Positions 1 to 64,000 of a stretch of DNA of 64,000 nt are shown in pieces. The position numbers were made by a program, and so were the translations under genes. Source of the DNA: Phycisphaerae bacterium (GTDB lineage: Bacteria > Planctomycetota > Phycisphaerae > Tepidisphaerales > Tepidisphaeraceae); NCBI GenBank assembly GCA_025924315.1, contig JAICIO010000015.1, positions 1-64,000 of the forward strand, in the 5' to 3' direction. Below the pieces are notes generated by a model that was not told the origin of the DNA, did no database searches, and saw nothing but the letters and a program-made list of their open reading frames with translations. The first letter of the stretch is position 1; every line of letters begins with the position of its first letter.

Positions 1-63
1 AGGCTCCCGCCGAGCCGATCTCTCAATCACGCGAAGACGGCTCGGCGGGAGCCTCGCCCTCCC
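1..63. repeat. Palindromic intergenic element
   Basis: Positions 1-16 and 39-54 are perfect 16-base inverted arms around a 22-base loop; the left side may extend outside the window. Positions 48-63 (GGAGCCTCGCCCTCCC) recur exactly at 33753-33768. The element lies just beyond the stop of the minus-strand glycosyltransferase gene. No T-run follows on the minus strand, so a terminator role is not clear. Confidence 0.7.
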
Positions 64-70
64 GACGCGA

Positions 71-1888
71 TCAACGCCGGCTCTGCTTCCGTTGCACCAG
101 CAGCACGCCGTTCTTTTCGTTCACGAATGGCGGATATCCGAAAAGCGCCGTCTCCCCATTCGGCTTTGTCATCGGTTCATAATTGACGGACACCCAGTCC
201 CAGATCTCCTGACCGTAATCTCGTCCAAAGAAGCGCTTGCCGTATTCGATGTTGTCGACGTGCACGAGCGCGATCACGTCCGGCGGATGGGCCTTCAGAT
301 TTGCGACGATGTTGTCCTCGCCGTACATGATCAGGTTCGGCAGCGTGAACTGGTGATAGATGGTCGGATTCACGCGGCGCGTGAGGTAGTTCAGCAGAAA
401 ACCTTCCGGCATCGCCACGAGCGTTTGATTGGGTTGCGTGTGCTCGAGGAGAAACTCGGACGCGTCATTGAGCATTTTCCCACGGATATCCGCCAGGAAC
501 GCATCCCCGCCGGCGGAAACGACGTACTGCTTTTTCTTCAGATAGACGAAATCGACGAGGAAGTGTTGCCCGATGGCGACGAGGATCAGGGCGATCCAGA
601 TCGCACGCACGAACTCCGGCGATCCGCCGCGCGCCTTCACAATGCGGACGCTCCAGTACACAACCGCGTTGATCGTGAGCAGCGTCGCGAGAAGGGACAA
701 CGCGAAGCCGTAATGGACCGCGCGAACATTCCACAGGATTTTCCCGAGCAGCGCGCCGGCGAAGATCACCAGCATGAAGGGCAGCGCCAGCCGCGCGATC
801 GCCTCGCGATCGTGCCAACGTCGCACGATCAGCACGATCAGCGCGATTCCACCGCCGGCCATGAACAATTGCACCGGCCGGATGAAGTTCGGCCACTGGA
901 TCTTCATCCAAATGAACCAGAATCCGACGACAACCGCCAGCGCGGAAGAAATCGAGATGATCAAACGCGTGCGGCGCGCTGGCGGAAGCATCTGTGCGAT
1001 GGCTGCGATGACCGCTGCGATGACGCAATACACGCCTGCCCAAAGCAGCGTCGTTCCGATGTTGGCCGCCAGATGATCCGTGCCGTTGATCAACTTGAAG
1101 TATGGGTTATCGAGGAGCTCGCGATTGCCGAGCCATCGCCAGGAACCCTCCAGCGCGAGCACGACCTCATGCGTTGGAAGAAACGACCGCAACAGCACGA
1201 ATGCGATGATCGGCGGAACAATCGCGGCGATGAGGAACAAGACGCTCGTCAGCCATCGTCGTTTATGATCGGCGTCCGATCGGAGGACGACGATCATTCC
1301 TCCGATTGCGGCGAGCAGCGCCGCGAGAAACACTTCCGCCTTCGTCAGAAAGACCAGCCCGAGCAGCGCACCCGCCAGGATCGACCAACCCATGTTTCGT
1401 CGGCGCGAGAGCATCCACAGCGCGCCGATCATGCCGATGCTCAGCAGAATCCCATGCGTCAAGTCGTGCGAATACGGCGTGATCCAGTTGAAATTCGCGA
1501 CGTAGTTCAGCTGCCCGAACGTGAAGACGAACGGCATGAGCGCAAGTGCGATTGTCGCGGACCACCGATCGCCGATCTCCAGCAGCATGCGATAAAGCAA
1601 CGCCGTCATCCCCATCGCCAGCACGAGGTTCGTGATCGTCAGCGTCGACAAACTCACGCCGAAGATTTTGAAGACGAGCGCGTTGAAGTACGGCGAAAAC
1701 GGGCCATTGAAATACGTGAAATCGCGATAGAGGTGCTGCCCTTCGGTGATGCGCCAGGGCATGTAAATCTCGCGGCCGAAGTCGATCACGGGATCGGGCG
1801 CGCGGCCCCAGAACCAGAGCAGCATGACGAGATTCGCCACGAGCACCAGCGCAGGCCCGGCCCATTTTGCGTACGCGGGTTTAGTCAT
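71..1888 (-). CDS. GT-C-type membrane glycosyltransferase (GT39/PMT-like)
   Basis: A 605-residue polytopic membrane protein with about a dozen hydrophobic segments. The first periplasmic loop carries acidic residues in PDPVIDFGREIYMPW (D36, E40), the place where GT-C enzymes keep their catalytic aspartate. The family moves a sugar from a polyprenyl-phosphate donor to an acceptor outside the membrane; donor and acceptor here are unknown. About the last 140 residues form a soluble tail with NLIMYGEDNIVANLKAHPPD, nearly repeated in the upstream gene, so the two are tandem duplicates. The ATG overlaps the upstream stop by eight bases (ATGACTAA), which indicates translational coupling. The family call is inferred from topology and the loop motif. 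Confidence 0.75.
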   Translation of the reverse strand: MTKPAYAKWAGPALVLVANLVMLLWFWGRAPDPVIDFGREIYMPWRITEGQHLYRDFTYFNGPFSPYFNALVFKIFGVSLSTLTITNLVLAMGMTALLYRMLLEIGDRWSATIALALMPFVFTFGQLNYVANFNWITPYSHDLTHGILLSIGMIGALWMLSRRRNMGWSILAGALLGLVFLTKAEVFLAALLAAIGGMIVVLRSDADHKRRWLTSVLFLIAAIVPPIIAFVLLRSFLPTHEVVLALEGSWRWLGNRELLDNPYFKLINGTDHLAANIGTTLLWAGVYCVIAAVIAAIAQMLPPARRTRLIISISSALAVVVGFWFIWMKIQWPNFIRPVQLFMAGGGIALIVLIVRRWHDREAIARLALPFMLVIFAGALLGKILWNVRAVHYGFALSLLATLLTINAVVYWSVRIVKARGGSPEFVRAIWIALILVAIGQHFLVDFVYLKKKQYVVSAGGDAFLADIRGKMLNDASEFLLEHTQPNQTLVAMPEGFLLNYLTRRVNPTIYHQFTLPNLIMYGEDNIVANLKAHPPDVIALVHVDNIEYGKRFFGRDYGQEIWDWVSVNYEPMTKPNGETALFGYPPFVNEKNGVLLVQRKQSRR

Positions 1889-3704
1889 TCTTTTGCATCA
1901 GCAGGATGCCGAACCTTGGCTCGCCATTCGGGGATTCTTCGAACGGGCGCTGACCGATCAGATGCACCTCATGATAGTTCTGCTTTACCCAACGGGCGAT
2001 GTCGCGCCCGTAATCCTTGCCGAAGAACGGTGCGCCGTACTCGACGTTGCGAATGTGCACCAGCCCGATGTAATCCGGCGGACGCGCCTTCAGATTGGCG
2101 AGCATCTTGTCTTCGCCGTACATGATCAAGTTCGGCGGGGTGAACTGCGAATAGCGCGACGGGTTCACGCGCCGCGAAAGATAATTCGCGATCAGTCCCT
2201 CCGGCATCATCGTGAGCGTTTTTTCTTTCGGAATCGACTGCAGATCGTCCAGCAGCTGGTCGAGCGCCGCCCCACGACCATCCGCGAAGAAACTGTCGCT
2301 GCCCGTGCCGACCGGTACGAACATCGTCTGGCTGTTCTTCCAGGTGATCTGCGCGTGCACGATGAGCATCGCGACGAGCAGACCGATCGAAATGAATCGC
2401 AGCGGCAGCCCGACGATCCGCGGAAGCCAGCTCACCATTGCGACGACGAACACGACAAGTCCCGGCATGGCGAGGCCAAAACCGTAATGCAACAGCGAGA
2501 CGTTGAACGCCATCTTCGCGAGCATCAGCCCGCCGAAGAGAACGAGCAGAATGCGCAGCAGGATGGTCTGCCTGACACTGACGTCAGACGTGCATCGCCA
2601 GAGGTTTCGCGAGAACCAGACGAACGCGATGAGCAGCACAAACGGCAGCGGACGGAGAAACGTGTCCCAGTGAATCCAGGGCGACGCGCCGAGCACGATC
2701 GCGGCAAATCCGATGGCGGTGATGAACGAGCTCAACAACGCACGTTTGGGTTCGAGCGTGGCGATCCCCCACGCGATCAAGACGATGGCCGCATAAACAC
2801 ACATCCAAGTCAAAGTCGACAACAGATTCTGTCCCAGATGTTCCGTCCCGAGAAGGCTTCGGAAGTAGGGCAACTGCATCAATCGTGAATCACCGACCCA
2901 CGGCCATGATCCCGCCAGACCATGAAGAGCGGTGGTGGTCGTGGACGCATGCGCGAGCAGCGCGAAAGCGAGGATCACGGGAACCATTGCGGCGACGACA
3001 AAGCAGGCAATATTGATCGCCAGCTGACGCGACCGCGCGCGAATGACCCAATGTGCGACGCAAAACCCAATCAATGCGGTAATGCCAGCGGCGAGGAACA
3101 CCTCCGCCTTCGTCAGGAAAATGCATCCGAGGAGCAATCCCGCCAGCGCGCTCCACAATGGTTTGGGCGGCCGAATCAGGCAAGCGATCATCGCCAGCGA
3201 CATCACCAGTCCGTGCGTCAGTTCATGCGAGTAGGGCGTGATGAAATTGAAATTGGCGATGCCGGTTCGATGTGCGAGTGCGCAACAGATCAAGAACGCA
3301 CAAGATCCTGCGGTCGCCCCGACGTGATCGGAGGCGCGCAGTAGAAGCCGATAGAGCAGCACTGTCGCGAGGATCACGATCAGCAGATTCACTGTCGTGA
3401 TCGTCTGCAGGCTCGTGCCGAAGATCCTGAAGACGAGCGCGTTGACGTATGGCGAGAACGGTCCGTTGAAATACTCGATGTCGCGATAGAGCACGTCGCC
3501 GGAATTGATCCGCCACGGGATGTAAACCTCGCGTCCGAAATCGAGCACCGGATCCGGTCCGCGGTTCCAGATGATGAACGTCATCGCGAGGAAAACAAGC
3601 GCGACGATGATCGGGCCGAGATAGGAACCGCCAAGGCGCCAAGACGCCAAGGAAGGCGACGGCTCAACCTGCTTTCTTGGCCTCTTGGCGTCTTGGCGGT
3701 TCAT
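1881..3704 (-). CDS. GT-C-type membrane glycosyltransferase, tandem paralogue
   Basis: A 607-residue membrane protein homologous along its length to the downstream gene (shared YFNGPFSPY, PDPVLDFGRE, NLIMYGEDKMLANLKARPPD). It likely transfers a lipid-linked sugar; the substrate is unknown. The ATG at 3704 and about the first 27 codons lie inside an inverted repeat (3625-3702), so the charged N-terminus is element-derived and not shared with the paralogue, whose similarity begins near SYLGPI. An in-frame TTG at codon 19 is an alternative start. The ATG lies 6 bases after the stop of the preceding gene, with no clear Shine-Dalgarno sequence. An operon of the secreted TIM-barrel gene and both glycosyltransferases is likely. 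Confidence 0.75.
   Translation of the reverse strand: MNRQDAKRPRKQVEPSPSLASWRLGGSYLGPIIVALVFLAMTFIIWNRGPDPVLDFGREVYIPWRINSGDVLYRDIEYFNGPFSPYVNALVFRIFGTSLQTITTVNLLIVILATVLLYRLLLRASDHVGATAGSCAFLICCALAHRTGIANFNFITPYSHELTHGLVMSLAMIACLIRPPKPLWSALAGLLLGCIFLTKAEVFLAAGITALIGFCVAHWVIRARSRQLAINIACFVVAAMVPVILAFALLAHASTTTTALHGLAGSWPWVGDSRLMQLPYFRSLLGTEHLGQNLLSTLTWMCVYAAIVLIAWGIATLEPKRALLSSFITAIGFAAIVLGASPWIHWDTFLRPLPFVLLIAFVWFSRNLWRCTSDVSVRQTILLRILLVLFGGLMLAKMAFNVSLLHYGFGLAMPGLVVFVVAMVSWLPRIVGLPLRFISIGLLVAMLIVHAQITWKNSQTMFVPVGTGSDSFFADGRGAALDQLLDDLQSIPKEKTLTMMPEGLIANYLSRRVNPSRYSQFTPPNLIMYGEDKMLANLKARPPDYIGLVHIRNVEYGAPFFGKDYGRDIARWVKQNYHEVHLIGQRPFEESPNGEPRFGILLMQKND
3625..3702. repeat. Inverted repeat of CCAAGACGCC type, over a start codon
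   Basis: Arms 3625-3650 and 3677-3702 match at 24 of 26 bases and are built of repeated CCAAG-type words. The right arm ends on the ATG of the glycosyltransferase at 3704, so the element is translated as that protein's N-terminus. From memory, similar intergenic repeats are common in planctomycetes and other phyla; a genome-wide count would confirm this. Confidence 0.7.
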
Positions 3705-3710
3705 CGTCTT

Positions 3711-4763
3711 TTATGGAAGCGCCGGCGCATCGCCGAGCAGATAGGTGTGTTCGGCGTAGGCGTCGAAGTGCTCGCGCCACGCGCCCGATCGCACCGGCAC
3801 GTCGCGGTGCTCGAACGGCATGCGTAGTTTCACTTCGCCAAGCTCTTTCACGGTGAGCGTTGCGTCGGTTGGCTTTTGCGAGAGGTTGGTCGTGAGGATC
3901 ATCCAGCTTGCTCCGACCTTTCGCGCGCGGATTTGAATGTTGTCGTCGCTGGTCGTCGCGCTCATTTCCTTGCCGGGCGAGATGAGCCAGGGGACGAGCG
4001 ATTCGATGTCGGCGTTCAATTTTGAGATCGAATTCCACGTGATTGGCGCCTGTGGCCAGTAGGAGAAATACAGGATGCCGTTGGCGCGATGGACCAGAGC
4101 GCTGAACGCCATGAACCGCACTTCATGCGGAAGCGGCTGCGCCCATTTTCCGCCATCGGAATTGGGTCCGCCGAAGGTTTGTATGAAGACCAAATTCGGC
4201 CAGTTCTTGCCGTTCACCTCGCGCGTGTTCGAGACATAATCGCCGACGGCGCGCATTGGAAAGTCGCGGTTTTTCGTCACCGGGTACACGTCGCTGATCG
4301 TGAGATCCGACGAACCCTTGTACACCCGCGGGCCGTGCAGCGTGTCGTGAACGACCGCGATGGGATGATCCTTGTCCTTCGCTTTGAGATCGTCGTATTT
4401 CTTCTTCACGTCGGCGGGTGTTTCGTTGTGCTCTTCCGGTTCGTCTTCGAGATACCACGCGAGGAGCGATGGGCTGTCTTTGACCGCGAGAAAATCGTCC
4501 GTCGGCCGTGGGACGACGAACATGCCGTGCGCTTCGATGAGCGGCATGTCGTTGGCGGTGTAACCAACGCCGAGGATCGTGTTGATGTGATGCTCGTGAA
4601 GGTCCGCCATCACGTCGGTGTTCAGGTTGTAAACGAACACGCCGATCGGGAAGAACGGCTTGCCGTTGACGGCGCAGATGCCTTCGTCGTTGAACGAAAC
4701 TTTGTTCGCCGCGAAGACCGGGCTGGCCAGAAGAATCAGTGTAACGAAAAAGACTCGTCGCAT
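3711..4763 (-). CDS. Secreted TIM-barrel glycosidase-like protein
   Basis: A 350-residue protein. The chosen ATG at 4763 starts a classic signal peptide (MRRVFFVTLILLASPVFA). An upstream ATG at 4877 is rejected because the added residues are translated from the palindromic element 4767-4831. The mature part reads like a clan GH-A barrel: NGKPFFPIGVFVYN near the start, then a stretch ending WYLEDEPEE that resembles the acid/base strand, then a C-terminal beta-domain. Substrate is unknown and the catalytic assignment is inference. It is followed after 6 bases by a glycosyltransferase gene. Confidence 0.65.
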   Translation of the reverse strand: MRRVFFVTLILLASPVFAANKVSFNDEGICAVNGKPFFPIGVFVYNLNTDVMADLHEHHINTILGVGYTANDMPLIEAHGMFVVPRPTDDFLAVKDSPSLLAWYLEDEPEEHNETPADVKKKYDDLKAKDKDHPIAVVHDTLHGPRVYKGSSDLTISDVYPVTKNRDFPMRAVGDYVSNTREVNGKNWPNLVFIQTFGGPNSDGGKWAQPLPHEVRFMAFSALVHRANGILYFSYWPQAPITWNSISKLNADIESLVPWLISPGKEMSATTSDDNIQIRARKVGASWMILTTNLSQKPTDATLTVKELGEVKLRMPFEHRDVPVRSGAWREHFDAYAEHTYLLGDAPALP

Positions 4764-4766
4764 TTC

Positions 4767-4831
4767 GTAGCGCGGGCTACCAGCCCGTGCCTCCGTTCCA
4801 AAAAACTGCACGGGCTGGCAGCCCGTGCTAC
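4767..4831. repeat. GTAGCACGGGC-type double palindrome
   Basis: Arms 4767-4790 and 4808-4831 are inverted copies (22 of 24 bases), and each arm is itself palindromic (CGGGCT...AGCCCG). The outer GTAG of the right arm supplies the TAG stop of the MFS gene (4828-4830). Related copies lie at 61904-61970 and 40553-40576. Confidence 0.8.
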
Positions 4832-6099
4832 GATTGCGCGACAGGAACAATTTCAGCTGATCGAGCTGCGCTCGCACGAAGCAGCGCCGTCCAACTCGCG
4901 GTGCAGATCACGATCCCCGCGGCGGTCAGGAACGGGCCGCTGATGTGCCGGCGGTAGACGAACGCGGCGATGATCGGTCCGATCACGCGCGCGAGGCTTC
5001 CCAGGCCGTGATACAGCCCGAATGCCACACCTTGTTCCTTACGACCCGCGAACTTCGAGATCAGCGACGAAAGCGTCGGTTGTTGAAGGCTGCGGCCAGT
5101 CGCATTGCTTGCGGCGCCGAGCAAAAGCAGCAAAACGCTTCGCACGAGCGCGGTCGAGCTGACAACAAACATTCCGACCGCCACGAGCAGCGGGCCGATG
5201 ATCGCCAGCGGCCAGTCGCCGAGCGCCTTCGTCAATCGCCCGATCAATCCGCCTTGCACGAAAATGATGATCAATCCCGCGAATGCGAAATACCAGCCGA
5301 TCTGCCTTTGTTCCCAACTGAATGCGCGGATCAAAAAGATGCCGATCGTGCTCTCCATCATGACGAAGGCGGCCATCGTGCAGAATGAAATGAGCAACAG
5401 CTGGAGCAGCACCGGCTTCTTGAGAACGGGCTTGAAGACGCTTGGATGCAGCCACGCTTCCGCTTCGGTCGGGGCATGGGAGCGGCTTTCGGGCAATTTC
5501 AGAAATGTGATCGTCGCGGCCGTCAGGCTGAAGCAAGCCGCGATGAACGCCGGAAGGCTCACGCTGATCTGACCCATCACGCCACCGACGAACGGCCCGC
5601 CGGCGAAGCCTATTCCGAATGCCGCGCCCAGTACGCCCATGCCCTTCGCGCGATTTTCCGGGGTCGTTACATCGCTCACGTAGGCCTGTGCAGTCGAAAT
5701 GTTTCCGCCGGTAAACCCGTCGATCACGCGTGACAGGTAGACGAGGAACATCGTCATGCCCAAATTGTGCCAGTGATAGGCCGTTGCGGCGCCAAGCAGC
5801 GCATAACCGAAGGCGCTGCCGAGTTGTGAGATGACGAGCACCGGCTTCCGCCCGAAGCGGTCGCTGATCACGCCGAGAATCGGCGCCCCGATGAATTGGC
5901 AGATCGAGTAAACCGAAAACAGCAGCGTGACTTTGAGCGGATTCGCATCGGGATCGTGCACGTAAAACGGCAACAGCGGGATGATGATCCCGAAGCCGAA
6001 CAGATCCATGAACACGATCAGGAAGATGATCGCGAGCGAACCCTTCGGCGGTTCGAGCTCGGGCCTCGGCGATTCATATTCCAGCGGCTCATCGGTCAT
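4828..6099 (-). CDS. MFS transporter, TetA-like drug:H+ antiporter family
   Basis: A 423-residue, 12-helix major facilitator. The loop 2-3 motif A is visible as GVISDRFGRKPVL, and FMDLFGFGIIIPLLPFY in helix 1 is typical of the TCR/Tet-type exporters (DHA1). It probably exports a small molecule using the proton gradient; the substrate cannot be read from sequence, and drug resistance should not be assumed. The last residues (PVAQS) run into a palindromic element whose GTAG provides the stop codon. The gene is followed by the secreted TIM-barrel gene on the same strand, 64 bases apart. Confidence 0.85.
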   Translation of the reverse strand: MTDEPLEYESPRPELEPPKGSLAIIFLIVFMDLFGFGIIIPLLPFYVHDPDANPLKVTLLFSVYSICQFIGAPILGVISDRFGRKPVLVISQLGSAFGYALLGAATAYHWHNLGMTMFLVYLSRVIDGFTGGNISTAQAYVSDVTTPENRAKGMGVLGAAFGIGFAGGPFVGGVMGQISVSLPAFIAACFSLTAATITFLKLPESRSHAPTEAEAWLHPSVFKPVLKKPVLLQLLLISFCTMAAFVMMESTIGIFLIRAFSWEQRQIGWYFAFAGLIIIFVQGGLIGRLTKALGDWPLAIIGPLLVAVGMFVVSSTALVRSVLLLLLGAASNATGRSLQQPTLSSLISKFAGRKEQGVAFGLYHGLGSLARVIGPIIAAFVYRRHISGPFLTAAGIVICTASWTALLRASAARSAEIVPVAQS

Positions 6100-6133
6100 A
6101 GAATCGCGTTATAACGGACCGTGCGATGAAATG

Positions 6134-6172
6134 AAAAAGGACGGAGAACGCGGAAGCCGCGCTCCGTCCTTT
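6134..6172 (-). terminator. Rho-independent terminator after the small lipoprotein gene
   Basis: On the minus strand a stem of AAAGGACGGAGCGCGG type with a short loop is followed by a T-run (A5 at 6134-6138 on the plus strand). It lies 20 bases after the stop of the 38-residue lipoprotein gene and ahead of the MFS start. Confidence 0.8.
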
Positions 6173-6191
6173 GCTCTTTACTGCTGGCGCA

Positions 6192-6308
6192 TCAGCCGTG
6201 CGTATGCACGTCCACATCCGCGCCGTGCTTGTCGACATCGCCGGACGCATGACAGCCGATGGTCGTGGCGAGCAGCACAAGACCAAGCAGAGCACAAATC
6301 ACTTTCAC
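6192..6308 (-). CDS. Very small lipoprotein (38 residues)
   Basis: A GTG start at 6308 with a good ribosome-binding site (AAAGGAG, 7-8 bases before) opens a 38-residue protein: basic start, hydrophobic segment ICALLGLVLLATTIG, then a lipobox cysteine (TTIGC) and a short tail rich in Asp and His (GDVDKHGADVDVHTHG). It should be lipid-anchored at the cell surface or in the periplasm. The His/Asp tail could bind metal, but that is speculation. It is monocistronic, with its own terminator at 6134-6172. Confidence 0.75.
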   Translation of the reverse strand: MKVICALLGLVLLATTIGCHASGDVDKHGADVDVHTHG

Positions 6309-6390
6309 GCGGTTCTCCTTTGTTAGGACCGCGTGGAATGTAATGGGGGAAACACTGAAATGTCAGCGCGCGAAATGTGCTGGGAAGGCG

Positions 6391-6436
6391 CTTGCGGTTT
6401 CGCAGATAAAAACGCGTTGATCTGCGAAACCGCGAG
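6391..6436. repeat. GCGGTTTCGCAGAT palindrome, copy 1
   Basis: Perfect 14-base arms at 6394-6407 and 6420-6433, flanked by further imperfect pairing (CTTGCGG...CCGCGAG). The same arm sequence recurs exactly at 31694-31734. It lies between the anti-sigma fusion gene (stop at 6451) and the small lipoprotein gene. Confidence 0.8.
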
Positions 6437-6450
6437 CGAGTTCGATGCGC

Positions 6451-9400
6451 TTAAGCCGGAGCGGAAGTCGCCTGTTTCCGTCGTCGCACGATCTTCCAAC
6501 CCACCCAGATCAAAAGCACCCACGGCGCGACGAGACACAGGCCAATGATGATCAGCTGCAAACTCCAGAGAAGTCCGGAGACGCTCGTCGCCAGGCCATT
6601 CCGAATCGTCGCCCAAAGCCCGTGATCCGCGCCCACAATCTGTTCACCGCTCGTCAATGTGAGATCGATCGTCGCGCGGGCGAGCGGGCCATCCGGCGCC
6701 TGCATGTTCTTCGACGATTGAATCTCGCGCACTTTTCCTTGCGCGCGGATCGCGTCGATGATCGCGCCCGCCTTGGCAAGCGGAACTTCGATGCGGGCGC
6801 GGGCGGTGCTTTGGCCGGAAGCATCTTTTGACACACCCGAATCCGCGACGCGACCGCTCGCGGCTTCGACGGCGGCGGTGATCTGGTTCAGGCCTTGCTC
6901 GACGTCGGAGGTTTCGATCGTCACGCCTGTGCTTTGCCGCGGCGCAATGCGGTCGGCGTCGGTCAGCGAAATCTGCCAGTGCAGCTTGCTGTCCAGCGTG
7001 TTTTCGTTGTCGGTTGAGCGCGTGACGGTGCGGTTGATGATCTGGCCCTGGCCCGCGAGGATCTTCTCGAACTCCGCCTGCTGCTCGCGCTTCAGCTCGA
7101 CCGTCATCGTCGCGGAAACATTCTGCGGATCGACCTGGTTCATTTGCGATTCGATCACGCGGAGGTTGAGCGTGTGGGCGGAATCCAGAATCGCGCGATA
7201 GCTGGTCGGCACATCCGGCGTGGCGATGCTCATCGTCTCCGCCTCGCGCGCTGCCGCGACGGCGGTTGACACGATCTGCACACTGAAGCCGCGCTTGGTT
7301 GTCGTGACGTTGGCGGTGTCGGTGTTTTCCACGACGGTCATCTTCATCGCCTCGCCCTGCATGCGCACGTCCTGCAGCACGGCTTCGGCATCCGCCGATT
7401 TCGTTTCGAATTGGATCGTGCCAGTGGTCTGGTCCGGTTTGGCGCGGTTGAGATTGCTGCTGACCACGCGGCCGTTTGCTTTCTCAATGCGCGCCAGAAT
7501 CGCGTTGTACGACTTCTCGACGTCGTCGCTCGCGAGGTTCAGGTTCACCGTCTGCCGCGGGGCGACGTTCGCGAGGTTGTAGAGCGACACGTTCAGCCGT
7601 GTGTCGCCGCGCTCGACCTTAAGGCCATCTTTCACGACGACATCACTCGGCGATGTTTGCTTGCGCTCGATCTCCAGGCGGGCGACTTTGCCCAGTTGTT
7701 TCAGCCGATCGATCACAGACCCGGCTTGATCGGGCGCCACATCCGCGACGATTTTCGCGGCGAATTGGCCGGCTTCGAACTTCTTCAGCTCGCTCTCGAC
7801 GACGCGGCCCTTGGCGTCTTCGATCGCCTTCAGCGCGTTCGTCCGCGCCGTCTCAACATCCTCCGCCTCGACCCCCATCTGCACATCTTCCGTCTGCTTC
7901 ACTTCAGCGGTCTGCCGAATGTCGCGCTCGAAGAGCGAGAGGTTCAGCGTCGCCATCGCGACGAGGTTGTTGTAGTAGTTGATCTCGCCCTGCACCTGCT
8001 CGATCTTCTCCCGCCACGTGCCGAGCTCCTTCTCCGCGGCGAGCAGATCTTTAATCGCGCCTTTGCCGTTCTTGATGAGATCAAGCAAGCGCTCCTGCAT
8101 CGCCTGAGCCGCGCGCAGCTCGCTCTGCAGATCGTTGTATTGCTTGGTGACGTCGTCGGCGGTCAGGTTCTGCCGTTTCAGATCGCCGAGGCCGCGCAGC
8201 TTGAGCACGAGAGTGTCGAGATGATCCGGCGGAACGCGCAGCGTGATCGTGCCCTTCACCTTTCCATTCGGCAGCTTCTCCGAAGTCGTCGTGCCGATGA
8301 ACCCGCCTTCTTCGCGCACGATTTTCGAAACGGTGACGACGGCGTTGTCGAAGCTGTCGATCTCGAACTCCATCGTGCCGTTGCGGATGATTTTGCGATC
8401 GGAAGGCTGAGATGTTGCGGGCGGCGCGGGTGGCGTTGTTGGCGCAGGCGCCGGCGTCAGCGCCGGCGTTTCCGGAGCCGCGACAGCCGCGGGAAGCGCC
8501 TGTTTCGCGTCGACCGTGACTGTACCATTGACGGCGGCCGCGGATTCCTGCTTCTCTGTTCCCTCGACTGTCTTCGCCTGGCTTTGCTGGCCTTGCTGGC
8601 CCTGCTGTCCCTGGCCTTGAGTTTGTGAACCGAGCTGCAACGCCACTTCCTTCGGCTGTTCGCGAAGCTTGTCCTGCGCATCCGGCGCGCTCGTGCCCGA
8701 AACCGGTTTGAAATAGTTGTTCGCCTCCGCCGTGCGTCGCGTGTAAATCGAATCGCCTTGCTTTGAGACAAACGGGCTCTGAGTGAAGGCGACATGGCCG
8801 TCGCCATACAGGACGTTTTGCCCTTCGCGATCGCCAGCTGCTGGCATATTCGCCGACTGTCCACCCGCGCCTCTCCCGGCGTTCTGTTGCGGCGGGTTGG
8901 AAGGGCCGGCTTCCGACTGCGTAACGATTCCACGGAACTGCCGGCCGTTTGTCACATTCCCGTATGTGAAACGATTCGCCGGCTGGCGTTTTGAATTCAT
9001 GTCGCCGGCGACGGCGTAGTCGGAGGAGAGATTCTTGTTCATCTTCCTCGCATCGCCGTCATAGTCGTACGCAAAGTAGCCATAACTGCCTTTGTTCTCA
9101 TTCGCCGAAAGCTGCGTCGCGGCTCCGATTTGCCGTAGATCGCTCGCGGTTTTCCCGATTTGCGCGTCGGCCCAGAGCGTTGGGATCTCGCCGCGACTCA
9201 TCAGATCGGTGGCGACATAACCAAACCCGCCCATGACGATCACCGCCGCCGTAGCGAGCGCGGCTTTCCGTATCCCGGGATGAATCGTCGGGAATTTGAA
9301 CACTCGTCGACGATGTCGATCGGTTCGCAGACGCTGCACCAGTCGATCTTCGAATGAGCTCGACGGCGCGACACCCTTAAAGAGATCATTCAGTCGCCGA

Positions 9401-9555
9401 TCATCGCTCGCGGCGGCTTGCAGCTTCGCGGCGCAATCTGCACACGTTGCGCGATGCGATTCGAATCGCGCAAGGTCCTCGGCTTCGAGGCCTCGCGACA
9501 AATACGCCGCGATCTGCTCTTCAAACCAGATGTGATCGTTTTCAGTCCGTGTCAC
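6451..9555 (-). CDS. ECF anti-sigma factor fused to prepilin-like and DUF4349-type domains
   Basis: A 1034-residue membrane protein. The chosen GTG at 9555 overlaps the sigma-factor stop as GTGA; the longer open frame just reads through the sigma gene. Domain order: zinc-finger anti-sigma motif H34-x3-C38-x2-C41; one membrane helix at about 98-118; a prepilin-like stretch (SDLRQIG 138-144, ANENKG 151-156, NVLYGDGHV 247-255) resembling the body of the prepilins at 12.6-19.8 kb but without their N-terminal helix; a Gln/Ala/Pro-rich linker at about 300-386; a DUF4349-like domain from about 387 to 590 with coiled coil; further DUF4349-like repeats to about 990; and a second helix near the C-terminus. 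It probably holds the cognate sigma factor at the membrane and senses an envelope signal. The domain combination is unusual. Confidence 0.8.
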   Translation of the reverse strand: MTRTENDHIWFEEQIAAYLSRGLEAEDLARFESHRATCADCAAKLQAAASDDRRLNDLFKGVAPSSSFEDRLVQRLRTDRHRRRVFKFPTIHPGIRKAALATAAVIVMGGFGYVATDLMSRGEIPTLWADAQIGKTASDLRQIGAATQLSANENKGSYGYFAYDYDGDARKMNKNLSSDYAVAGDMNSKRQPANRFTYGNVTNGRQFRGIVTQSEAGPSNPPQQNAGRGAGGQSANMPAAGDREGQNVLYGDGHVAFTQSPFVSKQGDSIYTRRTAEANNYFKPVSGTSAPDAQDKLREQPKEVALQLGSQTQGQGQQGQQGQQSQAKTVEGTEKQESAAAVNGTVTVDAKQALPAAVAAPETPALTPAPAPTTPPAPPATSQPSDRKIIRNGTMEFEIDSFDNAVVTVSKIVREEGGFIGTTTSEKLPNGKVKGTITLRVPPDHLDTLVLKLRGLGDLKRQNLTADDVTKQYNDLQSELRAAQAMQERLLDLIKNGKGAIKDLLAAEKELGTWREKIEQVQGEINYYNNLVAMATLNLSLFERDIRQTAEVKQTEDVQMGVEAEDVETARTNALKAIEDAKGRVVESELKKFEAGQFAAKIVADVAPDQAGSVIDRLKQLGKVARLEIERKQTSPSDVVVKDGLKVERGDTRLNVSLYNLANVAPRQTVNLNLASDDVEKSYNAILARIEKANGRVVSSNLNRAKPDQTTGTIQFETKSADAEAVLQDVRMQGEAMKMTVVENTDTANVTTTKRGFSVQIVSTAVAAAREAETMSIATPDVPTSYRAILDSAHTLNLRVIESQMNQVDPQNVSATMTVELKREQQAEFEKILAGQGQIINRTVTRSTDNENTLDSKLHWQISLTDADRIAPRQSTGVTIETSDVEQGLNQITAAVEAASGRVADSGVSKDASGQSTARARIEVPLAKAGAIIDAIRAQGKVREIQSSKNMQAPDGPLARATIDLTLTSGEQIVGADHGLWATIRNGLATSVSGLLWSLQLIIIGLCLVAPWVLLIWVGWKIVRRRKQATSAPA

Positions 9556-10118
9556 TGTGCGGTGTCCTTTGTCATTCGATCTCGGAGCATCCTGATTCCA
9601 CGATGTAGGAGCCCGCGCAACGATCCGTTCGACATCGCCAATTGACTCGCGATCGCTTCGTAATCGGCTCCGCCGATGTAACGAAGCATCAGCGGGATGC
9701 GGTATTCCTCCGGCATCGAGCGCAGGATCGACAGCACGCGCTGGCGCTCGTCTTCCTGCTCGAGCTGATCCGGCGGAGAGGGGGATCTCGACGCGATCGT
9801 CAGCAGCGCGTCCCCCTCTTGTTTCGCGCCGCGTCCTCGCTTCTTTCGCGAATCGTGTCGGGCAGCGTCGATCACGATGCGCTGGGCGATCGTGTTGAGC
9901 CAGCTGTGAAAGTTCTTCGCGTCGCTCAGCGAGCGGATCGATCGCCACGCCTGCAGCATCGTTTCCTGAACCAGGTCCTCCGCTCGGTGCGTGTCGCCGG
10001 TTTCGAGGTACACGCGAGCAAATAACCACCGCGCCGATCGGCGAACCAGCTCTTCAAAAGCGGCTTGGTTCCCGGCCTGGCTCTGCACAACGAGCGTTTG
10101 ATCGGACTCGCGATTCAT
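9552..10118 (-). CDS. ECF-type RNA polymerase sigma factor
   Basis: A 188-residue sigma-70 family protein of extracytoplasmic-function size. Region 2 shows AEDLVQETMLQAWRS, for -10 recognition and core binding. Region 4 shows MPEEYRIPLMLRYIGGADYEAIASQL, the helix-turn-helix for the -35 element. The linker is basic (RKKRGRGAKQ). The TGA overlaps the GTG of the anti-sigma fusion gene, so the pair is translationally coupled. It should direct RNA polymerase to a small regulon once released; its targets, and whether it is autoregulated, cannot be read here. Confidence 0.92.
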   Translation of the reverse strand: MNRESDQTLVVQSQAGNQAAFEELVRRSARWLFARVYLETGDTHRAEDLVQETMLQAWRSIRSLSDAKNFHSWLNTIAQRIVIDAARHDSRKKRGRGAKQEGDALLTIASRSPSPPDQLEQEDERQRVLSILRSMPEEYRIPLMLRYIGGADYEAIASQLAMSNGSLRGLLHRGIRMLRDRMTKDTAQ

Positions 10119-10232
10119 GCGGTTGTCACAGGATTAGACGACGGTCGTGGAAATTCGTCGCGCGAAAAATTCGGCGCTGGCAGATGAAGCATGGCGCGCG
10201 ACGATTAAAACCGTCTTTCAATGGAGGTCGAT

Positions 10233-10367
10233 ATGATTCGTAAAACGGCGAAAGGGTATAAAGTGCTGAGCGAGAAGGGCAAAAACCTCGGCGGGCCGTA
10301 CAAGACCAAGGCCGAGGCGGAAAAACGCCTGAAACAGGTCGAGTACTTCAAGCACAAGAAAGGATAG
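10233..10367 (+). CDS. Conserved-looking 44-residue basic protein
   Basis: An ATG at 10233 follows a clear ribosome-binding site (TGGAGGT, 7 bases before). The 44 residues are highly basic and read like a short beta-beta-alpha unit (GYKVLSEKGKNLGGPYKTK, then AEAEKRLKQVEYFKHKKG). Small proteins with GKNLG..KTKAEAEKRLKQVEYFKH are common in environmental bacteria to my recollection, with no known function. The gene is divergent from the ECF sigma gene across 114 bases and is followed by a palindromic element. Confidence 0.75.
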   Translation: MIRKTAKGYKVLSEKGKNLGGPYKTKAEAEKRLKQVEYFKHKKG

Positions 10368-10370
10368 GCG

Positions 10371-10445
10371 TGGCGGGCGGATTTTAGTCCGCCTGTTGCA
10401 TTCCAACCCTCGCGCGAAGACAGCCGGACTAAACTCCGCCCGCCG
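10371..10445. repeat. Palindromic element between convergent genes
   Basis: Arms 10371-10391 and 10425-10445 pair as GGCGGGCGGA(T/G)TTTAGTCCG, about 19 of 21 bases. The element fills the space between the 44-residue gene and the convergent oxidoreductase gene and could work as a bidirectional terminator, although neither side has a strong T-run. Confidence 0.7.
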
Positions 10446-10450
10446 AACGA

Positions 10451-12460
10451 TTATTCTTCAAGGTTTAGCCACTTCATCTCGCCGTCAGTCAATTCCACGT
10501 CGAGAGCGGGTAAGCTCGTGTGCAGCTCATAGAGGGTGCGAGGTCCGATCAGCGGGAATGTTGGGAACGGTTGAGAGAGGACGTAGGCGAGGGCGATGTT
10601 GATCGGCAGAACGTTTTTCTTTTCTGCAAGCTCATTCACCCGCGCGAGGCGCTGAAAGTTGTCTTCGCTGTACCAGCAGCGAGAAAGCTCCGCGTCGGAG
10701 CGGTCTTCGGGTTTGGCTTTTCCGGGGAGGAAGAAACCGCGGGCCTGGCTCGACCAGGCCAGCAATGCGATCTGGTGTTCCTTGAGCCACGCGCGCGATT
10801 CGGCATCCGATGCCGCGATGCATCCGCCCCAGACCGGATCGACCATCCGCGCGAGGCTGAAGTTGTTGCTCACGACGCTAAAGCCTGTGAGGCCTTTCGA
10901 TTTCGCGTACTGGTTTGCCTCCGCGACGCGGTCCACGGTCCAGTTGCTGCCACCGAAGGCGTTGATTCGGCCGGCCTTTTTGTGCTCGTTCAGCACGTCG
11001 ATGAACTCACCCACCGGAATCTCGAGATTGTCGCGGTGCATCATGTAGATGTCCGCGTGATCGAGCTGCATTCGCTCAAGGCTCTGGATGAGCTGGGCCG
11101 TAAGATCCTTCGGATTACACGCGGGCGAGTGGGCGCCTTTGCAGATGACGTTCACTTCACCGCGCACGTTGCGGTTCTTGATCCAGCGGCCGAGAAGTTT
11201 CTCCTGCAACCCGCCGCCGTAGATGTAGGCGGTGTCGAACGTGTTTCCGCCGCGCTCGAAATAGTCGTCGAACATCACCGATGCGTGCGCGAGCGTGGTT
11301 TGATTGTCGACGCCCATCACCAGCCGCGCGACCTGCTTCTCGACGCCGGCGATCTTACCGTACTTCATCTTCGCGCCGGATTTGTGGGCGAGCGGTTTGC
11401 GAGAGACGGTCGGAATAACCGCATCCATCTTCTCCGCTTCGTACTGTAATCCGATCTGCGCGCGCCACATGTCGAGCGCCTTCATGTTGCCGAGCGTGTC
11501 GTTCCAGCTCATCGCGGGTGAAGGCGCCTGGCGCTTGTCGAGATTCGCTGCGACGGTGTCGGCTTCGATCCCGTAGATCTGCTGCGAGGTTTCAACGTTG
11601 ATGTGGGTCGGAGCCTTCTCGCCGCGCTTGTGCAGCGTAATGGTGACCGTCCCACCATCGCGCGCGGGCACCCACGGCTGCGGGACATGAATCCACCCTT
11701 CGCTGCCGTAGATGCGCAGCGAGTTATCCTGATTCGCCTGCACGCCGGTTGCCAGTTGTCCGACGATTCCGCCGGGGAATTTGGCGCTGGCGATCGCGTA
11801 GTGATCGACGCCGCTCGGACCCAGCTCGCCGACGGCTTTGAACTCAATCGGCTCGGCGAAATCTTTGCCCGTCGCGACACCTGCGATCAATCGCGACATC
11901 GACACGGGATAGCAGCCGACGTCGAGAATCCCGCCGCCCCCGAGCGCGTTGTTCGTCAGCCGGCTCGTGTCGTTGAAGGGGATCGGCCAGTGGAAGCTGA
12001 ACGTCGCTTGAATCACGCGCACATCGCCGATCGCCTTGTCGCGAATCAGTTCGACGAGCTTGTGCGTCTGCGGATGGCAGCGATACATGAACGCTTCCAT
12101 CAGGAACACGTCGTTTTCGCGTGCGGCTTCGACGATCGCCATGGCCTCGGCGTGATTCAGGCCGATCGGCTTTTCGACGAGCAGATGTTTCTTCGCCTCG
12201 GCGCCTTTGATCGCCCATTCGGCGTGCATGGGATGCGGCAGGGCGATGTAAACGGCTTCGACTTTCGGGTCGTCGAGCAGCGACTGGTAGCTGGCGTGGC
12301 GATTGGGGACGTTGAATTGATCCGCGAATTTGTTCGCGGACTCTTCCGACCTGCTTCCGACCGCGACGAGCGTGCCGGTTTTTGAATGGGTTACGCCCTG
12401 CGCGAAGGCTTTAGCGATGGCGCCGGTGCCCAGAATTCCCCAGCCGAGTTTTCCTGTCAT
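10451..12460 (-). CDS. Fused Gfo/Idh/MocA oxidoreductase and aldo-keto reductase
   Basis: A 669-residue two-domain enzyme. Residues 1 to about 330 are a Gfo/Idh/MocA dehydrogenase: Rossmann motif GILGTGAIAKAF, then EKPIGLNHAEA, where the Lys of EKP is the usual catalytic residue. Residues from about 345 on are an aldo-keto reductase barrel lacking the usual first strand, with NTFDTAYIYGGG (active-site Asp and Tyr), CKGAHSP and an SNWTVDR strand. Both families use NAD(P)(H) on sugars or polyols, so the fusion may couple an oxidation with a reduction on one substrate; that is inference. It is cytoplasmic, transcribed alone, with no obvious operon partner. Confidence 0.88.
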   Translation of the reverse strand: MTGKLGWGILGTGAIAKAFAQGVTHSKTGTLVAVGSRSEESANKFADQFNVPNRHASYQSLLDDPKVEAVYIALPHPMHAEWAIKGAEAKKHLLVEKPIGLNHAEAMAIVEAARENDVFLMEAFMYRCHPQTHKLVELIRDKAIGDVRVIQATFSFHWPIPFNDTSRLTNNALGGGGILDVGCYPVSMSRLIAGVATGKDFAEPIEFKAVGELGPSGVDHYAIASAKFPGGIVGQLATGVQANQDNSLRIYGSEGWIHVPQPWVPARDGGTVTITLHKRGEKAPTHINVETSQQIYGIEADTVAANLDKRQAPSPAMSWNDTLGNMKALDMWRAQIGLQYEAEKMDAVIPTVSRKPLAHKSGAKMKYGKIAGVEKQVARLVMGVDNQTTLAHASVMFDDYFERGGNTFDTAYIYGGGLQEKLLGRWIKNRNVRGEVNVICKGAHSPACNPKDLTAQLIQSLERMQLDHADIYMMHRDNLEIPVGEFIDVLNEHKKAGRINAFGGSNWTVDRVAEANQYAKSKGLTGFSVVSNNFSLARMVDPVWGGCIAASDAESRAWLKEHQIALLAWSSQARGFFLPGKAKPEDRSDAELSRCWYSEDNFQRLARVNELAEKKNVLPINIALAYVLSQPFPTFPLIGPRTLYELHTSLPALDVELTDGEMKWLNLEE

Positions 12461-12527
12461 TGCATCTCCGCTCTACGATTTCGCGGAGGATAGCACAGAG
12501 TGGGGTGCGAGATAAGCGAATCGCCAC

Positions 12528-12561
12528 GGTCCGCGGGACGAGGGGTTCGTCCCGCGAAACC
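12528..12561. repeat. Hairpin downstream of the first prepilin gene
   Basis: GGTCCGCGGGACGA pairs with TCGTCCCGCGAAACC around a 5-base loop. It lies 48 bases beyond the stop of the prepilin at 12609 on the minus strand. It has no T-run, so it may only protect the 3' end or act as a weak terminator. Confidence 0.6.
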
Positions 12562-12608
12562 GTCAGCGATTTTGACACAGCGCGAGTGGTTGCGTGCTGG
12601 CGCCGTTG

Positions 12609-13604
12609 TCACCAGAAAATCGGCTTGTTCAGCGCGCCGTTTCCCCAGCCGGGTTGCACTTCGTCCGGTGCGGGGCTCGGATTGATGTAGAGGTTTCCTT
12701 GGGGATTGAAGCTGCTGATGCGCGGGCGCCGCGATTCGGCATGACCGTCGCCGAAGAGTTCGTTGATCCAACCGTTCATGGGCGTCTTGCCCTTGCCGTG
12801 GAGGAACGCGAAGCCGTACGTCTGCTGTACGACGTTCGTCGTGTCCTGCTGGCGACACTGATCGGCCATAATCGCTGTTTTGGGCGCCCACTTATCGCTT
12901 ATTTTCGTGACGTAGTCGTCGTGGTTATCGCCGTTTCCATTGCGGTCCCACCAGAAGCGATCGAGCTTGAGCGGCGCGGCATTGGGATTGGACGGCCCGC
13001 CACCCGGTGTGGTGCCGGTCGCGGTCGTGAAGCCGCCCGTGTAATGGCACGCGGGATAAACCGGATTCGGATCACCGAGGTAGAAATAGCGGATGAGTCC
13101 GGTGGCCGCGTAATCTTCGGGCCAGTGGGAACTGTTTGATCCACGCGCGTCGGTGTCCCAGATGTATTGCGCGGGGCAGTACATGACCATTAGATTGCCG
13201 ATCGTCCACTGCGGATTCGGGATGAGGCTACTGGTCAACCGCGTGGGCTGCCCTTGCGGATTGGCGATGCGATTCAGCGCTTCGCGCACGTCGGAATAGA
13301 AATAGTGCACGGTCGGATTCGCCGGATCCAGCGGGACGTTCATCGAATCGCCACCAGCGGAAAGCTTTGCGACGGAATCCACCACGCACGGCGGGAGGAA
13401 TCCCTTGTTCTGATTCGCGTAGATGTAGAAGAACTGCCCGCAGGTGCGGAGGTTGCTGAGGCATTGCACGCTGACCGCCTGCGCGCGGGCGGCTTGGATG
13501 CTCGGCAGGAGAATGGAGATCAACAGCGCGATGATCGCGATCACAACCAGCAACTCGACGAGCGTGAAGCCCACACAGCGCTTCAGTGTCTGACGGCAAG
13601 ACAT
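12609..13604 (-). CDS. Prepilin-like H-X-DG (DUF1559-like) protein 1
   Basis: A 331-residue type IV pilin-like protein. The ATG at 13604 is preferred over an upstream TTG because AAAGGA lies 7 bases before it. The N-terminus is a class III prepilin signal: basic leader, Gly, then [18 protein letters not shown], cleaved before Phe. The body has [19 protein letters not shown], an EF-hand-like loop [12 protein letters not shown] (12912-12947), then HGKGKTP...GDGHAES and a C-terminal [15 protein letters not shown] ending in Trp. Such proteins are probably pseudopilins of a type II-like apparatus or surface anchors; no function is proved. It is transcribed alone, with a T6 motif at 13714-13725. 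Confidence 0.88.
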
Positions 13605-13713
13605 GGCGGATCCTTTCGAGTCAGAACTCAAATCAGCGACTGCACAGAGATGTCGGGTGGGATTATGCCGAATCGATCGCGCGAAAATCTTCTCGTTTTG
13701 GGGAGTAAAGTTA

Positions 13714-13725
13714 TCGTTTTTTGTT
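13714..13725 (-). promoter_or_regulatory. Shared T6 motif upstream of prepilin 1
   Basis: TCGTTTTTTGTT on the plus strand (AACAAAAAACGA in the direction of the gene), about 110 bases before the ATG at 13604. It matches the copies before the other three prepilins, and the flank AAAGT(T/G)ATC is shared with the copy at 14958. It is a candidate operator or activator site. Confidence 0.45.
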
Positions 13726-13753
13726 GTATAGGCAGAAAATAGGCGTGGCAGTC

Positions 13754-13783
13754 CTGGCGGCGCTCAAAATCGAGCGCCGCCAG
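13754..13783 (-). terminator. Strong hairpin after prepilin 2
   Basis: CTGGCGGCGCTC pairs with GAGCGCCGCCAG around a 6-base loop, and the stem extends outward through GCAGT/ACTGC. On the minus strand TATTTTC follows about 12 bases later. It lies 51 bases beyond the stop of prepilin 2 and isolates it from prepilin 1. Confidence 0.6.
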
Positions 13784-13834
13784 ACTGCGAAACCGCACGT
13801 ATTGGCAGACCTTCTGGTCGGATGCGATCGTCGC

Positions 13835-14809
13835 TCACCAGAAGATCGGATTATTCTTCGTGCCGTTGCCCCAGCCGGGTTGAACCTCGTCGGGGCCGGG
13901 ATTCGGATTGGTGTATAGAGTGCCATCCGAATTGAAACTTGAAGCCCGCGGACGCTTGGACTCGGCGTGACCATCGCCGTAAAGCTCGTTGATCCAGCCG
14001 GACAGGGGGGTCTTACCTTTGCCGTGAAGGAACGCGAAACCAAACTGGTTCGTCACCGCCGAGTTTTGCTGTCGGCACTGGTCGGCCATGATCACCGTTT
14101 TGGGCGCCCACTTGTCGCTGGTCTTGTTCACGTACTCGTCGCGATTATCACCGCTGTGGTTCCGATCATAGAAGAACCGATCGAGCGAAGCAGGAGGGGC
14201 CGCGGGATTGATCGGCCCACCGACGGCATTGAACCCACCTTGATAGTGGCAGCTCGGATAGAGCGGATTGGGACAGCCGAGATAGAAATAACGGATGCAC
14301 CCACTGGCCATGAAATCTTCCGGCCAGTGTGAGTTGGACGATCCGCGTGCATCGGTGTCCCAGATGTATTGGGCGGGACAGTAGAAAACCATCAGATTGC
14401 CGATGTGCCACAGCGGATTGACGATCGTCCCAGGGCCGCTCGGATTCGGAATTCGTCCCCCGGGGCTGTTCGGATTGGCGATGTGGTCTAGCGCTTCTCG
14501 AATGCCCGGATACTTATACGTAACGCCTGTCGCCGGATTGAGCACGCCGGAGTTGCCGTTTTCAAGCGGGAACTTTGCGACCGAATCGTAATCCGCTTCG
14601 GGCAGGAATCCCTTGTTTTGATTGGCGTAGATCTGGAAGAACTGGCCGCAGGTTCGCAGATTGCTGAGGCATTGAACGCTCAGGGCCTGTTGCCGAGCGG
14701 CCTGTAGACTGGGCAGAAGGATTGCAATCAGCACGGCGATGATGCCGATGACGACGAGTAGCTCCACGAGCGTAAAAGCGCGCCGTAGAAACGTGAGGGA
14801 CGATCGCAT
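13835..14809 (-). CDS. Prepilin-like H-X-DG (DUF1559-like) protein 2
   Basis: A 324-residue prepilin paralogue. The ATG at 14809 (MRSSLTFLRRA) follows a GCGAGG site; upstream in-frame codons give an implausible hydrophilic start. The leader ends in Ala instead of the usual Gly before [18 protein letters not shown]. It shares [18 protein letters not shown], loop DRNHSGDNRDEY (14132-14167), HGKGKTPLSGWINELYGDGH and a C-terminal [15 protein letters not shown] ending in Trp. It is closest to prepilin 1 (same [16 protein letters not shown] stretch). It has its own upstream T6 motif and downstream hairpin. It is probably membrane-anchored, then processed by prepilin peptidase. Confidence 0.88.
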   Translation of the reverse strand: MRSSLTFLRRAFTLVELLVVIGIIAVLIAILLPSLQAARQQALSVQCLSNLRTCGQFFQIYANQNKGFLPEADYDSVAKFPLENGNSGVLNPATGVTYKYPGIREALDHIANPNSPGGRIPNPSGPGTIVNPLWHIGNLMVFYCPAQYIWDTDARGSSNSHWPEDFMASGCIRYFYLGCPNPLYPSCHYQGGFNAVGGPINPAAPPASLDRFFYDRNHSGDNRDEYVNKTSDKWAPKTVIMADQCRQQNSAVTNQFGFAFLHGKGKTPLSGWINELYGDGHAESKRPRASSFNSDGTLYTNPNPGPDEVQPGWGNGTKNNPIFW

Positions 14810-14957
14810 GTGAACCTCGCAGTAGAGAGATGCGCCGCGTGGCGGCGAAGGACATCGGCACTGGCCGAACCATCGCCGCAAAAGCCGACGGTTACGAGTC
14901 TCCGTACGTTATTCCAACCCGCCCCTTCGGTCTTCTCATCATCCGTCAGCAAAGTGA

Positions 14958-14969
14958 TCATTTTTTATT
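14958..14969 (-). promoter_or_regulatory. Shared T6 motif upstream of prepilin 2
   Basis: TCATTTTTTATT on the plus strand, about 150 bases before the ATG at 14809. With flanks it matches the prepilin 1 copy at 16 of 19 bases. It directly abuts the palindrome 14968-15005. Confidence 0.4.
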
Positions 14970-15071
14970 GGGCCCCATTGTTTTGATGCCAAAATAATGG
15001 GGTCCAATGGAATTGGGGCACGGGCAGTTGCTGGTGACTGGGTTATCTGGTTTGCAGAGGGGAGGGCAGAA

Positions 15072-15131
15072 AAGAAAATCGCCCGCGGCTTCGTACGGTT
15101 CAGGTGACCGTTCTACGAAACCGCGGGCGAT
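15072..15131 (-). terminator. Terminator of the first PhyH gene
   Basis: Arms 15078-15095 and 15114-15131 pair over 18 bases with a single G-T wobble (ATCGCCCGCGG...), and the minus strand continues into TTTTCTTTT. It begins 26 bases past the PhyH stop. The arm resembles the GCTTGCGGTTTCG palindromes elsewhere in the window. Confidence 0.8.
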
Positions 15132-15156
15132 GTAAGCGTGTTCAGTTTGTCGCGGG

Positions 15157-15906
15157 TTATCGAACGCGAACGCCATCCTTCAGGAACGGCTCAGCCAATC
15201 CTGAAATCGTTCCGTCAGGACGCTTGATCGGCTCCGACGAATACTGCGCAAGGTAGACGCGGCGCATGTTTTTACTCTTGTTCGCGCCGCTTCGGTGGAA
15301 GCAGACGCTGGAGAAACACGCGATGCTGCCGGCCGGGACGATGACCGCCTCGCCGGGGTCGTCGCCGTGATAACCGACGAGATCGAGCCCTTGGCGTTCG
15401 TGCTCGATGCGCTCGCGGACGCCGGCGCGCTTGTACGGCAGCATATAGACGGTGCCGTTCTCTTCGTTCACATCATCCAGCGTGCACCAGCAGGTGAGAT
15501 ACGGCTTGTGCTTGGCCTGCACGTAGCCGGAATCCTGGTGCCAGGAGAACTTCACGCCTTTCTCGGCGCCCTTTAGTACCCACTGTTCGTAGAACAGAAA
15601 CGCATCGGGGCCGAGCGTGGCGCGGCAGATGTCGGCCATCAGGTCCGAGAACAGAAACTCATGAAGCCGTGGAAGCTCGCGAAAGCGATTCGCGATGAAG
15701 TAGCGGTTGTTTCGGATCTGGCCCTTGTAATTGTCGGTGCCGGCCTCATCCATTTCCTTGTGGACGATGTCGAGCATGTTGTTGCACTCACCCCGGAGCA
15801 TGGCGAGCATGTCCGGCGGGATTACGTTTTCGAGAACGAAGAAACCATCTTCGATGAACTTGCGACGATCTTCGTCGCTCACAACAGACGTCGTTGCCAA
15901 TGTCAT
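15157..15906 (-). CDS. Phytanoyl-CoA dioxygenase-family oxygenase 1 (PhyH)
   Basis: A 249-residue Fe(II)/2-oxoglutarate oxygenase. The metal triad is visible: H123 and D125 in FSWHQDSGY, then H204 in VCFHRSG, with R215/R216 as likely 2-oxoglutarate ligand. The family hydroxylates or oxidises unactivated carbon in small molecules with O2 and 2-oxoglutarate. The substrate is unknown; phytanoyl-CoA itself is unlikely in a bacterium of this kind. It is closely related to the oxygenase at 22822-23580 (same HQDSGYV, EENGTVY, YHGDDPGE and MRRVYLAQYS stretches), a recent duplication. It is monocistronic with a strong terminator, inside the prepilin/AraC block. Confidence 0.88.
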   Translation of the reverse strand: MTLATTSVVSDEDRRKFIEDGFFVLENVIPPDMLAMLRGECNNMLDIVHKEMDEAGTDNYKGQIRNNRYFIANRFRELPRLHEFLFSDLMADICRATLGPDAFLFYEQWVLKGAEKGVKFSWHQDSGYVQAKHKPYLTCWCTLDDVNEENGTVYMLPYKRAGVRERIEHERQGLDLVGYHGDDPGEAVIVPAGSIACFSSVCFHRSGANKSKNMRRVYLAQYSSEPIKRPDGTISGLAEPFLKDGVRVR

Positions 15907-16052
15907 TATCTGACTCCTTGTGCAGGCATTATTCCCAACTCGGGCCGATGGTTCTACTCGTTTTCCGCTGCAGAACTTATCATTTCGTGGCCGATTGCGA
16001 GGATTTATCTCGTGGAGTGTAAGCCCTTAAATTTCGGCTAGATGCGCGATGT

Positions 16053-17597
16053 TCACGGCTCATGCATGGTTTGCTCGATTCGGCGCGCCTGATCGAAATG
16101 CGCTTGAGCCGCCGATTGGTCGCCGCGGAGCAAATAGGCTCGAGCCAGCATCTCGTGAGCAGTTGCCCATTCGGGTCGCAAACGCAGCGCTTCCTGAAAC
16201 TCGGCGATCGCTTGATCGATACTCCCCAGCCGTCCGAGACTCAGTGCATAACGGTAATGGAACATCGGGTCTTTGGGATAGAGTGCGATCGCGCGCTCGT
16301 AACGCTCGCTCGCGTGCACGTCATCACCCGCGTCGCTCAGTGCCGTGCCGACGACGAATTCCGCGAAGGAGTTGTCCGGGTCGATCGAGAGCGCGTGCAT
16401 GAACAACCCATACGTGTCGCGCCAAAACAACTGCTGATAAAAGGTAAAGAGGCCCAGCACGAGCACCGCGATCGCAGCGACCGTCGCAACCGATCCCCTG
16501 CCGGCGCCAACACGTTTCGCGAGATCGTCCACGCCCCACACGAGCATTATGAGCAGCCCGACGATCGACAGGTACATGTACCGGTCCGCCATCGCGTGCA
16601 GCGCCACCTGCACGACGCCGAGCGTTGGCGCGAGCACGATCAAGAACCAGAGCCATCCGACGGCGAGATACGGCCGCGCGCGGGCCTGCCATGCGACGAC
16701 GGTCGTAATCACCACGACCAGCGCAAGCGCCGCTGCCACTGTCCCGGCCGGCCAGTGATTCGGAAGCGGATAGTAGATCGAGAGCTCGAGCGGATAGATC
16801 ACTCGAATCAAGTAGCGCGGGATAGAAACGAGCGAATTGCCGATGCGACTGCCGAGCGTAATGTCCGCGGCGAGGTTGCCGGCGCCACAGTGCGCGTGAG
16901 CGATCATCGTCACGACGGTGATTGCAATGGCGATGAACAGCAGCGGAATTTTTTCGAACCAGATAATTCGCCCGCGTCGCTTGAGCGGCCAGTAGTCGAT
17001 GACCAGCAGAAGCGCGGGAATTGTGACCGCGGCCGGCTTGGTCATCACCGAACAGGCGAACGCCAGCACCACGAGTGCCATCCCCCCTATGCTCGGCTTG
17101 CGCGCATAGATCGTATACGCAAGCAACATAGCGAGCATAAAAGTGGCGCTCAGCACACCTTTCCGTTCCGCGATCCACGCGACCGTCTCGACGTTCAGCG
17201 GATGGGCCGCGAACAGCGCAGCGACGATCGCGCTGCGCCACCGCGCACCTGTCAGCGCACGCAACACGAGGAAGACCAGCGCCGCATTGATCGCATGCAA
17301 CAGAACGCTCGTCGCATGATGGCCGCTGTAGTTCTGGCCGAACAGCTCGACGTCAAGCATGTGCGAGAGCCACGTCAGCGGAAACCACGTGCAGTCGGTC
17401 GTCGTCGTAAATGCCCATTGCATCGAGGCCGAATTGAGGCCGCCGGCCACCATCGGATGCGTGGTGTAGGTGGGATCATCAAAATCGATCACGCCATGCG
17501 TCAGCGTGGGGAGATACAACAAAAACGCCGCGAGCGCGAGTGCGGCGGCGATTGAAGCGTCGAGCCGGAGATGGCGAGTCCTGTTGGCTTGCTCCAT
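16053..17597 (-). CDS. TMTC-like membrane glycosyltransferase with C-terminal TPRs
   Basis: A 514-residue protein. The first two-thirds is polytopic, with the acidic loop VIDFDDPTY after helix 1 and HPLNVETVAWIAERKGVLS, typical of bacterial proteins related to eukaryotic TMTC O-mannosyltransferases. The last 120 residues hold about three TPR repeats (YERAIALYPKDPMFHYRYAL, then AIAEFQEALRLRPEWATAH). It probably glycosylates exported proteins from a polyprenyl-phosphate sugar. The ATG at 17597 directly follows the T-run of the prepilin 3 terminator, so expression needs readthrough or a start inside that region. Prepilins would be plausible targets given the position, but this is speculative. 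Confidence 0.82.
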   Translation of the reverse strand: MEQANRTRHLRLDASIAAALALAAFLLYLPTLTHGVIDFDDPTYTTHPMVAGGLNSASMQWAFTTTTDCTWFPLTWLSHMLDVELFGQNYSGHHATSVLLHAINAALVFLVLRALTGARWRSAIVAALFAAHPLNVETVAWIAERKGVLSATFMLAMLLAYTIYARKPSIGGMALVVLAFACSVMTKPAAVTIPALLLVIDYWPLKRRGRIIWFEKIPLLFIAIAITVVTMIAHAHCGAGNLAADITLGSRIGNSLVSIPRYLIRVIYPLELSIYYPLPNHWPAGTVAAALALVVVITTVVAWQARARPYLAVGWLWFLIVLAPTLGVVQVALHAMADRYMYLSIVGLLIMLVWGVDDLAKRVGAGRGSVATVAAIAVLVLGLFTFYQQLFWRDTYGLFMHALSIDPDNSFAEFVVGTALSDAGDDVHASERYERAIALYPKDPMFHYRYALSLGRLGSIDQAIAEFQEALRLRPEWATAHEMLARAYLLRGDQSAAQAHFDQARRIEQTMHEP

Positions 17598-17627
17598 AAA
17601 AAAGCGGCTGCCGTTTAAGGCAGCCGC
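17598..17627 (-). terminator. Terminator of prepilin 3, abutting the next ATG
   Basis: GCGGCTGCC pairs with GGCAGCCGC (17604-17627) around a 6-base loop, followed on the minus strand by T6 (17598-17603). The ATG of the TMTC-like gene (17597) is the very next base. Confidence 0.9.
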
Positions 17628-17660
17628 GATCGTACAAGTTTCAGTCGCGTGAGGCGAAGA

Positions 17661-18689
17661 TTACCAGCAGTCGATAGCCGTCGTCGTGGAGTTTACCCCG
17701 TGCCCGGGCTGTATTTCGCCCGCATCCGGGTTGGGATTGATGAACGCAGTGCCGAATATCTTGCCGGGTTTAGCGCCCCAGGAACTCCAGTGCGGGCGCT
17801 TGGATTCGGCGTGGCCGTCGCCGAACAGCTCGTTCATCCAGCCGGTCAGCGGCTTCCCGGAAGTGTTGCCGTGCTGCAGCTGGAAGCCAATGTCGTCTGT
17901 ATTCCCGCTTGTACTGCTGCCGTTGAGTGAGCGGGTTTGATCGATCAGCACGGCGATTTCTGAGGCGCGCTTATCGCCGACCTTGTTGATGTAGTCGTCG
18001 CGGTTGTCGCCGTTGTGGTTGCGATCCCACATGCGAAAGTCCAGCGTCCAATTTGCCGGGACCCCATCAGGGCCGGGCTGCGTGTTCACCGTGGGCGGCG
18101 CACCTTTCCAGTGATAGCGAGGATAATACGGGTCGCGGCAGGCGAGATAGTTGTACCGAATGCGCGTCTGCGCAGCGAAATCCTGCGGCCAGCGCGATGA
18201 CGCATTCCCCGGTGGTATGCCGTCCCAGATGGTGTTGACGGGGCAATAAAAGACGATCATGCCACCGACTTTCCACTCCGGATTGACGGTAGTGTTGTTT
18301 CCGGCACCGATGGGAATGCGGATCTCCGATGCTCCGGACTGGGCGATGCGATTGATCGCCGACGCGCAGTCCGAATACTTGACGATTTGGGTTGCGCCGC
18401 TGAAGTCAGGATTCGAACCCGGCAACGCCGCGGCGCCCGTCGCCACTGGAAACTTATCGATGCTGTCCAGCACGCCCTCTGGATACCAGCCCTTGTTCTG
18501 CGTGGAGTAAATGTAAAAGATCTGCCCACACGAGCGAAGGTTCGAAAGACACTGCGTATTGAGCGCCGCCGCCCGCGCTTTCTGCAGCACCGGCAACAGC
18601 ACCGAGATCAGCACGGCAATGATCGCGATGACGACAAGCAACTCGACGAGCGTAAATGCACGGCGCGCGCACTTCACGATTGGTGACAT
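17661..18689 (-). CDS. Prepilin-like H-X-DG (DUF1559-like) protein 3
   Basis: A 342-residue prepilin paralogue, the most divergent of the four. The ATG at 18689 follows GAGGG; a TTG eight codons earlier is less likely. The leader RRA precedes [18 protein letters not shown]. The body carries [18 protein letters not shown], loop [12 protein letters not shown] (17991-18026), [18 protein letters not shown] and the tail [17 protein letters not shown], and ends in DCW. The His-to-DG spacing is 17 residues, one more than in the others. It likely sits in the inner membrane as a pseudopilin-type subunit; function unproved. It has its own T6 motif (18782-18793) and terminator. Confidence 0.87.
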
Positions 18690-18781
18690 AGATAGCCCTC
18701 TACAGAGATACAACGGCCTATCCCGTCACAAACTTTCAATAATATTTTGCGATTCAGTGCTCTTATTTTGACCGGAAATGC

Positions 18782-18793
18782 TCATTTTTTGTC
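18782..18793 (-). promoter_or_regulatory. Shared T6 motif upstream of prepilin 3
   Basis: TCATTTTTTGTC on the plus strand (GACAAAAAATGA in the gene direction), about 95 bases before the ATG at 18689. The 12 bases are identical to the copy at 19922-19933; with one more upstream C the match is 13 bases. Confidence 0.5.
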
Positions 18794-18812
18794 GTTACGC
18801 TCTCCGAACAAT

Positions 18813-18850
18813 GAAAAAAAGAAGGGGCGGCTGCCTTTCGGCAACCGCCC
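18813..18850 (-). terminator. Terminator of prepilin 4
   Basis: GGGCGGCTGCC pairs with GGCAACCGCCC around a short TTTC loop (18825-18850), and the minus strand continues into CTTC and T7. It separates prepilin 4 from prepilin 3, so each is its own transcription unit. Confidence 0.9.
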
Positions 18851-18883
18851 GTCGTTTCTTGCAGTTGGTCGTGATGTGGTCAC

Positions 18884-19813
18884 TTACCAGATGATTTGCT
18901 GGCCTGTCGCAGAGTTGTTGCCCCAACTCGGCTGCAGTTCCTCTTGATCCGGATTCGGATTGAGGAACTTCGTGCCGTCTGGGCTCCACGACGCGATGCG
19001 CGGACGCTTCGAAGCGGCATGGCCATCGCCGTATAGCTCGTTCAGCCATCCTGACAGCGGCGTCTTACCTTTGCCGTGCGTCATTGCGATGCCGTAAGTG
19101 TTGGTGTTTCCACTGTTGAGGAACCGGATCGAGTCCACCATCAGCGTGATGTTGGAGGCGTTTTTGTCGCCAAGCTTTACCATGTACTCGTCGCGATTCG
19201 TGCCATTGTGGTTACGGTCCCAATAGCGCCAGTCGAGCGTGGAATTAACCGCAGAGTTGGTGGGGTACGGACCACCAAAGTGGTACATCGGGTAGTACGG
19301 ATTCGGATCGCCGAGGTAGTTGTATCGTATGCGCGAGCTGTACGCGAAATCCTCGGGCCAACGCGAACTCGAACTTTGATGGGGCTGGTCGTCGAAGATG
19401 TAGTTCGACGGGCAGAAGAAGATCTTCATCCCCCCGATGGACCAAGCGGGGTTATAGCTGGCTCCGATGCGCAGGTCCGGTCCTTGGGGTTGTACGATTC
19501 GATTCAGCGCCGAAGCGGTGTCAGTGTAATACTCTGTCCCGGAGGTAAGGAGGGCGATCCTTCCCGCGGACGGAAGTTTATCGACCGAGTCAACCACGCC
19601 CATCGGGAAGTAACCCTTGTTCTGATTCGCATAGATGTACAGAACCTGACCGCACTGCCTCAGCTGCGCGAGGCACTGTGTGCTCTCGGCCTGCTTCCGA
19701 ACCTGGTTCAGGGCCGGAAGCAACATTGAGATGAGCAGGGCAATAATTCCGATGACGACAAGCAGCTCAACGAGCGTGAACCCGCGCTTGCGCGGGGACG
19801 GTGTGGTGGACAT
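18884..19813 (-). CDS. Prepilin-like H-X-DG (DUF1559-like) protein 4
   Basis: A 309-residue prepilin paralogue. The ATG at 19813 follows GAAAGG. Leader MSTTPSPRKRG precedes [18 protein letters not shown], with the usual Gly at -1. It carries QCLAQLRQCGQVLYIYANQ, loop DRNHNGTNRDEY (19184-19219), HGKGKTPLSGWLNELYGDGH and the tail NPNPDQEELQPSWGN, ending IIW. Upstream, 123 bases are shared with the divergent AraC regulator at 19937, and this region holds a T6 motif. Regulation of this gene, and perhaps of all four, by that AraC protein is the simplest reading, but it is inference. Confidence 0.88.
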   Translation of the reverse strand: MSTTPSPRKRGFTLVELLVVIGIIALLISMLLPALNQVRKQAESTQCLAQLRQCGQVLYIYANQNKGYFPMGVVDSVDKLPSAGRIALLTSGTEYYTDTASALNRIVQPQGPDLRIGASYNPAWSIGGMKIFFCPSNYIFDDQPHQSSSSRWPEDFAYSSRIRYNYLGDPNPYYPMYHFGGPYPTNSAVNSTLDWRYWDRNHNGTNRDEYMVKLGDKNASNITLMVDSIRFLNSGNTNTYGIAMTHGKGKTPLSGWLNELYGDGHAASKRPRIASWSPDGTKFLNPNPDQEELQPSWGNNSATGQQIIW

Positions 19814-19921
19814 CGAGAAAACCTTTCTGGTGCAGATCCGGGTGTCAATCGTTCCTTATCGCTTGGGCGATGGTAGACTCATTACTCTAGGCTTGCTTCT
19901 CATGTTCGAGTCAATATCTTC

Positions 19922-19933
19922 TCATTTTTTGTC
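19922..19933. promoter_or_regulatory. Shared T6 motif between prepilin 4 and the AraC regulator
   Basis: TCATTTTTTGTC, identical to the copy at 18782-18793. It lies 109 bases before the prepilin 4 ATG and only three bases before the AraC ATG at 19937. A possible AraC promoter is TTGCTT (19893-19898), 16 bases, TATCTT (19915-19920); the motif would then cover the AraC transcription start, fitting autoregulation. Confidence 0.5.
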
Positions 19934-19936
19934 TTT

Positions 19937-20761
19937 ATGAAGGAAGTCGGGAACATCGCTGCGGGCTTGGACGGATCGGTCTGGTGGATGCGCCGTCCCG
20001 CGCCTCGTTACACGCACCGCCACGATGAGCCGGAGATCAATCTCGTCACACGCGGCCATGCGACCTACGTGCTTTCCGACCGGCGCTATGACTTGCGGAA
20101 AAACACGCAGGTGTGGTTATTTGCGGATCAGGAACACGTGCTGCTCGATGAATCCCCTGACTTTCAAATGTTCATCCTGATCTTTCGCCGTTCGCTCGTG
20201 CAACAACTCTGCACGACGGAACGAACGCGTCCGCTCCTCGAGACCAACCCGAAAGGCGAACTCTGCAAATTATTGAATGACGAATCTGCTGCGCAGCTCG
20301 TGGCGCTTTTCAAGCAACTGCACGACGCGAAGCACGACCCGGCGCGGTTCAATGCGGGCATCGCATACGCGCTTCTCGCGGCGTGGGATGCACAGCTCTC
20401 GGCCGATCAGGTGCTCGGACAGGATGTTCATCCGGCCGTCGAACGCGCCGCGCGGATCATTCAGGCGGAACCCGAGCCGATTTCGCTCGATCAGATCGCA
20501 GAACAGGTGGGGCTGAGCGCATCGCGCTTGAGCCGACTCTTTCACCAGCAGGCGGGCGTGTCGCTCGTGGAGTTTCGGCAACGACAGACGTTGCAGCGTT
20601 TCTTCAGATTATTCGGCGACGGACGGAAGAAAACGATGACCGCCGCGGCACTGGAAGCCGGATTCGGCAGCTACCCGCAGTTTCATCGGGTTTGCAAGCA
20701 GCTCACGGGAAAGACCCCCGCACAGTATCGCCGCGAAGTGATGATCAATCGCCCTGATTAG
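19937..20761 (+). CDS. AraC-family regulator next to the prepilins
   Basis: A 274-residue regulator. The N-terminal half is a cupin-like sensor (RYTHRHDEPEINLVTRGHATYVLS). The C-terminal 100 residues hold two helix-turn-helix units of the AraC type (ISLDQIAEQVGLSASRLSRL, then AALEAGFGSYPQFHRVCKQ and GKTPAQYRRE). It probably binds a carbohydrate-type effector and controls nearby promoters. There is no Shine-Dalgarno sequence before the ATG; the bases before it are the T6 motif. It is divergent from prepilin 4, and the next gene is convergent. The target set (prepilins, PhyH genes) is inferred from position and the shared motif. Confidence 0.88.
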   Translation: MKEVGNIAAGLDGSVWWMRRPAPRYTHRHDEPEINLVTRGHATYVLSDRRYDLRKNTQVWLFADQEHVLLDESPDFQMFILIFRRSLVQQLCTTERTRPLLETNPKGELCKLLNDESAAQLVALFKQLHDAKHDPARFNAGIAYALLAAWDAQLSADQVLGQDVHPAVERAARIIQAEPEPISLDQIAEQVGLSASRLSRLFHQQAGVSLVEFRQRQTLQRFFRLFGDGRKKTMTAAALEAGFGSYPQFHRVCKQLTGKTPAQYRREVMINRPD

Positions 20762-20767
20762 AGCGGT

Positions 20768-20953
20768 CTACTTTGTGTCGAGCGGAGCCGTTGATGCCAC
20801 CGGTTTGACTTCCGAAAGTTGCGCCGCAGCCGCGCAACGATGCCGATTCGGGCAATTTGGATTCTTACACGCGGCCGACCCGTGCAATTGATCCACGTTC
20901 TGCGCCGTCGCGCTTTCGCCTTTAGCTTCCAACGGATTCGAGTCGTCACACAT
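20768..20953 (-). CDS. Small Cys-rich protein of unknown function (61 residues)
   Basis: An ATG at 20953 with AGGA 8-9 bases before opens a 61-residue hydrophilic protein. Its core is ACKNPNCPNRHRCAAAAQL, a C-x4-C-x5-C cluster with a nearby His, so metal binding is possible. There is no signal peptide. It converges on the AraC gene with 6 bases between stops. I do not recognise the family. Good start signals, compact placement and the Cys cluster favour a real gene over noise, though the reading frame is short. Confidence 0.55.
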   Translation of the reverse strand: MCDDSNPLEAKGESATAQNVDQLHGSAACKNPNCPNRHRCAAAAQLSEVKPVASTAPLDTK

Positions 20954-20986
20954 CGTCAGGATCCTCGCACGACCAATTAATTAGCG

Positions 20987-21003
20987 GCGGAGCAAAGCTC
21001 CGC
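20987..21003. repeat. Short hairpin between the PhyH 2 gene and the Cys-rich gene
   Basis: GCGGAGC-AAA-GCTCCGC, 7-base stem and 3-base loop, 14 bases beyond the PhyH 2 stop on the minus strand. No T-run follows, so terminator function is uncertain. Confidence 0.45.
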
Positions 21004-21017
21004 GGGTTCTCGACCGC

Positions 21018-21878
21018 TCAGCCCATCACTCCAACCTTCTGCCGAGCGCCCATCTCCATCGCCCCACCCATTCCCATCGCCCCGCCCTCGCATTTTTCTT
21101 GAATTGCCGTCGCCGCACCACAGCTCGGATCGAACCCGGCCAGCATCATTCCCTGCCCGCGCGAGAGGTGAACGGCGGCGCTGGGCGGATCGAGCGGATC
21201 GCGCATTTGCACGAGCACGGTCGTGCGCGCTTCCTTCGATCCGTTGATCCCCGAACCATGCACCGTGAGGTACGAAAAGAACAGCACGTCGCCCGCCTCG
21301 GCCGGACAGGGCACTGCTTTCTCCACCGAATACTTTTCCTTCGGCAGCGAGTGATCGCGCGTGCCGCCGTCGTCGATCGGACCGAGCTTGTGCGTGCCCG
21401 GGTACACGCGCACGCAGCCCTTTTCGATGGGCGCGTCGTCGAAGTGAATGATCGACGCGATCATCGAATTCTTACCGTGCGGGAAGTACGGGTAATCCTG
21501 GTGCATCGGAAACGGCGAGCCCTTTTCCGGCGGCTTGATGAACATCTTCGAGTGATGTAGCTGCACGTTCGGCCCGATGATCGACTGCGCGATCGACGTG
21601 AAGCGCGGATCGAGCATCATTCGGGCAAACGCCGCCGACTGAAACTGCACGTCGTGGCAATGCAGAATCACCGTCTTCTTCTCATTCGGACTGCGCACGC
21701 TATCCCAGGTCGCGTCAATGTCGCGAATTTGTGTCAATCGATCCGCGAGTGCATGCGCCTCCGCGCGCAGCATGGCGGCTTCCTCCTTCGTGAAAACGCC
21801 CTTGACAAGGATGTAACCGTTCTCGTCGTAGAACTTCTTCTGCTCGTGCGTCAATCCGATTTGAATAGATAGCAACAT
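21018..21878 (-). CDS. Phytanoyl-CoA dioxygenase-family oxygenase 2 (PhyH)
   Basis: A 286-residue Fe(II)/2-oxoglutarate oxygenase. The ATG at 21878 (MLLSIQIGLTHEQK) is preferred over a TTG at 21902, which would overlap the divergent promoter. The metal site is read from FPMHQDYPY (His-x-Asp) and TVHGSGINGSKEAR (second His, then Arg). It is only distantly related to the two other PhyH proteins and has an extended Gly/Met-rich tail. Substrate unknown. It shares a 60-base divergent upstream region with the second AraC regulator, which probably controls it. Confidence 0.87.
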   Translation of the reverse strand: MLLSIQIGLTHEQKKFYDENGYILVKGVFTKEEAAMLRAEAHALADRLTQIRDIDATWDSVRSPNEKKTVILHCHDVQFQSAAFARMMLDPRFTSIAQSIIGPNVQLHHSKMFIKPPEKGSPFPMHQDYPYFPHGKNSMIASIIHFDDAPIEKGCVRVYPGTHKLGPIDDGGTRDHSLPKEKYSVEKAVPCPAEAGDVLFFSYLTVHGSGINGSKEARTTVLVQMRDPLDPPSAAVHLSRGQGMMLAGFDPSCGAATAIQEKCEGGAMGMGGAMEMGARQKVGVMG

Positions 21879-21902
21879 CGCATCCGTTACGAGCGGCCGC
21901 AA

Positions 21903-21931
21903 TTGGAACGTTTCAACAGAAGTGGTATAAA
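21903..21931 (+). promoter_or_regulatory. Sigma-70-like promoter of a leaderless AraC message
   Basis: TTGGAA (21903-21908), exactly 17 bases, TATAAA (21926-21931). The predicted start base falls on or one base before the A of the ATG at 21939, and no Shine-Dalgarno sequence is present, so the message is probably leaderless. The same 60 bases must hold the divergent PhyH 2 promoter. Confidence 0.65.
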
Positions 21932-21938
21932 TTCAACA

Positions 21939-22748
21939 ATGGCGAAGGGTGGTAACGAATGGTCCTGGCCGCTGAAAACATTACCCAAGGTCGTCGTCGC
22001 CGGCCGATTTCCGCTGGAAGATCGCGGATTTGGTTATCGGTACCGCTCGCCGACCCACGCGCTTCATATCTACGATTACCATGGACAAATTCGGATCGAT
22101 GACCACGCCTTCAGTTTGAAACCAGGCGATGTGACCATCACCGAAGCCGGCCGCGCATCGACCTATGACTTGCCCGCGCCTGGCCAGCACTGGTGCATTC
22201 ACTTCAACAAGGTTGGCCTGCGCGGCGAGCTCGCGCAGCTACCGATACATTTCTCTCTGGGCTCGATGCAGGAGTTCGCCGTCGACCGCGTCCGCGAGAT
22301 CGCGCGACTGCAAGCGCAAGCGTCGCCCATTTCGCTCGCGGCTGCTTCGGCGGCATTGCAGGAATTGATCCTCTGGCTCGCGATGCAAGCACTGTCGCAT
22401 GGCGACGAGCGGCGCGAGAACCGGTCCGCCAGCGCGGTTGAGCGCGTCGCGGCGATCGTCCATGCGCGATTCACCGAGCCGCTCACGATCCCCGAACTCG
22501 CGGAAGAGGTAGGAATGACGCAGAACTATCTCGCGAGGATGTTCCGCAGACGCTTCGGCATGACGATCCCGCGTTATTTATTGAACCGCCGAATCGATTA
22601 CGCGCGGCATCTGCTCACGACAACAAACATTCCGGTTCATCGCGTCGCCGCGCGAGTTGGTTTGCCCGACGCCCAGCACTTCAACAAACAATTTCGCAAA
22701 CGAGTCGGCACGAGCCCAAGTCAGGCCCGCATCGAATTCCGAGAATAA
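21939..22748 (+). CDS. AraC-family regulator divergent from PhyH 2
   Basis: A 269-residue regulator. The start is set at ATG 21939, just downstream of a -10 box, in preference to a TTG at 21903 inside the promoter. The N-terminal cupin-like part includes the stretch HIYDYHGQIRIDDHAFSLKPGD. The C-terminal DNA-binding part has LTIPELAEEVGMTQNYLARM and VHRVAARVGLPDAQHFNKQ, both helix-turn-helix units, then RVGTSPSQAR. It probably senses a small ligand and controls the divergent oxygenase gene at 21878 and itself. It ends just before an inverted repeat that also touches the convergent PhyH 3 gene. Confidence 0.88.
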   Translation: MAKGGNEWSWPLKTLPKVVVAGRFPLEDRGFGYRYRSPTHALHIYDYHGQIRIDDHAFSLKPGDVTITEAGRASTYDLPAPGQHWCIHFNKVGLRGELAQLPIHFSLGSMQEFAVDRVREIARLQAQASPISLAAASAALQELILWLAMQALSHGDERRENRSASAVERVAAIVHARFTEPLTIPELAEEVGMTQNYLARMFRRRFGMTIPRYLLNRRIDYARHLLTTTNIPVHRVAARVGLPDAQHFNKQFRKRVGTSPSQARIEFRE

Positions 22749-22752
22749 AAAC

Positions 22753-22832
22753 TGAACCACACAGCCACAAAGTCACGAAGCGGTTTCCGAAAAGTCGTCG
22801 CCTGCTTCGTGTCTTCGTGCCTTAGTGGTTCA
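22753..22832. repeat. Inverted repeat of GAACCAC...CACGAAGC type
   Basis: Arms 22753-22781 and 22804-22832 match at 24 of 29 bases. It lies between two convergent genes. The right arm encodes the last two residues and the stop codon of the PhyH 3 gene (AAC CAC TAA on the minus strand). From memory, words such as CTTCGTG...TTAGTGGTT are widespread intergenic repeats in several phyla. Confidence 0.75.
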
Positions 22833-23580
22833 CTTTCTTTCCGTCTTTCAGGATCGGTTCTGCCAACGCCCAGTGGCGTGAACCGTCCTTCGTCATGATG
22901 GGCTCGGCCGAGTATTGCGCGAGATATACGCGGCGCATGTTCTTTGTCGTGTTGGTTCCACTGCGATGGAAGCAGACGCTCGAAAACACCGCGATGCTGC
23001 CGGCGGGGACGATCACCGGCTCGCCGGGGTCGTCGCCGTGATAGCCGACGAGGTCGTTCGTGCCTTCTTCCTTGATGTGATCGATTCGTCTCCGCACGCC
23101 CGCGCGCGAGTACGGCAGGATGTAGACCGTGCCGTTCTCTTCGGTCATGTCGTCGAGCGCACACCAGCACGATAAATACGGGCGATGATCGTGGCCGACG
23201 TAGCCGCTGTCCTGGTGCCACGCGAACTTCATCCCCACCTCGGCCGCCTTCACCACGTATTGCTCGTTAAAGAGAAACGCATTCTCGCCGAGCGTCGCCC
23301 GGCAGATCTCGGCCATCAGATCGGAGAACAGAAACTCGCGGAGCTTGGCGCTTTCCTTGTTGCGATTGCCGATGAAGTATCGCTTGTTGCGATGGCTGAT
23401 GCCCAGCACATCGGTCTTCTTCTCGTCCATCTGCGCATGAATCTTGTCGATGAATCCCTGGCATTCGTCCCGCAGATTCTGCAGATACTCTTGCGGAATC
23501 GCGCGCTCCAGGACGAAGTAGCCCTCTTCCCGATATTGCCGTTTCTGCCCATCCGTAATCTTCGGCAACGTCGAAGGCAT
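22822..23580 (-). CDS. Phytanoyl-CoA dioxygenase-family oxygenase 3 (PhyH)
   Basis: A 252-residue Fe(II)/2-oxoglutarate oxygenase, closely similar to the one at 15157-15906. Metal ligands: H122 and D124 in FAWHQDSGY and H205 in VCFHRSG, with the MRRVYLAQYS arginines following. It probably oxidises a small organic substrate using O2 and 2-oxoglutarate; the substrate is unknown. The C-terminal residues VNH and the stop lie inside the inverted repeat 22753-22832, so the original C-terminus may have been replaced. It is transcribed alone and divergent from a small lipoprotein gene. Confidence 0.88.
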   Translation of the reverse strand: MPSTLPKITDGQKRQYREEGYFVLERAIPQEYLQNLRDECQGFIDKIHAQMDEKKTDVLGISHRNKRYFIGNRNKESAKLREFLFSDLMAEICRATLGENAFLFNEQYVVKAAEVGMKFAWHQDSGYVGHDHRPYLSCWCALDDMTEENGTVYILPYSRAGVRRRIDHIKEEGTNDLVGYHGDDPGEPVIVPAGSIAVFSSVCFHRSGTNTTKNMRRVYLAQYSAEPIMTKDGSRHWALAEPILKDGKKVNH

Positions 23581-23643
23581 GAAAGTTCTCCACTCGCAAA
23601 TTATGACTCATCTTCCAACGCATTCAGTATAAAATGATCAGCC

Positions 23644-23973
23644 ATGAAACGCATTGCCCCCATCCTCCTCGCGGCGGTTCTCGTGATCGGATGTGATTCA
23701 AAGGAAGAAGTGACGACCGAAAAGAAAACGACGGTCATCCACAGCACGACGGCCGACAGCGCCGGCGATAAGGTCTCGCACGCCGCCGACAAAACCGGTG
23801 ATGCGATCGAAGTGGGCGCGCAGAAAACCGGCGAGGCGCTCAACGTTGCGGCGCAGAAGACTGGAGATGTGCTCGGGCGCGCCGTCGATAAGGTGAACGA
23901 AAAAGTCCCCGAGGCCGCGAATCGCGCGAATTCGGTCCTGAACACACCCACGAAATCCACGACCGCGCCCTAA
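23644..23973 (+). CDS. Small lipoprotein with LEA-like amphipathic repeats
   Basis: A 109-residue lipoprotein: MKRIAPILLAAVLVIGC gives a signal with a lipobox cysteine. The mature part repeats an 11-residue pattern (AADKTGDAIEV, AAQKTGDVLGR) like group-3 LEA or apolipoprotein-type helices, predicted amphipathic when folded on a membrane. Such proteins are linked with desiccation or membrane stress in general; no specific role can be read here. A TATAAA box lies 10 bases before the ATG and there is no Shine-Dalgarno sequence. The palindrome 23975-24041 begins one base after the stop. Confidence 0.8.
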   Translation: MKRIAPILLAAVLVIGCDSKEEVTTEKKTTVIHSTTADSAGDKVSHAADKTGDAIEVGAQKTGEALNVAAQKTGDVLGRAVDKVNEKVPEAANRANSVLNTPTKSTTAP

Positions 23974-23974
23974 C

Positions 23975-24041
23975 GTTTAGCCGCCTCGCGTGCAGGGCGC
24001 GCTTCTTCGAAAGACGCGCCCCGCACGCGGGGCGGCTAAAC
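23975..24041. repeat. GTTTAGCCGCC palindrome
   Basis: Long inverted arms beginning GTTTAGCCGCC(T/C)CGCGTGC... meet in a TTCG loop region around 24005. It starts directly after the lipoprotein stop and sits between convergent genes, so it can serve as a bidirectional terminator. Confidence 0.75.
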
Positions 24042-24057
24042 CTCACTCAACGACCTC

Positions 24058-24261
24058 TCAGCGCGTCGCCGCGAGCGCGGATTCGAGTTCCTTCACGCGC
24101 GCCTCGAGCGCCGTGACGCGCTCGAGCGTCGTCAGCTCCAAACCCGCCAAGCCATCGATCATTCCGAATAACGCATTTTCCGTCGCCGTTACCTGGCCAT
24201 GCGACTGGATCTTCTGAAGATTTTGGCGCACTTCGTCGAGATATTCCCTGGGACTCTTCAT
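24058..24261 (-). CDS. Small coiled-coil protein (67 residues)
   Basis: The ATG at 24261 follows AAGGAG by a few bases; longer in-frame starts are poorer. The 67-residue protein (MKSPREYLDEVRQNLQKIQS...) ends in a heptad-patterned coiled coil (LERVTALEARVKELESALAA). It is cytoplasmic, with no recognised domain; oligomerisation through the coil is likely. It lies 22 bases downstream of another small gene, probably in one operon. Confidence 0.7.
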   Translation of the reverse strand: MKSPREYLDEVRQNLQKIQSHGQVTATENALFGMIDGLAGLELTTLERVTALEARVKELESALAATR

Positions 24262-24283
24262 GGTCGGCTCCTTGTCCAAAGGT

Positions 24284-24574
24284 TCAGTTGTGCTTTCGTC
24301 CGCCGTGCTCGGCGGCGTCCTCGGCGTCCATGCTGGCGCGGATCCCGCCTTCGCCGTAGTTTTTCGCATCGGGCATCTGCCCGCCGTGCTGTTGGGGAAG
24401 CGTTCGCGTCATCTCTTCCGGTGGATCGACGACGTTCTGTCCGTGCGCCGCATCGGGCAGATCTTGAGCCGCCAGGCCGCTCTGATCGACAAATCGCCGC
24501 TTGTTCGCCTCGTCGCGCGTCTCATCCTTCACCACGCCATGTTGCTGCTGGCCCTTCTTTTTCGCCTTTGCCAC
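24284..24574 (-). CDS. Hydrophilic 96-residue protein, probably disordered
   Basis: A GTG at 24574 is preceded by a very strong AGGAGG, which decides the start. The 96-residue product has a Lys/Gln-rich head (AKAKKKGQQQHG) and a long Gly/Asp/Glu/His tail with no hydrophobic core (QQHGGQMPDAKNYGEGG), so it is probably disordered. It resembles small stress-type hydrophilins in composition only. It is followed by the coiled-coil gene and is divergent from the HEAT-repeat gene across 68 bases. Confidence 0.65.
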   Translation of the reverse strand: MAKAKKKGQQQHGVVKDETRDEANKRRFVDQSGLAAQDLPDAAHGQNVVDPPEEMTRTLPQQHGGQMPDAKNYGEGGIRASMDAEDAAEHGGRKHN

Positions 24575-24642
24575 GCGGTCCTCCTGGTTTGCTTTGGGGA
24601 AGAATCGTTGCAACGGCCATGCCCCATCCCCGAAAGGCGATC

Positions 24643-25785
24643 ATGAATTCGTCACGAATTTCCGTCGTATGCATTGTGCTTTCGCTGGCGATCGCGCCAT
24701 GGGTCGTGGCCGACGACGTCAGCGCCCCCGCGGACATCGTGCGAGCCATCGTTGAAGCCGACGTCGCGGGCGAATCGATGTTCCGCGCGATGAGCAAACT
24801 CCAGCGCCTCGAGGCCGAACAAAAGCACGACGCCGCAGAATTACTGACCGAGGCAACCAAGTCGAACCTGGATCGGGAAAGAATCAATGCGATCAAAGCG
24901 CTCGCGCAGCTCGGGCCGACCGCAGCATCGAGCAGCGACCGCTTGATCGCCATGCTGCAAAGCACCCAGGAAACGCCGATGGTGCGCGCCCTATCCGCCG
25001 ACGCGCTCGCAAGAATTGCAGATGCCACAATCGCCGCGCCTGTGCTCTCGGACATGCTTGCCGATCACGAAAAGCTTGTGCGCGAACAATCCGCTTTTGC
25101 CCTCGCGGATCTTTCGCCCAAATCGCTCGCGACCGTCTCCGCAAAAATCATTTCCGCATTGAACGATCCCGAAGCACAGATGCGCGCCGCACTCGCCAAG
25201 GCCGCGGGCCGCGCAGGCGCCGGTGGCGCGAAGGACGTGGTCGATCCGCTGATCAAATTGCTGGACGATTCGGAGGTGCCCGTCCGCCTCGCCGCGGTTC
25301 AGGCGATCGGCCAATTACACGAAGCCGGCGCACCCGCCGTCGATAAGCTGACCACGGTTCTGCAGAACTCCGACCGCGCACTGCTTCAGGCGACGGCGCT
25401 AACAATCGCGCAGATCGGCGCTCCGGCTCAATCGGTGCTGGGTCCGATGATGCAGGCGTCAGATCGGGCTGACATTCGCGCGTCCGTCGCGCTGCTCAAA
25501 TACAACATCGGACAGACCGGCCTCGGCCTCTCCGATCTGAAAGACGCCGCCGCGCACGCGGGGCCCGATTGGGCCATCGCAGTGAACGAAATCGGCGCAC
25601 CGGCGGTTCCCATGCTTGAGGAGCTGCTCGATTCCCGCCGCACAGCGCCGCTTGCGATCGAAGCATTGCAGCGCCTCGGACCCGACGCGAAAGACGCGCT
25701 GAGCACCCTGCGCCGTGTGCAGAGTTCAAGCGAAGGCGCCCTCAAATCCCAGGCGACCGCGGCGATTCAGGTGATTGATCAATAA
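24643..25785 (+). CDS. Secreted HEAT-repeat protein
   Basis: A 380-residue protein whose ATG at 24643 follows AAAGG and starts a signal peptide (NSSRISVVCIVLSLAIAPWVVA). The mature chain is a solenoid of about eight HEAT-like helical repeats (AINALKALAQLGPTA-like, VRALSADALARIAD, VRLAAVQAIGQLHEAG, ALEALQRLGPDAKDAL-like). HEAT solenoids bind partner proteins; the partner is unknown, and the signal peptide places it outside the cytoplasm. The 3' end overlaps the convergent membrane gene by 44 bases. Confidence 0.82.
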   Translation: MNSSRISVVCIVLSLAIAPWVVADDVSAPADIVRAIVEADVAGESMFRAMSKLQRLEAEQKHDAAELLTEATKSNLDRERINAIKALAQLGPTAASSSDRLIAMLQSTQETPMVRALSADALARIADATIAAPVLSDMLADHEKLVREQSAFALADLSPKSLATVSAKIISALNDPEAQMRAALAKAAGRAGAGGAKDVVDPLIKLLDDSEVPVRLAAVQAIGQLHEAGAPAVDKLTTVLQNSDRALLQATALTIAQIGAPAQSVLGPMMQASDRADIRASVALLKYNIGQTGLGLSDLKDAAAHAGPDWAIAVNEIGAPAVPMLEELLDSRRTAPLAIEALQRLGPDAKDALSTLRRVQSSSEGALKSQATAAIQVIDQ

Positions 25786-26362
25786 TCTGCCGAAGCGTTC
25801 GAGCGATCCAGTCCAGTTCCGCCGGCAACCGTCCAAAGAGCAATTGGATTTTCCCACCTGCCTTCAGATGGATGACGAGACGATCCTGCAACTCTTGTGC
25901 GAATTCGTTGTAGGCGCTGATATCCAGAATCTCATCTCGGTGAATTACGCAGCTGAGATCTCCATGGGGCCCGTCGCTTTCGATCCGTAATTCGTTCGGC
26001 CGAGCAACGATGATGGTCTGTTCTTTGAGATCGCGCTCGAGCCGGTCATGCGCCCTCCGCCAGCGGTCGTTCCAAAGAAGTAGAAAGAGCGCGCCAAAAC
26101 AGAGCATAGTCAGACTGAACACAACCGGGCTAAGCAGAAGTGTCGGCGGAAGCGGGATATTGATCGCGACAGCGCAAACGAGAAGAGCCCCGAACGTAAT
26201 CGCGGTTGTCCACGCCGCATAAATCGCGGTTCGTTTTAGTACCCGCGATCGGACAAATGGATCGATTTCGCGCGCCGCGGCGATGATCGTGAGCGCTCCG
26301 TCCTTCCATTCGCGCAGAATGGTGCTGCCCGGCGGTAGGTTGTCATAGGTGAGCGTGTGCAC
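25742..26362 (-). CDS. Membrane protein with two helices (206 residues)
   Basis: A 206-residue protein with two close membrane helices at about 46-66 and 76-100, a basic loop after them (WNDRWRRAHDRLERDLKEQ) and a soluble C-terminal beta-rich domain resembling a PH-like fold by pattern only. I do not recognise the family. The last 14 codons overlap the end of the convergent HEAT-repeat gene. It lies 6 bases after the beta-helix gene on the same strand, so the two are probably cotranscribed. Confidence 0.75.
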   Translation of the reverse strand: MHTLTYDNLPPGSTILREWKDGALTIIAAAREIDPFVRSRVLKRTAIYAAWTTAITFGALLVCAVAINIPLPPTLLLSPVVFSLTMLCFGALFLLLWNDRWRRAHDRLERDLKEQTIIVARPNELRIESDGPHGDLSCVIHRDEILDISAYNEFAQELQDRLVIHLKAGGKIQLLFGRLPAELDWIARTLRQIIDQSPESPRSPGI

Positions 26363-26368
26363 CGCCCG

Positions 26369-28366
26369 TCATTTTAACCACGGCACGAACCCGACCTTCA
26401 GTGCAGGCGAGTTTTCGCTCGGACGGAAATCGTCATGGGCCGGATCGACGAACTGGGGATCCGCGATGATGGAATCTTTGTCTTTTCCCATCGCGCGCCA
26501 CTCGTCCCAGGTTTTGCCGGCGAATGTGAGCTGTGTGCTTTTCGTGCACCAATAAACATTGTGATCGTGCTCGGAATTGGTCGCGCCCGGCGTGCCATCG
26601 GCGCCGGAAAGCATTTTCGGTGACTCGCCGATCACAATGTTCCGCGTGAACATGAAGCCGTTGTGATCCTCGGGACGGCTATGTTGCAACTCCCAATCCC
26701 GGCCGAACGCGAAGATATTGTTACGGACGATGTTGTCCTTTCCGTAGTGCAGATGAAATCCGCCGTGCGTGGTGCGGTAGACGAGGTTTTGTTCGACCAG
26801 CACATTGCTGCTTCCTTCGTCGAGGTAGATGCCCCATCCGCCGTAATGGATGCCGGCGATGTCGTGGAAGGTGTTGCGGCGCACAACCGTGCCGTCGCGT
26901 GCACCGAGGATGTAAATCCCGCCCATATCGCTGAGGATTGGTTCGGGATTGTTGGATTTAGTGCCAATGTGGTGAACGTGATTCTCCTCGACCACGTTCC
27001 CACGGTTGAGCGATGGTCCGTAGCCCCAGCTCCAGCCAAGCGAAATTCCGCTGTAGAAGAAATCACTGATCTCGTTGCGGGCGATGGTGTTGTTGAACGA
27101 TTGCCCGACCCACAACGCCACGGCGCTGTGGAAGATGTTGCCACCGTCGTGCAGCGTGCAATTCGTGATGCGATTCGCGAATGATTGATCCGCTGTCTTC
27201 TCACGAATGCCTCCTTCGCCGAGCTTGATCCCGCCGGCGCCGAGATCTCCGAAGCGACAACGATCGACGCGGTTGCTCTGACATCCGCGTGCCAGCTCCA
27301 GCGCCCAGTCGCCGATGTGTTCGAAATTGCAGTGCTCGAACGCGCAATCGCCTAAGCCATCGCCGTGCACCGCCGCGGGAATCGGGATTGAGGCTTGTGA
27401 GAATCCGCCGACGTTCTTCGTCGGCTGAGTCGTTTGCGAAAAGGTGAAATCCCAGCCGGTGTGGGAAAACGTGATGCCTTGAAATTCGACGTGGCGGATC
27501 GGCTCGTTCTTCTCTGGATTGCCTTTCAGGATCATCACCTGCTCAAGCATCGGAGCGATGACTTCGGCGTTGTTGATCTGTTCATCAGGCATCGGCGCGT
27601 AGAAGAGCGTTCGCGTCGCGCGATCGAAGTACCATTCGCCGGGCTGATCGAGCAGAACGATGGAGTTTTCGATGTAGTACGGATCGTTCACATCGAGTCG
27701 AAACGTGTTGCGCGCGTTGAAGTTGAACAGGTGCTGCCGGACATCGACGGATGCGATCGGCAGGTGCGATTCGACCCAGCGGGTCATCGTGACGACGCGC
27801 GCGTCGGGCCCGAGGTTCGCGGTTGGAAGATCGCCGTCCTTGAAGTTGAACCGCGTCTGGCCTTGATCCCATTCCTTCATCTGATCGGGCAAAGCCGCAA
27901 CGTGGAAATAGCCGGAATTGGGGCTATGCGCGACGTGCCGAAACTCACCGTTCACCCAGATCGCCCTGATCGATTTCGGCAGGGGATCAGAAAGCTGTGC
28001 GTACCAGACCGGCGTTTTGTAGAGCTCTCCGGCTTTCCATCCGGTGACGAGCCGGCCGCCGCTGAGGATCGGCTTTTCACTTTGATAAGCGCGAACGACG
28101 AGCGGTGATCTCGCTGTGCCTGAGTCTTCGGGCCCGAACGTCAGAGGCTCGTGCAGCTCATAACGTCCCCCGCGGAGCGTAATAAAAATCGGCCCCGAGT
28201 CATCGCGAGGAATCTTTCGCGTCTCATCGCGTGCTCGAACAATCGTCGCGAACGGATGATCGATCGTTCCCGCCCCGTCATCGTTCCCACTCGGGCTAAC
28301 GAATATTTCCCGCCCCTGCACATGTACGACAAATAAAGTCATCGCCAGGACCAAAAGCTTCTGCAT
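26369..28366 (-). CDS. Secreted right-handed parallel beta-helix protein
   Basis: A 665-residue protein with signal peptide MQKLLVLAMTLFVVHVQG. The mature start REIFVSPSGNDDGAGTIDHPFATI is the classic opening of secreted beta-helix proteins, many of which are polysaccharide lyases or glycosidases. Repeated coils with Asn ladders follow (RITNCTLHDGGN, NTIARNEISDFFYSGI, NVLVEQNLVYRTTHGGF, NIVRNNIFAFG). It probably acts on a polysaccharide at the surface or outside; the reaction cannot be read from sequence. It is the first gene of a two-gene unit with the small membrane protein. Confidence 0.82.
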   Translation of the reverse strand: MQKLLVLAMTLFVVHVQGREIFVSPSGNDDGAGTIDHPFATIVRARDETRKIPRDDSGPIFITLRGGRYELHEPLTFGPEDSGTARSPLVVRAYQSEKPILSGGRLVTGWKAGELYKTPVWYAQLSDPLPKSIRAIWVNGEFRHVAHSPNSGYFHVAALPDQMKEWDQGQTRFNFKDGDLPTANLGPDARVVTMTRWVESHLPIASVDVRQHLFNFNARNTFRLDVNDPYYIENSIVLLDQPGEWYFDRATRTLFYAPMPDEQINNAEVIAPMLEQVMILKGNPEKNEPIRHVEFQGITFSHTGWDFTFSQTTQPTKNVGGFSQASIPIPAAVHGDGLGDCAFEHCNFEHIGDWALELARGCQSNRVDRCRFGDLGAGGIKLGEGGIREKTADQSFANRITNCTLHDGGNIFHSAVALWVGQSFNNTIARNEISDFFYSGISLGWSWGYGPSLNRGNVVEENHVHHIGTKSNNPEPILSDMGGIYILGARDGTVVRRNTFHDIAGIHYGGWGIYLDEGSSNVLVEQNLVYRTTHGGFHLHYGKDNIVRNNIFAFGRDWELQHSRPEDHNGFMFTRNIVIGESPKMLSGADGTPGATNSEHDHNVYWCTKSTQLTFAGKTWDEWRAMGKDKDSIIADPQFVDPAHDDFRPSENSPALKVGFVPWLK

Positions 28367-28474
28367 CGACGAATCTTAATGAGGACGAATCCCGTTCGCG
28401 ACCGGAATGGCGTCCGATAAATGTGAAGCTGTCTGGGATTTGCTGATTGGGCAAACCAATCGTAAATCACCCTT

Positions 28475-28897
28475 ATGCGAAAGTCGGGGGTCCATCTCGA
28501 TGCGGAGACGCTCCAGCAGGAGCAGCGGCGACGCGAAAAGCGCTTTGCCTGCATCAAGCCCGTCTACGTTCGGCCGTTCGCCCAATCCGTCGACGAAAAG
28601 TTTCTCTACAGCCGCCTCCTCGACTGCTCATCGCACGGCGTGTGCGTGCTCGCGCCGAGGCCGATGCAACCGCGGGAGCAGTTCCTGCTCAAGCTCCGCT
28701 TTGAACGGCTGGCGCTCGTGCTATACACGGTGCGCAATTGCATGGAAGGCGACTATGCCAGCTGGCGAATCGGGGCGGAGTTCAATGAGATCATTGGACT
28801 GTCACAGATCGACGCCGGCAATGCGGTGCTCGAGTCACTCCTGAAGCTGCCGGACAAGCCCGTGCTGACGCGTCCCGGGATTCTGAATGCGCCGTGA
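28475..28897 (+). CDS. PilZ-like protein (140 residues)
   Basis: A 140-residue cytoplasmic protein with an N-terminal Arg cluster (QQEQRRREKRFACIKPVYV) and LLDCSSHGVCVLAPRPM, which fits the (D/N)-x-S-x-x-G part of the PilZ c-di-GMP-binding motif; a preceding R-x3-R is present in the Arg cluster. This suggests a c-di-GMP-responsive adaptor. Several frames are open here; this one has the domain pattern. No Shine-Dalgarno sequence is seen. It lies 108 bases from the divergent beta-helix gene. Confidence 0.65.
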   Translation: MRKSGVHLDAETLQQEQRRREKRFACIKPVYVRPFAQSVDEKFLYSRLLDCSSHGVCVLAPRPMQPREQFLLKLRFERLALVLYTVRNCMEGDYASWRIGAEFNEIIGLSQIDAGNAVLESLLKLPDKPVLTRPGILNAP

Positions 28898-28960
28898 CCG
28901 CTAGAAGAATCCGGCCGTTTTCGAATCGCATTCTCGCGGGCGTTCCATACACTAGCCCCC

Positions 28961-29863
28961 ATGACGAACGCGAATTCCCCCGTGGAGTTCCCGGCGACTC
29001 CCGTCGCGCCGGCTGTTGTTCAACCTTCAACCACCTCTGCGCCGTCGAGCGGTGGACGCGCTGTTTCCGCCATTACGCGCATCGGCCCGTTTCTCGCTTG
29101 GTTGTTCACGGGATTCGGGCTGATTCCAATGCTGCTCCACGGCAAATCGCGCAGGGCCGACGAGATCGTGACCTACAGCGTGCACCGCTCGTTCTTCCTG
29201 TGGGCAATCATCCTCACGGGTTTCATCGGCGCGCTCTGCGTGCATGAATTTCCCGGCAGCGCGCTCATCTGGGGATGGATCTACCTCTTCGTTGTACTTT
29301 ATACATTTGTCACGCTGCTGTACGACGTGAGCACCCCGCGGGCGCTGATCTGGGGCGGGATCGTGCTCCTCATCTGGATCAGCTCGCGCTATCTGGAAAA
29401 GGTTCGCGGAATGATTCTGCTGACGGGCGTGTTTCACTTCCTGCGCAGTCTGCATCCGACGCTCAACCCCGGTTTTGCGATCGTGATGAGTCTCATGTTG
29501 CTCGTGCCCTGGATTGCATCGCTGTTCCATTCGTTTTGCTATGGCCGAACAATCTTCTCGCCGAACACGATTGAGGAATGGCACCTCGGTATGGGTAGCG
29601 AAATCACCGATCGCAGCGGAATGAAATTCCGCAGCCATTATCGCGACTGGTTCGAAACGATCCTGGGCCTCGGTGCCGGCGACATCGAAGCGGTCGATCC
29701 GAATCACAACGTCGTGAAGCGATGGGAGAATATTGTGTTCCTCGTGTTCAGCTGGAAGAAGCTGGACCAGGTCTTCCACCAACGCGCCGCCACGGTGGAC
29801 AACGCGCCGGAGGATCCGGTGGAAGTCGAAGAAGTGAAGAATCATCCTGTGAAGGCCCAGTAG
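28961..29863 (+). CDS. Polytopic membrane protein of unknown function
   Basis: A 300-residue protein: a Pro/Ala/Ser-rich head of about 35 residues, then about five membrane helices (WLFTGFGLIPMLL, FFLWAIILTGFIGAL, WGWIYLFVVLYTFVTLL, LIWGGIVLLIWISS, FAIVMSLMLLVPWIASLF), then a 110-residue soluble tail (MGSEITDRSGMKFRSHYRDW) ending in an acidic stretch. I do not recognise the family. A TACACT box lies 7 bases before the ATG without a Shine-Dalgarno sequence. A perfect 23-base palindrome follows it. Confidence 0.75.
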   Translation: MTNANSPVEFPATPVAPAVVQPSTTSAPSSGGRAVSAITRIGPFLAWLFTGFGLIPMLLHGKSRRADEIVTYSVHRSFFLWAIILTGFIGALCVHEFPGSALIWGWIYLFVVLYTFVTLLYDVSTPRALIWGGIVLLIWISSRYLEKVRGMILLTGVFHFLRSLHPTLNPGFAIVMSLMLLVPWIASLFHSFCYGRTIFSPNTIEEWHLGMGSEITDRSGMKFRSHYRDWFETILGLGAGDIEAVDPNHNVVKRWENIVFLVFSWKKLDQVFHQRAATVDNAPEDPVEVEEVKNHPVKAQ

Positions 29864-29872
29864 ATCCACTGA

Positions 29873-29949
29873 CAAAAGACGCGAAATCGCAAGCGACCTG
29901 TCGCCAGTGCTTGAGGCGACGTGCGCCGCTTGCGATTTCGCGTCTTTTG
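29873..29949. repeat. CGCTTGCGATTTCGCG palindrome with nested stem
   Basis: Perfect 23-base arms at 29873-29895 and 29927-29949, with an inner stem GTCGCC/GGCGAC. The plus strand ends in CTTTTG, so it may terminate the preceding gene. The arm resembles the GCTTGCGGTTTCGCAGAT palindromes at 6391 and 31694. Confidence 0.85.
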
Positions 29950-29970
29950 AATACCTATGATGCCCCTGAA

Positions 29971-31659
29971 ATGAGCAACACCGAACCCAACAAAATCATT
30001 TATTCGATGGTCGGGGTCTCCAAGAGCCACGAAAAGAAAGTCGTGCTCAAGGACATCTACCTCAGCTACTTCTACGGCGCGAAGATCGGCGTGCTCGGCC
30101 TCAATGGCTCGGGTAAATCCACGCTGCTGAAAATCCTCGCGGGCGTGGACAAGAACTTCGACGGGCAGATCTCCCTTTCGCCCGGATACACGACCGGGTA
30201 CCTCGAACAGGAACCGCTGCTCGATCCGGATAAAACTGTCCGCGAAGTCGTTGAAGAAGGCGCCAGCGACACGATGAAGCTGCTGAAGGATTACGAAGCG
30301 ATCAACGAGAGATTCGCCGAGCCGATGGACGACGAGCAGATGAACAAGCTGCTCGAAAAACAGGGAAAGCTGCAGGAGAAGATCGATCACCTCAACGCCT
30401 GGGATATCGATCAGCAGCTTGAGATGGCGATGGACGCACTGCGGCTTCCGCCGGCGGATCAGAAGACGGGCGTGCTGTCCGGAGGTGAGAAACGTCGCGT
30501 GGCATTGTGCCGACTGCTGCTGAAGAAGCCGGACGTTCTCATTCTCGACGAGCCGACGAATCACCTTGACGCGGAAAGCGTCGGCTGGCTCGAACAGCAC
30601 CTTCAGCGCTACGAAGGCACGGTCATCGCCGTCACGCACGATCGCTATTTCCTCGACAACGTCGCCGGCTGGATCCTGGAACTCGATCGCGGATCCGGGA
30701 TTCCGTACAAGGGGAATTACACCGCGTGGCTCGATCAGAAGCGAACGCGCCTGCAGATCGAAGAGAAGGTCGAGAGCGCTCGGCAGAAGGCGCTGGCACG
30801 TGAAGCAGAATGGGTGCGACAGTCAGCGCGCGCGCGACATGCCAAGTCGAAGGCCCGCATCGCGCGATATGAGCAGATGCTCAACGAGGACACGAAACAG
30901 AAAGAGGCGGAGATCGAGATCTACATTCCGCCGGGGCCGAGGCTCGGGCAGAAGGTGATTGAAGCGAAGAAGGTCAGCAAAGCCTTCGGCGAGAAGTTGC
31001 TGATGGAGAACATGAGCTTTTCGCTTCCGCCGGGCGGAATCGTCGGTGTGATCGGACCGAACGGATCGGGCAAGACGACGCTTTTCCGCATGATCACTGG
31101 CCAGGAGAAGCCCGACAGCGGCGAGTTTTCACTCGGCGAATCGGTGAAGCTCGCGTACGTCGAGCAAAGCCGCGAAACGCTGAACGACGACGACACGATC
31201 TGGCAATCGATCTCCGGCGGGCTGGAAAAGGTAAAGCTCGGCCCAATCGAAATGGCCAGCCGCGCTTACGTCTCGCGCTTCGGCTTCACCGGCACGGATC
31301 AGCAGAAGAAGCTCACGATGCTCAGCGGAGGCGAGCGCAACCGCGTGCACCTGGCCCGGATGCTGAAGCAAGGCGCGAACGTGATCCTTCTCGACGAGCC
31401 GACGAACGATCTCGACGTGAACACGATGCGCTCGCTCGAAGAAGCACTGGAGCGTTTCGCGGGTTGCGCGGTGGTCATCAGCCACGATCGCTGGTTTCTC
31501 GACCGCATTGCGACGCACATCCTCGCGTTCGAAGGCGAGAGTCAGGTCGTGTTCTACGACGGCAACTACACCGAGTACGAAGCCGACCGAAAGAAGCGGA
31601 TGGGGATTGCGGCGGATCAACCGCATCGGATCAAGTATCGGAAGCTGACGAAGGCGTGA
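29971..31659 (+). CDS. ettA: ABC-F translation factor EttA
   Basis: A 562-residue soluble protein with two ABC ATPase domains: Walker A GLNGSGKST and GPNGSGKTT, signatures LSGGEKRRV and LSGGERNRV, Walker B LILDEPTNHLD and LLDEPTNDLD. Length, the inter-domain linker with coiled helices and the arm region fit EttA, the energy-dependent translational throttle that binds the ribosomal E site and gates the first elongation step by ATP/ADP ratio. The ATG at 29971 is chosen because a longer reading frame runs through the palindrome 29873-29949. A TATGAT box lies 9 bases before the ATG. Confidence 0.93.
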   Translation: MSNTEPNKIIYSMVGVSKSHEKKVVLKDIYLSYFYGAKIGVLGLNGSGKSTLLKILAGVDKNFDGQISLSPGYTTGYLEQEPLLDPDKTVREVVEEGASDTMKLLKDYEAINERFAEPMDDEQMNKLLEKQGKLQEKIDHLNAWDIDQQLEMAMDALRLPPADQKTGVLSGGEKRRVALCRLLLKKPDVLILDEPTNHLDAESVGWLEQHLQRYEGTVIAVTHDRYFLDNVAGWILELDRGSGIPYKGNYTAWLDQKRTRLQIEEKVESARQKALAREAEWVRQSARARHAKSKARIARYEQMLNEDTKQKEAEIEIYIPPGPRLGQKVIEAKKVSKAFGEKLLMENMSFSLPPGGIVGVIGPNGSGKTTLFRMITGQEKPDSGEFSLGESVKLAYVEQSRETLNDDDTIWQSISGGLEKVKLGPIEMASRAYVSRFGFTGTDQQKKLTMLSGGERNRVHLARMLKQGANVILLDEPTNDLDVNTMRSLEEALERFAGCAVVISHDRWFLDRIATHILAFEGESQVVFYDGNYTEYEADRKKRMGIAADQPHRIKYRKLTKA

Positions 31660-31693
31660 TTGGTCGCTTGACTTCGACGAGCTCAGTCGAGTC

Positions 31694-31734
31694 GCGGTTT
31701 CGCAGATCGAAGACGGTTGCATCTGCGAAACCGC
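31694..31734. repeat. GCGGTTTCGCAGAT palindrome, copy 2
   Basis: Arms 31694-31707 and 31721-31734 are perfect over 14 bases and identical to the copy at 6394-6433; only the loop differs. It lies between the convergent ettA and GT-C genes, 13 bases before the stop of the latter. Confidence 0.85.
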
Positions 31735-31747
31735 AAGCGGAGCGCGG

Positions 31748-33586
31748 TTACCGAATGACTTTCCGACGCTCTCTCGGGAAGAATGCTGCGTACAACCAGA
31801 TCCCTGCAATCAACAGCATCATCCAACCGAGCCCCGGGTGCGTCGGCGCGATCTTCTGCAGCGCGCTGGGCGCGACGTTCACGTGGGTCTGCAGGAGGTA
31901 ATGGACGATCATCAGCGTCGATAGCGCCGTCAGCAGGACGTGCATTAATCCCCAACCGACCGAAACTGCCAGTGCAACGGCGCTGATCGCGGCGGCCCAG
32001 ATGAGGAAGCGTTCGTGCATTTGCGGGAGGATCGCGAAGAGTAAAACCCACGGGGCGATGAGGGAGATCAGCAGGTGCACGTCGTGGCGGCGGTCGTGAA
32101 TGGCGGCGCCGATCGAGCAGAGAACGAGCGAGATTGCGTAGATCGCGATCGCGAAGGCGCGGACGGTGACGTTCCAGTGAATCGCCATGCGCTCGATGTT
32201 GAGGGTAAAGAGGATTTGGTCGATCTTCCAGCCGTACGTTTGGGCCATGAGGGCGGGGACGTTGCTCGCGGGGCCGATTGCCAACTGTATGAACCGTCGC
32301 GGGCCGTAGAGGAAGCCGACTTTCAGCCAGTCCCATTCGGCGCCGAAGGTGCAAGCCGACGCGAGGATGGCGGCGGCGAGGACGATCGCGATCCACGCGG
32401 GGACGGTTTTCTTCGCGATCCACCACGGGGCGACGAGAATCATGGCCGCAAGGATCAGGCCGATCCAGATGCTTTGCACGGTGTTGGCATTGAGCCATGG
32501 CCAGATGACCAGGCCCGTTGCGACGGCGGCGGCGATCCACCATGAAACGCCGAGACGTTTCGGATAACCCCACGGCGCGAAGCACGCCGCGCACGCGACG
32601 GTGCCGGCGATCCAAATGCGTGCGATGTCGCCGTTGACCAGCCAGTAGCCCGTGAGGAGCGCGATCGTCAGCGCAAATCCGCCGAGCACGCGCAGCATTT
32701 CGCTGAATCGTCCGCCGAAGAGCGGCCAGAGCAGGAAGATCGGCGCAACGAGCAGCATCTGCGTTTTGAGCAGCGCGCCGATCGCGAGGCAGATTCCCGC
32801 GGCGAAGAACCACTCCGTCGATGCATAGAACATCGCCAGCAGATAAAGCGGGACGAGCCAGACATCCCACTGTGGCCAGACGTGCGCTTCGAGAAGAATT
32901 GGCGGATTGAACCACACGAGCAGCGCGGCGATGAGCCCGCCGATCGCGGCGCGCGGCAGGGGACTCGGTTCGCTCAATCCGGGATATTGCGGTCGCTCGT
33001 GTCGCGCGAGCCGCTTCCGACGGATCCAATACGCGACGAGCAGAAACGCGGCGGCCGTCGCAGCAATTTCAAAAGCAAGATTCAATCGCAGCATCGGCTG
33101 AGCAACGTCGTCGTCGTACGCCATTACAGACGGATCCTGCATCCGCGCGACATTCGCCCACGCCGCGACGATCGCGAGTCGCAGCGGCGGATAATCGATC
33201 GCGAACTTCCCGTCGTGCGACTGATCGACGACGCGGTGGTAGTAGCCGAGGTACGCCGTCAGCATGTCGGGCCACGGCGCGGGACCGGGCGAGGTTGGAT
33301 CTTCATCCGCCTGTGCTTTGGCAATTCGAACGACGTCGAGCCCGGTGGCGAAGGATTGGGTGGCGTCGTCCGGCGTTCGCAGGTCGGTCGAGCGATTCCA
33401 CAACACCGTGCGAAGCTGCACCCCGCCGACGATTGCGACCGCGAGAAGGGCCAGCACGAGCAGGAGCGTGACGGAGCCGGCGAGGCGACTGGGCCGCTCG
33501 TAAGCTGCACCACCGTTATACGCGGCGAAAAACTGCCGCCGATCGGATACATCTTCCACGAGCGAACTGTAGCGTGAGCGCCTCAT
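31748..33586 (-). CDS. GT-C-type membrane glycosyltransferase
   Basis: A 612-residue polytopic protein; the ATG at 33586 has AAGG close upstream and avoids an odd N-terminal extension. After helix 1 a long periplasmic loop holds DVVRIAKAQADEDPTSPGP and KFAIDYPPLRLAIVAAW; the acidic DYPPL stretch is typical of GT-C mannosyl- and glucosyltransferases (GT83/GT87-like). About twelve helices follow. It probably uses polyprenyl-phosphate sugars at the outer face of the membrane. It stands alone, convergent with ettA and divergent from the efflux cluster over 211 bases. Confidence 0.75.
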   Translation of the reverse strand: MRRSRYSSLVEDVSDRRQFFAAYNGGAAYERPSRLAGSVTLLLVLALLAVAIVGGVQLRTVLWNRSTDLRTPDDATQSFATGLDVVRIAKAQADEDPTSPGPAPWPDMLTAYLGYYHRVVDQSHDGKFAIDYPPLRLAIVAAWANVARMQDPSVMAYDDDVAQPMLRLNLAFEIAATAAAFLLVAYWIRRKRLARHERPQYPGLSEPSPLPRAAIGGLIAALLVWFNPPILLEAHVWPQWDVWLVPLYLLAMFYASTEWFFAAGICLAIGALLKTQMLLVAPIFLLWPLFGGRFSEMLRVLGGFALTIALLTGYWLVNGDIARIWIAGTVACAACFAPWGYPKRLGVSWWIAAAVATGLVIWPWLNANTVQSIWIGLILAAMILVAPWWIAKKTVPAWIAIVLAAAILASACTFGAEWDWLKVGFLYGPRRFIQLAIGPASNVPALMAQTYGWKIDQILFTLNIERMAIHWNVTVRAFAIAIYAISLVLCSIGAAIHDRRHDVHLLISLIAPWVLLFAILPQMHERFLIWAAAISAVALAVSVGWGLMHVLLTALSTLMIVHYLLQTHVNVAPSALQKIAPTHPGLGWMMLLIAGIWLYAAFFPRERRKVIR

Positions 33587-33741
33587 CCTTACACCTTCGA
33601 AACGTCCGGGTGACCCTTTCAGCGGCCATATAGATGTAGGCGGACAGACTGCGCGCGTTGCCAACACGGACGAAGTTTGGCTGGGTCACGTTGTCACAAC
33701 GGGAATGCCTGCAACGAGTATAACGGATATTGGGCACCGGC

Positions 33742-33768
33742 GAGGGCGAGTCGGAGCCTCGCCCTCCC
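33742..33768. repeat. GAGGGCGAG hairpin with shared 16-base word
   Basis: GAGGGCGAG pairs with CTCGCCCTC around a 7-base loop. Positions 33753-33768 (GGAGCCTCGCCCTCCC) repeat exactly the word at 48-63. It lies 30 bases before the GTG start of the efflux lipoprotein. Confidence 0.65.
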
Positions 33769-33797
33769 ATCGCGCGTTCAGTAGAGTAGTTTATCCC

Positions 33798-35627
33798 GTG
33801 AAAAAACTGACATCGCTTTTCATCCTCGTAGTACTCGCTTCGGGCTGCACGCCCGATGCGTATCAGCAGCAGGCCGACCTGCAGGTCTCGAAGATCCTTC
33901 GCGATCGCAAAGAGCAGACGCTGGGGTACACGCCCAAGACGCCGATCGCGCCGACGGTGGTCGCGCCACCGACGAAGAAGTCTTACGCGAAGATTCCGCA
34001 GACGCCGGTTCCTCCGCCGACGACCGCGCCGATCGAAACCTCGCCTTCGATCCTGCCGTATGGTCCGCTCGGTCCGGAGAAACTTTTCGCGGACAATCAG
34101 CCGACGCCGAAGCTGAGCGTCGATTTCGGTTACACCGCGGCACAGCGCGAAGTTCACGAGCGACTGGAATACGGTCCGCTGATTCAAAACACGAACCCGA
34201 CGCGGCTCGATCTGTTTTCGTCCTTGAAGTACGCGGTGCAGCACAGCCGGAATTATCAGTCGCAGATGGAAGATCTGTATCTATCCGCGCTCGACGTGAC
34301 CCTGCAGCGGCACCTCTTCGAGCCGCGGCCGTTCGTGACGCAGAGCATCAACTACAATGGCGGGCAAAAGGATGTCGCGTACCAATCGGCGCTGAGCGCG
34401 ACGACGACCGCGGGCGTTCGGCAGCAGCTCCCGTACGGCGGCGAGATCGTCGCGCAGGGGTTAGTCACGTTCGTCGATGCGCTGAACGACAATTCGCTCG
34501 GCGGAGAAAATGCGAGTCTCGTGCTGTCGGCCTCGATCCCGCTGTTGCGCGGGGCGGGAATGGTCAACCTCGAACCGCTGATCCAGAGCGAACGCGAGCT
34601 GGTGTATCAGGTGAGGACGTTCGAAAACTTCCGCCGCCAATTTGTGGTGGACGTCGCGAGTTCGTATTTCAATCTGCTCACCACCTATCAGCGCGTGAAC
34701 GATCAGCGCGTGCAGTACGAGCGATCGGTCGATCTGGTCCAGCAGACGCTGGAAACCTTCGCGGCGGGGAAGGTCGGGGTCACCTATCTTGCGGTGCAAC
34801 AATCGCTCACGCAGCAGATCAACGCCGAAGCGGCGCTCATCTCGGCGCAGCAGGCGCTGCAGGCGGCGCTGGACAATTTCAAGTTGCAGCTTGGCATGCC
34901 GGTCGATGAGGATCTCGACGTCGTTGCGGTGGAACTCGACGTCAGCAAGCCGGATGTGACCGATCCGTCGCTGCCCAAGCTCGCGCAGACGTATCGCCTC
35001 GATCTCCAGACGGCCCGCGATCGCGTGGAAGATGCCCGCCGAAAGGTCGATGTCGCGAAGAACCAGCTGCTACCCGACCTCAGCCTTACCGCGCGAGGTG
35101 AAGAGGATAGCCTGCCGAATTGGTCGGGAACGCAGATTGACTCGAAGGCGCTGACATATAGCGCGGGCGCGACGCTCGATCTTCCGGTCGATCGCGTGGC
35201 TGAGCGAAATCAATATCGCACCGCGCTGATCAATTACGAAAAGGCGCAACGAAGCTACGTCGATTTGAGCCAGAACGTCACGGCCGATGTTCGCCAATCC
35301 GCGCGCTCGCTCGAGCAGGCGCAGTTGCAGGTCGATATCAATGCGCGCGGGATTCAAGTTGCGCAGGATCAGCTCGAGTATTCGACGTTGCTGTTTACGC
35401 AAGGCAAGTCGCCGGTGCGCGATATCACCGACGCGCAGACGGCGCTGCTCGACGCACAAAACGCGTATCACGCGGCGAAGGCATCGCTGCAGATCAACGT
35501 GCTGCGCTTTCTGCAGAACACAGGGACGTTGCGCGTGGATCCGTCCGCGGGTGAACTCGGGGCGGCGCTCGATGTCGCGCCGTCGATCATCGGAAAGCCA
35601 ATCGATACGCCAGGATTGAAGGGGTAG
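33798..35627 (+). CDS. TolC-like outer-membrane efflux lipoprotein
   Basis: A 609-residue protein. The GTG at 33798 is chosen because it starts a lipoprotein signal (MKKLTSLFILVVLASGC); the longer frame is unconvincing. After a Pro-rich linker of about 90 residues come two copies of the outer-membrane efflux fold: long helices with Q/A/L heptads (LVQQTLETFAAGKVGVTYLA, QEARRKVDVAKNQLLPDLSL-like) and beta segments. This is the trimeric outer-membrane channel of tripartite export systems. The first adaptor gene follows after 7 bases, so these form an operon. The pump partner is not in the window. Confidence 0.87.
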   Translation: MKKLTSLFILVVLASGCTPDAYQQQADLQVSKILRDRKEQTLGYTPKTPIAPTVVAPPTKKSYAKIPQTPVPPPTTAPIETSPSILPYGPLGPEKLFADNQPTPKLSVDFGYTAAQREVHERLEYGPLIQNTNPTRLDLFSSLKYAVQHSRNYQSQMEDLYLSALDVTLQRHLFEPRPFVTQSINYNGGQKDVAYQSALSATTTAGVRQQLPYGGEIVAQGLVTFVDALNDNSLGGENASLVLSASIPLLRGAGMVNLEPLIQSERELVYQVRTFENFRRQFVVDVASSYFNLLTTYQRVNDQRVQYERSVDLVQQTLETFAAGKVGVTYLAVQQSLTQQINAEAALISAQQALQAALDNFKLQLGMPVDEDLDVVAVELDVSKPDVTDPSLPKLAQTYRLDLQTARDRVEDARRKVDVAKNQLLPDLSLTARGEEDSLPNWSGTQIDSKALTYSAGATLDLPVDRVAERNQYRTALINYEKAQRSYVDLSQNVTADVRQSARSLEQAQLQVDINARGIQVAQDQLEYSTLLFTQGKSPVRDITDAQTALLDAQNAYHAAKASLQINVLRFLQNTGTLRVDPSAGELGAALDVAPSIIGKPIDTPGLKG

Positions 35628-35634
35628 GTGTTCG

Positions 35635-37239
35635 ATGAGCGTCGAAGCAATCGCACCGCCGGCGGCATATTCCTCCCGTAAACTTTCGCGGTGGCTGATC
35701 GCGCTGCCGATTCTCGGATTGCTCGGCACCGGGGGTTATCTCGTCGCTCGCCGGATTGATTGGGGCGCAACGAGCGGTCCCGCGAACAATGTCTTCTATC
35801 ACGTTGTGCCGATGGATCTCGCACTGGAGATCAAGAAAGACGGCGAGCTGAAGGCGATCGATAACCTTGACGTCGTCTGCCCCGTCGAAGGCCTCAACAC
35901 CATCACCACCATCGTTCCCGAGGGAAAGACCGTCAAAAAAGGCGAAGTCATCTGCGAACTCGACTCCTCCGACATCAAGCGAAAACTGCAGCAGGCGACG
36001 CTCGACGTGAAAAAGGCGGAATCCGATCTCACCGCCGCGAAAGAACAGCTCAGCATTCAGGAGAGCAAGAACAAATCCGATCTGGCCGCGGCCGAGGTTG
36101 AACTGAAGCTCGCGCAGATTGATCTGCAGGGCTACGAGAAAGTCGACTATCCCGCGAAGCTGAAAGGGGCGCAGCAGGATGTCGAGATGGCGAAGATCGC
36201 GCTCAAGGATAAGCAAGATTTACTTGCGCAGGCTCAGCAACTGCTCTCGAAAGCGTTCGTGACGACATCCGACCTGAAGAATGCCGAAGTAGAACTGATC
36301 AAAGCCAAGACCGATCTCGACAAGAAAGACTCGGACTTGAACGTTCTCATTTCGTACACGCACGAGAAGGACGAGGCGGACAAGAAGAACAAAGTTGCGC
36401 AAGGCGAGAGCAAGGTCGAGCAGACCAAATCGGAGAACAACAGCAACCTCGCGCAGAAGGTGGCGGACGCGCAGACCAAAGAACAGACGTTGATCCTCGA
36501 CAAGGAGATCGAGCGGCATCTGAAGGAACAAGTCGACTTCTGCACGATTAAAGCGCCCGGCGATGGCATTGTGATCTACGGCTCAAGCGATTCGTGGTAC
36601 TACCGCGACACGCCGATCCAGGCGGGGGCGAAGGTTTCCGAGCAGCAGCTCATCTGCCGGCTTCCCGATACGAGCCGGATGAAGGTCATCGCCAAGATTG
36701 GTGAATCCCAGGCGCAGAACCTGAAGATCGATAAAGCGCATCCCCTGCGCGCGACGGCGAAAATCGTCGGCGTGAAGGAAGATCAGGGCGGGTGGGTTTC
36801 GCAGGTGAGTATTCTGCCGGACAACTCGAACCGGTGGTGGGGCAACGACAACAAGGAATATCCCGTCGACATCACGCTCGACAAAACCCCGCCGGGTCTC
36901 AAGCCGGGACTGACCGCATCCGTTGAGATCCACATCGAGACGCTCAAAAACGTGCTGGCGGTGCCTTTGCCGGCGATCTATTCGTCGGGGGCGGATTCGT
37001 ATCTTTTCGTAAAGCGAGCAACGGGCCAGCCGAAGCCCGTGAAGGTGAAGGTCGGCAAGATGAACGAAACGCACGCCGAAATCGCGAGCGGAATCGACGA
37101 GGGTGCCGAAGTCGTCGTCTTGCAGGTCGGCCAAGGACGACAACTCCTTGAAGCAGCAGGAATTGCAGATGCTCCAGCGACTCAGCCCGTAGAAAAAGCC
37201 CCCGCGGCGGGGAAAAATCCACAAGTCGCGGCCAAATAG
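35635..37239 (+). CDS. Membrane-fusion (HlyD/MacA-like) adaptor protein 1
   Basis: A 534-residue periplasmic adaptor: N-terminal anchor helix (LSRWLIALPILGLLGTGGYL), then a lipoyl-like half (VCPVEGLNTITTIVPEGKTV, KKGEVICELDSSDIK), a very long coiled-coil hairpin of about 200 residues, the second lipoyl half (ACTIKAPGDGIVIY-type, here CTIKAPGDGIVIYGS) and beta-barrel and membrane-proximal domains. It bridges an inner-membrane pump to the outer-membrane channel encoded 7 bases upstream. The paralogue at 37412-39124 has the same plan. The coiled coil is longer than in typical MacA. Confidence 0.87.
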   Translation: MSVEAIAPPAAYSSRKLSRWLIALPILGLLGTGGYLVARRIDWGATSGPANNVFYHVVPMDLALEIKKDGELKAIDNLDVVCPVEGLNTITTIVPEGKTVKKGEVICELDSSDIKRKLQQATLDVKKAESDLTAAKEQLSIQESKNKSDLAAAEVELKLAQIDLQGYEKVDYPAKLKGAQQDVEMAKIALKDKQDLLAQAQQLLSKAFVTTSDLKNAEVELIKAKTDLDKKDSDLNVLISYTHEKDEADKKNKVAQGESKVEQTKSENNSNLAQKVADAQTKEQTLILDKEIERHLKEQVDFCTIKAPGDGIVIYGSSDSWYYRDTPIQAGAKVSEQQLICRLPDTSRMKVIAKIGESQAQNLKIDKAHPLRATAKIVGVKEDQGGWVSQVSILPDNSNRWWGNDNKEYPVDITLDKTPPGLKPGLTASVEIHIETLKNVLAVPLPAIYSSGADSYLFVKRATGQPKPVKVKVGKMNETHAEIASGIDEGAEVVVLQVGQGRQLLEAAGIADAPATQPVEKAPAAGKNPQVAAK

Positions 37240-37411
37240 CAATTTAGTGAATTTCCCTCCTTGAAACTGTCCGCTACTGCCTGATTTGAAACTTCTTCAA
37301 ATCCCCCTCACAATCCGCGTAAACATTTGCCGACCTAAAGCAGTAGTTAGGACGTAGGATCATGGTCGGCCTTGGGGCGTTTGTACCGGGCTACACCTCC
37401 TGCATTCGTGG

Positions 37412-39124
37412 ATGGAAATGAGTCAGATCGCACTACCTTCGTCTCTGCCCGCTCGCCGACCGCGCATCATTTGGATCGCGCCGGTTGTGATTTTGGCCTT
37501 GATCGGCACTTGGGCGACCTTCCATCGCCGCGCGGTTGCCGAAGGAGATGCCGGCTCGCTGGTCTGGACGCACGTCACGCCCGCCGATTTTGATGTGAAG
37601 ATCACAAAGGACGGCGAGCTGCAGGCGGTCAACAACATCGACATCACCTGCCAGGTCGAGGGCAGCACAACCATTCAAACGCTGGTGAAAGAAGGCGCCA
37701 CCGTTAAGAAGGGCGATGTCCTCGTAACGATGGATTCGTCCGCGATCCAGCAGAAGATCGACGACACGACGCTCGATCTACAAAAGGCCGACGCGGATCT
37801 CATCAATTCAAAAGAAATGCGCGACATCCAGGAGAGTCAGAACTCCGCCAACCTCGAGGCGGCGCAGGTCGCGCTGACACTTGCGCAGCTGAGTCTTCAG
37901 GAGTACGTTGACGGCACGTATCCTCAGTCCGTCGTCAATGCGCAGGCAGACCTCGACAAGGCGCAGATCACTCTCAAAACCAAACAGGAAGATTTCGACC
38001 AGGCGGAAAAGCTTTTGGCCAAGGGCTACACCAACGCCGCCGATGTGAAAGACAAGGAAAACGATCTCGTCGACGCACGCAATGGTCTGGCGAAAGCCCA
38101 GACTGCGATGATGGTGCTCACGAAATACACGCATCCATCGGACTCGGCTGAGAAGAAGAACGATCTTTCGCAGGCGGAGAAAAAGCTCGCCCGCACCAAG
38201 CGTGAAAACGCGATCGCGAGCATGCAGCATGAAGCGGACGTCAAGGCGCACGAGCAGAATCTCGACACGCTGAAGAAGCGTATGGATCACTACAAGGACC
38301 AACTCGCCGCTTGCACGATCACCGCGCCGGCCGACGGATTGGTTGTTTATTCCAGCAGCGCCGACCGCTGGTCAAATAATCCGATCCAGGAAGGTGCGAC
38401 GGTTCGCAACCAGCAATCGCTCCTGCGTCTGCCCGATACGAGCACGATGAAGGCGACCGTCCGCATTCAGGAAGGCCAGGTTCGCCGCGTACATGAAGGC
38501 CAGCGCGCCGTCGTGCGATTGGGGCCTGACATGCCGCCGCTGGGTGCAACGATCTCTAAGATCAGCGTGCTCGCCGACAACAGCCAGCGTTTTTGGAATC
38601 CCGACCTCAAGGAATATCCGGTCGACATCATGCTCGACAGCACGCCGAAGAATCTCAAGCCGGGGATGAGTGTTACCGCCGAGGTTTTCATCAAGCGGCT
38701 GAACAACGTGATTGCGGTTCCGCTCGCGGCGATCTACGCCGTTGGCACCGACACCTACGTCTTCGTCAACAAGGACGGGAAGCCCGTTCCAACGAGGGTG
38801 AAGGTGCAGGATACGAACGACACGCACGCCGCGATCGAATCGGGCCTGAGCGCCGGTCAGGATGTGCTCGTCCTGCAAGCCGGACAGGGCCGCGATCTGC
38901 TGGAAAAGGCGGGCATCAAGATTGAAGTGAAGGAAGAAAGCGACGACCCGGACACCAAAGCCCGCAAGCAGCGCGACGGCCAACCCGGCGCTCGCGATCG
39001 CAACGGCATGCCGGGCAAAAATGCTCCCAACGTCCCCGGCAACGGTCCGACCAAAATGGACAAGCCGACAGCGGGAATCAAAGGTCAGGCCAAGGTCCCC
39101 ACGACCCAGCCGCTTGCGGCTTAG
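37412..39124 (+). CDS. Membrane-fusion (HlyD/MacA-like) adaptor protein 2
   Basis: A 570-residue adaptor paralogous to the upstream one: anchor helix (IIWIAPVVILALIGTWATF), lipoyl halves (ITCQVEGSTTIQTLVKEGAT and CTITAPADGLVVYSS), long coiled coil, beta-barrel and an extended Gly/Asn/Pro/Lys-rich tail of about 60 residues. Shared LPDTS.MK and GQGR(Q/D)LLE stretches show the duplication. The start may be ATG 37412 or ATG 37418. It lies 172 bases after adaptor 1, so it may have its own promoter. Two adaptors for one channel and no pump gene is unusual. Confidence 0.86.
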   Translation: MEMSQIALPSSLPARRPRIIWIAPVVILALIGTWATFHRRAVAEGDAGSLVWTHVTPADFDVKITKDGELQAVNNIDITCQVEGSTTIQTLVKEGATVKKGDVLVTMDSSAIQQKIDDTTLDLQKADADLINSKEMRDIQESQNSANLEAAQVALTLAQLSLQEYVDGTYPQSVVNAQADLDKAQITLKTKQEDFDQAEKLLAKGYTNAADVKDKENDLVDARNGLAKAQTAMMVLTKYTHPSDSAEKKNDLSQAEKKLARTKRENAIASMQHEADVKAHEQNLDTLKKRMDHYKDQLAACTITAPADGLVVYSSSADRWSNNPIQEGATVRNQQSLLRLPDTSTMKATVRIQEGQVRRVHEGQRAVVRLGPDMPPLGATISKISVLADNSQRFWNPDLKEYPVDIMLDSTPKNLKPGMSVTAEVFIKRLNNVIAVPLAAIYAVGTDTYVFVNKDGKPVPTRVKVQDTNDTHAAIESGLSAGQDVLVLQAGQGRDLLEKAGIKIEVKEESDDPDTKARKQRDGQPGARDRNGMPGKNAPNVPGNGPTKMDKPTAGIKGQAKVPTTQPLAA

Positions 39125-39146
39125 CGGGAACACCAAGCAGCGCCAC

Positions 39147-40538
39147 TCACACCCAAGGCATCACAATCCAAAGATTCTGCGTCAGCGTGGCCACCGCGAT
39201 CCACAAACACGCGATCGCAACGCACCGCTCCCATGTTCGCCAGTGCGCCAGTTCAAACCCAATCGGCAGCGCAACCAGCGGCAGCAGAAAGTTCCACACG
39301 CGAGACGTTTCCGTCGGATAAAGCCCCAGGATCGCCAGCACGATCGGCATCGCCACCGCGCACAGCATCGTGCGGGTGAGTCGATGATTGCGACCGAGTT
39401 CCACCCACGCCCGGCGCACGCCGAACAGTGCTAAGGGATAAGAAACCCAACCCGTTCCCAGCGCGAAATCGATCAGGTTGAACGGTGCCGTGTGAATGAT
39501 CGATGGCGAATGCGCGGCGCTGATGATCCGATGCTGATTCGTATACGCCGTCTGAAAAACCGCCGGCACGTTGTAACCCGTGAGCAACCAGAGTATCGCC
39601 AGCGCGACAACCAGCACCCCAAACGCCACCGCCGCGTGAATCGCCGCACGCCGAATCGCCGACTGCGTGGATAAGCCCGTGCAGAAGATCGCGTAGGCGA
39701 CGAGGAACAGCGCGAGCGTCGTGACCGTGAACGTCACCACCAGCATTCCCGCGACCATCGCTCCCATGATCGCGGAATAGATCACTCGATTGCGCGCCAG
39801 CGCCATCGACCACAGTCCTACCAGCGCGCAGCTGAAGATCATGTAGCAGCCATCCAGCAGGGGAAAACTCAGCAGATAGCCGGGACAGAGCGCCACAAAA
39901 CTCGCCGCGAAGAAGCCTACATCGCGACGACCGGTAAGCAGCGCAATAAGCCAGTACGTCATCGCGATGGAAATCGTCGCAATCAGCCCGATCGTGAGCC
40001 CGCTGAGAATTGCCGATTGCTCACCGGCGCCGAATGCGTTGAGAAACAACGTGAAATAAAGAATCGGCCCCGCCGGCTTCGTTTGCGCGTGCAGATTCAG
40101 TTGCGGAAGCACCTTGTCGTACTGCGCGAACCACCCGTCGAAGGATTGCAGTGCCTGTGCGTCGCTGTAGTAGCTCATCGCATACGGGCTGCGCACGTCA
40201 TCGCGCAGCAGGTCGAGCCCCATCGGGTGCGTCGGCATGAGCACATTGACGAGCATCATTGCGTAAGCCGAGAGCATCAGTAGCGGGATGAAATACACCT
40301 CGCGCGCTGGCCAGCGCGCGTACAAGGCGTGCCCAACGACAAGCGGAATTGCCGCGAGCAGCATCAGGCCGTACGTGCGCACCATTCCTTCGTGTCGCCA
40401 CGGCCAAAACCACCACCATGCGCCGTTCACGCCCTGCACGTGACGACACACCAGCATCGCCAGCACAAGCGCAACGACCCCGATGACCCCCAGCTTTATG
40501 TAGCGTTCGGCAGTTGTCTCTGGAGCGGTAGTCGTCAT
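39147..40538 (-). CDS. GT-C-type membrane glycosyltransferase
   Basis: A 463-residue polytopic protein with about eleven helices. The first large loop has LDLLRDDVRSPYAMSYYSDA and a KPAGPILYF stretch, fitting a GT-C enzyme of the ArnT/PMT type that uses polyprenyl-phosphate sugars. Donor and acceptor are unknown. The ATG lies 9 bases after the T-run of a terminator hairpin (40547-40576) that ends the upstream glycogen-synthase-like gene, so this gene probably has its own promoter or depends on readthrough. Confidence 0.7.
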   Translation of the reverse strand: MTTTAPETTAERYIKLGVIGVVALVLAMLVCRHVQGVNGAWWWFWPWRHEGMVRTYGLMLLAAIPLVVGHALYARWPAREVYFIPLLMLSAYAMMLVNVLMPTHPMGLDLLRDDVRSPYAMSYYSDAQALQSFDGWFAQYDKVLPQLNLHAQTKPAGPILYFTLFLNAFGAGEQSAILSGLTIGLIATISIAMTYWLIALLTGRRDVGFFAASFVALCPGYLLSFPLLDGCYMIFSCALVGLWSMALARNRVIYSAIMGAMVAGMLVVTFTVTTLALFLVAYAIFCTGLSTQSAIRRAAIHAAVAFGVLVVALAILWLLTGYNVPAVFQTAYTNQHRIISAAHSPSIIHTAPFNLIDFALGTGWVSYPLALFGVRRAWVELGRNHRLTRTMLCAVAMPIVLAILGLYPTETSRVWNFLLPLVALPIGFELAHWRTWERCVAIACLWIAVATLTQNLWIVMPWV

Positions 40539-40546
40539 TTGTCGCG

Positions 40547-40576
40547 AAAAAAAGCACGGGTTGAAAAACCCGTGCT
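40547..40576 (-). terminator. GCACGGGTT terminator of the glycogen-synthase-like gene
   Basis: AGCACGGGTT pairs with AACCCGTGCT around a 4-base loop (40553-40576), followed on the minus strand by T7. It has the sequence theme of the GTAGCACGGGC elements and the form of a factor-independent terminator. The next ATG on that strand is only 9 bases beyond the T-run. Confidence 0.85.
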
Positions 40577-40603
40577 ACTTAGAACCCATTAGTAATGAAC
40601 TCG

Positions 40604-42379
40604 TCAAGCGATCTGCTGCAGGCGATTCGCGCGCGTCGCACGCTGGATGCCGGGCAGCACATACTCGCGCGCGACCGCGTCCCAGCTCATTTTCTGCGCC
40701 AGCTCATAACCACGTTCGATGAACGGCTCGAATTCCTGCGGCGTGCGTGGCAGACGCGAGAGCAGTTCACCCGCGACGAGCTCGGCGACGCGATGTTCGA
40801 TCGCATCGCGCTGCGGCTGGCCGATCGCCATCAGCTGCTCAGGCCGCAGCGTTTTCTCCGGCAGATCCGTGTAATCCGCAACGATCGCATTCGGTGTGGG
40901 CTTCCCGCCCGCGGCATGATTCACGAAGCCGGCGCATCCACAGCATTCGCTGAAGACACAGATCCCGCCGAAGCTGATCGGCTCGACTTGCGCGATTCCG
41001 AACGGTTCATAGATGCTCTGCCCAAACTCCGCGTCCGACCCCTCGCGGATGTCGATGAACGACATGTCCGCGGGCATACGCATGCCGCACACCTTCTGCT
41101 CCCAGCCGAACTGGTTCACGAACACGACTTTGATGTTCCGCGACTGCGCGTTGAATTCCTGCACGCCCTGGTAATAGGCCGCCTCGCCGTTGGAAAGATC
41201 CGGCAGTCCTTCGCGATGCACGACAGGCCAGTGATAATTCTGCTCCATCCGCCGAATGTCATCCGGTCGGCGCGCCGGCACTTCGGTCGAAAGCGTAAAG
41301 AGCACCGCCGACTCATTTCGCTGGCGGAGCAGTTGCTCCATGTGCTCCAGCACGCGGAGGTCGCGCCAGAGACCTTTGCTCGGCACGAGCCGCGTAACGT
41401 GCGTGAAAACGTAATCCGGCTCGTACTTCAAAAGGTTTTTGCAGTACGTGCGAAGTTTCTGCCGCGCGCGCATTTTGTCTTCGACGCTGATCTTCCAGCA
41501 CGGGACGCCGTTGTAGGCGATTTGCGCATCGACGTGCACGAAATCCGGCCCCATGAAGCGCATTTCTTTCAGCGTGTAATCACCCACCGCAAAGATGCCG
41601 TCGAGGAATCGCGCCGCCTTCACCAGGCCATGCTTGTAGTAACCGCTCTGATCGCCGAAGACATCTTCGAGATAATGTCCCTGCGCCATCGCCGCGCGCA
41701 TGACGTTGTAGAACATCGTGTCGTGGCCGGGATGGCCTTCGACGATGCGCCGCACCGGCGCGACTTCATGAGCGTGAAAGATCGTGCGGAAGTTCGAGCG
41801 GCCGTTCTCGAGAATCGCCGCGAGCGCCGTCGGGATCCCCATGTATTCGTGGCTGAGAATCACGCCCGGTTCCATCATGCTGCCGACGCCGAGCGCCGTC
41901 AGCGCCGCGATCGCCGGCTGCGCGATCCGCATATATTGCTCGAAGTCCCAGATGTTTTCGTACTTGCTGCTCTCGATGCCGAAGTTCTTCCAGAGCGCAA
42001 ACTTGAAATCGTTGATCTTCCGCTGGTCGTAGCGGCTTACGTCGATCAGCAGCACCTCCGGCGTGCTCGTGACGTTGGTGTCTTTGCTGGTGAACTTTCG
42101 CCGGCCGTAAACGATGCCGACGTCGAACTGTTGTTCGATTTCCCGAAACCGCGGCGCGAGCGGCGAGCGATAAAGCGAATCGAGCGATGAGTAGAGCACC
42201 TCGCCCTGCGGGCCAAGGCGCTGCTCGCCGCGCTCTTCGCCAGGCCAGAACGGGCCGACGAGGATATTTCGCTTCACGCCGCTCAGGTAAACCGGGCTAG
42301 TGAGCAGGCCATGCAGCACCGCGCCGATGCCGCCGATCTTTTGAATCGCCTCATGAGTGACGTGAACAACGGTTTGCAT
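40604..42379 (-). CDS. Glycogen-synthase-like glycosyltransferase (GT4/GT5 fold)
   Basis: A 591-residue cytoplasmic GT-B enzyme. The N-terminus VTHEAIQKIGGIGAVLHGL holds the K-x-G-G-(L/I)-G loop that binds the nucleotide-sugar diphosphate in starch and glycogen synthases. The C-terminal half shows SIYEPFGIAQVEPISFGGI, the E-x7-E donor-binding motif, with FSECCGCAGFV after it. It likely elongates an alpha-glucan or similar polymer from NDP-glucose; eukaryote-like glycogen synthase (GT3) is an alternative. A 22-base perfect palindrome begins 13 bases before the ATG with no visible Shine-Dalgarno sequence, so translation may be limited by this hairpin. Confidence 0.78.
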   Translation of the reverse strand: MQTVVHVTHEAIQKIGGIGAVLHGLLTSPVYLSGVKRNILVGPFWPGEERGEQRLGPQGEVLYSSLDSLYRSPLAPRFREIEQQFDVGIVYGRRKFTSKDTNVTSTPEVLLIDVSRYDQRKINDFKFALWKNFGIESSKYENIWDFEQYMRIAQPAIAALTALGVGSMMEPGVILSHEYMGIPTALAAILENGRSNFRTIFHAHEVAPVRRIVEGHPGHDTMFYNVMRAAMAQGHYLEDVFGDQSGYYKHGLVKAARFLDGIFAVGDYTLKEMRFMGPDFVHVDAQIAYNGVPCWKISVEDKMRARQKLRTYCKNLLKYEPDYVFTHVTRLVPSKGLWRDLRVLEHMEQLLRQRNESAVLFTLSTEVPARRPDDIRRMEQNYHWPVVHREGLPDLSNGEAAYYQGVQEFNAQSRNIKVVFVNQFGWEQKVCGMRMPADMSFIDIREGSDAEFGQSIYEPFGIAQVEPISFGGICVFSECCGCAGFVNHAAGGKPTPNAIVADYTDLPEKTLRPEQLMAIGQPQRDAIEHRVAELVAGELLSRLPRTPQEFEPFIERGYELAQKMSWDAVAREYVLPGIQRATRANRLQQIA

Positions 42380-42391
42380 AATTTCGTTGGG

Positions 42392-42453
42392 GTAGGGTGT
42401 GCTTCAGCACACCGGCCTTCCGCATCACAATGGTGTGCTGAAGCACACCCTAC
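42392..42453. repeat. GTAGGGTGTGC perfect palindrome
   Basis: Arms 42392-42413 and 42432-42453 are a perfect 22-base inverted repeat (GTAGGGTGTGCTTCAGCACACC) around an 18-base loop, and each arm contains an inner palindrome (GGTGTGCT...AGCACACC type). It lies just upstream of the glycogen-synthase-like start on one side and 144 bases before the siroheme gene on the other. Confidence 0.85.
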
Positions 42454-42597
42454 GACAGACCGACAGGTGGAGCGAAGGTTATCGGACCTTCGATCCGCGG
42501 CGTCAACACGCAACTTGCGCGCCCGCGCGCAAGAAACCAGATCCTCTATCGGTTAAATGGATTGCCCTCCGACAGGGCGATAGAATCGCAAACACCG

Positions 42598-43209
42598 ATG
42601 CCGCAGGGTTATCCGATCTTGCTCGACGTGTCGAATCGCTTGATCGTGATCATTGGCGGAGGCTCGGTCGCGGTACGAAAAGCCGCCGGTTTGCTCGATG
42701 CCGGTGCGACCCACGTGCGCGTCGTGGCGCCTGAAATTCACGCGCAAATGCCGCCGCGCGTCGAGCGTATTAAGGAGCGGTACGCGCCTCAGCATTTGGA
42801 TGATGCCGCGCTCGTTTTCGCTGCGACGAATTCTCGCGAGGTGAACGACGCAGTGACGCGTGACGCCCGCCAGCGCGGGATTCTCGTCAATCAGGCGGAT
42901 GATCCGGCGATAAGCGATTTCGCCACGCCGGCAATGCTCAAGCGCGGGCCGGTGACACTAACTGTGTCGGCTTCGAGCCCGGCGTTGTCGGTTTACATCC
43001 GTGACGCGCTATCGAAACAGTTTGACGAGCGCTGGCAGAAGATGGCAGAGGCAATGCAAATGCTGCGGCCCGAGTTGCAGAGCGATCAGCGGCTCGATGA
43101 CAAATCGCGACAAGCGCTATTTAGATTCCTCGCGAGCGAGGAGGCGTTGAACGTCCTCGATCGTGATGGAATCGACGGTTTGAAGGCTTGGATTGAGAAA
43201 CAACGGTAA
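42598..43209 (+). CDS. Precorrin-2 dehydrogenase / sirohydrochlorin ferrochelatase
   Basis: A 203-residue protein of the CysG N-terminal (Met8p) family: NAD site LIVIIGGGSVAVRKAAGLL, then LVFAATNSREVNDAVTRDA and VNQADDPAISDFATPAM, with LSVYIRDAL in the chelatase part. It oxidises precorrin-2 with NAD+ and may insert iron to make sirohaem. The start is ATG 42598; the longer TTG version would run over the promoter, where TAGAAT lies 11 bases before the ATG and no Shine-Dalgarno sequence is seen. It is the first gene of a haem operon; the next GTG is 3 bases after its stop. Confidence 0.9.
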   Translation: MPQGYPILLDVSNRLIVIIGGGSVAVRKAAGLLDAGATHVRVVAPEIHAQMPPRVERIKERYAPQHLDDAALVFAATNSREVNDAVTRDARQRGILVNQADDPAISDFATPAMLKRGPVTLTVSASSPALSVYIRDALSKQFDERWQKMAEAMQMLRPELQSDQRLDDKSRQALFRFLASEEALNVLDRDGIDGLKAWIEKQR

Positions 43210-43212
43210 ACC

Positions 43213-44025
43213 GTGCCCACCATTGGCCAACTTACGCTGCTCGTCATCGCGGTCGCGTTCTTCGCGACCAGCGGCGCGATTTCGTTGTCGCGATTTTGGC
43301 ATGAGCGAAATGGAGCGCGCATTGCCGCTAAAGCTTGCGGCTGGTCGGGCGTTGTTCTCGGCGTGATCGTCCTTCTCTGGCACAACGCAACCCGCGGAAG
43401 CTGGCTGCCTCTCGGAGATAACTTCGACACGCTGATCTGGCTTGGACTATTGCTCGCGGTTTTCTCGTTTTACGTACAGCGGACCAAGCCGATCATCGGG
43501 CTGGACTGGTTCACCACGCCGATCGTGACCCTGCTTCTCCTGGCCGCAGCGATTTTTGGGCGCACGCAACCGCACGAATATGTTTCGACCACGTGGTCGT
43601 GGGTGCATCGTGTCAGCGCCTACGGCGGAGCGCTCGCGTTCTTCGTCGCGGGCGCCGTCGGCGTGTTGTATCTCATTGTGAACCATCGTCTGCGCGACAA
43701 GAAACTCGCGATGGCGGGACCGAATCTCGGTTCGCTCGAGCGCCTCGAGCATGTGACGTTTACATCTACGACCGTTGGATTCGCGCTGCTGACCATCGGC
43801 GCGATCACCGGCTTCATCCAACTCGTCTTCAAACACGAACACACGTCGATGGCGAAGATCGTGCTGACGGTGGGCGTGTGGCTCGTTTATGCACTCGTGC
43901 TGCATTCGCCGATCAATCCAAGCTTTCGCGGGCGGAAGACCGCGATGCTCAGCGTGCTCGGCGTGCTGCTGATGATCGGCGTCCTCGTGATCGTGCAGCT
44001 CATGCCGGCGGGGGGGTCGCACTGA
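43213..44025 (+). CDS. CcsA/HemX-type cytochrome c assembly membrane protein
   Basis: A 270-residue protein with eight membrane helices, starting at GTG 43213. NATRGSWLPLGDNFDTLIWLG and STTWSWVHRVSAYGGALAFF fit the CcsA/HemX family; conserved His residues at the helix ends likely bind haem. It would move or hold haem for cytochrome c assembly, or control HemA level as HemX does in some bacteria. It lies between the sirohaem gene and hemA, with its stop overlapping the hemA ATG (TGATG). That placement matches hemX-hemA operons. Confidence 0.88.
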   Translation: MPTIGQLTLLVIAVAFFATSGAISLSRFWHERNGARIAAKACGWSGVVLGVIVLLWHNATRGSWLPLGDNFDTLIWLGLLLAVFSFYVQRTKPIIGLDWFTTPIVTLLLLAAAIFGRTQPHEYVSTTWSWVHRVSAYGGALAFFVAGAVGVLYLIVNHRLRDKKLAMAGPNLGSLERLEHVTFTSTTVGFALLTIGAITGFIQLVFKHEHTSMAKIVLTVGVWLVYALVLHSPINPSFRGRKTAMLSVLGVLLMIGVLVIVQLMPAGGSH

Positions 44026-45341
44026 TGCAGCGGCTGCTTCTGCTGGGACTGAATCACACGACCGCGCCGCTCGACGTGCGCGAGAAGCTCGCGTTCAACG
44101 CGCAGCAAGCGCGTGAGGCGATGAGCGCATTTCGAGAGCGATTCTCGGATTCAGAAGCGGTGCTGCTTTCGACGTGCAATCGAGTCGAGTTGTATGTCGC
44201 ACGAGCCGTGCACGGCCATCCGCGCGTGGAGGAGATGGTCGAGTTCCTTTCGGCATTTCATCGAGTCCCCGCGGAGCGATTTCGAACGCATTTGTACGAG
44301 AAGCTCGAGCGCGATGTTGTCGCGCATCTGTTCACGGTCGTCTCGTCGCTCGATTCGATGGTGCTCGGCGAAACGCAGATCCTCGGACAGGTGCGCAGCG
44401 CCTACGACTCGGCCCGAGAAGCGTCGGCCGTCGGCGCGATTCTCAATCCGCTCTTCCAGCGGGCAATCTCGGTCGGCAAGCAGGTAATGACGCAGACGTC
44501 GCTGAACGAAGGCCGCGTCAGCGTCGCGAGCGTTGCGGTCGATTACGCGCGAAAGATCTTCGATCACTTCAATGACAAGACGGTGCTGAGCATCGGCGCC
44601 GGCGAGGTGGCGCAACTCGTGCTTCAGCATTTCACGAAGCTCGCGCCGGGCAAGCTGCTGATCTGCAATCGCGATCCACAGAAGGGTCAGGATCTCGCGC
44701 AAGAATTCAACGGCACGCCCGCAACGTTTGAGCACCTGGCCGAACATCTCACGAAGGCCGACGTTGTCATTACCTCCACCGGTTCACCACACGCGATCAT
44801 CACGCGGAGCGACTTCGAGCCTTTGCTCAAGCAACGGCGTTATCGGCCGATCTTCATCATCGATCTTGCGGTACCGCGCGACGTCGAGGCAAGCGTCGGC
44901 GATCTGGAAAACGTTTACCTCTACAACATCGACGATCTCCAGCACGTGGTTTCGACCACGCAGTCGCAGCGAACGGACGCCGTCGAAAGCGCGCGGGCGA
45001 TCGTCAGCCAGCAGGTCGACGACTTCGTCGCGTGGCATCGCACGCGCGAGATGGGCCCGGCGATCGATCGACTTTACAAACGATATCACGCGCTGGCGCA
45101 GGAAGAGCTCGCCCGTACGCTGAAGAAGCTGCCGCAGATCACTGACGCGGAGAAAGAGCATCTCGCGGAGCTGACGCGGCGCATCGTAAACAAGCTGCTG
45201 CACGATCCGATCACGGCGCTGCGCAGCGGAGGCGATCAACACACGTCCGCCGCGGCGTATCTGCACGCCCTGGAGAAACTGTTCGCTTTGAACGATGATG
45301 CTGAAAAGTCGAAAGAAGATGAATCGCCCGATTCGCCATGA
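44025..45341 (+). CDS. hemA: Glutamyl-tRNA reductase
   Basis: A 438-residue enzyme reducing glutamyl-tRNA(Glu) with NADPH to glutamate-1-semialdehyde, the first committed step of C5 haem synthesis. The catalytic Cys is C51 in LSTCNRVELY; GETQILGQVRSAY and the NADPH loop LSIGAGEVAQL follow, then IIDLAVPRD and a C-terminal dimerisation helix. The start ATG overlaps the upstream stop (TGATG) and its own stop overlaps the next ATG (ATGA), so it is translated in a coupled chain. Confidence 0.95.
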   Translation: MQRLLLLGLNHTTAPLDVREKLAFNAQQAREAMSAFRERFSDSEAVLLSTCNRVELYVARAVHGHPRVEEMVEFLSAFHRVPAERFRTHLYEKLERDVVAHLFTVVSSLDSMVLGETQILGQVRSAYDSAREASAVGAILNPLFQRAISVGKQVMTQTSLNEGRVSVASVAVDYARKIFDHFNDKTVLSIGAGEVAQLVLQHFTKLAPGKLLICNRDPQKGQDLAQEFNGTPATFEHLAEHLTKADVVITSTGSPHAIITRSDFEPLLKQRRYRPIFIIDLAVPRDVEASVGDLENVYLYNIDDLQHVVSTTQSQRTDAVESARAIVSQQVDDFVAWHRTREMGPAIDRLYKRYHALAQEELARTLKKLPQITDAEKEHLAELTRRIVNKLLHDPITALRSGGDQHTSAAAYLHALEKLFALNDDAEKSKEDESPDSP

Positions 45342-45670
45342 CCACAACGGTCGAACATCTCGTTAACGCGGCGCCGGTGCTGGACTATGCCCATCCAGGA
45401 TTGCCCGCGCCGACCCGTCTCCCGCGAGCGCCTGGGCTTGCGATCGCGACCGGTGTTATTGCATGGGTCCCGGTGTTGCTCTCGATGCTGACAGAGTCGC
45501 CCGACGCGCGCGTCGCGGCGGTGGCCCTTGGACTGCTCGGTCTGCTCGCCGCGAGCGCGAGCGTCATCGATCCGCTTCATCGCCCGCTCGCGAGTCACGT
45601 GACGTCGGCCATCTCATTGGTTCTCGCGCTCATCGGTTCGATCATTGCAATCCAATCGCTTCTCTCCTGA
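45338..45670 (+). CDS. Small membrane protein (110 residues) after hemA
   Basis: A 110-residue protein with a hydrophilic head of about 30 residues and three membrane helices (GLAIATGVIAWVPVLLSML, VAAVALGLLGLLAASASVI, VTSAISLVLALIGSIIAI). The family is not recognised. It overlaps hemA by ATGA, so it is probably made in step with it. The glycosyltransferase gene begins 6 bases after its stop. Confidence 0.75.
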   Translation: MTTTVEHLVNAAPVLDYAHPGLPAPTRLPRAPGLAIATGVIAWVPVLLSMLTESPDARVAAVALGLLGLLAASASVIDPLHRPLASHVTSAISLVLALIGSIIAIQSLLS

Positions 45671-45676
45671 CACGAA

Positions 45677-47581
45677 ATGAACCCGACGAAAGCCCCCGCG
45701 AAGAGTGAGCCCGCAGCGACTTCTGTGTGGTCTCGCGCTTTGGTCCTGCTCGTCGCGTTTGTCGTCATCGCTCTGGCAACATCGTTCATGGTTGCGGGTG
45801 CGAGCTGGCCGCTGGTGCTGACGGCACTGCCGTCGCAATTGTTGCTTCTCGTCGTCTGGCTTGTCGCGTGTTTCGGAATTGGACGGGCGATTCTTCAATT
45901 CGTTCACCGTGAGCACACGACGTTCCAAATCGTCTCCGAGATCGCGCTAGGCATGGGGATCGTCTCGACTGCAATGCTGCTGCTCGGATTGGGAGGCGCG
46001 CTGAACCGAGTGATTGCGATTGCGATCATTGCAGTCGGTGTACTGCTTGCGATCTGGCACCTGCGCGACGTTCGCGATGTCGGATCGTGGACGGTTTCAG
46101 CGGCGACTTGGCTTTTGCTCATCCTCGCGCCGTTTCTGGGGATGGCGATGACGGGCGCGCTCGTTCCGCCGGGCTTTCTCTGGGGCGATGAGCCGAACGG
46201 TTACGACGTCGTGGAATATCACCTCGAAGTTCCGCGGGAGTGGTACGAGGCGAAGCGCATCACGCCGCTCGAGTACAACGTGTTTTCATATTTCCCGTTC
46301 AACGTCGAAATGCAGTATCTGCTCGCGATGGAACTGGAGGGCGGCCCGTGGGCCGGGATGTATCTCGCGCAGCTGATGCACGTGGCGATGATGACGCTGG
46401 GGGTGGCGGCGGTGTATGGGGTCGTGAAGGAAGTGAGCGGGAATGAGACATCCGCCGTGGCATCTGCCGTAATCGCGGGAGGCACGCCTTGGATGTCGTG
46501 GCTTGCACCGGTCGCGTACAACGAAGGCGGAGTTGTGATGTTTGGCGCGCTCGCGGTGGGATGGATGCTGACGAGTATTAGAATTCCCACTAAGCTGCAA
46601 ACGGCTGGAATCGCGGGCGTGTTTGCGGGTTTGGCGTGTGGAGTGAAGCTGACGGCCGTTCCGGTTGTCGCCATTGCATTGCCGGCGGCGTTGCTCGCCG
46701 CGAAGTGGTCGATGCGGAATCTTCGACAATCGATCATGTTCGTGATCTTGGCAGTCGTCGTTTTTTCACCCTGGCTGATTCGCAACGTCGCCTGGGCGCA
46801 CAACCCGGTGTTTCCCGAGGGAATGAGCGTCTTCGGCACAGCGCACTTCAGCGACGACCAGGCCGAGCGCTGGACGCGAGCGCATTCACCGACCGAAGCG
46901 CAGCGATCGATCGGCGCACGCTTCTCAGCGTTTGGTTCGCAGGTCGCCGCCGATCCAAGTTATGGGTGGGTCTTATTACCGCTGGTGATTGTTGCATCGA
47001 TCATCGGATGGGTCCGCGTGGAAGTGCGTATTCTGGCGCTGCTGATTCTCTTTCATGCTGTGTTCTGGATCTTCTTCACTCATCTGCAGGGTCGGTTCTT
47101 TATCCTGCTTGTGCCGTGGGGGGCGATGCTCGTTGGAATCGCATTCGAATCGAAGTGGCGGATAGTTTCATCCTTAAGCGGCGTTGTGATTGCGTGTATC
47201 GGAGGATCTGTGGTCATTCAGAAGATTGATGAATTGCAAAACCGATTCAACTACTTCGGTCTGACCGATTTCACGCTGCTCACCCCCCTGCGCGATGAGA
47301 AACCAACGCCAGATGAACACGTTGTTCTGATCGGCGATGGAAGCGCGTTTTCCTATCAACTCCCCGCGAAACAGTTGCACTACCGAACGGTGTTCGACGT
47401 GAACGTGAAGCCGGGAGAATCGGTCATCGACGCGTGGCGCGACGGCGCGCCGAGCGGGCCGGGGACGATCGATGTGATCAATCCGAGCGAGCTCATCCGA
47501 TTTTCGAAAACCTATTGGAAAATCCCGGCGCCGCCCCCCGAGGTGGCGGCGCATGAGCAGCCTTATGTCGTCCGACATTGA
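45677..47581 (+). CDS. GT-C-type membrane glycosyltransferase at the end of the haem operon
   Basis: A 634-residue polytopic protein. After an N-terminal multi-helix block, the loop GDEPNGYDVVEYHLEVPREW carries paired acidic residues as expected of a GT-C active site; EYNVFSYFPFNVEMQYLLAM follows, resembling the GT39-type loop after helix 2. The last 130 residues are soluble. It likely uses a polyprenyl-phosphate sugar; substrates unknown. It is 6 bases after the small membrane gene and so belongs to the haem transcription unit by spacing, though no functional link is known. Its stop nearly touches the convergent acyl-CoA synthetase gene. Confidence 0.73.
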   Translation: MNPTKAPAKSEPAATSVWSRALVLLVAFVVIALATSFMVAGASWPLVLTALPSQLLLLVVWLVACFGIGRAILQFVHREHTTFQIVSEIALGMGIVSTAMLLLGLGGALNRVIAIAIIAVGVLLAIWHLRDVRDVGSWTVSAATWLLLILAPFLGMAMTGALVPPGFLWGDEPNGYDVVEYHLEVPREWYEAKRITPLEYNVFSYFPFNVEMQYLLAMELEGGPWAGMYLAQLMHVAMMTLGVAAVYGVVKEVSGNETSAVASAVIAGGTPWMSWLAPVAYNEGGVVMFGALAVGWMLTSIRIPTKLQTAGIAGVFAGLACGVKLTAVPVVAIALPAALLAAKWSMRNLRQSIMFVILAVVVFSPWLIRNVAWAHNPVFPEGMSVFGTAHFSDDQAERWTRAHSPTEAQRSIGARFSAFGSQVAADPSYGWVLLPLVIVASIIGWVRVEVRILALLILFHAVFWIFFTHLQGRFFILLVPWGAMLVGIAFESKWRIVSSLSGVVIACIGGSVVIQKIDELQNRFNYFGLTDFTLLTPLRDEKPTPDEHVVLIGDGSAFSYQLPAKQLHYRTVFDVNVKPGESVIDAWRDGAPSGPGTIDVINPSELIRFSKTYWKIPAPPPEVAAHEQPYVVRH

Positions 47582-47582
47582 A

Positions 47583-49040
47583 TCAGGTCAACTGCTCCGC
47601 CAGCACGCGCTTCAGGACTTTTCCTGTCGGTGATCGCGGCAGATCTTTCACGAACACAATCTCCCGTGGGATTTTCCACTGGGCGAGGGCTTCGTTGCGG
47701 CAGTGATCCTTCAGTTCTTCGGGGGTGACGGTCATGCCGTCCCGAATGAGGATGAACGCGACGACGATCTCGCCGCGAGATGGGTCTTTCTTGCCGATGA
47801 CCGCGGCGTCTTGAACGGCGGGGTGTCGCAGGAGCATGTCCTCGATCTCGCGCGGCGAGGCCTTTTCGCCGGCGATGATGATCAGCTCTTTCTTCCGGCC
47901 GGTAATATACACATAACCGTCGGCGTCCATCTTGCCGATGTCGCCGGTCTTGAAGTAACCGTCGCCGGTGAGCACCTCGGCGGTTTCCTTGGGCAGGTTG
48001 TAGTAACCCTTCATCACCTCCGGACCTTTGAGCCAGATCTCGCCTGGTTCGCCGGCGGGCATGTCTTTTCCGTCGTCGTCAACGAACCGCGCGCTGGCGC
48101 CCGGAAGCAATCGTCCGACTGACCCGGGCTTCGCCGACTGCGGAACGTTCACCGCGATCACGCCAGTTGTTTCGGTGAGTCCATACCCTTCATACAGCGG
48201 CGTTTCGAAGCGCTGCTTGAATCGCTCGCGCGTCGCTTCGGGAAGCGGCTCGCCACCGCTGATGGCGGCGTAAATGTTTTTGAAATCGTCGGCCGAGGCA
48301 TTCTTCATGTGCAGCAGCGCCCCATACATGCTCGGCACCGCAAAGAGCAGCGAAAGTTGATGCTCGCGAATCGCATTCATCACCGCCGTCGGATTGAAGC
48401 GCGCCAGATAGACCGTCAGCGCGCTCAACTGAATCGGCGCCAGTACCGTCGCGACGAGCCCAAGCGAATGAAACGGCGGAACCACGCCGAGGAACCGATG
48501 CTTCCCTTTTAGATCCGCATAATCAATCGCGGCGTCGATCACGCTTTGCAGGTTTTGATAGCTGAGGATCACGCCCTTCGGCAGTCCGCTCGTCCCGCTC
48601 GTGTAAATGAGGGCGGCCATGTCGTCGGCCTTCGGCGCGGGAAACTTCGGCGCGATCGCCGGCGGGTTCTGTGGCAGCTGCAGGAGATCGATGATCTTGA
48701 GGTTCTGGTCCTTCACTTTTCCCGCGAGCGGACCAACCGTCACGACGGTATCGATGCCACTGTCGGCGATCACGTGCGCGACTTCTTTGTCGCCGAGAAG
48801 GAAATTAATCAGAACCGCACTCTTGCCCGCCAGTAAAGTTCCGTAGAAACTGGCGATGAAGCCCGCGCCCGAAGGCAGCATGAGGCCGACGTTCGGCTGA
48901 TTGGTTTGGAACGAGAGATACATGCCGAGCCCCGCGGCCATGGCGGCGAGCTGCTGCCAGGTGTACTGTCCGCGGTCGTCAATGACGGCGACGTCCTGCG
49001 GGTTATTTCGAGCGTGTGCGAAGAGCGGTTCAAACAGCAT
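47583..49040 (-). CDS. AMP-forming acyl-CoA synthetase (fatty-acid ligase type)
   Basis: A 485-residue adenylate-forming enzyme. P-loop YTSGTSGLPKGVILS, YGLTETTGVIAV, the ATP/AMP-binding GYFKTGDIGKMDADGYVYI and the C-terminal catalytic Lys in PTGKVLKR are all visible. It activates a carboxylic acid, probably a fatty acid, to the acyl-AMP and then to the CoA ester; chain length cannot be told. It is cytoplasmic, transcribed alone, with a short 45-base gap to the divergent SPOR lipoprotein gene. Confidence 0.92.
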   Translation of the reverse strand: MLFEPLFAHARNNPQDVAVIDDRGQYTWQQLAAMAAGLGMYLSFQTNQPNVGLMLPSGAGFIASFYGTLLAGKSAVLINFLLGDKEVAHVIADSGIDTVVTVGPLAGKVKDQNLKIIDLLQLPQNPPAIAPKFPAPKADDMAALIYTSGTSGLPKGVILSYQNLQSVIDAAIDYADLKGKHRFLGVVPPFHSLGLVATVLAPIQLSALTVYLARFNPTAVMNAIREHQLSLLFAVPSMYGALLHMKNASADDFKNIYAAISGGEPLPEATRERFKQRFETPLYEGYGLTETTGVIAVNVPQSAKPGSVGRLLPGASARFVDDDGKDMPAGEPGEIWLKGPEVMKGYYNLPKETAEVLTGDGYFKTGDIGKMDADGYVYITGRKKELIIIAGEKASPREIEDMLLRHPAVQDAAVIGKKDPSRGEIVVAFILIRDGMTVTPEELKDHCRNEALAQWKIPREIVFVKDLPRSPTGKVLKRVLAEQLT

Positions 49041-49085
49041 GGTTCTCCCAATGTCGTGCTTTTAATATAAGCCGACGAGGCACGG

Positions 49086-49877
49086 ATGCGAAACTCAACT
49101 CACGTCGTTTTACTTTTCATCTCATCGCTTGTGATTGCTGGCTGTGTTGATCAGAACAGCCGCCAAACGCTGCAGAACGGTTACGCGGCGCTCGATGCGC
49201 ATCAGTACGATCAGGCGATTTCAGAGGCGGATGCGTTTCTGACCAAGACACCGCAGGGCGTTGGCTCGGCCGATGCGCTCTATCTCAAGGGCCGGGCGCT
49301 GGAAGAGCGTGCGACCAGTTCCAGCGACGCGCCGCGCGCCAAGCAGGATCTGGAGGCCGCGCGGATGGCGTACATCAATGCGCTCCAGCAGAATCCCCCG
49401 CGGACGCTCGACGGCCGGATTCGCGCCGGCATCGCGAATGTTGCGTATTGGCAGGACGATTACCAAACCGCCGCTCAGCAGTGGTCGGCGGCGTATCAGA
49501 ACATCGACGATCCTTCAACGAAGAGCTTTATTCTTTATCGCGTCGGGCTTGCGCAGCAGCGGATGGGTGAGTTCTCGAAGGCGGATGAAACCTTCGCGAG
49601 CGTGCAACAGCAGTTTCCGGGAACCGACGGGGCAATCCGGGCGAAGGAGCGACAGGGCGCGCGCTCGTACTCGGTGCAACTCGCGACCTATGCCAACAGC
49701 GCGACGGCCGACGCGAACATCGCACAGCTTCGCCGCGAAGGATTAAATCCGACCCGATCAAACGATGCGCAGGGCCATGCGGTTCTGGCGATTACATCGA
49801 TCCCGAATTATCAGCAGGCGTTGCAGATCAAGAACCGGCTCGCGGCGCGATATCCCAACGCGCTGATCGTTCCGTGA
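49086..49877 (+). CDS. Lipoprotein with TPR-like repeats and a C-terminal SPOR domain
   Basis: A 263-residue lipoprotein. MRNSTHVVLLFISSLVIAGC gives the signal and lipobox. Residues about 30-185 form TPR-like helical pairs (GYAALDAHQYDQAISEADAF, QYQTAAQQWSAAYQN-like). The C-terminal part YSVQLATYANSATADANIA...LRREGLNPT is a SPOR domain, which binds denuded peptidoglycan strands at the septum. It likely works at the cell wall, perhaps at division. A GAGG site precedes the ATG. It lies next to the acyl-CoA synthetase in divergent orientation. Confidence 0.85.
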   Translation: MRNSTHVVLLFISSLVIAGCVDQNSRQTLQNGYAALDAHQYDQAISEADAFLTKTPQGVGSADALYLKGRALEERATSSSDAPRAKQDLEAARMAYINALQQNPPRTLDGRIRAGIANVAYWQDDYQTAAQQWSAAYQNIDDPSTKSFILYRVGLAQQRMGEFSKADETFASVQQQFPGTDGAIRAKERQGARSYSVQLATYANSATADANIAQLRREGLNPTRSNDAQGHAVLAITSIPNYQQALQIKNRLAARYPNALIVP

Positions 49878-49882
49878 GAGAA

Positions 49883-49945
49883 CCCTGCGGCTAAAGCCGC
49901 CTGGCATGTTCAAGCGATTGAGGCCCGGCCGCTTCAGCGGCAGGG
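49883..49945. repeat. GCGGCTAAAGCCGC double palindrome
   Basis: Arms 49883-49901 and 49927-49945 are inverted relatives (CCCTGCGGCTAAAGCCGCC against CCCTGCCGCTGAAGCGGCC), and each is palindromic itself. It fills the space between two convergent genes. The word GCGGCTAAA is shared with the element at 23975-24041. Confidence 0.7.
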
Positions 49946-49951
49946 CTCCGC

Positions 49952-51400
49952 TTAATATCGCTTCCGCGATTCCGGCTCATTCTCTTTCGGTCGCGAGATC
50001 CGCTCGTTCCCCATGGGCTCGTGATACTCTCGATCCACCGGACGTATCCCCGCAAACGATCGATACTCCTCCTGCACCGCGCGGAAATACGGATCGTGTT
50101 CGTCCTTCGGCGTGATGAACATGACCGAACCGATCGCTTCGCCGGACTTCACGCAATCCAGCACCATGTGCAGCTTCTGCTGCACATTCTCCGGCGTGCC
50201 GGGCTCGTTGTAGCGCAGTTCATGCTCCTGCGCGTTGGCGGACGGCATCAAAATCATCGGCAGATTCCACCGGTTCTTCCCCGCGGCCGCTTTGTAAAAA
50301 CTCGCGGTGAAGCTTTTGCTCCGATGCGCTTTCCAGACGTGATCCACGTCGCCACTCCCCTTCAACGAACTCACCCCGCGAATGCGCACGTTTTCGATGT
50401 TCACCTGAATCGCGAACGTGTCGACGCCTTTCTTCTCGAGCATGCCGAGTTCGACGTGAATCTTGCGATCCTTCGGCACGTACTTCGCGAGGTCCAGCTT
50501 GATGAACTGATCCGTCGGCGGACGCGAGGCGTCGGCCGACCAGATCATCTTGCCGTTCACATAGCACACCGCGTAATGAAATCCGCGCTCCGCGGATTGC
50601 TCGCGAATAAAGCTGTCCCAGAAAAAAGTGAGCGACGCATCGGTGGGATCATCGACATGAAAGTCCCCGATCATCAGCACGCCTTCATCGTCCTCGGTCG
50701 GAATGGAGCGATTGAGCTTCGCCATCAGCGACGGGCCGTAATATTCATCGTGCAAAAACGTGTTCGCATTGACAACTTCGTCTTCGGTTCGCGGATACGC
50801 GCCGATCACACCATCGCAGTATTTCCCGTACTTCTCGACGAAATCCGGCCAGGGTTGCTCAAAATAGATCAGGGGATAGAACTTCAGTTGCGGGTTGATC
50901 GACTTGTAGGCGTGGTGAATCTGCTCGGTGTATTTCGGCGTAAAGCCAGGGCGGTCGGGCAGCGTGGTGTTGGTATAGAAATCGTCGATCGCGAAACCGA
51001 TGATGTTCTTGTGCGCGAGCGAAAGCTTGGCGATTTCCTGCGCCCATCGCACGTAATCCGTCTTGAACGGCTCGGAATAATTCCAATTCTTCTTGTAAAG
51101 CGTCGACTCGCTCCACGGCGTGAGGTGTACGACGACATCCATGTGGTCCCGTGCCGCGGCATCGGCAAAGCTTGGAAGATCGTCCCAGTCGGATTTTCCG
51201 TGTTGAATGAGGTAAAAGTAGGTGTTGCATCCCATCGCCTTCAGCGCGGCGAGCGTTTTCGGCGTATCGAAGTGGCCGTCGGGCGTGCGCAGTTCCTGGT
51301 CGTAATCCGCCAGAATCGGCCGCTGCACTTCGCGCGGCTGCGCGAGGATCCAGGACGATGCGATGAGACTGACGATGGTGCAGGTCGGGCAGAGTGTTTT
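49952..51400 (-). CDS. TIM-barrel (glycosidase-like) protein with C-terminal beta domain
   Basis: A 482-residue protein. Start ATG 51400 gives a leader MKTLCPTCTIVSLIASSWILA, a likely signal peptide; ATG 51415 and a TTG at 51433 are alternatives. Barrel strands are visible: ALKAMGCNTYFYLIQ, HMDVVVHLTPWSES, IIGFAIDDFYTNT (two Asp on a strand end) and LKFYPLIYFEQPW. A beta-sandwich-like part (KIHVELGMLEKKGVDTFAI) follows. It probably acts on a polysaccharide or glycoside outside the cytoplasm; the reaction is not established. The divergent gene is a 40-residue lipoprotein. Confidence 0.65.
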   Translation of the reverse strand, partial: KTLCPTCTIVSLIASSWILAQPREVQRPILADYDQELRTPDGHFDTPKTLAALKAMGCNTYFYLIQHGKSDWDDLPSFADAAARDHMDVVVHLTPWSESTLYKKNWNYSEPFKTDYVRWAQEIAKLSLAHKNIIGFAIDDFYTNTTLPDRPGFTPKYTEQIHHAYKSINPQLKFYPLIYFEQPWPDFVEKYGKYCDGVIGAYPRTEDEVVNANTFLHDEYYGPSLMAKLNRSIPTEDDEGVLMIGDFHVDDPTDASLTFFWDSFIREQSAERGFHYAVCYVNGKMIWSADASRPPTDQFIKLDLAKYVPKDRKIHVELGMLEKKGVDTFAIQVNIENVRIRGVSSLKGSGDVDHVWKAHRSKSFTASFYKAAAGKNRWNLPMILMPSANAQEHELRYNEPGTPENVQQKLHMVLDCVKSGEAIGSVMFITPKDEHDPYFRAVQEEYRSFAGIRPVDREYHEPMGNERISRPKENEPESRKRY

Positions 51401-51452
51401 CATTGCAATTGCCATATCATCATGACACCGCAAGAAAGGGAAGGTTCAAACG

Positions 51453-51575
51453 ATGAAACGAATTCTGGTGATGGCGGCGATCGTGGGCATGCTCCTCATT
51501 CAGTTCGGTTGCAAATCGGAAGGTGGAACTGATCCACAAAAACGTGCAGAGAAGATCAACATCAATGTGAATTAG
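51453..51575 (+). CDS. Very small lipoprotein (40 residues)
   Basis: An ATG at 51453 after a good AAGGGAAGG site opens 40 residues: MKRILVMAAIVGMLLIQFGC forms a signal with a Cys at position 20 (lipobox QFGC, so a weak match), and the tail KSEGGTDPQKRAEKININ is hydrophilic. It would sit as a lipid-anchored peptide. Function unknown. A perfect palindromic terminator follows at 51638-51667. Confidence 0.6.
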   Translation: MKRILVMAAIVGMLLIQFGCKSEGGTDPQKRAEKININVN

Positions 51576-51637
51576 GTTCAATCCCGCGTGACAAAGAGTC
51601 GATCTTGCGACGGCTTGATCAACGGTTACTTTTCCCA

Positions 51638-51667
51638 AAAGCCCCGGCTGCTAGCAGCCGGGGCTTT
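51638..51667 (+). terminator. Perfect 30-base palindrome, probable bidirectional terminator
   Basis: Two 15-base arms (AAAGCCCCGGCTGCT and its complement) with no spacer, ending in CTTT and starting with AAAG. It lies 62 bases after the small lipoprotein stop and 26 bases before the helicase ATG. Confidence 0.75.
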
Positions 51668-51693
51668 CACAGGGCAAAACATCGATCCAGCGC

Positions 51694-53739
51694 ATGCATC
51701 TGAATCCGGAACAAGAACAAGTCGCTTCGCATGTCCACGGGCGCATTCTTACACTTGCGGGTCCGGGTTCGGGCAAAACGAAAACCCTCACCGAGCGCAC
51801 CGGCCGGCTCGTTCGCCACGGCGTAAACGCCGCGAACATTCTCTGCCTCACCTTCACCAACAAAGCCCGCGACGAGATGCGCGATCGATTGATCGTGCAA
51901 TACGGCGAGAACGCGAAGAAAGTCGCCATCAGCAATTTCCACGGCCTCTGCGGAATCATCCTGCGGAAGTTCGGTGATCGCCTCGGTTACACCGACGCGC
52001 TCACCGTCTGTGATTCGGACGACCAGGTCGATCTGATCATGCAGGTCGCGCGCAAGCGCGGGCTTGAGCCGACCAAGCCACAGGCGCGGCTGCTGTCGTT
52101 TTCGATCAACGATTGGCGCGAAAATCTCGGCGACGATGATTCGTTTCACGCGATGGCGGGCGAGAAAATCCGCGACGGCGAGCTCGGCGTGATGCGTGCG
52201 TACATTGAAGCGCTGCGCCGCCGGAATCAGTGCGACTTCAGCGGGATGTTGTCGGAAACCGTGCGATTACTTCGCGAGCACGACGACGTTCGAGAGAAAC
52301 TGCAGAAGCGATTTCAGTTCATCCAGGTCGATGAGTTTCAGGACACGAATCGCGCGCAGCACGAGATTGTGGAGCTGATCTGCGGGAAGGAAGACAACGT
52401 GCTGGCGGTCGGGGACGGCGATCAGTCGATCTACGAATGGCGCGGCGCGAGCCCCGACGGTATCGATCGGTTCATCAATAACGGCCGGAAGAAAACCGGC
52501 AAATGCCGGATCGTGAAGCTCGGCGTGAATTATCGTTCCACGCCGCAGATCATCGAGGTGGCCGACCGGCTCATCAAGCATTCCACGAATCGCATCGCGG
52601 TCGAGTTCAGCACGGTTCACAAACCGGGCGAGCCGGTGAAGCTCGTGAAATTCGAAAAGCCGGAAGCCGAGGCCGAAGCCGTCGCGATGGACATTGAAAA
52701 GCTCGTGCGGCGAGAGAATGTCCCCGCGAAAGAGATCGCGGTGTTTTATCGGCAAAACGACATGAGCCGGCTGATCGAGCAGTCGCTCGCGAAGCGACAG
52801 CTTCCGTATCAAGTCGTTGGCAGCGGCAGTTATTACGACCGCATGGAAGTGAAAGACGTGCTGTCCATGCTGCGGTTCGTCTGCAATCCGAAAGACGGTA
52901 TCAGCTTCGCGCGGATCGCGAACAAACCCGCGCGAGGGATGGGGGATGCGCTGATCGGCCGTCTCGAAACCTTCGCGGAGAAATACAACGTCGATCTGCT
53001 TCACGCAATGAGGGACGATGTGCTGCCGACAATCCGCGACGAGCATGACAAACCGCTTAGCGACGCCGCCATTCGCGCATGCAAGGAAACGCGCGAGATC
53101 TTCGACGCGCCGCGCTATCACCGCAACGTCGCCGATCTGGTGAATGCGCTGCTCGATCGAACGAAGTACGACACTTGGCTCAAGGAACGCTACGAAGAGA
53201 AGGGCGAATACGAAGCGCGCAGTCGAAACGTGAACGAGCTCGCCAACGCGATCGGGGAATTCGCTCGCACAAATCCGCGGGCGACGGTCGCTGAATATCT
53301 CCAGAGCATCTCACTCTACACCGACGGCGACGAGCAGGGCGACGGCAACGCGGTGCGACTCATGTCGCTGCACGCGAGCAAGGGCCTCGAGTTCGACGTC
53401 GTCTACATAATCGGCGTCGAGCACGGCATTCTTCCGCATGACAAAGCCGTCAAAGATCGAGCAGATCGAGGCTTGGAAGAAGAGCGGCGGCTCTGCTACG
53501 TCGGCTTCACGCGCGCTCGGAAGCTGCTGCGAGTTGCGTGGTGCCAGAGCAGACAGGATGTGTTCTCAAGAGATCGTACGGCCCGTTTCCTGCCGACCCT
53601 TCCGAGCCAATTCCTCTATGAATCCGGTCTGATGAGCGCCGAAGACTACGGTGCCGCTAAGGACAAGCGCGCTGAGGGGCTTCGGCAACTCCTCAAAGGT
53701 TCCGCGAAGAAATCGAAGAAGCGTCCCGTGCGCAAATAA
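51694..53739 (+). CDS. UvrD/PcrA-family superfamily 1 DNA helicase
   Basis: A 681-residue helicase with the SF1A motifs in order: Q-motif LNPEQEQVASH, motif I LAGPGSGKTKTL, Ia LTFTNKARDEM, II VDEFQDTN, III GDGDQSIYEWRGA, IV VNYRST, V LMSLHASKGLEFDVVYI and VI YVGFTRARKLL. It unwinds DNA 3' to 5' in repair or recombination-type processes. Length and motifs fit UvrD/PcrA/Rep; which paralogue it is cannot be decided. It is a single gene with a short basic tail, followed by a kinase-like gene 20 bases later. Confidence 0.93.
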   Translation: MHLNPEQEQVASHVHGRILTLAGPGSGKTKTLTERTGRLVRHGVNAANILCLTFTNKARDEMRDRLIVQYGENAKKVAISNFHGLCGIILRKFGDRLGYTDALTVCDSDDQVDLIMQVARKRGLEPTKPQARLLSFSINDWRENLGDDDSFHAMAGEKIRDGELGVMRAYIEALRRRNQCDFSGMLSETVRLLREHDDVREKLQKRFQFIQVDEFQDTNRAQHEIVELICGKEDNVLAVGDGDQSIYEWRGASPDGIDRFINNGRKKTGKCRIVKLGVNYRSTPQIIEVADRLIKHSTNRIAVEFSTVHKPGEPVKLVKFEKPEAEAEAVAMDIEKLVRRENVPAKEIAVFYRQNDMSRLIEQSLAKRQLPYQVVGSGSYYDRMEVKDVLSMLRFVCNPKDGISFARIANKPARGMGDALIGRLETFAEKYNVDLLHAMRDDVLPTIRDEHDKPLSDAAIRACKETREIFDAPRYHRNVADLVNALLDRTKYDTWLKERYEEKGEYEARSRNVNELANAIGEFARTNPRATVAEYLQSISLYTDGDEQGDGNAVRLMSLHASKGLEFDVVYIIGVEHGILPHDKAVKDRADRGLEEERRLCYVGFTRARKLLRVAWCQSRQDVFSRDRTARFLPTLPSQFLYESGLMSAEDYGAAKDKRAEGLRQLLKGSAKKSKKRPVRK

Positions 53740-53759
53740 CATCGCTAAAATCTGCGACG

Positions 53760-54707
53760 ATGCCATTGCCGAATCAGCACGCCCACCGCGCCCTGCTGCA
53801 TTACGCGCTGAAACCAATCGATGTGACATTGCTTCAATCCGATCGTCAGTTGGTCTTCAAGGTTACGGCGTCGAGGAATGCCAGCTATGCGCTGCGAATT
53901 TATCGCCCCCACGATCCGGCGGGGCGATTTCTGACTTCGCAGATGAAGTGGCTCAAGGCGCTCGCGGGAGATACGTCGCTGCGCGTGCCTGTGCCGGTGA
54001 TGAATCGCGGGGGAAGGGCCGTAACGACCTTTCGTTCGAACGGCGAGAGGTTTCGCGCGACCCTCACGCGATGGGTGAGCGGCGAGCGCCGGTTTCGCGC
54101 GAATGGTCCCGGCGCCCGAGCGCTTTTCGAAGTCGGACGCGCGATGGCGACGCTCCACCGTTACGGCCAATCATTTCGCCCGAGCGACTTTCGCGCTCCG
54201 CGATGGGATTACGAAGGATTGTTCGGACGCGGCTCTCCCTGGTGCCCGCCACATCCGCCAGCAGTTGATGGGGCGGCGCGGAAACTGTTCGATTCAACCA
54301 CGGCGCGCTGTCGCGAGGCGATGCGGTCTCTAGGCCATGGCGATAGCGTCTTCGGCCTGATTCACGGCGACTGCACGCAAGCGAATTACGTGATCGACCG
54401 CGGACGAATCGGGTTGGTCGATTTCGGTGATTTCGGATTTGGCCATTTCATTTATGACATGGCCATCACGTTACTCATGCTCAAACCGTTCGACAGCACG
54501 GGCGCGCAGCGGCGTGCGTTTCTGTCTGGCTATCGCGAAGTGCGCGACCTCTCGCCGGAGCACGAGAACTTGCTCGATCTGTTTGTTGCGGCGCGAGCCG
54601 TGGTACTCGCGAAATGGGTGATGGGAGCGGAGAAGCCGAACCCGGGCGACGTCGAATGGGTCGGCCAAATGCTTCGCTGGCTCCCGCGATTCTGCGACTC
54701 AGTCTAA
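53760..54707 (+). CDS. APH-fold small-molecule kinase
   Basis: A 315-residue protein of the aminoglycoside phosphotransferase/homoserine kinase fold. Brenner motif GLIHGDCTQANYVID (catalytic Asp and Asn) and the metal-binding DFGDFGFGHF are clear; an N-terminal lobe with LVFKVTASRNASYALRIYR carries the ATP Lys/Arg region. It phosphorylates a small metabolite; antibiotic resistance cannot be assumed and a SrkA-like stress kinase is an alternative. A TAAAAT box lies 8 bases before the ATG and there is no Shine-Dalgarno sequence. It lies 20 bases from the helicase gene. Confidence 0.83.
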   Translation: MPLPNQHAHRALLHYALKPIDVTLLQSDRQLVFKVTASRNASYALRIYRPHDPAGRFLTSQMKWLKALAGDTSLRVPVPVMNRGGRAVTTFRSNGERFRATLTRWVSGERRFRANGPGARALFEVGRAMATLHRYGQSFRPSDFRAPRWDYEGLFGRGSPWCPPHPPAVDGAARKLFDSTTARCREAMRSLGHGDSVFGLIHGDCTQANYVIDRGRIGLVDFGDFGFGHFIYDMAITLLMLKPFDSTGAQRRAFLSGYREVRDLSPEHENLLDLFVAARAVVLAKWVMGAEKPNPGDVEWVGQMLRWLPRFCDSV

Positions 54708-54792
54708 GTTGGCAACTGATACGGTTTTCACTGGCTTTCGCGGCATGCGATTTGTACATCGGATAAAGTGTTCGATTCGAAAGGAGTCCGAC

Positions 54793-55002
54793 ATGCTTCA
54801 AGTTCACGATGGTCAATGCGGTTTGTGCGTTCATTTCGGCGAGCATCACGCGCAGGAGAAAAAGCTCGTTGAGATTCGCGTGAAGAAATCGGCGTCCGAA
54901 ACGATGCTCGACGAATGCGCGCATCCGAAACACGCGTCGCTGCATCTGAGAGTCACGCCGATCAGCGGGTGCGACGGATTTGAACGGGCAAAGCCGAACT
55001 GA
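54793..55002 (+). CDS. Small Cys/His-rich protein (69 residues)
   Basis: The ATG at 54793 follows AAGGAG by 6 bases, which sets the start against the longer frame. The 69-residue protein has DGQCGLCVHFGEHH at its head, DECAHPKHASLHL in the middle and ISGCDGFERA at the end. The spaced Cys and His pairs look like a metal site (Zn or Fe). I recall similar small proteins from planctomycetes with no known function. It is soluble and ends before a terminator at 55028-55066. Confidence 0.75.
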   Translation: MLQVHDGQCGLCVHFGEHHAQEKKLVEIRVKKSASETMLDECAHPKHASLHLRVTPISGCDGFERAKPN

Positions 55003-55027
55003 GTCTTTTGATCCGAGAGAAAACAAG

Positions 55028-55066
55028 AAAGGGTCCGCAGAAAAAAGCGGGCTCTTTTCTTTTCAT
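55028..55066 (+). terminator. Terminator after the Cys/His-rich gene
   Basis: GAAAGGGTCCGC pairs with GCGGGCTCTTTTC around an A-rich loop and is followed by TTTTC. It starts 26 bases after the stop. Confidence 0.7.
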
Positions 55067-55395
55067 CGAAAATGCAGCTAAACCGGCTCTTGCCCTACCG
55101 CACTAATCATCGACCGCACAACGAACCGCAGGGGCCATCCGATCGGGTGTTCATTTCCGGATCGGCTCACGCCTTGCGTGATGGAACGTTGCCGCCGGCC
55201 TGGTCCGTGGAGAGATAACACCTCCGCCGGCGCATGAAGCGATGCAGGCAGCTCGCTCCTCCGCGACGTTTCACACGCCACTCTCAACCTTTCAATCGAA
55301 TCTTCGTTCGCGCTCTGCATGCCGATCGCCTTTGTGGAGAGAGGGTTCTCCGCGCGCTCATCATGGGAACGCGCGACGCAATCGGGAGAAGCGCC
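55067..55395. other. Gene-free leader of the peroxidase gene
   Basis: No convincing gene is seen. A long open frame runs in from 55234 to the peroxidase, but the added residues lack a signal or known motif, and a minus-strand frame at 55078-55320 is a composition artefact. Near the end, positions 55381-55391 (ATCGGGAGAAG) repeat exactly before the RTX gene. Confidence 0.6.
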
Positions 55396-57333
55396 ATGAA
55401 CCGCAGTTCTTCAGCTCAGGTCGCACGCCTTGAATCGCTCGAAGGCCGCCTCCTCTTCGCGACGAATATTGAGCCGATCAATGGGGTTGGAAACAATCTG
55501 CAGCATCCAACGTGGGGCTCGACCGACACCGCGCTCTTGCGGCTCGCGCCGGCGCAATACGCCGACGGAATCAGCTCGCCGAGTGGAAGCTCGCGGCCGT
55601 CGGCGCGGGTCATCAGCAATACCATCGCCGCGCATCCCGCAGGTGACGTCCTGAGCAGCACACACCTCGCCGCGTTTGGGTACATCTGGGGGCAATTCGT
55701 CGATCACGATCTCGACCTGACGAACGATGGAACGCCCGCCGAGACATTTGACGTCGCGGTGCCGAAGGGGGACCCGTACTTCGATCCTGCGGGAACCGGC
55801 ACGCAGGTGATTCCGCTCGATCGGAGTGAATACGCCGCCGGAACCGGCGTGACCTCGCCGCGGCAGCAGCTCAACGACATCACCGCGTACATGGATGGCT
55901 CGATGGTGTACGGCTCGGACGCGACGACCGCGGCGCGGTTGCGGACGTTCAGTGGCGGGCGGCTGAAGACCAGCAGCGGCAATCTGCTGCCCTTCGATAC
56001 GGATGGCCAGAACTTCCTGGCCGGCGACGTGCGCGCCGAAGAGAACGCGGAGCTCACGTCGATCCAGACGCTGTTCCTCCGCGAGCACAATCGCGTCGCG
56101 GGGCAGATCGTTTCGAAAAATCCTTCATGGACGGACGAGCAGATCTATCAGCAGGCCCGCCGGCTCGTGATCGGCGAGATCCAGCAGATCACGTACAACG
56201 AATTTCTCCCGGCGCTGCTCGGTCCCGGGGCGATCGCGCCCTACAGCGGATACAAGCCCGGCGTCAATCCGAGCATCAGCAACGAGTTCTCGACGGCCGC
56301 GTATCGCTTCGGCCACAGCATGCTGACCGACGACGTCGAATTCATCGGCAACGATGGCAAGCCCACCCGCGACGCGATGAGTTTGTCGCAGATCTTTTTC
56401 AATCCGACGATCGTCGAACAGAACGGCATCGATCCGCTGGTGAAGTATCTCGCCAGCAGCAACTCTGAAGAAATCGACAACCTCGTCGTCGACGGCGTGC
56501 GCAATTTTCTCTTCGGCGCGCCCGGTTCCGGCGGATTGGATCTCGCATCGCTGAATATACAGCGCGGACGCGATCATGGCCTGGCGGATTACAACTCAAC
56601 CCGCGCTGCGATGGGTTTGCCACGCGTGACGAGCTTCAGCCAGATCACGAGTAATCCGCAACTCGCGGCGAAACTCGAGAGTTTGTACGGCGACGTGAAC
56701 AACATCGATCTATGGGTTGGTGGCCTAGCAGAAGATCATCTCCGCGGAAGCAATCTCGGGCCGACATTTCAGCGAATTCTCGTCGATCAGTTCACCCGCG
56801 TGCGCGACGGCGACCGGTTCTGGTATGAGCGCTCGCTGAATCCGACTGATCTCGCGTTCGTCCGCAGCATGACGCTCTCGAAGATCATCCAGGCGAACAC
56901 GACGATCACGAACCTCCAAGACAACGTGTTCGTCTACAACACGACGGTGAATGGCCGGGTGTTCGCCGATGCGAACGGAAATGGTCGGATCGATCCCGGC
57001 GAGAACGGTTTGCCGAACATGACGCTGCAGCTTGTCGACGACACTGGCGCCATCATCACAACCGCCCGCACGGATCCAAACGGCGTGTATCACTTCGCGG
57101 GCATTCAGCTCGGCGATTATTCCGTGCACGTCGTCACCTTGAACGGACAGATTCTCACCACGCCGAACAATCGCCCGATCGACGTGACGCGAGGCATGGA
57201 TTTCAACAACGTCGATTTCGGCATACGCCTCGCGCAAAGTGCAACGATTGGTCAACCACCTCCGCCGCAGCCGGGCATGCAGCCGCTCGCGCCGCTGCCG
57301 GGCCAAAACGATCTGCGGCAACTCCTGATATAA
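55396..57333 (+). CDS. Exported animal-type haem peroxidase with LEPRxLL-type N-terminus
   Basis: A 645-residue protein; the ATG at 55396 follows GGGAGA. The N-terminus MNRSSSAQVARLESLEGRLL is the planctomycetal LEPRxLL-type motif seen on exported proteins. The peroxidase domain has the distal His in WGQFVDHDLDL, the catalytic Arg in FLREHNRVA, the proximal His in AYRFGHSML and LNIQRGRDHGLADYN. The family oxidises halides or organics with H2O2 using covalently held haem. A C-terminal SdrD-B/Cna-like unit (GRVFADANGNGRIDPGENGL) and a Pro/Gln-rich end follow. It is probably cell-surface or secreted. It is likely monocistronic, with a palindrome just after the stop. Confidence 0.92.
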   Translation: MNRSSSAQVARLESLEGRLLFATNIEPINGVGNNLQHPTWGSTDTALLRLAPAQYADGISSPSGSSRPSARVISNTIAAHPAGDVLSSTHLAAFGYIWGQFVDHDLDLTNDGTPAETFDVAVPKGDPYFDPAGTGTQVIPLDRSEYAAGTGVTSPRQQLNDITAYMDGSMVYGSDATTAARLRTFSGGRLKTSSGNLLPFDTDGQNFLAGDVRAEENAELTSIQTLFLREHNRVAGQIVSKNPSWTDEQIYQQARRLVIGEIQQITYNEFLPALLGPGAIAPYSGYKPGVNPSISNEFSTAAYRFGHSMLTDDVEFIGNDGKPTRDAMSLSQIFFNPTIVEQNGIDPLVKYLASSNSEEIDNLVVDGVRNFLFGAPGSGGLDLASLNIQRGRDHGLADYNSTRAAMGLPRVTSFSQITSNPQLAAKLESLYGDVNNIDLWVGGLAEDHLRGSNLGPTFQRILVDQFTRVRDGDRFWYERSLNPTDLAFVRSMTLSKIIQANTTITNLQDNVFVYNTTVNGRVFADANGNGRIDPGENGLPNMTLQLVDDTGAIITTARTDPNGVYHFAGIQLGDYSVHVVTLNGQILTTPNNRPIDVTRGMDFNNVDFGIRLAQSATIGQPPPPQPGMQPLAPLPGQNDLRQLLI

Positions 57334-57340
57334 CAGAGAC

Positions 57341-57374
57341 CTCGTAGGGGCGACGCAAGCGTCGTCCCTACGAG
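57341..57374. repeat. CTCGTAGGGGCGACGC palindrome
   Basis: Arms 57341-57356 and 57359-57374 pair over 16 bases with one G-T wobble and a 2-base spacer. It lies between convergent genes. The GTAGGG of the right arm supplies the TAG stop (57368-57370) of the minus-strand gene. Confidence 0.85.
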
Positions 57375-58156
57375 TCACGCGAATAGCGCTCGAGCAATGA
57401 CTCGATGTCATTTTCGATGAGATAGATTTTGCCGCGAGCCTCTTTGCGCTCACCCGGCGCGAGCCCGCCGATGCGGAAGTCCGAGTGAATGCAGCACCGC
57501 ACGCCCTGGAACAATTCCTGCCACGGCCACCACGCCGTCGCCAGGAGCATTGTTTCGTCTTCGTTGAAGCACCCGATTAGTCCGTTGCTCGTTCGCAAAG
57601 GATTGATTGGCCGCGGGTTGAGATCGTTCGGGTCAACCTTCGGCGCCGCCCAGACTTGCCCCGGTTTGTAAAGCGCTTCCTGGTTCCAAGCGTTCGTGGG
57701 AAGCCGCTCGAGCGCGTCGTCGATGAAGACAAAACACTTCGGCAGATATCGCTCGTCACACAATCGCGGTTCGACGCCGCAGAACGAGGCGACTTCAATA
57801 CAAGGCTGCGCCCAATGAGCTCGCGATGGCGTGGTCGCTGGATTGTACAGCGTGACATGAAAGGCAACTTCATCCTGGCTCGCCTCGATCAGATGATCCG
57901 CGACGACTCCGTCTTCTAATAACGATCGCAACCGGAGTTGATGCGGCGCCGATTCGAGAAGCTCCGTTTGATGCGGAATCACCGTCTCTTCCCACTTCCG
58001 ATGCGTCGACCCATCGCGGCAGAAGGCTTCCAGATACCAGACTCGGATCGGCCCCGCGTGCAAGCGCGGATCGCGGATAAGCAGGACATTATCAGCCCAG
58101 GAAAGCTCGATCATTTGAGTGAAGCCATCGTCACCGATCGGGGCTGCATCTACCAC
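57368..58156 (-). CDS. Conserved-looking soluble protein of unknown function
   Basis: A 262-residue protein from a GTG at 58156, chosen because AGGCGG lies just upstream; ATG 58114 and ATG 58210 are alternatives. The core has APIGDDGFTQMIELSWADN, GPIRVWYLEAFCRDGSTHRKW, TVIPHQTELL, HWAQPCIEVASF, LPKCFVFIDDALERLPTN and the end SNGLIGCFNEDETMLLATAWW, FRIGGLAPGERKEARGKIYL. It looks like a beta-rich protein with no signal peptide. I do not recognise a function; a planctomycetal hypothetical family seems likely. Its stop codon is inside the palindrome 57341-57374. Confidence 0.7.
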   Translation of the reverse strand: MVDAAPIGDDGFTQMIELSWADNVLLIRDPRLHAGPIRVWYLEAFCRDGSTHRKWEETVIPHQTELLESAPHQLRLRSLLEDGVVADHLIEASQDEVAFHVTLYNPATTPSRAHWAQPCIEVASFCGVEPRLCDERYLPKCFVFIDDALERLPTNAWNQEALYKPGQVWAAPKVDPNDLNPRPINPLRTSNGLIGCFNEDETMLLATAWWPWQELFQGVRCCIHSDFRIGGLAPGERKEARGKIYLIENDIESLLERYSRDS

Positions 58157-58294
58157 TTTTTTCCGCCTGTGACGACTTTGCCACGCGGGACGCGCTCGTT
58201 CCACTCCCATAACAAAAAGTTGATCCCATAACGCAGAAGGCGAGCGTTAATCCGCTGCGATTTCGGCCCGAACTGCTATCGGGAGAAGTCGCAA

Positions 58295-60847
58295 ATGTTT
58301 ATCGAGTTCCTTGAATCGCGTCAGATGCTTTCCACCACACTTTCGTCTGGCGTGCTCACAATCACCGGCGGAAGTGGGAACGATCTGCTGCAGGTGAACA
58401 TCTCGGGCACGTACACGGTCGTCACGGAAAACAAGACGACGAAGAAATTCACGACGACGAGCATCAATCGCATCGTGATCAATGGCATGGCCGGCAACGA
58501 CAACGTTGCGCTCGGCAAGATCACCGTGCCGTGCAACATTTATGGTGGCGACGGAAACGACACGCTCGGCGGCGGGCTCGGCAACGACGTAATGGACGGC
58601 GGCAACGGCAACGACATCGTTCAAGGCAACCTGGGCGACGACTCGATCACCGGCGGCGCGGGCAACGATAATCTCAAGGGCAACGACGGCAACGACACGC
58701 TGATCGGCATGTCGGGCAACGACACGCTCGCGGGCGGCGCCGGCAGCAACGTCCTCGGCGGCGGCGCGGATACCGATACGGCCGACTACTCGAGCTTCAC
58801 CACCGATCTTACGATCACGCTCGACAACGTTGCGAACGACGGTGATTCCGGCGGCGACAACGTTCAGTCGGACGTTGAAAACGTCACCGGCGGAAGTGGC
58901 AACGATTCGATCACCGGCACGAGCGCGAACAATGTGCTCAGCGGTGGCAATGGCGCGGACACACTAACTGGCGGCAGCGGAAACGACACGCTGAATGGCG
59001 GCGCCGGAACTGACTCGCTCGACGGCGGGCTTGGCGCCGACTCGATGAGCGGTGGAACGGGCGTCGATGAAGTCAGCTATGCCGGTCGCACGCAGAACCT
59101 CATCCTCACGATGGACGGCGTTCGCAACGACGGCGCAACCGGCGAGCTCGACAACTTGTTGAATGACATTGAAGTCGTCACCGGCGGCGACGGCAACGAC
59201 TCGATCGTTGGCTCGGCCGGCAACAACACGCTCAACGGCGGAGCGGGCAACGACACCATCACCGGTGGATCAGGCAACGATTCGATCTTCGGCGATGCGG
59301 GTAACGACACGCTGCAGGGTATGGCCGGCAACGACACACTCGATGGTGGTGATGATGACGACAACATCGACGGTGGAACCGGCACCGACACGATCGTCGG
59401 CGGCGACGGCACCGACGTCGTGAACTACTCGTCGCGCAACACCGCGGTGAACGTCTCGCTCGACGACACCGCGAACGATGGTCAAGCAGGCGAAAACGAC
59501 TACGTCGAAGCCGACATCGAGAACGTCATCGGCGGATCGGGCAACGACACCATCACCGGCGATGACAACGACAATTGGCTGAGTGGCTACGCCGGGAATG
59601 ATACGATCAACGGTGGCCTCGGCGCCGATACCATCGTCGGCGGAAGCGGTTGCGACACGGTCACGTATGCAGGCCGCGCGGGCGACGTCACGGTGACGAT
59701 CGACGGTAATAACGATGACGGCGAAGCGGGCGAAGGCGACAATGTCTGCATCGACGTTGAAAATATCACCGGCGGCGATGGCAACGACTCGCTCACCGGC
59801 ACCAGCGGCAACAACAAGATCGTCGGCAATGCCGGCGATGACACGATCGATGCAGGGGCGGGCAACGACAGCGTCGATGCCGGCGCGGGCGATGACTCGG
59901 TCGATGGCGGGCTCGGCACGGATACACTTATTGGTGGAACGGGCAGCGACACGGTTACGTACGCGTCGCGCACGAATAGCGTCACCGTAACATTGAATGG
60001 CGTCGCCGACGATGGGGAAGCCGGCGAGAACGACAACGTCGGCGCGGACTTTGAGAACGTCACCGGTGGCAGCGGTGATGACCTCCTGGTGGGCAACGCT
60101 TCCGACAATACGCTCGACGGTGGCGATGGCGACGACACGCTCGATGGCGGAATGGGCGCGGATGTGCTCATCGGCGGAAATGGTTCCGATACCGCCGACT
60201 ATTCCTCACGGTCGGCCAACCTCACACTGTCGCTCGACGATAACGCGAATGACGGCGAGATCGGCGAAGGCGACAACATCGGTTCGGATATCGAAAACGT
60301 TTACGGCGGATCGGGCGACGACGTCATTGTTGGTTCTGCCGACGACAACGTCCTCGAAGGCGGCGCTGGCAACGACAGCCTGAGCGGCGGCGATGGCGAC
60401 GACCAGGTCCTCGGCGAGGACGGCGACGACACGCTCGACGGCGGGCTCGGTGACGATCTGCTGTCGGGTGGCGATGGCAGCGACACCGTCACGTACGCGT
60501 CGCGCACCGGCGATCTCAATATCACGATCGACCAGGTCGACAACGACGGCGAATCGGGCGAGGCGGACAATGTCGAGATCGACGTCGAGAACGTCATCGG
60601 CGGCGCCGGCAACGACACGATCACCGGATCGGACAGCGACAACGTCATCTACGGCGGCGATGGCGACGACTCCATCGACGGCGGACAGGGCGCGGATACG
60701 CTCTACGGCGAAAACGGCGACGACACCCTCAACAGTGCCAACGGCACCAACGGCGTCACCGACGGCGGCGCGGGCAACGACACCGCCACCGTGGATAACG
60801 ACGCGATCGCCATCGATCAAACCATCGACGTCGAAGTCCTACTCTAA
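58295..60847 (+). CDS. RTX-like calcium-binding repeat protein with LEPRxLL-type N-terminus
   Basis: An 850-residue acidic protein; ATG 58295 follows GGGAGAAG. It opens with MFIEFLESRQMLSTTLSSGV, a LEPRxLL-type planctomycetal export motif. The rest is a chain of GGxGNDxLxGG nonapeptides that fold as Ca2+-binding beta-rolls. Seven larger modules are set in it, each starting with (V/A)xYxSR/GR and ending with D(I/V)ENV(T/I)GGxGND. Module starts are 242-346 bases apart. It lacks a clear enzymatic domain, so an adhesive or matrix role is likely; export by a type I system is not shown. The last residues are hydrophobic (QTIDVEVLL). A strong terminator follows. Confidence 0.9.
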   Translation: MFIEFLESRQMLSTTLSSGVLTITGGSGNDLLQVNISGTYTVVTENKTTKKFTTTSINRIVINGMAGNDNVALGKITVPCNIYGGDGNDTLGGGLGNDVMDGGNGNDIVQGNLGDDSITGGAGNDNLKGNDGNDTLIGMSGNDTLAGGAGSNVLGGGADTDTADYSSFTTDLTITLDNVANDGDSGGDNVQSDVENVTGGSGNDSITGTSANNVLSGGNGADTLTGGSGNDTLNGGAGTDSLDGGLGADSMSGGTGVDEVSYAGRTQNLILTMDGVRNDGATGELDNLLNDIEVVTGGDGNDSIVGSAGNNTLNGGAGNDTITGGSGNDSIFGDAGNDTLQGMAGNDTLDGGDDDDNIDGGTGTDTIVGGDGTDVVNYSSRNTAVNVSLDDTANDGQAGENDYVEADIENVIGGSGNDTITGDDNDNWLSGYAGNDTINGGLGADTIVGGSGCDTVTYAGRAGDVTVTIDGNNDDGEAGEGDNVCIDVENITGGDGNDSLTGTSGNNKIVGNAGDDTIDAGAGNDSVDAGAGDDSVDGGLGTDTLIGGTGSDTVTYASRTNSVTVTLNGVADDGEAGENDNVGADFENVTGGSGDDLLVGNASDNTLDGGDGDDTLDGGMGADVLIGGNGSDTADYSSRSANLTLSLDDNANDGEIGEGDNIGSDIENVYGGSGDDVIVGSADDNVLEGGAGNDSLSGGDGDDQVLGEDGDDTLDGGLGDDLLSGGDGSDTVTYASRTGDLNITIDQVDNDGESGEADNVEIDVENVIGGAGNDTITGSDSDNVIYGGDGDDSIDGGQGADTLYGENGDDTLNSANGTNGVTDGGAGNDTATVDNDAIAIDQTIDVEVLL

Positions 60848-60878
60848 GCACCTGAAGTTTCGCTTCTGTGCGACTCCC

Positions 60879-60917
60879 CGCGACGCCGATCGCAGCGATC
60901 GGCGTCGCGTACTTTTT
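60879..60917 (+). terminator. Strong terminator of the RTX-like gene
   Basis: CGCGACGCCGATCGC pairs perfectly over 15 bases with GCGATCGGCGTCGCG around a single-base spacer, followed by TAC and T6. Confidence 0.92.
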
Positions 60918-60918
60918 T

Positions 60919-61100
60919 GCCGCTCGCGGCTTAGCGGGAGCACCGAGCACTCCCGCTAAGGGCTGAGGGAAAAAACTACGTCGAGCTGTCTCAAACGTTC
61001 GACTTCAGGTCCTTGGAGCGTGGTTTGGGAGACCCTGCCGTAGTTTTTTCCCTTAGCCCTTAGCGGGACCGCCAAGAACTCCCGCTAAGCCGCAAGCGGC
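60919..61100. repeat. Large nested inverted repeat (182 bases)
   Basis: Arms 60919-60980 and 61039-61100 (62 bases each) are nearly complementary, differing mainly in a short loop and a few bases; the spacer is 58 bases. Within each arm TTAGCGGGA...TCCCGCTAA forms its own hairpin. Outer ends are GCCGCT(C/T)GCGGC. It begins right after the RTX terminator and ends four bases before the stop of the formyltransferase gene. No coding frame is evident in the spacer. Confidence 0.8.
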
Positions 61101-61104
61101 AGAG

Positions 61105-61899
61105 CTACTTGAGTACCGCACGAACGAAGTCAGACGACTTGCGATTCCGAAGTGACTGCGCAATCTCCTGAGGCGTGGCCAACCGATCCAAATACTCGCG
61201 CGCGACCTCATCCGTGAAATCCGCGTTCCGTGTGTAACGGAGCTCGCGCGATTTGTCCTGATCGATCGGCGTCATCTCAAAGATCGATCGATCGCGAATT
61301 CGCTCGACCAATCCCTCCTGCGCCGCCCGCACCGCCTGCATGCCCAGCGCAAACGCCTCCGTCGCCTCAGCCTTCGGCAATGCGTGAAACAGCATCGGCC
61401 CCGAGTCTAATCCGCGCGACAGCAAGTGAATCGTCGCCCCTACGTATTCCGGCCGGCGGTCGTACATCGCCCAGAAATTCGTCGAGCTTCCGCGATAGTA
61501 CGGCGAGACGCCCATATGGATGTTCAGCGCGCGCCGCTCGACAAGCTGATCGATCAGCGGACCCTTGATGTAGCTGGCGCCGAAGACGACGAAGACGTCG
61601 CTTCGCAGCGCGTCGCGCACCGATTCGATCGAAAGCCGACTCAGGTCCCCCATCTTGATGGGCAGCGAGCGCACATTCTTCGGAAGGAACCGAGGCGCAC
61701 CAAAGATTTCCCGCTCCGCCGCCAGAACGCGCGAAAAGTAATCGCGCATCACATCCGACTTGCGAAAGAAATCCGCCACTTCCCCCGGCGCGATCGTATT
61801 GCACTCCTGCACCGCGAAGACTTCATCCGCGATCGAAGCGAGTCGCACGATCAGCGAAGTATGTCTCGGCTGATTGCTCGTAAAAGCGGTGATCTTCAT
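61105..61899 (-). CDS. Formyltransferase-family protein (methionyl-tRNA formyltransferase-like)
   Basis: A 264-residue protein of the 10-formyltetrahydrofolate-dependent fold. The core motif is ALNIHMGVSPYYRGSSTNFWA, equivalent to the N-x-H...YRG catalytic stretch of Fmt and GART, followed by GATIHLLSRGLDSGPMLF with the conserved Asp. It is shorter than Fmt (about 310) and lacks the tRNA-binding domain, so a sugar-amine or small-molecule formyltransferase in glycan synthesis is more likely. It lies downstream of a polysaccharide deacetylase on the same strand, across the palindrome 61904-61970, which fits a joint surface-glycan role. Confidence 0.8.
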   Translation of the reverse strand: MKITAFTSNQPRHTSLIVRLASIADEVFAVQECNTIAPGEVADFFRKSDVMRDYFSRVLAAEREIFGAPRFLPKNVRSLPIKMGDLSRLSIESVRDALRSDVFVVFGASYIKGPLIDQLVERRALNIHMGVSPYYRGSSTNFWAMYDRRPEYVGATIHLLSRGLDSGPMLFHALPKAEATEAFALGMQAVRAAQEGLVERIRDRSIFEMTPIDQDKSRELRYTRNADFTDEVAREYLDRLATPQEIAQSLRNRKSSDFVRAVLK

Positions 61900-61903
61900 G
61901 TTC

Positions 61904-61970
61904 GTAGCACGGGCGATCAGCCCGTCGCTTCCGCAGTCGAAAGAACGGCACGGGTTGGTGCCCGTGCTAC
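61904..61970. repeat. GTAGCACGGGC-type double palindrome, copy 2
   Basis: Arms beginning GTAGCACGGGC at both outer ends (61904 inward and 61970 inward), each followed by a small inner palindrome. It lies between two same-strand genes, 1-4 bases from the upstream stop and downstream start. It is closely related to 4767-4831. Confidence 0.8.
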
Positions 61971-61971
61971 A

Positions 61972-62901
61972 TCAGGCAGCCAATGTCATTCTTCGAACCA
62001 GATTCGCATGATCTTCTCTAGGAAACTCGAGCGCGCCGCCAAACCCGCTGGCCATGTTCGCGCGAAAGCCAAGCGTGATTCCGAGCTCGCTCAGAATCTC
62101 CAGCGTCGTTGCGTTGTACGAATTGCACGGATGCGACATCGTCACCGGTCGCTCGTCGAGCAGGTTTTTCAGGTACGCGTAATTCTCGTAATACTCGCTC
62201 CGCTGATCGTCCGCCGACAAATGCTCCACGCGCGTCGGATGCGTGTGCGTGTGCAGCCCGATCACATGACCGGCAGCGTGCAGCTCGCGCACGCAGCCAT
62301 CATCCATCCAAAGACCGCGCGCCGCGGCATTCACATCAAATTCTTTTTCGTCAATGAGCCGCTCCATCACCGCGTGATACCGCGCCGGCCCGAGCACCTC
62401 ATCCCGCAGGAACCGAAACCGCCGATCTTCATCCGTGTAAAACGGAAACCCCGCCAAGTACGCCCGCGGATTGAATTCCTCCATCAGCATCGCCGCGAGG
62501 TCCGCGTGTTCCGATCGCTCGACCGTTTCCTCAAACGCGCGATAGAACGCGTTCACATTCGGAAAACAGTTCATCCGGAAGTGTCGGTAAATCTCCAGTG
62601 GCTCGATCTGGCCCTGAAGCACCGACGTGTAAACAAACCAGAACGCGGTCAGATCAAATTCCCGCAATACCGGCAACGCGACATCAAACTGACACCGCAG
62701 CGCATCATCGAACGTGAGGCATAAATCGTCTGCAGCGAGTGTCCCGCGCACATGCCGCGACAGAAACTCACTTGCCGGCAAAATCCGCCCCGGCCCGAGC
62801 TGTTCGATCATCGCGCGGAGCGCGTCCGCTGAGATCGATCCCTGCCCCGGAAGGTGAACCTCAGAATTAAAATGATGAAACATCACGCCGTGTGGGCGCA
62901 T
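61972..62901 (-). CDS. Polysaccharide deacetylase-family protein (NodB domain)
   Basis: A 309-residue protein with NodB-type motifs: MFHHFNSEVH at the start, LCLTFDDALRCQ (motif 1, catalytic and metal Asp), GHVIGLHTHTHPTR (motif 2, metal His), then TMSHPCNSYNATTLEIL. It hydrolyses N- or O-acetyl groups on a glycan or a related amide. No signal peptide is seen, so it may act on a precursor inside the cell or on a lipid-linked intermediate. It is cotranscribed with the formyltransferase gene, which could act on the same amino sugar after deacetylation; that is inference. Confidence 0.85.
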   Translation of the reverse strand: MRPHGVMFHHFNSEVHLPGQGSISADALRAMIEQLGPGRILPASEFLSRHVRGTLAADDLCLTFDDALRCQFDVALPVLREFDLTAFWFVYTSVLQGQIEPLEIYRHFRMNCFPNVNAFYRAFEETVERSEHADLAAMLMEEFNPRAYLAGFPFYTDEDRRFRFLRDEVLGPARYHAVMERLIDEKEFDVNAAARGLWMDDGCVRELHAAGHVIGLHTHTHPTRVEHLSADDQRSEYYENYAYLKNLLDERPVTMSHPCNSYNATTLEILSELGITLGFRANMASGFGGALEFPREDHANLVRRMTLAA

Positions 62902-62965
62902 CGCGTCCGTTCTTTCGCTTGAGAAGCAATGTTATTATCGGTCGTAGGGGTGAGTTAGCTGAAAT

Positions 62966-63706
62966 ATGTCATCAGACAGAGGGACAATGCGGGGGAACGA
63001 TCAGATCCGCGCGATTTGCCGCAACTGCATGTATCCGCTTCGTGGTTTGGACACGCCACGCTGTCCGGAGTGTGGGACACCATTCGATCCGAGCGACCGT
63101 TTAACGATGAATCTCACGTCGACGCGTCTCGGCGGGTATTTGTCGCAACCGCTTCGGGCCGATCTACACAAATTTCAGATCATCGCGATGGGTGCGATGG
63201 TGTGGGGTTTCGCCTTGATGCCGGGCGGACTGATCTTCGGCATTTGTGGTCTCATTGCGGCGCTGATTTGCGCGACGTTCCGGTGGGCGCATCGATCCGC
63301 GCAGCACGCTTATTTAAGTCATTACGGTGCGGTTCCGCCAATGCAGCAGCTATCGCCGCGCTGGCGACGAGCGCGCTTAATCATTCTCATTCTGGCGGTG
63401 CTGACGCTCGGTGATCTGCCAGGACTGGCCCTGAGCTATATCGGCTGGCCGATCGCAAACAGCTACTTCAACCATGAGCCGATGTATGGCTCACCCTATC
63501 ATTTTCGATGGTTCGGTTGCACGGTGGTCTGGTCCGTCGAAGCTAACCCGAGCGGAGTGACGATCACTGCGATCGGCGGCGGTGAGTGCGAATACCGATA
63601 CGACAGCAAGCGCGACGGACTCGTCCCACAAGGACCCATTGCTGGCCGATTGACGCTCTTCTCGACTTGGTTCGTTGTGTCACACTTGCTTCCTCGCCTA
63701 TTCTGA
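62966..63706 (+). CDS. Membrane protein with N-terminal zinc ribbon
   Basis: A 246-residue protein. Residues about 18-36 hold CRNCMYPLRGLDTPRCPECG, a four-Cys zinc ribbon common in planctomycetal membrane proteins. Three or four helices follow (IIAMGAMVWGFALMPGGLI, ICGLIAALICATF, LIILILAVLTLGDLPGL), then a soluble part (FGCTVVWSVEANPSGVTI). Function unknown. It begins 65 bases from the divergent deacetylase gene and is followed after 40 bases by an aldo-keto reductase. Confidence 0.8.
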   Translation: MSSDRGTMRGNDQIRAICRNCMYPLRGLDTPRCPECGTPFDPSDRLTMNLTSTRLGGYLSQPLRADLHKFQIIAMGAMVWGFALMPGGLIFGICGLIAALICATFRWAHRSAQHAYLSHYGAVPPMQQLSPRWRRARLIILILAVLTLGDLPGLALSYIGWPIANSYFNHEPMYGSPYHFRWFGCTVVWSVEANPSGVTITAIGGGECEYRYDSKRDGLVPQGPIAGRLTLFSTWFVVSHLLPRLF

Positions 63707-63746
63707 CGGCGGGACGCTCAACCTTACTTCAATAAGGAATCACTTC

Positions 63747-64000
63747 ATGAAATACCGCACGCTCGGCAGCACTGGTCTTCGCGTTTCTGTGGTGGGCATC
63801 GGTACCTGGCAATTCGGCGGGGAGTGGGGAAAGGATTTTTCGCAGGACGAGGTGAATCAGATGTTCGATGCGTGTCGGCAGACGGGCATCAATCTCATCG
63901 ACACGGCCGAGTGTTATGGCGATCACCTTTCGGAATCGCTCATCGGCAAGGCGATTGAGCGCGATCGCGACAAGTGGGTCGTCGCGACGAAGATCGGGCA
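63747..64000 (+). CDS. Aldo-keto reductase (5' part; runs off the window)
   Basis: The ATG at 63747 follows AAGGAA. The first 84 residues are visible: MKYRTLGSTGLRVSVVGIGT, then WQFGGEW, a segment ending INLIDTAECYGDH with the active-site Asp and Tyr, and WVVATKIG at the cut. This is a typical NADPH-dependent aldo-keto reductase of the YajO/PdxI-like kind. The 3' end lies beyond 64000. Substrate unknown. Confidence 0.85.
   Translation, partial: MKYRTLGSTGLRVSVVGIGTWQFGGEWGKDFSQDEVNQMFDACRQTGINLIDTAECYGDHLSESLIGKAIERDRDKWVVATKIG

Follow-up and report, generated by a model that had tools for sequence, protein, structure and literature searches.

Pieces of mostly own-genome envelope machinery in the variable linker of a planctomycete ECF anti-sigma factor family

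The window analysed here is the whole stretch of 64,000 nucleotides taken from a Phycisphaerae bacterium of the Tepidisphaeraceae (assembly GCA_025924315.1, contig JAICIO010000015.1). Its reverse strand carries a gene for an ECF sigma factor and, directly after it, a gene for an anti-sigma factor whose GTG start at 9555 overlaps the sigma stop by 4 bp and whose frame ends with the stop at 6451. The features of the locus are given below along with the evidence for each.

10136..10169, minus strand: putative ECF autoregulatory promoter, TTTTTCGCGCG-N16-GTCGTCT
9552..10118, minus strand: ECF sigma factor, 188 aa (Sigma70_r2 E 1e-14, Sigma70_r4_2 6e-10, TIGR02937 93 bits)
6451..9555, minus strand: anti-sigma factor, 1034 aa (open reading frame and profile matches)
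9376..9555, minus strand: cytoplasmic zinc-finger anti-sigma domain (zf-HC2), with the motif H34-x3-C38-x2-C41 at 9433-9456
9208..9264, minus strand: transmembrane helix 1, residues 98-116 (hydropathy; helix in both models)
8398..9207, minus strand: variable extracytoplasmic linker, residues 117-386, 270 aa (unalignable between orthologs; predicted disordered by AlphaFold2 with the family alignment, pLDDT about 25)
9082..9153, minus strand: putative captured prepilin piece 1, alpha-1C (KTASDLRQIGAATQLSANENKGSY), residues 135-158
8995..9030, minus strand: putative captured prepilin piece 2, strand (LSSDYAVAGDMN), residues 176-187, colinear in the alignment
8740..8832, minus strand: putative captured prepilin piece 3, DGH hairpin (DREGQNVLYGDGHVAFTQSPFVSKQGDSIYT), residues 242-272
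8695..8721, minus strand: family linker motif aromatic-(F/Y/W)-(K/R/V/Q)-P (NNYFKPVSG)
7876..8397, minus strand: DUF4349 domain and helical hairpin, residues 387-560 (PF14257)
6709..7902, minus strand: four further ferredoxin/ACT-like repeats, residues 552-634, 665-743, 768-846 and 874-949 (DUF4349 and ACT_4 sub-matches)
6475..6618, minus strand: C-terminal transmembrane helix and basic tail, residues 980-1027 (sequence; helix 980-1027 in the AlphaFold2 model)

The first-pass annotation had coupled a zinc-finger anti-sigma motif, a membrane helix and a DUF4349-like domain with repeated related blocks to the ECF sigma factor, and all of these parts were recovered. The profile search of the protein gave zf-HC2 at E 3e-4 (21.2 bits, cut-off 22.2) and the genome search gave it at 26.7 bits, above the cut-off; the anti-sigma profile NF052375 matched at E 2e-8, yet below its own cut-off. 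This N-terminal domain is helical in the AlphaFold2 model (helices 3-82). By the sequence features tested, namely the Hx3Cx2C head and the sigma gene upstream, the window protein is a class I zinc-binding ECF anti-sigma factor. Its DUF4349 match is strong (PF14257, E 8e-60, 202 bits, cut-off 27.7, six stretches), and AlphaFold2 folds the extracytoplasmic part into five beta-alpha-beta modules of ferredoxin/ACT type, the first having two long helices that form the hairpin and the other four reaching pLDDT values of mostly 75-94. Foldseek matched the repeat modules to ACT domains and NikR with probabilities of 0.9-0.99 and E-values no better than 1e-3. The models thus predict a disordered linker and, beyond it, five DUF4349/ferredoxin-like modules, with a second helix that returns the chain to the membrane. 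The other zf-HC2 proteins of the window genome number only four, all with short outer parts, and are uninformative as a control.

Of 15 family loci, 12 have the promoter element (AACTTTT)CGCGCG-N15-17-(G)TCGTCT ahead of the sigma gene (shuffle mean 0.04, maximum 2), and its GTCGTCT -10 element and CGCGCG block stand ahead of sigma genes in two planctomycete classes, as would be expected of a putative autoregulated ECF promoter. When the motif was used for a regulon search, its genome-wide count was not above the reversed-pattern control and no match fell at the source prepilin. The sigma gene lies upstream of the anti-sigma gene in nearly all family loci whose contig extends that far, and besides it no conserved neighbour of these loci was found. 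A secretin or prepilin gene linked to the locus was accordingly rejected as donor, only the sigma gene being conserved as a neighbour. Elsewhere in the window, all on the minus strand, 10451-12460 holds a frame of 669 aa that looks, by eye, like a Gfo/Idh/MocA-type oxidoreductase fused to an aldo-keto reductase, and 71-3704 holds two adjacent related multi-helix membrane proteins of 605-607 aa, apparently a tandem duplication.

The stretch following the first membrane helix had been described beforehand as a prepilin-type body, on the strength of the signatures DLRQIG, ANENKG and LYGDGHV; the first two lie within residues 135-158, and NVLYGDGHV lies within 242-272. The homology proved real and the body did not. 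Residues 118-304 match a prepilin of the same genome (contig C45) with E 1e-11 and 50% identity on the reported stretch, and a prepilin of G020 with E 1.5e-11; identity to L036 is 71% for piece 1 and 74% for piece 3 at the amino acid level. The scores of the three pieces were 86, 49 and 131, where shuffled sequences reached at most 44, 37 and 46. In an alignment with 18 prepilins the linker segment is colinear with them and three segments are kept, while the GFxxxE site, a core of about 110 aa with VFxCPS and the DSVLLPTD tail are missing. Profile searches of the anti-sigma protein gave no match to Pfam prepilin families or to N_methyl / TIGR02532, and TIGR04294 (H-X9-DG) remained sub-threshold at 12-15 bits (cut-off 19), its His being replaced by Asp; the profile check thus failed where the direct search found prepilins. 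AlphaFold2 run with the prepilin alignment gave alpha-1 and three short strands at a mean pLDDT of 60, and Foldseek of this model against the PDB gave no match. A prepilin or DUF1559 fusion was therefore rejected for lack of processing site and core and for profile matches under the cut-off; judged from the alignment, the stretch is three colinear fragments of an H-X9-DG prepilin and not a prepilin. The window genome has 83 prepilin-like matches, and it is a small prepilin subfamily that the linker pieces match. Two tandem prepilins near the locus (12609-13631 and 13835-14881, minus strand) belong to a different subfamily, without DNIYT or DSVLLPTD.

Of 26 genomes in the window's family, 9 have the sigma/anti-sigma/DUF4349 architecture, and homologous pairs were also found in further Phycisphaerae (Tepidisphaerales-type) and in Gemmataceae, including the complete chromosome of Limnoglobus roseus PX52. 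These relatives came from an alignment-based scan of the wider genome contigs; a scan with the single protein found none. An assembly artefact or chimera was rejected, since the window's pieces share only about 68% DNA identity with the closest prepilin of their own genome and the arrangement recurs in the single-contig G013 and in the L. roseus chromosome. Among the members the linker that joins the first membrane helix to DUF4349 is unalignable and varies in length (127-522 aa) and content. The motif aromatic-(F/Y/W)-(K/R/V/Q)-P recurs in 13 of 22 linkers in both orders (shuffle mean 0.4, maximum 3) and may be a cleavage or docking site.

Six-frame searches of whole genomes were made with the linkers, the own-genome searches covering part of the Gemmataceae set. 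Most of those examined contain pieces of extracytoplasmic machines, which are prepilin, type IV secretin, Tad-pilus CpaB, OmpA-like lipoprotein and autotransporter repeat. In the G003 linker, 106 aa share 61% identity with the type IV secretin of the same genome (E 6e-35), and 44 residues match its OmpA-like lipoprotein (E 2e-7). The G016 linker combines a prepilin piece of alpha-1C with two secretin pieces in colinear order. That of G013 has one secretin piece (LDIPDFSDAPNFNLQS) together with an autotransporter repeat (the sources being a secretin and giant autotransporter-repeat proteins), that of G015 a prepilin hairpin and tail and an autotransporter repeat, and those of G019 and G020 prepilin pieces; in G025 the search gave no identifiable piece. 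In Gemmataceae, the L168 linker (G061) holds a CpaB domain that passes the curated cut-off and shares 61% identity over 127 aa with the CpaB of its own genome (E 1e-43), with possible DUF1559-like scraps. The L153 linker has a prepilin hairpin with the GFGD signature of its own genome's prepilins, L150 a piece of an own protein that is pilin-like by eye, and L167 a segment in common with an own membrane-anchored prenyltransferase-type protein. The linkers of L158, L159, L163 and L167 also carry a segment DLTN.D.GL.S.L..ALP which occurs in the outer part of such a protein. Apart from the anti-sigma factor itself and weak TPR matches, the sources are all proteins that are exported or else anchored in the membrane, the matched part then lying outside as judged from the sequence. 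The pieces stand in frame, and where a linker has several from one source they are colinear with it; short pieces alone have marginal whole-genome E-values (G019 0.015, G013 0.014).

Two further clusters were noticed in the window's genome outside the window. L144:2004-5852 (minus strand, contig C44) encodes a BlaR1/M56-type membrane peptidase sensor adjoining a BlaI-type repressor, and its outer part likewise consists of other machines' pieces: polysaccharide-export (SLBB-like) blocks in several copies, and part of a secretin N-domain that shares 58% identity with the G003 secretin query. This hints that the principle of a piece-built sensor may be wider than the anti-sigma family. L146:1399-3906 (minus strand, contig C178) is a further cluster of ECF sigma factor, membrane protein and secretin-fragment protein (420 aa).

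To follow the origin of the pieces, ten prepilin pieces from five lineages were ranked against 70 prepilins from 25 genomes with shuffled controls. All scored above the controls, and the own genome came first of 25 for eight, including window pieces 1 and 3, and second and third for the other two (third for window piece 2). If every gene of the pool were equally likely, the chance of four of five lineages being own-best would be near 5e-5 by our own arithmetic. The G003 secretin piece scored 335 against its own secretin and 235 against that of the next genome; for the secretin pieces of G003 and G013 the own genome ranked first of seven, and those of G016 were not own-best. Within a linker the pieces mostly point to a single gene. 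Such tracking is not what an ancestral fusion with no later exchange would leave, so capture was lineage-specific or has been refreshed by recombination, and the ranking indicates that pieces were repeatedly captured and retained in separate lineages.

For the G003 secretin piece (101 codons, 64% amino acid identity) dS was 0.93 and dN 0.23, giving a dN/dS of about 0.25 which is biased low, the piece having been chosen by similarity and the selection tests resting mainly on one linker with its ascertainment bias. Secretin orthologs of two genera have dS 1.52 and dN 0.41, about the same ratio, and the lower dS of the piece suggests its capture after the genus split. By branch, 18 changes fall on the G003 linker copy and 8 on the secretin, so that the copy evolves about twice as fast and is far from free; this longest piece tested looks to have been retained under purifying selection. 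As frame control two other frames of the G003 linker (f3 sense and r1 reverse) were searched. Apart from the linker itself, these frames matched nothing but the antisense strand of its two sources, so insertion at random, in whichever frame, is not apparent there.

Taken together, it is highly probable, as far as sequence comparison can tell, that the linkers have repeatedly taken up pieces of extracytoplasmic machines from their own genomes, in frame and colinear for each source, with the longest tested piece under purifying selection. As for function, we tentatively propose, somewhat short of an even chance, that the pieces mimic components or clients, the component mimicked in the window protein being an H-X9-DG prepilin. 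They would bind the same assembly, chaperone or quality-control partner as the real proteins; real components that overload or vacate this partner would change the state of the linker or its susceptibility to protease, DUF4349 would relay this to the membrane helices, and the sigma factor so freed would raise its own operon from the conserved promoter. No single partner is implied, because the pieces differ between lineages. The idea that the protein competes with or reports on pilin assembly, as first suggested, is plausible; the sensed signal is probably broader, since the linkers of relatives hold secretin, CpaB, OmpA-like lipoprotein and autotransporter pieces instead. The whole explanation, capture history and client-mimicking linker together, we regard as not far short of evenly balanced. 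A stronger form appears rather unlikely: that the anti-sigma factor updates itself by copying short pieces of the envelope machinery into its linker as decoys for the machinery it watches, lineages retargeting the switch among pilins, secretins, Tad pili and outer-membrane lipoproteins by swapping pieces.

A serious rival, to which we give a substantial minority of our belief, involves no sensing: a long flexible linker would tolerate in-frame fragments from illegitimate recombination, those compatible with export surviving best and decaying slowly. The free variation of linker length and content, the predicted disorder, the differences between lineages, the abundance of prepilins in the window genome and the faster evolution of the linker copy all agree with it. 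By our own arithmetic, however, a neutral copy at dS 0.93 should have dN near 0.6 and not 0.23; the two other frames tested yielded zero out-of-frame captures, and secretin, CpaB and OmpA-like genes also served as sources though they would be expected to be far fewer than prepilin genes. It seems improbable that a single ancestral prepilin fusion was eroded in each lineage, its likeness to the resident prepilin being kept by gene conversion. The alpha-1C piece does occupy the same place after the membrane helix in the window protein, G020 and G016, and the one-gene origin of the pieces within a linker would suit such a history, but the secretin, CpaB, OmpA-like and autotransporter pieces require separate captures anyway, the 3' tail, hairpin and alpha-1C are retained in differing combinations, and with DNA identities of only about 60-78% no recent conversion tract was seen.

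Regulated proteolysis is the usual release route of membrane class I anti-sigma factors such as RseA, and it lends some weight to a further reading, in our view quite unlikely, in which the pieces matter only as substrates: an extracytoplasmic protease would act on them as well as on mislocalised pilins and secretins, the anti-sigma factor being cut when this protease is free or active. The aromatic-(F/Y/W)-(K/R/V/Q)-P motif conserved in both orders could be read likewise; no site-1 or site-2 protease gene, however, was recognised among the open reading frames read near the locus. This reading is a variant of the leading mechanism, and on present evidence the two are inseparable.

RseA/RseB/DegS respond to outer-membrane protein peptides. 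With RseA/RseB-sigma-E and other class I zinc anti-sigma factors (ASDI families, PMC7406223) the window protein has in common the zinc-finger head, the membrane helix, the extracytoplasmic sensor and the sigma gene directly upstream; it differs by its envelope-protein pieces, five DUF4349-type modules and second membrane helix, and no RseB-like partner was seen. Like PilS-PilR under control of the PilA pilin (PMC6058289), it would sense the pilin pool from the membrane and adjust transcription accordingly, but PilS binds real pilin in the membrane whereas the window regulator contains sequence derived from pilin and is predicted to act on an ECF sigma factor. With DUF4349 (PF14257) proteins it shares the domain, the helical hairpin and the C-terminal membrane helix; the other DUF4349-region matches in these genomes are short open frames of about 280-450 aa, while the window protein has five repeats and an anti-sigma head. 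With planctomycete H-X9-DG prepilins (TIGR04294 / TIGR02532) the common part is the three colinear segments, without GFxxxE site, core or C-terminal tail. The first reading of the locus knew of no anti-sigma factor so arranged, and a search of the available literature found no paper describing one, nor any on DUF4349 together with an anti-sigma factor.

To our knowledge, signal sensing by planctomycete ECF anti-sigma factors is largely unknown. For each species the linker sequence points to candidate clients (prepilin, secretin, CpaB, OmpA-like lipoprotein), by which the sensed process becomes testable, and short 'prepilin' or 'secretin' matches in regulators are not necessarily misannotations. 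If true, a decoy or self-updating anti-sigma factor would be a sensor principle not described before, and the repeated capture of own-genome fragments in a signalling linker would be a new way for sensors to change their specificity.
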